From the IMG/VR virus record IMGVR_UViG_3300049846_000354, positions 1 through 20,038 of that record: a DNA stretch of 20,038 nt. One strand, 5' to 3'. The stretch comes from a virus. Below are positions 1 to 20,038 of the stretch, piece by piece. Both the position numbers and the translations under genes were made by a program. Under the pieces are notes generated by a model that was not told where the DNA came from, did no database searches, and saw only the letters and a program-made list of their open reading frames with translations. The first letter of the stretch is position 1. Every line of letters begins with the position of its first letter.

Positions 1-43
1 CGCCTTCCTCGCAGAGCGCGACAAGCAGAGGGGTGGGAAATGA
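1..43 (+). CDS. C-terminal end of an upstream gene (partial)
   Basis: An open frame enters from the left edge and ends AFLAERDKQRGGK followed by TGA at 41-43. The stop overlaps the ATG at 40 in an ATGA junction, the same translational-coupling arrangement seen many times in this window, so it is probably the tail of a real co-transcribed gene. Thirteen residues are too few to identify it. Confidence 0.5.
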   Translation, partial: AFLAERDKQRGGK

Positions 44-318
44 CCGCAACCAAATACGCGCTGGTGCCGGTGGTGGCGACGGAGCAGCAGATTGAAGCCG
101 CTTGGAGCGTCCCTGCGGCGTTAACGTCGCAGGTCTACGCCGCCATGCTCGCCGCCGCCCCGAAGGAACTGCCGGAGGAAGTGGTGGACGCCGCCGCATC
201 CGCACTGTTCGCGCAAGTCTGCGGGCGTGAAAGCTGGGGCGAGGCAGGCGACGGCGTGCAGCTTGCGTTCCGCAGCCTTGCCCGCGCCGCGCTCTTGGCC
301 GTGATGTGTATTAAATAA
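40..318 (+). CDS. Small hypothetical phage protein, GC-rich
   Basis: A 92-residue acidic, alanine-rich protein of unknown function. The ATG overlaps the stop of the preceding frame (ATGA). The stretch VYAAMLAAAP resembles a motif that recurs in many short accessory proteins of proteobacterial phages, so a phage accessory gene is likely; this is recalled pattern similarity, not a search. No membrane segment or catalytic motif is visible. Base composition is clearly higher in G+C (roughly two thirds by eye) than the next gene, and the CTA codons and CTAG tetramers common elsewhere are absent, suggesting separate ancestry. TAA is followed at once by TAG. Function unknown. Confidence 0.65.
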   Translation: MTATKYALVPVVATEQQIEAAWSVPAALTSQVYAAMLAAAPKELPEEVVDAAASALFAQVCGRESWGEAGDGVQLAFRSLARAALLAVMCIK

Positions 319-332
319 TAGAGGACTTAAGC

Positions 333-653
333 ATGACTGAAGTTAAGCGCAAGATGATTGATAAGGCTCTCGTAGGCCAGACCTTCTCCCTTAGAGAGTT
401 CGAGTTCGGTACAGTTAACTCTGCTATCGAGTTCTTCTCTCGTTTAAGAGACGGATACCCCGGTAAGATATTAGTACTTCAGATTGTACAAGAGCCTTAC
501 TCAGACTACGAATACTACCAGGTGTACGAGCGTCGGCAAGAGACCGATGAAGAGGCGAGAGCAAGAGAGGCGCGGGAGTCGGCGGTACGCCAAGATCGTG
601 AGAAGTGGGAGCGCGCTGAGTACGAGCGCCTGAAGAAGCAGTTCGGAGAATGA
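333..653 (+). CDS. Hypothetical protein with charged C-terminal helix
   Basis: A 106-residue protein of unknown function, preceded by the ribosome binding site AGAGGAC at about 320-326. Residues 1-65 look globular (mixed hydrophobic and aromatic, with a DYEYYQVYE stretch). From about residue 70 the sequence is dense in E, R, K and Q and should form a long charged helix or coiled coil. The end overlaps the next start by 4 bases (ATGA at 650-653), so the two are probably translationally coupled. G+C is lower than in the gene before it. I recognise no family. Confidence 0.7.
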   Translation: MTEVKRKMIDKALVGQTFSLREFEFGTVNSAIEFFSRLRDGYPGKILVLQIVQEPYSDYEYYQVYERRQETDEEARAREARESAVRQDREKWERAEYERLKKQFGE

Positions 654-925
654 CTGAGCCGCACAAGCCTACCCTGGCATACACGGGATTCCTTCAAGTC
701 GTGTTCGTTTCCATGAACACTATCTTTATTACGGAGAGACAATGGCTTTTGCTGGTACTGACTTCCTTCTGCATTTCCTATCTATGGTCTGGAAACGTGA
801 AGCGGATTGCGTTCGGGGACTGGACGGACAGGATCATCTACTCGACGGGGGCAGCGATAGGCTGCGGAGTTGGTGTGATACTGGCTGGATCGCTGACCAA
901 GTACCTCCTGATGGTAGCGAGTTAA
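650..925 (+). CDS. Small multi-pass membrane protein
   Basis: A 91-residue integral membrane protein with three hydrophobic segments: about residues 12-27, 31-46 and 66-88, the last glycine-rich (GAAIGCGVGVILAG). A polar loop between the second and third segments carries NVKRIAFGDWTDR, a motif I associate with a widespread family of short phage membrane proteins of unknown role; this is memory-based. The gene starts in an ATGA overlap with the preceding gene. It lies outside the lysis cassette, so a holin role is not indicated. A role in membrane-associated takeover or exclusion would be speculation. Confidence 0.75.
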   Translation: MTEPHKPTLAYTGFLQVVFVSMNTIFITERQWLLLVLTSFCISYLWSGNVKRIAFGDWTDRIIYSTGAAIGCGVGVILAGSLTKYLLMVAS

Positions 926-960
926 GCGAGCGTTAAGCCCGCGCGGGTATACTGTATATG
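921..960 (+). promoter_or_regulatory. Possible promoter/operator region upstream of the DNA polymerase
   Basis: The 59-base gap before the polymerase gene holds a direct repeat GTTAAGC (921-927 and 932-938, offset 11 bases, about one helical turn), a perfect palindrome CCCGCGCGGG (938-947), and immediately after it TATACT (948-953), a 5/6 match to a sigma70 -10 box. No good -35 hexamer lies at 16-18 bases, so an activator-dependent or weak promoter is possible. This is composition and spacing only. Confidence 0.3.
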
Positions 961-984
961 TAGCACAAAGACACAAGGAAACGC

Positions 985-2901
985 ATGACCCATCCGACAG
1001 ACAAAAACATTCCGTGGTTCGTAGGAACTGCCGGGATGGATGCATACGTTAATCCGCAGCAGTACGTAGTACTCGATTTCGAGACTACTAATCTTGACAA
1101 GGGCAGCGCACTAGAACCTGACAATCATATCGTGCTTGCATGCTGGTACGTAGTGACGCCTGGTCATGTCGAGAAGAAGTACAAGTTCGCAGACGAGTAC
1201 GACCTTTACGAGTTGGAGCAGGACATCAATGCGTCCGACTTCGTAGTAGCCCACAACGCAAAGTTCGAGCTTCAGTGGATGAAGCGCATGGGCATGGATC
1301 TACGCAAGGCGTTCGTGTTTGATACATACCTGGCAGAGTGGGTACTTGGTGGCAACAGATGGAGGTTTGCCGACCTATCGCTTGAGCAATGCGCTCAACG
1401 CAGAGGAATTGGACACAAGGTACACATGGTGTCCACCATGATTGGGGGTGGCGTATGCCCCTCCACTATCCCAAAGCGGTGGCTACTAGACTACTGCTTC
1501 CAGGATGTTGAGCTTAGCTACAAGCTGTACCTCCTTCAGCTAGCTGAGCTTAGAGAGCAAGGCCTGCTCCATCTCTTCCTTGTTCGCTGTTTGACAGCGC
1601 CAGCGCTAGCCGATATTGAGACGGCAGCCTGCGAGCTAGACACTGACAGGGTTGCTGAGGAATACACAAAGGCAGTAAACGAATACCGTCAGCTTGAGAA
1701 AGAGTTGCACGGAATCTCAGGCGGAGCCAAGCTAAGAGGTAAGCAGCTACCAGTCCTGTTGTACGAGACGCTGGGCTTCAGCCCACCGATTGATCCCAAG
1801 ACCAAGCAGCCGTATATGACCGCGACTGGCAGGCTCAGCACTGACAAGAACACACTAGCCAAGCTGACACCATCTACGGATGTGCAGCGACGCTTCCTGG
1901 AAATCTTGTCTCGCATGAACAGGCTGGACGCGTTGCTCACCAAGAACCTGGAGTTTTTCGAGCAGGTCTGCAAGGAACGCGACGGCAAGTTCATGGGTGT
2001 CATTAACCAAGGATCCACGCAGACACATAGACTGTCATCCTCCGGACGGCCTCTTAAGCTGGCGGACTGGAAGACACCCCGTGGTCCGCAGCTACAGAAT
2101 CTACCGCGAGCACTCAAGCGCATCTTCACATCGCACGACCCTGACTATTTTGTCGGCGAAGCAGACGGCGCCCAGCTGGAGTTCCGTGTAGCGGCTGAGA
2201 TGGGTAGCGATCAGGTAGCTATCGAAGAGATTGCGACCGGTGCCGATATCCATAGCACTACTGCCAAGGTTCTGTACGAAGCAGGCGAGCCTAGTATCGT
2301 TAACGTCCCACCGGACGAGCGACGACAGGCAGCCAAGGCGGATACGTTCGCTCCGTTGTACGGATCCTCTGGACGTAGCCCTGCCACCAAGAAGTACACC
2401 GAGTTCTTCCGCAACAAGTACCGAGGTATCTTCACTACACAGACTGACTGGACGTTTGAAGTAGCCAACACTGATAAGCTGCGCACGCCTTACGGCATGG
2501 TCTTCTATTGGCCTAACACGCGCATGTCCAAGTCTGGCTACGTCGATAACACGACCAGCATTTTTAACTACCCCATCCAGGGGTTTGCTACAGCTGAGAT
2601 TATCCCAATCGCCCTGGTCCATTTCTGGCACAGAGCAAAGGATATCGACGTTGTTTTGTGGAACACCGTACACGACAGCCTCGTGTCACGCGTGCATAAA
2701 GATTGCGTCGAGGAATACGAGGAGATTAGCAAGATCGCTCTGACCTACGACGTGTACGACTTTCTCGATAAGGTCTACGACTACAAGTTCTCTGCCCCGC
2801 TAGGTGTGGGTATCAAGGTAGCTCGCCATTGGGGCGATACCAAGCACGAGAAAACTTGGTCCGTGTGGCCCGACGGCAGAGAGCAATTCAAGGAGAAGTA
2901 A
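985..2901 (+). CDS. DNA polymerase I (family A) with 3'-5' proofreading exonuclease
   Basis: The replicative polymerase of the phage, 638 residues. The N-terminal DnaQ-like exonuclease shows Exo I DFE (D31, E33), Exo II around N91 with E95 in HNAKFE, and Exo III YCFQD (Y170, D174), so proofreading should be intact. Polymerase motif A is ADGAQLEFR with metal-binding D394. Motif B is RQAAKADTFAPLYG with R447, K451, F455, Y459. Motif C is VHDS with D564. F455 is the E. coli Pol I type residue, not the Tyr of T7 polymerase. Motif C has Ser where Pol I and T7 have Glu. The 5' nuclease is a separate gene at 8327. Ribosome binding site AAGGAA precedes the ATG. The SSB gene follows after 3 bases. Confidence 0.97.
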   Translation: MTHPTDKNIPWFVGTAGMDAYVNPQQYVVLDFETTNLDKGSALEPDNHIVLACWYVVTPGHVEKKYKFADEYDLYELEQDINASDFVVAHNAKFELQWMKRMGMDLRKAFVFDTYLAEWVLGGNRWRFADLSLEQCAQRRGIGHKVHMVSTMIGGGVCPSTIPKRWLLDYCFQDVELSYKLYLLQLAELREQGLLHLFLVRCLTAPALADIETAACELDTDRVAEEYTKAVNEYRQLEKELHGISGGAKLRGKQLPVLLYETLGFSPPIDPKTKQPYMTATGRLSTDKNTLAKLTPSTDVQRRFLEILSRMNRLDALLTKNLEFFEQVCKERDGKFMGVINQGSTQTHRLSSSGRPLKLADWKTPRGPQLQNLPRALKRIFTSHDPDYFVGEADGAQLEFRVAAEMGSDQVAIEEIATGADIHSTTAKVLYEAGEPSIVNVPPDERRQAAKADTFAPLYGSSGRSPATKKYTEFFRNKYRGIFTTQTDWTFEVANTDKLRTPYGMVFYWPNTRMSKSGYVDNTTSIFNYPIQGFATAEIIPIALVHFWHRAKDIDVVLWNTVHDSLVSRVHKDCVEEYEEISKIALTYDVYDFLDKVYDYKFSAPLGVGIKVARHWGDTKHEKTWSVWPDGREQFKEK

Positions 2902-2904
2902 TAG

Positions 2905-3483
2905 ATGAAGGTTACAGGTGTTGTTGAATCCATCACTAGCCGTGATACTCAGTACGGTAAGATGTACGATGTCACTATCAATGGCAAGAAGTATGGCGCT
3001 GGTAAGTACGCGCCCAAGGCAGGCGTCGGTGATGCTGTTGAGTTTATTGCCGAGCAGAATGGCAAGTTCCTGAACATCGGCCGTAACACCCTCAAGCAGA
3101 TCGATCATTCGGCTGTTGGCGTGACGACCGAGACCACAGCTTCCTCCGTGTCCCGCACCCCGGCACGAGCAGCGGACACTAGCTGGGACGAGCGTCAGGC
3201 TACCATCTCGAAGCAGGCTGCCATCAATACGGCTATCGAGTTTACCCGCCTCGCGGTTGAGGCAGGCGCTGTCAAGCTGCCATCCAAGGAAGCCGACAAG
3301 TTCGGCGTGCTTGAGGCGATTGTCCTGCAGCAAGCGTCTCGATTCCACGAGGTCTCGACTGGTCGCGTGATGCAGATCCCTGAGTTTGATGTCGCTCCTG
3401 CGGCTAAGGGCAAGACTCGCGGTAAGGCGCAGGATACCTCTGATGAAGCCGACGAGTTTGCGGATGACGACATTCCGTTCTGA
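2905..3483 (+). CDS. ssb: Single-stranded DNA-binding protein
   Basis: A 192-residue phage SSB that should coat single-stranded DNA at the fork. The first 65 or so residues (VTGVVESITSRDTQYGKMYD through FLNIGRN) fit an OB-fold beta barrel. A linker follows, then a helical region at about 97-155 (beginning WDERQATISKQ). The tail is strongly acidic and ends DDDIPF, the typical SSB tip that docks replication partners. It follows the polymerase by 3 bases (TAATAGATG) with AGGAG upstream inside the polymerase end, so the two are co-translated. It is longer than a minimal SSB because of the helical module, a layout I recall from other podophage SSBs. Confidence 0.88.
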   Translation: MKVTGVVESITSRDTQYGKMYDVTINGKKYGAGKYAPKAGVGDAVEFIAEQNGKFLNIGRNTLKQIDHSAVGVTTETTASSVSRTPARAADTSWDERQATISKQAAINTAIEFTRLAVEAGAVKLPSKEADKFGVLEAIVLQQASRFHEVSTGRVMQIPEFDVAPAAKGKTRGKAQDTSDEADEFADDDIPF

Positions 3484-3490
3484 TCCAGCA

Positions 3491-3533
3491 AGCATTGTTA
3501 ATGCTAGCGGCGGCAGGATGGCTGCCGCTAGTA
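3491..3533 (+). other. Two overlapping hairpins between SSB and dNMP kinase
   Basis: Directly after the SSB stop, AGCATT/AATGCT (3491-3496 with 3500-3505, 3-base loop) forms one hairpin. A second, longer stem pairs 3502-3514 with 3521-3533 (about 13 bp including two G-U pairs, 6-base loop, core CTAGCGGC/GCCGCTAG). The two share bases 3502-3505, so they compete. No T-run follows, so this is not a standard intrinsic terminator. A processing site or attenuator is possible. Confidence 0.5.
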
Positions 3534-3561
3534 GCTACACTAAAGTACAGGAGGTACCTAC

Positions 3562-4164
3562 GTGCTAGGAAGAAATTATCCAGCAGCCCCTAAAGCACTA
3601 GTCGGGTTGACTGGTAAGGCAGGGGCCGGCAAGTCAACGCTAGCCAACCAGCTACACGCGCTTAGTCTGTCCTCTGTCATTGGGCTGGCTGATCCTATCA
3701 AGGGCATGCTAAACACAATGATGGGCTACATCGAGGAAGAGATTGACTGGGATGATCGTGACGCCAAGGAATCTCCTATCTTCATCCTGCCCGGCTACCC
3801 CTCCCCCCGTAAACTGGCCCAGACCCTGGGCACAGAGTGGGGACGAGAACAGATTCACCGCCACCTATGGCTTCAGATCGCCGAGCTGCGCATCAGAAAG
3901 TTGTGGGAGAAGGGGCTAGATGTCATTGTCAGCGACGTTCGTTTTGATAACGAAGCGCAGATGATCAGAGACCTTGGCGGTGTCGTGCTCAAGGTAGACC
4001 GGGATGTGAACGCGGTTAACGCGCACCCATCCGAGGAAGGTGTTAGCCCTAGCCTGATCGATGCAGTGATTGCCAACGACGGCAGTCCAGCAGATATGTT
4101 TGACAACGCGTGTCGAGCGTTGTTCAAGATCTACAACAGCAAAGTGGAGGAGCTTTATCAATAA
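3562..4164 (+). CDS. Deoxynucleoside monophosphate kinase
   Basis: A P-loop kinase of 200 residues that phosphorylates dNMPs to dNDPs using ATP, recycling nucleotides for phage DNA synthesis. The Walker A loop is GKAGAGKS (G18-S25) just after the first beta strand. The SDVRFDNEA stretch near residues 124-132 matches the conserved SD(I/V)RF.NEA segment of the T4 gp1/T5 dNMP kinase family. The start is GTG at 3562 behind an excellent AGGAGG (3549-3554). The end overlaps the likely start of the RNR gene. Specificity among dNMPs cannot be read from the sequence. Confidence 0.9.
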   Translation: MLGRNYPAAPKALVGLTGKAGAGKSTLANQLHALSLSSVIGLADPIKGMLNTMMGYIEEEIDWDDRDAKESPIFILPGYPSPRKLAQTLGTEWGREQIHRHLWLQIAELRIRKLWEKGLDVIVSDVRFDNEAQMIRDLGGVVLKVDRDVNAVNAHPSEEGVSPSLIDAVIANDGSPADMFDNACRALFKIYNSKVEELYQ

Positions 4165-6085
4165 CGCAATCGAAACGCCGTGGTCCACGGTTGGGTATCT
4201 TACCTATAAGAGAACATACGCCCGCCAGATCCCTGGCGAGAACAGGACGGAAGACTGGCCTGAGACTGTAGACCGCGTGCTTCGCGCATCGGACGACCAG
4301 CTCAAGGTGGCGTGGGAGAACAACGAGCGGGACCGCCTACGGGACTACATGCTAGCCCTCAAGGGTACGGTCGCTGGTCGCTTCCTGTGGCAGCTTGGCA
4401 CGACTACTGTCGAGCGTCTTGGTCTACCGTCCCTGATGAACTGCGCCGGCACCGTCATCAACGACGACATTACGCCGTGGCGTCCGTTCTGCTGGACGTT
4501 TGACATGCTGATGCTGGGCAGCGGTGTGGGCTTTAATCTGCAACGAGAGCACGTCTACAAGATGCCTGCTATCAGCGCAGACTTTGTGCCACCTGTTCGC
4601 CAGGATACCAAGGATGCTGACTTCATTCTTCCCGATACACGCGAGGGGTGGACTGAGCTTCTCAGTCGCACGCTCCGCTCTGCATTCGGAGATCCCGAAG
4701 TCAAGCCTGGGTTCACCTACTCTACGCAGCTAGTGCGTGGTCGCGGCGCTCCCATCAACGGGTTCGGTGGCGTGGCATCTGGTCCAGAAGTTCTTTGTGA
4801 AGGTATCGAGAACATCAGTAACCTGCTGATGAATCGCCGCAACAACTACCTTCGCCCGGTTGATTGTCTGGATATCATGAACATCATCGCTAGTGTGGTA
4901 GTCGCGGGCAATGTTCGTCGCTCGGCGGAGATTGCGCTTGGTGACTACGATGACTTCTCGTACCTGCGCAGCAAGCGCTGGGACCTGGGCGCCTACCCAA
5001 CCTGGCGACAGAACTCCAACAACTCGGTTGTCTGTTCCAGCATTGATGATCTGCCTGACGAGTTCTGGGATGGATACGCTGGTAAGGGCGAGCCGTTCGG
5101 TCTGATCAACATGAAGCTGACGCGTGCGTGCGGTAGGGCCGGCGACTTCCGCTACCCTGATCCCCACGTGATGGTGTTCAACCCGTGTGCAGAACAGCCG
5201 CTTGAGACGTACGAGACCTGCTGCCTTGCCGAGATTTTCCTGCCCAACATCACGTCCATGCTGGAGCTACTTGATGTGGCTATCCTGCTGTACAAGATGT
5301 GCAAGCACTCGCTTCGCCTGCCTTGCAACAACTCCAAGGAAACTGAATGGGTTGTTCACAAGAACATGCGTATGGGTATTGGCATCACCGGCTACCTGTC
5401 GGCTACCGAGGAACAGCGTAGCTGGCTGAGCGGGGTGTACGACGCTCTGCGTGAGTTCGATGTGAAGTACAGCGCCAAGCACGGCTTCCCTGTCAGCATT
5501 AAGCTGACGACGGTCAAACCTAGTGGTACGCTGTCCCTGCTCCCGGCGAACATCACGCCTGGCTGTCATCCTGGCTACGCTCGCCACATGATCCGCCGTA
5601 TCCGAATCGCGTCCGACCATCCGCTGGTCAACGTGTGCCGGGACTACGGATATCACGTGGAGTACGCGCTGACCAACGAGGGCGGTAACGACTACTCGAC
5701 TTGCGTCGTATCGTTCCCGTACCAGTACGCCGAGCATGCGGTACTTGCTGCAGACATGTCGGCCATTGACCAGCTGGAAGTGGTGCGCCGCCTGCAGCGG
5801 GAGTGGAGCGATAACGCCGTCAGCTGTACCGTGTACTACAGGCTGGAGGAACTGCCGGCAATCAAGGAGTACCTGCGCGAACACTACGCAGATAACTTCA
5901 AGTCCATCAGCTTCCTTCTCCACAGCGGTCACGGCTTCGCCCAGGCGCCGTTCGAGGAGATTACGGAAGAGCAGTACAACGAGCTGGTCAGTAAGACTCG
6001 TCTGATCAACAAGCTCGACATTGATACGTCGGATATCGACTTCGACATTAGCGACTGCGAAGGCGGCGCTTGCCCGGTACGCTAA
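4157..6085 (+). CDS. nrdJ: Class II (adenosylcobalamin-dependent) ribonucleoside-triphosphate reductase
   Basis: Converts ribonucleoside triphosphates to dNTPs using coenzyme B12, without oxygen or a radical-activating partner. Key residues match the monomeric Lactobacillus leichmannii type: the NPCAE loop with the thiyl cysteine (codon 5186), a second active-site cysteine exactly 11 residues on (codon 5219, as C408/C419), the partner cysteine in LMNCAGT (codon 4442), and a C-terminal CEGGAC pair (codons 6056 and 6071) for reduction by thioredoxin. Length is about 642 residues against 739 in L. leichmannii. No ATG, GTG or TTG lies between the kinase stop and the conserved N-terminus (ETPWSTVGYL). 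I chose ATC at 4157, 6 bases after GGAGG (4146-4150). TTG at 4070 is an alternative that would read 95 bases out of frame through the kinase end. Confidence 0.93.
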   Translation: MNNAIETPWSTVGYLTYKRTYARQIPGENRTEDWPETVDRVLRASDDQLKVAWENNERDRLRDYMLALKGTVAGRFLWQLGTTTVERLGLPSLMNCAGTVINDDITPWRPFCWTFDMLMLGSGVGFNLQREHVYKMPAISADFVPPVRQDTKDADFILPDTREGWTELLSRTLRSAFGDPEVKPGFTYSTQLVRGRGAPINGFGGVASGPEVLCEGIENISNLLMNRRNNYLRPVDCLDIMNIIASVVVAGNVRRSAEIALGDYDDFSYLRSKRWDLGAYPTWRQNSNNSVVCSSIDDLPDEFWDGYAGKGEPFGLINMKLTRACGRAGDFRYPDPHVMVFNPCAEQPLETYETCCLAEIFLPNITSMLELLDVAILLYKMCKHSLRLPCNNSKETEWVVHKNMRMGIGITGYLSATEEQRSWLSGVYDALREFDVKYSAKHGFPVSIKLTTVKPSGTLSLLPANITPGCHPGYARHMIRRIRIASDHPLVNVCRDYGYHVEYALTNEGGNDYSTCVVSFPYQYAEHAVLAADMSAIDQLEVVRRLQREWSDNAVSCTVYYRLEELPAIKEYLREHYADNFKSISFLLHSGHGFAQAPFEEITEEQYNELVSKTRLINKLDIDTSDIDFDISDCEGGACPVR

Positions 6086-6090
6086 CCGGG
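6073..6090. repeat. Inverted repeat spanning the RNR stop codon
   Basis: CCCGGT (6073-6078) and ACCGGG (6085-6090) form a perfect 6-bp stem with a 6-base loop containing most of the RNR stop codon. It abuts the -35 box at 6091. It could be a weak pause hairpin for upstream transcription or an operator; no T-run follows. Confidence 0.4.
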
Positions 6091-6119
6091 TTGACACACC
6101 ACAGGAGACTAAGTATAAT
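6091..6119 (+). promoter_or_regulatory. Perfect-consensus sigma70 promoter
   Basis: TTGACA (6091-6096), a 17-base spacer, then TATAAT (6114-6119): an exact match to the E. coli sigma70 consensus with ideal spacing, located in a non-coding gap. Transcription would begin near 6126, reading into the tRNA island. The start codon (6118) and Shine-Dalgarno (AGGAG, 6103-6107) of the next gene lie upstream of that start point, so transcripts from this promoter cannot use that translation start. Confidence 0.8.
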
Positions 6120-6327
6120 GATGACTACGAATAACACGAAGAACACCAAGCGCTGGCACGTCCGCAGTAAGCGCACCGGCAAGATCGTCGCCACCGCGGC
6201 GAGTCGTGACTCGGCCCGCGAATGGAAGCAGAAGCGAGACTATCGCACCAAGACGGAGACGCAGATCGCTGCTGGCGGCTCGGCCTACTACCTGTTCGAC
6301 TCCATGATGAACCGGAAGGTGCGCTAA
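6118..6327 (+). CDS. Small basic protein of unknown function
   Basis: A 69-residue, strongly basic protein (N-terminus MMTTNNTKNTKRWHVRSK). It contains RWHVRSKRTGKIVATAASRD, which looks like a short beta hairpin followed by a helix; nucleic-acid binding is plausible from charge alone. The start is the first of two tandem ATGs (6118, 6121) with AGGAG at 6103-6107. A longer frame from TTG at 6070 would run through the RNR end and is less likely. The ATG overlaps the -10 box of the consensus promoter, so translation of the full protein depends on read-through from upstream, while transcripts from that promoter start within the gene. Confidence 0.65.
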   Translation: MMTTNNTKNTKRWHVRSKRTGKIVATAASRDSAREWKQKRDYRTKTETQIAAGGSAYYLFDSMMNRKVR

Positions 6328-6450
6328 GTGAAGGTGTTCTTTAGCGAGGTCCTGGACGGGTACCGCAAGGCGGACTCGTTCACCAAGTTCGGCGTCTGGA
6401 GTGACGTCGTGCTGGCAGCATTGCTGGTCCTGATGCTGGTGACCGACTAA
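6328..6450 (+). CDS. 40-residue single-pass membrane protein
   Basis: GTG at 6328 follows the previous stop (TAA 6325-6327) directly, with GGAAGG at 6313-6318 as ribosome binding site. The protein has a polar, mildly charged N-terminus (VFFSEVLDGYRKADS) and one hydrophobic helix at about residues 24-38 (VVLAALLVLMLV). It ends 7 bases before tRNA-Gly. No family recognised. Its tight coupling and clear hydrophobic helix favour a real gene. Confidence 0.55.
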   Translation: MKVFFSEVLDGYRKADSFTKFGVWSDVVLAALLVLMLVTD

Positions 6451-6457
6451 GTTAAGA

Positions 6458-6531
6458 GCGGGAGTGGTATAGTGGTTGTGCCCTAGCCTTCCACGCTAGT
6501 GACGCGGGTTCGATTCCCGCTTCCCGCTCCA
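6458..6531 (+). tRNA. tRNA-Gly(UCC)
   Basis: Acceptor GCGGGAG pairs with TTCCCGC (one G-U). The anticodon stem CTAGC/GCTAG closes loop CTTCCAC, anticodon TCC, reading GGA/GGG. The T arm is GCGGG, TTCGATT, CCCGC. The D stem is weak, with G-U pairs. CCA is encoded (6529-6531). First RNA of the island, 7 bases after the small membrane-protein gene. Confidence 0.95.
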
Positions 6532-6538
6532 CTGATTA

Positions 6539-6611
6539 GGGGCTATGACGAAGGCGTCGGGTCTGCCTTGCACGCAGTACCAGGAGGGGGCGGTACCCTC
6601 TAGTTCCACCA
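6539..6611 (+). ncRNA. Degenerate tRNA-Ala(UGC)-like element
   Basis: A 73-base element in a tRNA-sized slot between tRNA-Gly and tRNA-Trp. Acceptor GGGGCTA pairs fully with TAGTTCC (two G-U), giving the G3:U70 pair and A73 that AlaRS recognises, followed by encoded CCA. The anticodon arm CTGC, CTTGCAC, GCAG carries TGC and is almost that of E. coli tRNA-Ala(UGC). The outer 27:43 pair is T-T. The D region is only 14 bases and folds as GACG, AAGG, CGTC. The T stem GAGGG/CCCTC is perfect, but its loop is GGCGGTA in place of TTCRANY. A normal L-shape through D-loop/T-loop contacts looks impossible. It is either a decaying tRNA gene or a tRNA mimic. Confidence 0.65.
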
Positions 6612-6613
6612 AC

Positions 6614-6689
6614 GTTCCGGTAGCTCAATTGGCAGAGCGGCGGTCTCCAAAGCCGTAGGTTGTAGGTTCGAGTCCTACCCGGTTCGCCA
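6614..6689 (+). tRNA. tRNA-Trp(CCA)
   Basis: Anticodon loop CTCCAAA gives CCA. The D stem GCTC/GAGC and T arm GTAGG, TTCGAGT, CCTAC are canonical. Discriminator is G73, as in bacterial tRNA-Trp, and CCA is encoded. The acceptor GTTCCGG against CCGGTTC has two adjacent T-T mismatches (2:71 and 3:70), which is unusual. Confidence 0.9.
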
Positions 6690-6696
6690 CCTTTGA

Positions 6697-6771
6697 TGGG
6701 GTATAGTGCAATGGTTAGCACGACGGATTTTGATTCCGTTAGTCTAGGTTCGAGTCCTAGTGCCCCTGCCA
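6697..6771 (+). tRNA. tRNA-Gln(UUG)
   Basis: Acceptor TGGGGTA against TGCCCCT leaves position 1:72 unpaired (T-T); a weak 1:72 pair is a known GlnRS preference. The anticodon stem ACGGA/TCCGT closes loop TTTTGAT, anticodon TTG, reading CAA. The T arm CTAGG, TTCGAGT, CCTAG is canonical. G73 and CCA are encoded. Confidence 0.93.
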
Positions 6772-6787
6772 TAAAGAAGGAACAGTT

Positions 6788-6874
6788 ATGGGACTACTAA
6801 GGTACGGCAACACGTACAAGAGTCTATACGCTAGACAGAAGCTGATGTACGCCCTGTATGGCGTGAGGATTTAA
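6788..6874 (+). CDS. 28-residue micro-ORF inside the tRNA island
   Basis: ATG at 6788 with AAGGA at 6777-6781 opens a 28-residue basic, tyrosine-rich frame (MGLLRYGNTYKSLYARQKL and on to YGVRI). It fills the gap between tRNA-Gln and tRNA-Leu and ends 3 bases before the latter. The good ribosome binding site and exact fit suggest it is translated, but at this length chance cannot be excluded. No function can be proposed. Confidence 0.35.
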   Translation: MGLLRYGNTYKSLYARQKLMYALYGVRI

Positions 6875-6877
6875 AAT

Positions 6878-6954
6878 GCCCTCGTGGCGGAATTGGTATA
6901 CGCACCAGATTTAGGTTCTGGCTACTGCAGGTTCGAGTCCTGTCGAGGGTACCA
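6878..6954 (+). tRNA. tRNA-Leu(UAG) lacking the long variable arm
   Basis: Acceptor GCCCTCG pairs with CGAGGGT (G1-U72 wobble). The anticodon stem CCAGA/TCTGG closes loop TTTAGGT, anticodon TAG, reading CTA/CTG; this arm is the same as in E. coli tRNA-Leu(UAG). A73 and CCA are encoded. The variable region is only CTACT (5 bases), whereas bacterial tRNA-Leu is class II with a long variable stem. The D arm (GCGG...CGC) with its large loop remains leucine-like. Confidence 0.9.
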
Positions 6955-6967
6955 ATAAGGAAGCAGT

Positions 6968-7183
6968 ATGGAAAGATACATTCGCTTCAAGATGTTCGGC
7001 AAAGAAAGAACAGTCAAGGCGACTATCTACAACAGCGACGGTACTGGAGAGTACGACGACACTCTCTGGGTTGAGAACAATGTAGACCTATACGCGCTAA
7101 TGTCGCCACAGCTCAAAGGAAAACGAGTAGCTGTTGTTGAAAGAAAAGACTGGCTTAATGCCGATCCAGACAACTTCGTTTAG
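6968..7183 (+). CDS. Small hypothetical protein ending inside tRNA-Pro
   Basis: A 71-residue protein of unknown function with AAGGAAG at about 6957-6963 before its ATG. The sequence alternates basic and acidic strands (YIRFKMFGKERTVKATIY, then DGTGEYDDTLWVENN), giving a small beta-rich impression. Its last codons and its TAG stop (7181-7183) are the first 10 bases of tRNA-Pro, where the stop forms the beginning of the conserved TAGCTC before the D arm. No family recognised. Confidence 0.65.
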   Translation: MERYIRFKMFGKERTVKATIYNSDGTGEYDDTLWVENNVDLYALMSPQLKGKRVAVVERKDWLNADPDNFV

Positions 7184-7250
7184 CTCAGTCTGGTAGAGCG
7201 CCTGCTTTGGGAGCAGGGGGTCGGGGGTTCAAGTCCCTCAACGAAGACCA
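7174..7250 (+). tRNA. tRNA-Pro(UGG)
   Basis: Acceptor CTTCGTT pairs perfectly with AACGAAG, keeping the C1:G72 pair typical of bacterial tRNA-Pro. The anticodon stem CCTGC/GCAGG closes loop TTTGGGA, anticodon TGG. The D stem GCTC/GAGC and T loop TTCAAGT are canonical. A73 and CCA are encoded. The 5' end overlaps the end of the preceding coding frame by 10 bases. Confidence 0.96.
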
Positions 7251-7251
7251 A

Positions 7252-7327
7252 GCCGGGTTAGCTCAGCAGGTAGAGCAACCGCCTTGTAAGCGGTAGGTCG
7301 CAGGTTCGATTCCTGCACCCGGCACCA
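7252..7327 (+). tRNA. tRNA-Thr(UGU)
   Basis: Acceptor GCCGGGT pairs perfectly with ACCCGGC. The anticodon stem ACCGC/GCGGT closes loop CTTGTAA, anticodon TGT. D stem GCTC/GAGC; T arm GCAGG, TTCGATT, CCTGC. A73 and CCA are encoded. It starts one base after tRNA-Pro, so the two are surely processed from one transcript. Last RNA of the island. Confidence 0.97.
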
Positions 7328-7344
7328 CTAATGGAAACAACTAG

Positions 7345-7716
7345 ATGAATCTTAACGAGTACCAAGAGTTTACCAAGAGCACCGCAGTGTACAACACTAC
7401 TGTGCGTGCAAACGGAAAGGGCTTCACTTTCTCTCTGTTCCCAGAGATGTACCCCGTGCTGGCGCTGTGCGAAGAGGCCGGCGAGGTGGCCGGTAAATAC
7501 GCCAAGTTCATCCGCAAACTTGATAACAGTGCTAAGGGGGACGGGGACAAGCTCCGCTCTGCTGTAGTTGACGAGCTAGGCGACGTGTTGTACAATCTGT
7601 CCGAGATTGCAAGACAGATCGGCGTGCCGCTCCAGCAAGTACTGGATCGCAACGTCGAGAAGCTTACCGACCGCAAGGCACGTAACGTGATCGTTGGAGA
7701 TGGCGATAACCGATGA
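7345..7716 (+). CDS. MazG-like nucleotide pyrophosphohydrolase
   Basis: A 123-residue all-alpha NTP pyrophosphohydrolase. The metal-binding signature is present: EEAGE at residues 43-47 and ELGD at 77-80, the EExxE...ExxD pattern of the MazG/dUTPase superfamily. Such enzymes hydrolyse (d)NTPs to monophosphates; in phages they are proposed to clean the nucleotide pool or lower alarmone-type signals. It is single-domain, short compared with the two-domain E. coli MazG. The start lies 17 bases after tRNA-Thr with only a weak GGAA ribosome binding site. The end overlaps the next ATG (ATGA). Substrate cannot be told from sequence. Confidence 0.85.
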   Translation: MNLNEYQEFTKSTAVYNTTVRANGKGFTFSLFPEMYPVLALCEEAGEVAGKYAKFIRKLDNSAKGDGDKLRSAVVDELGDVLYNLSEIARQIGVPLQQVLDRNVEKLTDRKARNVIVGDGDNR

Positions 7717-7943
7717 AGCTACGTCTCTACTACAACGCAGACGAAAGAGTCTGGGTAGTCAAGAAGGAGCGCGTGGTCCCCCCGGACATCGGGGACGACC
7801 GCCTACCGTACGGTCTTCGAATGCCGCTGAGAGTGTGGGATGTGGTTTCTGTAGACGACTACATGCACGAGGCGCTAGAAGTAATGCGAAACGAGGCAGG
7901 CGAAGGTCTGCTACTGTTTATGGAGTACAACGATGAACGCTAA
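7713..7943 (+). CDS. Hypothetical protein
   Basis: A 76-residue protein that starts in an ATGA overlap with the MazG-like gene and itself overlaps the next gene by 11 bases, so it is coupled in an operon. It starts MKLRLYYNADERVWVVKKE, which reads as two beta strands; the C-terminal half (about residues 50-65) looks helical. No membrane segment or recognised motif. Position next to the pyrophosphohydrolase hints at nucleotide metabolism but nothing in the sequence shows it. Confidence 0.65.
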   Translation: MKLRLYYNADERVWVVKKERVVPPDIGDDRLPYGLRMPLRVWDVVSVDDYMHEALEVMRNEAGEGLLLFMEYNDER

Positions 7944-8142
7944 CAGGATGCCCAGTCCCTACGAGGGCGTCAAGGAATCCAAGATCCGCAACCGAAAGAA
8001 GAAGCAGAAGTTCGACGGCGAGTTCGTCGATACCATCAAGCCGAAGCACAAGCCCTACCATCGCTGCCCTACCAATCTGCATAACTACCTACTGGACGAT
8101 GACGACATCGAGCTAGAGGAACCTTGGGAATTTATACCGTGA
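7933..8142 (+). CDS. Small basic hypothetical protein with acidic tail
   Basis: A 69-residue protein with a very basic stretch at about 16-26 (KIRNRKKKQK) and an acidic end (LLDDDDIELEEP). A central H-rC pair (YHRCP) is too little for a zinc site. The charge split suggests a nucleic-acid or protein-binding accessory factor, a guess from composition alone. It overlaps the gene before by 11 bases and the next by 4 (GTGA). Confidence 0.6.
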   Translation: MNANRMPSPYEGVKESKIRNRKKKQKFDGEFVDTIKPKHKPYHRCPTNLHNYLLDDDDIELEEPWEFIP

Positions 8143-8324
8143 GCAAGTACATCAAAGAGTACACGAACGACGAAATCCTGGAGCTTATCCGGGACTACAA
8201 GTGGCTATCCACTCGCAGCCACGCCTGCTTGATGGAGCTGGCGTGCAACCTAGCAGATCGCCTCAGCTATGCAAGCGCCACGATTGAAGAGACGCTAGAC
8301 GGCTACTTCGACAAGAGGCGCTGA
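8139..8324 (+). CDS. Small helical hypothetical protein
   Basis: A 61-residue protein. The GTG at 8139 was chosen because it forms a GTGA overlap with the preceding stop and has GGGAA at 8126-8130; a TTG at 8124 in the same frame is less likely. The sequence (beginning VSKYIKEYTNDEILELIRDY) predicts helices throughout. The flexible exonuclease gene begins 2 bases after the stop. Family unknown. Confidence 0.6.
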   Translation: MSKYIKEYTNDEILELIRDYKWLSTRSHACLMELACNLADRLSYASATIEETLDGYFDKRR

Positions 8325-8326
8325 TC

Positions 8327-9100
8327 ATGCAACCGCTAGTCGATGGCGATATCCTCGTCTACCGCTGCGGATTCGCTGCCGACTCGCAGATGCGACAGCG
8401 CATCGAGGCGGAAGGTAAGACAAGGCAAGAGGCTGAAGAGACCCTACTTGATCTAGACTACCAGGCGTTCGCGCTAGGCAACGCCAAGACCGTGCTAGTG
8501 AGCATTGAAGACAAGTACGGGCCAATCAACGGCCATATCTACCTGACCGGCAAAGGCAACTTCCGTGAACAGGTAGCTACCATTAAGCCTTACAAGGGTA
8601 ACCGCGACGCCAAGCACAAGCCTAAGTACTACAAGGAAATCCGCGACTACATGCTGGATGTGTGGGCTGGCAAGCTAGTAGCAGGGTACGAGGCTGATGA
8701 CGAACTCGGAATGTTGCAGACCTACATGGGGGACAATAGTATCATTGTCACCATAGATAAGGATCTGGACATGATCCAGGGTCATCACTTCAATCCTACG
8801 ACTGGCGACCAGTACTACTGCTCCGAGCAGTTCGCCAACTCACGATTCTTCTGGCAGATGCTAGTAGGTGACCAGGTGGATAACATCCCAGGCATCAGGG
8901 GCATTGGCCCAAAGACTGCTGACAAGATCGTTGAAGAGTGCCGAGCTGATGTGGATGCAATGCGTCACGTTGTACAAGAGAGGTACGCTAAGCAATACGG
9001 CGAAGGCTGGGAAGAGGCGTACAAAGAAGTCGGGCGCCTACTATGGATTGCCCGTTACCCAGAAGAAATTGAAGAAGGAAGCCCACTACTATGGTCCTGA
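8327..9100 (+). CDS. 5'-3' exonuclease, FEN/T7 gp6-type
   Basis: A structure-specific 5' nuclease of 257 residues, supplying the activity that Pol I carries in cis but this phage polymerase lacks: primer removal, and probably degradation of host DNA. The PIN-like catalytic site is visible in order: D6 (LVDGD), the basic arch region with YKGNRDAKHKPKY (89-101), YEADD (E122, D124, D125), TIDKDLD (D144, D146) and GDQVDNIPGIRGIGPKTA (181-198), which combines the last acidic residues with a helix-hairpin-helix/H3TH DNA-binding turn. The ATG is 2 bases after the previous stop. Its last 10 bases overlap the macro-domain gene. Confidence 0.93.
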   Translation: MQPLVDGDILVYRCGFAADSQMRQRIEAEGKTRQEAEETLLDLDYQAFALGNAKTVLVSIEDKYGPINGHIYLTGKGNFREQVATIKPYKGNRDAKHKPKYYKEIRDYMLDVWAGKLVAGYEADDELGMLQTYMGDNSIIVTIDKDLDMIQGHHFNPTTGDQYYCSEQFANSRFFWQMLVGDQVDNIPGIRGIGPKTADKIVEECRADVDAMRHVVQERYAKQYGEGWEEAYKEVGRLLWIARYPEEIEEGSPLLWS

Positions 9101-9528
9101 GAAAAGGCAACATGTTCGACGTGTGGGGCAGGGATGATCTGTTCCTGTTCACCTCTAACCCTGTCGTAAATGCCCGCGGCCTCGCCGTGATGGGACGTGG
9201 TATGGCAAAGCAGCTAGCTGATAGGCACCCAAAGATCAGAGAAGACTTCGGTACGATCCTTACCTGCAACGCCTTCTTCCCTCCCGTCGGAGAGATTGGA
9301 GTCTACGACGAGCAGACCGTTGGCTACTTCATGGTCAAGCGCGATTGGTCCATGCCGGCCGAGCTGCCCCTGATCGAGAACTCTACCCACTACCTGGGAG
9401 CTATCGCATACCAGTACGATAGAATCAACCTAAACTTCCCAGGAATTGGGAATGGGAACCTGCGCCGAGAGTGGGTACTCCCTATCATTGCACTACTACC
9501 AGACAACGTACATGTCTGGGAATGCTAA
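9091..9528 (+). CDS. Macro-domain protein (ADP-ribose binding/hydrolysing)
   Basis: A 145-residue single macro domain. FTSNPVVNARGLAVMGRGMA (residues 20-39) is the N-terminal ribose/phosphate loop with the N-x-x-G-x-M-G-x-G-x-A pattern, and FPGIGNGNLRREWVLP (116-131) is the second glycine-rich loop plus helix. Macro domains bind ADP-ribose and some remove it from proteins or DNA; in a phage this could reverse ADP-ribosylation by host defence toxins or act on signalling nucleotides, but the sequence does not show which. It starts inside the exonuclease end. A second Met at residue 8, behind AAAGG, is a possible alternative start. Confidence 0.82.
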   Translation: MVLRKGNMFDVWGRDDLFLFTSNPVVNARGLAVMGRGMAKQLADRHPKIREDFGTILTCNAFFPPVGEIGVYDEQTVGYFMVKRDWSMPAELPLIENSTHYLGAIAYQYDRINLNFPGIGNGNLRREWVLPIIALLPDNVHVWEC

Positions 9529-9545
9529 TAACAGGAGATTTACAA

Positions 9546-9791
9546 ATGGCAATCAAGAAGACAGTCAAGAAGAACGAGCCGCAGGCCGCTTATGTTATCC
9601 TTGAAGATCGCAAGAAGTGGTTCGGCCTTAGCAAGGATACCTACGTGTACTTTGTGACTAGCGACAAGGCATACGCCAAAGATGTCATGTCCAGTAAGGT
9701 CGAGCTTGGTGATGACGTGCGCCTTGTAGAGGTCTGGGTAGCTGCATGCCCTGCTCCAGCCAAGAAGCCGCGAGCTAAGCGCGCCAGCTAA
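9546..9791 (+). CDS. Small basic hypothetical protein
   Basis: An 81-residue lysine-rich protein. ATG at 9546 is chosen over an upstream in-frame start at 9471 because it has AGGAG at about 9534-9538 and does not overlap the macro-domain gene. The middle (AAYVILEDRKKWFGLSKDTY) looks globular. The ends are basic (IKKTVKK, PAKKPRAKRAS), suggesting nucleic-acid contact. The stop overlaps the next ATG by one base (TAATG). Family unknown. Confidence 0.65.
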   Translation: MAIKKTVKKNEPQAAYVILEDRKKWFGLSKDTYVYFVTSDKAYAKDVMSSKVELGDDVRLVEVWVAACPAPAKKPRAKRAS

Positions 9792-10291
9792 TGCCAGCAA
9801 AGAAGAAGCCGCAAGGGAAGGCGGCACCCAAGCTACGCAGCGGGTTCGAGAAGAAGGTCAAGGACAGCTTGGAGAAGCGTGGCGTTAGCTACGAGTACGA
9901 GAGTACCAACGTCCCTTACGTCGTGCCTGAATCCAAGCACCGATACGTCCCTGACTTCAAGCTACCCAACGGCGTGTTCGTTGAAGCCAAGGGTAAGTTT
10001 GACGCAGCGGCCCGCAAAAAGATGTCGCTAGTAATTGAGCAGAATCCGGATGTAGATGTTCGTATGCTGTTTATGCGAGACAATAAGCTGACGAAGAGCA
10101 GCAAAACCAAGTACTCTGATTGGTGCGAGAAGCGTGGCATCGCATACCACGTATCCGCCGCTGGAGAGATTCCGGCAGAGTGGTTGGAAATTAAGAAAAA
10201 GGAAAATGCCAATGAAGATTGTGGGCGTAACAAACATGGAAGACGAGGAGTTCGTGGCAATCCTGACGTTCCGAAGCCAAGGAAACGATAA
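9791..10291 (+). CDS. Endonuclease I, Holliday-junction resolvase (T7 gp3-like)
   Basis: A branch-specific endonuclease that cuts four-way junctions and branched replication intermediates and helps break down host DNA. The match to T7 gp3 is close enough to keep the numbering: E20 (SGFEKK), D55 (YVPDF), E65 and K67 (VEAKG) line up with the T7 catalytic residues, and NVPYVVPESKHRYVPDF parallels the T7 segment. The C-terminal WCEKRGI and IPAEW also match. Total 166 residues against 149 in T7; the extra C-terminus from about residue 141 is basic and lies in the 80-base overlap with the next gene. Start is the TAATG coupling. Confidence 0.95.
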   Translation: MPAKKKPQGKAAPKLRSGFEKKVKDSLEKRGVSYEYESTNVPYVVPESKHRYVPDFKLPNGVFVEAKGKFDAAARKKMSLVIEQNPDVDVRMLFMRDNKLTKSSKTKYSDWCEKRGIAYHVSAAGEIPAEWLEIKKKENANEDCGRNKHGRRGVRGNPDVPKPRKR

Positions 10292-10541
10292 GGGTGTACA
10301 CTCCAGTATCGCACTAAGCCACGTAGTGACACATCATTCAGAGGAGGAACCAAGTGCTGAAGACCTCGCAAAGCTGCCCGCAGCCTTCCGTCTTGCTTTC
10401 GACCTGGTTCAAGCCCTCAACAAACTTCCGAGGCAAGGTGAAGCAGACGAAGAAGACGAGGGCATCCCGGACCAGGAAGCGATTGATAAAGTCGCTATGC
10501 TACTAAGCAAGTTTGACAAGGGCGACGGCACTATTCACTAA
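10212..10541 (+). CDS. Acidic hypothetical protein overlapping endonuclease I
   Basis: A 109-residue protein read in another frame across the last 80 bases of the endonuclease gene. ATG at 10212 is preferred: AAGGA at 10198-10202 has proper spacing for it and is too close for the ATG at 10206. The N-terminus (MKIVGVTNMEDEEFVAILTF) looks like a beta hairpin, the rest helical with an acidic run (GEADEEDEGIPD). The stop overlaps the next ATG (TAATG). Family unknown. A longer frame from 10134 would overlap the nuclease even more. Confidence 0.6.
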   Translation: MKIVGVTNMEDEEFVAILTFRSQGNDKGVHSSIALSHVVTHHSEEEPSAEDLAKLPAAFRLAFDLVQALNKLPRQGEADEEDEGIPDQEAIDKVAMLLSKFDKGDGTIH

Positions 10542-11293
10542 TGAAGATCCTTACCCTAGATCTTGAGATTAGCCCCACGCTGGCAACGGTGTGGGGTCTA
10601 TTCAATCAGAACGTCGGGATCAATCAGATCGTAGGCAACTCAGAGATTCTATGCTGGGCTGCTAAGTGGTACGGAGACGAGGACGCCATGTTCTCTTCCA
10701 TCCAGATGACGACACGCCGCAACATGCTGCGTTCCATCTACCGCCTACTTGAAGAGGCTGACGTTGTTGTTACCTATAACGGCGACGCATTCGATCTGAA
10801 GATCCTGAACAAGGAGTTTGCCCTGATGGGATGGGGGCCTCCTTCTCCATATAAGAGCGTTGACATGCTCAAGGTGATGAGGAAAAAGTTCCGCTTCACT
10901 TCCAACAAACTAGGCTACATCGGCCCGGCCTTTGGTCTAGGCGAGAAGACTCCTCACGCAGGGCACGAGCTGTGGCTCAACTGCATGAACCCGAAGTCCT
11001 CTGAGTACGAGAGTAGCTGGAAGATCATGGAAGAGTACAACGTGCAAGACGTGTTTCTTTTGGAAGATCTGTACACCAGGGTGAAGGGCTGGATCCCAGC
11101 TCACCCCAACTACTCCGCTCAGCACAACGGTCACGTGTGCCCTAACTGCTCTGGCACAAAGTTGCAGGCCAGGGGCTGGTACTCTACTGCAGCGTTGAAG
11201 TACAAGCGCTACAGGTGTAACGACTGCGGCAAGTGGTCAAGAGCCAAGGTGGCCGAGAAGGCGGATCGTAGTAAGCAGCTAGTGGGGGTGTGA
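10541..11293 (+). CDS. DnaQ/RNase H-fold 3'-5' exonuclease with C-terminal zinc ribbon
   Basis: A 250-residue second exonuclease, separate from the proofreading domain of the polymerase. Exo I is LDLE (D7, E9), Exo II VTYNGDAFD (N80, D85) and Exo III YNVQD (Y166, D170), the YprB/DEDDy-type layout. The C-terminus adds a four-cysteine zinc ribbon, CPNC (200-203) and CNDC (226-229), within a basic tail that should contact nucleic acid. The DNA or RNA substrate is unknown; host DNA degradation, RNA turnover or repair are all possible. It starts in a TAATG overlap, and the Ntn-hydrolase gene follows after one base. Confidence 0.85.
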   Translation: MKILTLDLEISPTLATVWGLFNQNVGINQIVGNSEILCWAAKWYGDEDAMFSSIQMTTRRNMLRSIYRLLEEADVVVTYNGDAFDLKILNKEFALMGWGPPSPYKSVDMLKVMRKKFRFTSNKLGYIGPAFGLGEKTPHAGHELWLNCMNPKSSEYESSWKIMEEYNVQDVFLLEDLYTRVKGWIPAHPNYSAQHNGHVCPNCSGTKLQARGWYSTAALKYKRYRCNDCGKWSRAKVAEKADRSKQLVGV

Positions 11294-11294
11294 T

Positions 11295-11762
11295 ATGACT
11301 ACTGTAGTGTGGTCAGCTAAGCACCGGGCGCTGGCAGCAGATAGACAAGTGGGATCGCCTATTGTACAGAAGCCCAAGATCCTGGATGCCGGTAAGTATC
11401 TTCTTGCCGGCGCTGGGTACTACGATGATCTGTACGAAGTGGCCCTGTGGTTGTCCAAGGGAGCAAACGAAGATCAGAAGCCTGAGCTTCCTGATAGAGA
11501 CGGAGGGGACTCCAACTTCCTTGTTGTGACCAAGGACACTGGCGAAGCGGCGTGGCTAACTACCCCGTTCCTTCGTCCAGTTCCGATTCACGAAGAGTTC
11601 TACACACTAGGTAGTGGTGGAGACTACGCACTCGGTGCTCTCATGGCCGGGGCCAATCCTGCCAAAGCTATAGCCATCGCCATCATGCTGGATCCTCAGT
11701 CTGGCGGAGAGGTCGATGTGATCAAGCTGCCCATCAAGAAGGCAGCTAAACAGAAAGGATAA
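11295..11762 (+). CDS. HslV/proteasome-like Ntn hydrolase
   Basis: A 155-residue protein resembling one catalytic subunit of the HslV peptidase. MTTVVW at the start would expose Thr2 as the N-terminal nucleophile after Met removal. AADRQ (D16) matches the conserved AGDGQ Asp, and lysines at 26 and 28 lie where HslV has its catalytic Lys. YLLAGAG (35-41) fits the GFAG strand, and LGSGGDYALGALMAGA (105-120) matches the IGSGGPYAQAAA helix. No HslU-like unfoldase is in the window, so it may work alone or with a host ATPase. HslV is about 176 residues. Family placement is from motif memory. Confidence 0.75.
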   Translation: MTTVVWSAKHRALAADRQVGSPIVQKPKILDAGKYLLAGAGYYDDLYEVALWLSKGANEDQKPELPDRDGGDSNFLVVTKDTGEAAWLTTPFLRPVPIHEEFYTLGSGGDYALGALMAGANPAKAIAIAIMLDPQSGGEVDVIKLPIKKAAKQKG

Positions 11763-11764
11763 GC

Positions 11765-11962
11765 GTGGGTATTGTAATCGATGCGAGTGTCGCTTTTGCC
11801 AGGCGTACGGCCAAGTACGCGGTGACTCTCTGGGATAGAGAGGACCTAGAAAAAAGGGCGTCCGAATGGACGCCCGAAAGACGGCAGCTAGTTATCGACT
11901 CGATGAGTAAGCGAGACTTTAATCTACCTCCACGTCAGGGTGGTATTTTTGTACACAGCTAA
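11765..11962 (+). CDS. Small hypothetical protein, last gene of the rightward unit
   Basis: A 65-residue protein starting at GTG 11765 behind AAAGGAT (11754-11760), 2 bases after the Ntn-hydrolase stop. The middle is charged and probably helical (DREDLEKRASEWTPERRQL). Codons for that part also form the stem and A-run that make a leftward terminator (11850-11875). The last 44 bases overlap, tail to tail, the end of the Rz1-like gene on the other strand. Family unknown. The double constraint on its sequence makes it odd, but the start signals are good. Confidence 0.55.
   Translation: MGIVIDASVAFARRTAKYAVTLWDREDLEKRASEWTPERRQLVIDSMSKRDFNLPPRQGGIFVHS
11850..11875 (-). terminator. Intrinsic terminator for the leftward late unit
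   Basis: On the minus strand, GGGCGTCC (11875-11868) pairs perfectly with GGACGCCC (11863-11856) across the 4-base loop ATTC, followed by six T (11855-11850). This is a classic strong Rho-independent terminator. On the plus strand no T-run follows the stem, so it acts only on leftward transcription. It lies 44 bases past the stop of the Rz1-like gene and inside the coding frame at 11765-11962. Confidence 0.88.
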
Positions 11963-12218
11963 GTAGCGCCGAGTAAGCGCTGTCTAGCTGAGCGTACCGT
12001 ACGACGTTATCTGCAGACCATCTCATAAACGCCTCGTCCCTCCGCTCTAGTAGCGGGGGGATTTTTCTTTGTTCCTTCGTCAGGTATGCCTCTGGCGCAC
12101 ACACGAAGGGAGGATCCTTAATCTCCGTTGGCCTGCTTAACGAGTTCATTGAACCGCACGAACTCGTCGTCAGACAGGTCGCAAGCAGGAGGGCGGTTAG
12201 CCCGGCTGATAGCTTCAT
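11919..12218 (-). CDS. Rz1-like outer-membrane spanin lipoprotein
   Basis: A 99-residue lipoprotein that would anchor in the outer membrane and pair with the Rz-like protein to fuse or disrupt the envelope at the end of lysis. A signal peptide (LSAGLTALLLATC) is followed by a likely lipidation cysteine at C21 in TSSCGS; C15 is an alternative. The mature part is short, with prolines and two further cysteines. The start lies inside the Rz-like gene in another frame (101-base overlap), the usual Rz/Rz1 arrangement. It is longer than many Rz1 proteins. The 3' end overlaps the opposite-strand gene, and the rightward terminator stem lies within it. Confidence 0.8.
   Translation of the reverse strand: MKLSAGLTALLLATCLTTSSCGSMNSLSRPTEIKDPPFVCAPEAYLTKEQRKIPPLLERRDEAFMRWSADNVVRYAQLDSAYSALLSCVQKYHPDVEVD
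12038..12070 (+). terminator. Intrinsic terminator for the rightward early/middle unit
   Basis: CCCTCCGCT (12038-12046) pairs with AGCGGGGGG (12052-12060), 9 bp with one G-U, loop CTAGT, followed by ATTTTTCTTT. This fits a Rho-independent terminator for rightward transcription, 76 bases past the last rightward stop. It is embedded in the Rz1-like coding frame on the opposite strand. Confidence 0.78.
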
Positions 12219-12480
12219 CTAGTTTCTCCCTTGTAGCGGCAAGCTCTTCTTGCATCTCTCGGATTCGCTCGCTTTCTTTGAAAGCCTCTTTAGTGCGCTT
12301 AGCCGTAGTCTCTGCAGCCTTGTTTGATTGTTTAACGATAGCCTTTGCTGTAGCATTCTCGTACCTAGTCTCCTTCCACTCAGCGCCTACAAAGACGCCG
12401 CCCACAAACAGGGCGACGGCTATTCCAATTTTAATGGCGTTGGCTACAAACCACGCCGTGATCTTCGCAGTATCAAACAT
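12118..12480 (-). CDS. Rz-like inner-membrane spanin
   Basis: A 120-residue inner-membrane protein. One N-terminal transmembrane helix (about residues 13-33, ANAIKIGIAVALFVGGVFVG) is followed by a long charged coiled coil (about 37-100, including REMQEELAATREKLDEAI), the standard i-spanin build with a periplasmic C-terminus. It overlaps the Rz1-like gene by 101 bases in another frame, and its ATG overlaps the stop of the preceding gene (ATGA). Sequence identity among spanins is low, so the call rests on architecture and context. Confidence 0.82.
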   Translation of the reverse strand: MFDTAKITAWFVANAIKIGIAVALFVGGVFVGAEWKETRYENATAKAIVKQSNKAAETTAKRTKEAFKESERIREMQEELAATREKLDEAISRANRPPACDLSDDEFVRFNELVKQANGD

Positions 12481-12857
12481 CAGCTGATGCCCTCAGCATA
12501 CCCGTGAGGAGCAGGAACCTCGATGCCAGCATTCCGCATCAGGGCCTCCAGCTTGATGATGTGCAGCTCAAGCCGCTGGTTCTGCATAGCCAGCTTGCGG
12601 CTGTTATCCCTCTCTACTCGAAGTTCCTCTCGGATACTCTTGTAGTCTTCCTCAAGGGAATTCAGTCGCTGTGTCAGCTGGCTGTATAGCGTCTCTTGTG
12701 AAACGGCCAAAGCTTTCTCCGCTGTAGCAATCTTGCCTTGTCCGACAAGCCTCTTAAAGTATAGCCAACCGGCACCGACGCCAGCGACAACGGCACCAAT
12801 AGCGCCTCCAATCTTTCCAACGTTAATACCTAGTTGGTTCAATGCCTCCTGTTCCAT
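12480..12857 (-). CDS. Membrane-anchored coiled-coil protein in the lysis cassette
   Basis: A 125-residue protein with a glycine-rich transmembrane helix at about residues 14-34 (IGGAIGAVVAGVGAGWLYF) and then a coiled coil (about 45-112, including LNSLEEDYKSIREEL). ATG at 12857 is chosen because GAGG sits 8 bases upstream; GTG at 12866 is the alternative. The layout resembles a single-pass holin-like or spanin-like protein, and position just before Rz supports a lysis role, but a virion-associated membrane protein is also possible. No endolysin gene is visible in the window. Confidence 0.65.
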   Translation of the reverse strand: MEQEALNQLGINVGKIGGAIGAVVAGVGAGWLYFKRLVGQGKIATAEKALAVSQETLYSQLTQRLNSLEEDYKSIREELRVERDNSRKLAMQNQRLELHIIKLEALMRNAGIEVPAPHGYAEGIS

Positions 12858-12867
12858 TGCGATCACC

Positions 12868-14169
12868 TCAATTTAGCCTGTCATGACGCTGCATAACTCC
12901 TGCTCTCTGGGAGTTTCTCATAGCCTCGAACGCACCTCTAGCAGCGTCGCCTTGTAGCACGGTTGTAACCGCACCGGAGGTGAATGCACCAGCAGCCCCC
13001 AGGCCTACGCCTGGTCCACCGGCAGAGGCGGAGATTTGCTGGATTTGTGCTGGCGTGTAACCAGCTCTTGCCAGACCAGCGACGCCTTGAGAGGCGTAGA
13101 TAGCACGCGGGTCTTGTGCTCTTTGCACAGCTCTGGCTAGCGCTGCTTGCGCCGCGTCTCTCAGAGCTGGATCGTTGTTGATAGGAATGGTGCCTGCGCC
13201 TCTAGTCCTAGCGGCCATCGCCTCCATGAGTTGATTGATGTTTCCAGTGCCGTTACGGATAGCCTCGATCATTTGGCGATAGGTGTCAGCCGCGCCGATT
13301 CTCTCCATGCCGTTCAGCACAGCCCAGTTACGCAGCTCTCTGGCAACAGGGTTGTCGCTGGTTCTCAGCCAGCCGTCCGGATTGTTCAACATACGGTTAA
13401 GCGCAAAGCGCGAACCGAAGTTCTCAGTGACAGGCAAGCCGCCGAATAGACTACGATCAATCAGACCAGCAGCGATGTTGCCGGGATTCCAGATACCGCC
13501 TTGGATAGCGTCGCCAGGAATCAGGGCGTCAAGAAGGTTACCTCCCCAGCCAGTAGGATTGCGGAGCCAGCCGCCGACGCCTGTGGTAGGTAGACCGCTG
13601 AAGCTGAGGCCGCTACCCGCTCCGCCGGAGCCGACGTTCCACGCGCCCGCGAACTGCGGTGCGGTCAGGCCAAAGCCGAAGCCGGGCTGGCTGTAGCTGG
13701 TGTTAAGGCTGCCACCACCTGTGCTATGCGACGGTGTAGGACCGCCAAGCATCCAGCCGCCTGATCCAACGGGATATAGGTTTCCGCTAGAGCCAGAGCC
13801 TATCGGCGCTTGCGTACCGCCTGTAGGCGGGACACCTCCACCTCCTCCGCCTCCTCCTGGGTTCGACACCCATCCACCGCCTGTACCGCCACCACCGCCC
13901 CCGCCGCCAAAGTTTGGTAGCGGGAAAGGTAGAGCTGGGGCCACAGCAATGGGTCCGAACGGAGAGAGACCAGATCCTCCTAGAGGATTGATTCTCCACT
14001 GATCGTACGCGTTAGACACAGGCGGTAGATAGCCACCCTGTGGTGGGGTAGTGTTATATACGGTATTCGGATTACCGTTGTTCGCTAGAAAAGGAGATGA
14101 TCCCTGCGCTAGCGATTGGGTTCCAATACCCTGTTGTAGGAACTGCTGTCCGCTGAACGGATTACTCAT
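12868..14169 (-). CDS. Glycine-rich low-complexity virion-type protein
   Basis: A 433-residue protein of unrecognised family. The N-terminal half (about 1-200) is low complexity, rich in G, P, S and N, with two runs of eight Gly near residues 88-112, and should be disordered or collagen-like in flexibility. The C-terminal part (about 225-433) is normal, with predicted helices and alanine-rich stretches (ALRDAAQAALARAVQRAQD). Its ATG lies in an ATGAGTAA overlap with the giant protein gene, behind GGAGAG. Placement after the giant virion protein suggests an internal or tail-associated structural protein. No catalytic motif seen. Confidence 0.75.
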   Translation of the reverse strand: MSNPFSGQQFLQQGIGTQSLAQGSSPFLANNGNPNTVYNTTPPQGGYLPPVSNAYDQWRINPLGGSGLSPFGPIAVAPALPFPLPNFGGGGGGGGTGGGWVSNPGGGGGGGGVPPTGGTQAPIGSGSSGNLYPVGSGGWMLGGPTPSHSTGGGSLNTSYSQPGFGFGLTAPQFAGAWNVGSGGAGSGLSFSGLPTTGVGGWLRNPTGWGGNLLDALIPGDAIQGGIWNPGNIAAGLIDRSLFGGLPVTENFGSRFALNRMLNNPDGWLRTSDNPVARELRNWAVLNGMERIGAADTYRQMIEAIRNGTGNINQLMEAMAARTRGAGTIPINNDPALRDAAQAALARAVQRAQDPRAIYASQGVAGLARAGYTPAQIQQISASAGGPGVGLGAAGAFTSGAVTTVLQGDAARGAFEAMRNSQRAGVMQRHDRLN

Positions 14170-17100
14170 TGGTTCTCTCCTTATCTAGTAGTTGCTTCAG
14201 AATCAGTAGCTTGCCTCTTCTCTCCAGCGCTCTCTGTGCTCTCTCTTCCGCAGGCAGGTTCTTGTCTTGTAGCTCGCCCGCCTTGACAATCGAGTCTACG
14301 TTGAGTAGACCAGTACCGACCATGTTCCTGCCTTGCAGCAGCATGGCAATGTCTTGTGCCTGCACCTTGTTGTCACGCATTATTTTCATCGCTTGCTGCG
14401 GCGTGTAGCCGTAGTCCAACATACCGACAAAGACCTCGCGTAGTCTGTCGTACCTTGCAATCTCTCCGTCCCGTAGTTCGTAGAAGCGCTCGATTGCAGC
14501 GTCGTAACCGCGAACATCCAGAGCCTCGTTGATCACGGCACGTCCCTCTCGCTGGTACTTCTCAAGATCGTTGCCGGCCATGAACGCAGCGCGTTCTGGA
14601 TCCGCCGCTTGCAGGCGACCACCTGTGTACAGCAGCAACATAGCCATGACCTTCTCGTTAGCGTCCTGGTCCTTGGTCGGCCAGGCGTTATCGCTATCGA
14701 GAGCATCCAGCATACCCGGAGTCAGGCCGTCGATCACTTGCACGATAGCCTCACCATCCTCGTAGTCCAGTCCAGGCAGTGAATCGATGATGCCCTTCAT
14801 GTAGTTCGTGGCCTGCGGGAACAGACGCTCGATCTTACCCTTCTTGTTCTTCACGTCTTCGTTGTCGCTGAACATGGCGCGTGTCACGTTTGCCATGTCG
14901 GTCAGGATGCGTGGCTTAATCCACAGATCCTTCATGTGCTCAACGATAGCACGTGTCTTGGCACCAGGCTCGTCGTCCGACGCCAGGATACGCAGCATGT
15001 CATTGAATGGACCAAGCGGATCAAAGCGGCTGAGCGTAAAGAACACCGGGTTGTCCTTGTTGTCCTTGCCCAGGTACAGCGAGTGGCCGTAACGGAAGTC
15101 AGGGAACAGGAACTTGGTAGCTGCCTCGATCATACTCTCGTCATCGTCGTCGTTGAAGAATGCCTGCAGTCCACGTGTGAGGAACGCGAGTCCAACGGTA
15201 GCCGCTGTAGCACCAGTCAGGCGGCGACCGCCTTCGATTGCATACAGCATACGACCCTCGTCAGTCTTGGCGTTGACAGCCGCTAGGAAGTCCTTGTACG
15301 CCTGAGCGTACGAGTAAAACACCGAACGGAACACACCCTGCATGTATGGAGCGTACTGTGCCAGAGGCACGCGCTCGACCATCTTGACAATAGGCGCCGC
15401 GCGCTGGAAGGTGATCGTGGTATCCTTTGTCATGTCAGCGGCCATGCGCTCCATCTGCTCCTGAGTCCAGCCGTTACCTTCGGCCTGGTTCAGCTTCTCA
15501 AGGAAGCGCAGTCTGCCAAGGAACACAGCCGGCTTGACCCACGCATCCGACAGCGCAAAGCCTTCCGTGATGGTACCCTTGGCACGGCCAGCAACCTTGC
15601 CGATCTTGTGCAGGACCTTGCGTACGCCGGCTCCTGTCGAATCCTCGTTCATAGCAACGACCAGTTCCTTCAGCATCTTGATCGGAGTAGAGCGCAGTTC
15701 TTGACCGACGGCCGAGTCGAGCAGGCCGTACTTCAGGAACAGCTCCAGGTCAGCGTTACGCTGCAGAGCGTCGAACTCCACACCCGCGATCTTCATGCGG
15801 CCAGGGGTTGCCTGGTCACCGATCATCGCTACAGCGGCGCCGATAGCACGACTCACATCCTGCGGACTGGTCACACCGTTCTGAACCATGATGCCTGCCG
15901 AACCGATCAGGTTGATCCAGGTGTTAGCCACGTCTAGGACGATGTTCATGTACTTGCTGAGGCTCGCTAGGTTACGCACACCAGCCACGGCCTTCATGGA
16001 GCTAGCCTCGACAGCACGATCCACCGAAGCGTGAGACTGCGACAGCGCCGTGCTCAGCGGAGTGAAGATGTCCAGACCGTCGTTGATCGCAGCTGCAATC
16101 GTGGGCTTGACTCGCATACCATTCAGGGGACCCCATTGCTCGCCGGACAGCTCTTCGGTGAAGCTAGCGTACTCATCGCTAGACCTGAACGTCTCGGGCG
16201 ACACGAACCACTTGCCCTCGCCGGACTCGTAGATTTCGCGGAGCATGCGCATACGTGCGGCCAGCTCGCCCTGCTTTGCAAGGGTGATAGCCACGCGGGT
16301 AGCCAGGTCATCAACCTCGCCGAACAGGTTGCGGATATCCTCTGGCACCAGCTCTCGCTTTTGCAGGATGCCGGTGTCTTCCTTGAACCCACGGTAGTAG
16401 GTGATAACGGGGTTACTAGCCTCGTGCATTCCGAGCATACCGTTAACAATCCATTCAGCCTCTCGGCGAATCTTGTCAGGATCCAGGTTCTTGCCAGCCA
16501 CAGCGATGGCATCCTCGGCCGCAGCTCGTAGCGCCTTGCGCTTAGCCACGATACCCTTGATGGTCTTATCCTTCTCGATGCGGTTCTTGAGCGGAGTAAT
16601 GTCACCGACCCACGTCTCGTACAGGTACATCAGCTTGTCCATCTTCTGTGCAGCCAGCATGCCTGGATCAAACACAGCCAGGTCGTTGTTGATCACGAAG
16701 CGCACAGCGCGCTCGTAGATTTCAAACGAATGACGGTAGGACGGCGGCAGCTCCTTGCCCTTCTCCTTCAGCTTCTTGGCGATAGCCCATTCCTTCAGCA
16801 GCTGCTGGTTACGCTTGTCGCCTTCCTTGCCCTGGAACGCGGCATAGGTACGAGTGAAATAGGCGTAGCGATTCTTGATGATCGCCCCGTACTTACGCAG
16901 TTCAGCCTCCGTGAACGGACGCGGATCCTTTGCTCGCTCCTGCACGATGCGCTTGGACATGGCAGCGATGTCATCCAGTGCATCCATGATTGGCTGTAGC
17001 TCAGGGTTAGCTCGCACGAAGCGGGCGATGAGCGCTTCACGTCGAGCTGGGTCATCCACGCGAGCAGCCTGCTCGAACAGGCGGTTGAGCTTCTTGTTGA

Positions 17101-20038
17101 CAGCAGCCTCGGACACGCCCTTGCGCTCCGCGTACTTTGCAACAGCGCCCTGGATACGGTGGTAACTACCTTCCGCCACGTAGGCGATAGATGCCGCCTC
17201 ACTGTCCGCGAGTTCCTTCATGTTACCCAGAGCACGGCCCAGCACACCGAAGCCAGAGAACTGGCCGATGACAGTCTTGAGCGCGTTAGCCCAGTTACCG
17301 TAGTTCAGCGTCATCTTAGCAGACAGGACGGCACGCTCCGTGGCAGCAGCCACAGTACTAGCCACTGGCTTGTCGGCGATAGAGTTGAACCCGTCTAGTA
17401 GCGGCGGCGCTGCCGTGTCTTCGTCGTCTACCTCTTGTTCTTCGTTAGCGTCCCAGGCCTTGGCTGTGCCCTTCAGGCCTAGCTTGGACTTACGTGCCGG
17501 AGGTGGCGTAAAGATACCGTTGCCCCACCACTTGAGTCCTTGCTGAATAGCTTGTAGGTACTGCTCATCTGTGGTGTTGCGATTACCTTGAGTAAGGCGC
17601 GCATCAATCTCGCCCTGTAGATTTGTGTAGGTTTTGAAGGCAGCAGCGTAGGCAGCGTCGTACTTCGCCTTGTGATCGCTGATGTTATCTGCAAGTCGCT
17701 GCATAGTAGCGATACTAGCCGCGACCTCGCTGTTAACGAAGTCATCGTCTAGCCCTTGCAGTACAGTGATCAGCTCCCGCACGTTGTCAGGATCCGTCAT
17801 GTCACCCACAAAGTCTCCTGACAGATAGGCATCAATTTCCTGCAGGTCTTCTGGAGAACCAGCATTCTTTGCGATAGCCATCCGTCCGATTGTAGCAGCC
17901 ATATCATTCATGGCCTTTTGCCAAATCGGGATCTGTCTTTGCGTGCGCAGTAGGTCAGGATCCATGAACATCTCTGGGCTACCGCCGTAAGCAAAGCCCT
18001 CGAATGCCTGGATTGCGTGTTGTAGCTCGTGCAAGATAATGCCAGTGTGTTCAAAGAATCCAGACTTGTTAGGATTTAGATTGATCGTATTGTTCTTGTA
18101 CTCGAACGATCCCTTCGCCTTCATCTTGGGATTCAGGACCAGCTTCATAGTAGCAATCTCAGGATAGCCTTCGGCCAGATAGCCTACGTCAAAGAAGTCG
18201 GACAGCATGAACTCGCCGCTCATGTTGTGCTTGATTTCCTGTAGCTGCTTGATCTTGTTGGCGTCGGACAGGATAGCCTTCTGCTTACCGTCACTAGGAT
18301 CGATGTACGTCAAACCCTTATCCACCTGCTCCTGGAAGCGTGGGTGCTGCGGGCCGATGATCATGTTAAGCGGAACATTAAGCGGCTTAACAGCCTTTGT
18401 GCTCTTGTCAGTTAGTGCTGTCTGCTCCAGCAGCTTCTTGGCTAGATACTCGATATCCTTGACGTTAACGTTGTCACTACCTGTAACAGCGGCAAGTCTT
18501 GTACGCAGAGCAGACACGGCATTACGCGCCAGGGAAGGCAGGCCCTTGCTCTTGTTGGAGAGTGCCTCAGAGATGTAGTACGTAGCAACTTCGTTCTGGT
18601 ACACCCAGTCCTGGACGCGCTTGTTCCTATAGGCGTTAGCCGCACTTCTCGCGCGATCCTTGGCTCGCTTGGCGATAGGGCTGTTGTCCTTCTCGATGGC
18701 AGCAACTAGGCGCTTGTTAGCATCCTGGCCGACAAAGTTGCGGAAGAACGCCTTCAGCTTTACAGGACCGAGGCTGACATCGGTGGCTAGGGTAGCTGTG
18801 TCAGAAAAGTCGGCAGTGTGCTTTGCTTCGTGGGCAGCAACTTCAAGCATCATACCTTCCACGTTGTCTGTGTCTAGCGCTCCTGCGACAAGATACATGC
18901 GGTCGCCGTTGTACTTACCAGCAACGCCAGGCGTAGACTTGCCTGGGATCTGGGACGCATCATCAACGATCACCAGCTTACCGTCCGCGATCAGTTTACC
19001 TAGAGTTGCAGCAGAACGGTTGCTGGTAACCTTTGCACGGATAGCGGCAATCACATCCTCTGCTGTCCTCTTAGGTCTGCTAGGCTCTGCCTCAGCCCAC
19101 CCCTTCGGTGACTGGGAGCTTAGTCCAAAGTTACGGATCTCATCCTCGTCCATGTCCGGCGGACGCTGCGGCTGTTCCGGCTCGCTCGTGATATCGCCCT
19201 GCTCTTCGACCACAGGCTGAGCCACTTCGGCAGGCGCTGCCTTCTTCGGGCGGCCACGCTTCTTGGGCACAGGCGCTGGCTGCTCAACGACCGGAGCCGG
19301 AGCAACTGGGGCTGGAGTAGGAGCAGGAGCTGGTGCTGGTTGCTGCGCTCTGCGCTCGGCAAGAACCATCTCTGCGGTCACGCCGACACGCGCCATCTCC
19401 TGAGCGATAGCGTTACCAGGGTTGGCGGCGGCTTGTCTGCGCAGTTCCTCTGTGCGATAGGATGCTTCAATCTCCGCGTCCTTACGCTCTTCGTCTGTGA
19501 TAGCTTGGTTAGCCTGTTCCTGCTCACGCTGACGGAACGCTTGCTCCTTGGCAGTCTGCTGGGCGATAAGCTCGTCTTGGCGAGCAGCGTCAGCATCAGC
19601 GGCGTCTTGTAGCTCAGCGCCCTGTCTAGTCATGCTGATGTTTCTCATGACGCTCTGGGCAGCCTGCTGACGACGCTGTTCCTCACGGGCAGCAGCTTCG
19701 GCCTTGGCCTGATCGCGCAGTGGCTTGCCGTACTTCTTATCGCCTTCGTCTAGTGCGTTTACGCGCTGGCCGTTTTCGTAAGCAACCTGGAAGATAGAGG
19801 CAGGGCTGGATAGCGCAGCACCGCCAAACATACCGGAGAATGCAGCACGACGTGCATCTTCCCACAGATCTTGCGAGCGCTGGGTAGTGGCGTAGTTAGA
19901 TAGCTCTTCGTTGCCTAGCTGCTGGAACCCTACCTTGACGCCTTCTTGGGCCAGGGTAGTGAGCGCTTCCTCGCCGCCTTCCTTAAGCGATGTGCCGAGA
20001 ATATCGCCGGTCAGTCTGCGGGTCGTAGTCTGCAGCAG
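14162..20038 (-). CDS. Giant polyvalent-type virion/ejection protein (N-terminus beyond window)
   Basis: At least 1,958 residues, open to the right edge, so partial; the Met at 19831 is internal because the frame continues upstream without a stop. From the N-terminal side: a Q/E/A/R-rich coiled coil (about 19750-19400); a Pro-Ala linker (about 19350-19270); an AT-hook-like KKRGRPKK (about 19266-19243); HEAKH (18832-18818) and HELQH in LHELQHAIQAFEGFAYGG (HELQH 18031-18017), both zincin-type HExxH motifs; then a long helical C-terminal half. WVKPAVFLGRLRFLEKLN (around 15540-15480) recalls the LPD38-type end of phage polyvalent proteins. Such proteins are packaged and injected with the DNA. Domain names are from memory; the HELQH part resembles LPD23. 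Confidence 0.85.
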   Translation of the reverse strand: MLQTTTRRLTGDILGTSLKEGGEEALTTLAQEGVKVGFQQLGNEELSNYATTQRSQDLWEDARRAAFSGMFGGAALSSPASIFQVAYENGQRVNALDEGDKKYGKPLRDQAKAEAAAREEQRRQQAAQSVMRNISMTRQGAELQDAADADAARQDELIAQQTAKEQAFRQREQEQANQAITDEERKDAEIEASYRTEELRRQAAANPGNAIAQEMARVGVTAEMVLAERRAQQPAPAPAPTPAPVAPAPVVEQPAPVPKKRGRPKKAAPAEVAQPVVEEQGDITSEPEQPQRPPDMDEDEIRNFGLSSQSPKGWAEAEPSRPKRTAEDVIAAIRAKVTSNRSAATLGKLIADGKLVIVDDASQIPGKSTPGVAGKYNGDRMYLVAGALDTDNVEGMMLEVAAHEAKHTADFSDTATLATDVSLGPVKLKAFFRNFVGQDANKRLVAAIEKDNSPIAKRAKDRARSAANAYRNKRVQDWVYQNEVATYYISEALSNKSKGLPSLARNAVSALRTRLAAVTGSDNVNVKDIEYLAKKLLEQTALTDKSTKAVKPLNVPLNMIIGPQHPRFQEQVDKGLTYIDPSDGKQKAILSDANKIKQLQEIKHNMSGEFMLSDFFDVGYLAEGYPEIATMKLVLNPKMKAKGSFEYKNNTINLNPNKSGFFEHTGIILHELQHAIQAFEGFAYGGSPEMFMDPDLLRTQRQIPIWQKAMNDMAATIGRMAIAKNAGSPEDLQEIDAYLSGDFVGDMTDPDNVRELITVLQGLDDDFVNSEVAASIATMQRLADNISDHKAKYDAAYAAAFKTYTNLQGEIDARLTQGNRNTTDEQYLQAIQQGLKWWGNGIFTPPPARKSKLGLKGTAKAWDANEEQEVDDEDTAAPPLLDGFNSIADKPVASTVAAATERAVLSAKMTLNYGNWANALKTVIGQFSGFGVLGRALGNMKELADSEAASIAYVAEGSYHRIQGAVAKYAERKGVSEAAVNKKLNRLFEQAARVDDPARREALIARFVRANPELQPIMDALDDIAAMSKRIVQERAKDPRPFTEAELRKYGAIIKNRYAYFTRTYAAFQGKEGDKRNQQLLKEWAIAKKLKEKGKELPPSYRHSFEIYERAVRFVINNDLAVFDPGMLAAQKMDKLMYLYETWVGDITPLKNRIEKDKTIKGIVAKRKALRAAAEDAIAVAGKNLDPDKIRREAEWIVNGMLGMHEASNPVITYYRGFKEDTGILQKRELVPEDIRNLFGEVDDLATRVAITLAKQGELAARMRMLREIYESGEGKWFVSPETFRSSDEYASFTEELSGEQWGPLNGMRVKPTIAAAINDGLDIFTPLSTALSQSHASVDRAVEASSMKAVAGVRNLASLSKYMNIVLDVANTWINLIGSAGIMVQNGVTSPQDVSRAIGAAVAMIGDQATPGRMKIAGVEFDALQRNADLELFLKYGLLDSAVGQELRSTPIKMLKELVVAMNEDSTGAGVRKVLHKIGKVAGRAKGTITEGFALSDAWVKPAVFLGRLRFLEKLNQAEGNGWTQEQMERMAADMTKDTTITFQRAAPIVKMVERVPLAQYAPYMQGVFRSVFYSYAQAYKDFLAAVNAKTDEGRMLYAIEGGRRLTGATAATVGLAFLTRGLQAFFNDDDDESMIEAATKFLFPDFRYGHSLYLGKDNKDNPVFFTLSRFDPLGPFNDMLRILASDDEPGAKTRAIVEHMKDLWIKPRILTDMANVTRAMFSDNEDVKNKKGKIERLFPQATNYMKGIIDSLPGLDYEDGEAIVQVIDGLTPGMLDALDSDNAWPTKDQDANEKVMAMLLLYTGGRLQAADPERAAFMAGNDLEKYQREGRAVINEALDVRGYDAAIERFYELRDGEIARYDRLREVFVGMLDYGYTPQQAMKIMRDNKVQAQDIAMLLQGRNMVGTGLLNVDSIVKAGELQDKNLPAEERAQRALERRGKLLILKQLLDKERTNE

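Follow-up and report, generated by a model that had tools for sequence, protein, structure and literature searches.

What kind of molecule is encoded by a tRNA-sized element that carries a complete alanine charging end next to a D loop and a T loop of non-standard sequence? The question is raised by a 73-nt element in the virus record IMGVR_UViG_3300049846_000354, the whole 20,038 bp of which are referred to here as the window. Its acceptor stem is paired at all seven positions, with G3:U70 and also G4:U69, and continues into A73 and an encoded CCA. These features, G4:U69 apart, together with a position between tRNA-Gly and tRNA-Trp and a perfectly paired T stem (GAGGG/CCCTC) closed by GGCGGTA, had been reported in the first-pass annotation and are borne out by the sequence and the tRNA calls (Table 1). 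The D region, described there as shortened, is indeed short and is better drawn as a hairpin of 4 bp with a 4-nt loop (AAGG), one base past the acceptor. The TGC anticodon arm of the same account does present UGC in a 7-nt loop (CTTGCAC) with U33; its stem, however, is refined to 7 bp with one bulged U (GGU-CUGC/GCAG-U-ACC).

Canonical bacterial tRNA-Ala(UGC) shares with the element the 7-bp acceptor, G3:U70, A73, CCA, the UGC anticodon in a 7-nt U33 loop, and the 5-bp T stem. The element differs in having GGCGGUA in place of the UUCRANY T loop, A18G19 in place of G18G19, a D loop of only 4 nt, a bulged anticodon stem of 7 bp rather than 5 bp, and one acceptor/D linker nucleotide instead of two. 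Numbered as in tRNA, the T loop reads G54 G55 C56 G57 G58 U59 A60, and A18 and G19 of the D loop are assigned by comparison with relatives.

Table 1. Coordinates of the alternative-elbow element and its parts, of the canonical tRNA genes in the window, and of paired tRNA-His genes in other phages
Feature	Position	Strand	Basis
tRNA-Gly(UCC), canonical	6458..6531	+	ARAGORN, Rfam
Putative tRNA-Ala(UGC) gene, alternative elbow, encoded CCA	6539..6611	+	sequence, R1 model, covarying relatives
Acceptor 5' strand GGGGCTA (G3 of G3:U70 at 6541)	6539..6545	+	sequence
D hairpin GACG-AAGG-CGTC (A18 G19 from loop AAGG)	6547..6558	+	stem covariation; A18G19/G55 coupling
Extended anticodon arm GGTCTGC-CTTGCAC-GCAG(T)ACC	6560..6581	+	sequence; 7-bp stems in relatives
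Anticodon TGC	6569-6571	+	sequence
Bulged T of anticodon stem	6578	+	sequence
T arm GAGGG-GGCGGTA-CCCTC, non-canonical loop	6584..6600	+	T loop equals Rfam alpha_tmRNA consensus loop
Acceptor 3' strand TAGTTCC, A73 and CCA	6601..6611	+	sequence
U70; discriminator A73; CCA	6605; 6608; 6609-6611	+	sequence
tRNA-Trp(CCA), canonical, 2 bp downstream of the element	6614..6689	+	ARAGORN, Rfam
tRNA-Gln(UUG), canonical	6697..6771	+	ARAGORN, Rfam
tRNA-Leu(UAG), canonical	6878..6954	+	ARAGORN, Rfam
tRNA-Pro(UGG), canonical	7174..7250	+	ARAGORN, Rfam
tRNA-Thr(UGU), canonical	7252..7327	+	ARAGORN, Rfam
Alternative and canonical tRNA-His(GUG), L003	1455-1528 and 1531-1606		
Alternative and canonical tRNA-His(GUG), Braelyn (L564)	9955-10028 and 10031-10106		

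Standard searches pass over the element: ARAGORN, and Rfam at its gathering cut-offs, call only the six canonical tRNAs of the window. Of the Rfam matches that overlap the T arm of the element, alpha_tmRNA scores highest (13.7 bits), and the folding energy (z = -1.15) is weak evidence by itself. A covariance model, R1, built from a gap-free alignment of 49 tRNAs from which the window element was excluded, returns the element as its top match in the window (39.8 bits, E ~1e-8 by rough calibration); the window's canonical tRNA-Gly scores 38.8 bits with the same model, and the score thus backs the tRNA nature of the element, not its subclass.

A BLAST search of the element against phages matched the T arm alone and led to a His element in Streptomyces phages: the exact T arm occurs in members of the Stanwilliamsviridae, within a cloverleaf whose GUG anticodon, C73, and G-1 constitute His identity. 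Two other sets of BLAST matches were set aside as relatives, those in Aeromonas being ordinary tRNA-Ala anticodon arms and that in Klebsiella cp8 a repeat close to the genome end. Viral contigs were then scanned for the T-loop pattern GGC(A/G)GTA, the contig counts being lower bounds. As GGCRGUA is also the consensus T loop of alpha_tmRNA (RF01849), many of the other pattern matches are permuted tmRNAs. Among the matches listed, more than 150 distinct GGCRGUA cloverleafs passed the structural filter, with anticodons for at least 13 isoacceptors (Ala, Cys, Gly, His, Ile, Lys, Met, Phe, Pro, Gln, Thr, Val, and Trp).

In bacteria the class is sporadic and lies within arrays, including those of Nostocales plasmids. 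The sampled Nostocales arrays, of the long kind known from the trn operon of Anabaena (PMC10272220), contain alternative-elbow tRNAs, among them a tRNA-Ile(GAU) whose T loop is GGCRGUA and others in which it is UGCAACU, but are bacterial, plasmid-borne or chromosomal, whereas the window element is phage-borne. A housekeeping trait of a bacterial lineage was considered and rejected, strong matches being confined to one or a few arrays in each genome checked and matches being present in 1/40 family members and 1/11 genus members, with a cap, in the first look, on how many candidates were scored in each genome. Loci reached through the window's MazG-like protein have few tRNAs and no alternative-elbow tRNA, and the Ala elements of loci L647 and L645 have no match in a named phage or plasmid, the Pseudomonas phage matches there covering only the adjoining tRNA-Asn. 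By its T loop, A18G19 D loop, full cloverleaf, and isoacceptor-matched discriminator, the window element belongs to the class proposed here, a large group of tRNAs from phages and mobile elements that has apparently not been described before.

Recovery of such tRNAs by ARAGORN depends on the T loop: 0/115 for GGCRGUA, 32/40 for UGCRA, and 11/24 for AGCRU, against 236/237 for canonical loops. Phage tRNA inventories drawn from standard finders are therefore incomplete. Some class members are not wholly hidden, since the Rfam tRNA model recovers three alternative tRNAs in contig L080 at gathering score and Streptomyces phage Warpy was deposited with its alternative tRNA annotated as tRNA-His. Pelagibacter phage Mosig has a tRNA-Gly-like gene with an alternative elbow (L559 2501-2574; MT647606 7779-7852) at a site annotated as a 31-aa hypothetical protein.

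The contacts G18-Psi55 and U54-A58 are treated as near-universal in tRNA. Together with G19-C56 they make up the standard elbow (review PMC7912444). Coupling between the two loops was measured in cloverleafs from the fetched loci that have a 7-bp acceptor, 5-bp anticodon and T stems, U33, and CCA, numbering 435 distinct sequences or 357 after clustering at 80% identity. T loops with U55-C56 are accompanied by GG (G18G19) in the D loop in 229/230 cases, and those with G55-C56 by AG (A18G19) in 94/110 under a crude rule; when the 16 exceptions are inspected by eye, each proves to have AG in its loop, with GG confined to the D stem or the positions next to it, giving 110/110. The coupling of positions 18 and 55 has p ~1e-65 in the 357-cloverleaf set and, for T loops other than GGCRGUA, which the search pattern had not selected, p ~1e-48 (229:1 versus 15:61), although both values overstate independence because the sequences are related, the 80% clustering being a partial correction. 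Pair 54.58 switches among U.A, G.G, and A.U, with G19-C56 and a purine at 57 kept throughout, and it does so separately from 18.55, as the T-loop forms UGCRA, AGCRU, GGCRG, AUCGU, and GUCGG attest. With GGCGGUA opposite AAGG, the window element is of the doubly switched form.

The simplest reading is that A18.G55 and G54.G58, in a geometry that we infer, substitute for G18-Psi55 and U54-A58, with G19-C56 retained. The first-pass annotation held that the D-loop/T-loop fold had been lost; the elbow appears instead to have been replaced by coupled alternative contacts, which are common to many phage tRNAs and to tmRNA of the alphaproteobacterial type. Positions 18 and 55 are coupled in the same way in 135/135 GGCRGUA tmRNAs and in a phage tmRNA that is one-piece and has the T loop UGCAACU. 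No description of this coupled elbow was found in the openly licensed literature, to which the claim of novelty is limited.

Across the class, G3:U70 occurs in 40/43 members with an Ala anticodon versus 1/113 others (p = 2e-32), at least one of those lacking it being a mis-called Cys, and this upholds the earlier claim that AlaRS identity is conserved. Discriminator and anticodon agree for Ala, Cys (U73, 6/6), His (C73, 11/11), Gly (U73, 35/37), Lys (A73, 17/17), Pro (A73, 8/8), Ile, and Val, while in Gln and Thr members the discriminator is mixed. Anticodon loops keep U33 and, for the most part, A37, and T stems are diverse in sequence. In the 49 tRNAs of the alignment, the D stem, on which the structural filter placed no demand, is 88% paired, with covariation at each of its four pairs; the remaining stems were filter criteria, and hence only their covariation counts. 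Compensatory changes are present in D, anticodon, and T stems, in keeping with the first-pass view that the element does not reflect random decay.

The closest kin of the window element form a subtype of 13 Ala(UGC) elements, itself included. All have a linker of 0-1 base, a 4-bp D stem, a lengthened anticodon stem, a short variable region, and a GGCRGUA T arm; the D loop starts with AAG and is 4 nt long (5 in L641), and AAGN and G3:U70 are conserved. The anticodon stem is of 7 bp in most, and a bulge or interruption breaks it in several, the window element and L036 among them. L036 is the sole very close relative found and the only locus with nearly the same D arm. Over the D, inner anticodon, and T stems, the counted pairs are 96% paired, against 28-48% when slid, and 11/13 have changed on both sides, with all three helices covarying. 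The relatives thus share the unusual form and are neither ordinary tRNA-Ala nor unrelated sequence, the comparison on which the first-pass annotation had staked its case.

This layout has a precedent in the tRNA-Pyl scaffold (including CMa) and bovine mitochondrial tRNA-Ser(UGA), which likewise combine an acceptor/D linker of 0-1 base with a small D loop (4 nt), an anticodon stem that is longer than usual and carries an extra nucleotide, and a short extra region, of about 3 nt in the tRNA-Pyl scaffold (PMC6337575). All of these are found in the window element. Unlike tRNA-Pyl, the element has a UGC rather than CUA anticodon, Ala identity (G3:U70), a 7-bp stem, and the putative A18.G55/G54.G58 elbow. 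Elsewhere in the class, alternative-elbow tRNAs with a CUA anticodon and G73, possible amber suppressors, occur in L039 (minus strand, ~1004-1080 of the reverse complement) and L041.

The subtype is found in phage tRNA clusters that otherwise consist almost entirely of canonical tRNAs. With Trp and Ala left aside, the window's cluster is of U34 type throughout (Gly, Gln, Leu, Pro, and Thr), a set that Ala UGC fits. Among loci with at least eight ARAGORN tRNAs, a canonical tRNA-Ala is present in 4/22 with an alternative Ala versus 37/81 without (p = 0.026, uncorrected). Ile resembles Ala in that the alternative copy tends to sit where the canonical one is not found, and other isoacceptors show no such pattern. 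A group I intron match (65.2 bits) lies within another phage tRNA cluster (L300 800-990). Outside its cluster, the window encodes a protein matching PHROG 1040, peptidase HslV family (11295-11762; E 1.5e-24), an 1889-aa ORF on the minus strand (14162-19831) with no PHROGs match, and a neighbouring ORF (12868-14169) with no Pfam or PHROGs match.

We give a probability of roughly three-quarters to the reading that the element encodes a working tRNA-Ala(UGC) of the phage, one of a distinct mobile-element class with an alternative elbow, an assignment made from comparative sequence data. The RNA would be cut out of the tRNA-cluster transcript and would take up the L fold through the substitute contacts, with the 0-1 linker, 4-nt D loop, and 7-bp anticodon stem compensating mutually, as in the tRNA-Pyl scaffold, which works with zero linker bases and a 4-nt D loop (PMC6337575). 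Host AlaRS would charge it through G3:U70, judging from the identity elements, and it would then decode GCN codons alongside its U34 neighbours in the cluster.

The element could also be charged and yet be poor in translation, and a non-translating mimic, serving as a decoy for tRNA-targeting defences or as an alanine sink, is the strongest of the rivals, albeit an improbable one. Its elbow and core are non-standard, and Samistivirus phages encode an alternative tRNA-His(GUG) that is followed, after 2 bp, by a canonical tRNA-His(GUG), an adjacency that leaves codon supply alone unable to explain the alternative copy; one of these phages, Braelyn, encodes an RNA ligase and a polynucleotide kinase. 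A decoy has, however, no need for accurate anticodons and discriminators over at least 13 isoacceptors or for the retained U33 and mostly retained A37, and the Ala and Ile pattern described above speaks against it too. An ordinary translating role fits better, given the many identity-matched isoacceptors and the U34 neighbourhood.

A T loop identical to that of RF01849, the nature of the best Rfam match, and the presence of permuted tmRNAs of this kind in many phages could alternatively mean that the element derives from a two-piece alphaproteobacterial tmRNA, by capture of its T arm and acceptor, in which case the T loop would be a recombination relic and not a new elbow. The likeness extends to the A18G19-type D loop, G3:U70, and A73 of the permuted tmRNAs (RF01849, RF04321). 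It had been noted earlier (PMC1168896) that the mitochondrial tmRNA of Reclinomonas has GG in its T loop and that Caulobacter tmRNA has a G where U342 would stand. The window element is nevertheless a single 73-nt piece with a full anticodon arm; it lacks the GGAC that precedes the T stem and the UCGAC that follows the D loop in tmRNA, has no tag reading frame, and gives no gathering-score match to RF01849 or RF04321. T stems of the class vary in sequence. In cloverleafs with UGCRA, AGCRU, and GUCGG T loops, moreover, the contacts switch just as separably and the D loops match, a sign that contacts were selected rather than that a single arm was captured. A tmRNA origin is thus very improbable.

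Several tmRNA-related features were encountered in the same survey. L045 (520-592) carries a tmRNA-like acceptor domain of ~73 nt with GGAC, UUUUGACGG, and GGCGGTA and no room for a tag frame, for which the CDS-less tmRNA mentioned for phage DS6A (PMC11915505) offers a comparison. Many permuted GGCRGUA tmRNAs in viral contigs (L009-L320) are preceded by TATAAATA, which resembles a T4-type late promoter. The 58.9-kb viral contig L080 encodes RNase P RNA (8848-9131; 180.7 bits), a tmRNA with a UGCAACU T loop, and more than 25 tRNAs, many with G55.

Least credible is a decayed tRNA-Ala pseudogene with acceptor and anticodon arms kept by chance, which would suit the silence of ARAGORN and Rfam and the modest folding z, but which is contradicted by the recurrence of the T loop with compensatory stems, by the AAGN and G3:U70 of the Ala relatives, and by the absence from the window element of pairing lost without compensation, and is refuted for the whole class by covariation.

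Within the favoured reading of a functional tRNA-Ala(UGC), the weakest step concerns the reason for rewiring the elbow. The leading guess is escape: a rewired elbow may evade a host tRNA-cleaving or tRNA-modifying factor that reads the standard one, and phage tRNAs would thereby survive attack on host tRNAs. Such escape is conceivable because the element lacks U54, U55, and G18, which modification usually targets. Against a general elbow-reading attacker, most phages with an alternative Ala carry otherwise canonical tRNA sets. There is a parallel in phage tRNAs whose anticodon-loop mutations evade anticodon nucleases (eLife 2023, PMC10264068), in that the change sits where a host factor may read; the window element is altered in the elbow instead, and the main text of that paper makes no mention of T loop, D loop, or elbow. 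It is a speculative and on balance unlikely extension that A18.G55 with a switchable 54.58 is a second elbow code in phages and mobile arrays, one that would keep ribosome and synthetase function while being invisible to host factors reading G18-Psi55 or T54, and so act as a general layer of counter-defence or takeover.

The class represents a recurrent natural swap, in coupled form, of contacts regarded as near-universal; phages and mobile arrays have it in no fewer than 13 isoacceptors, and tmRNA has it too. The class allows a direct test of which elbow contacts the ribosome, the synthetases, and the modifying enzymes require, and it opens to experiment the question of whether phages rewire tRNA to dodge host factors that target it.
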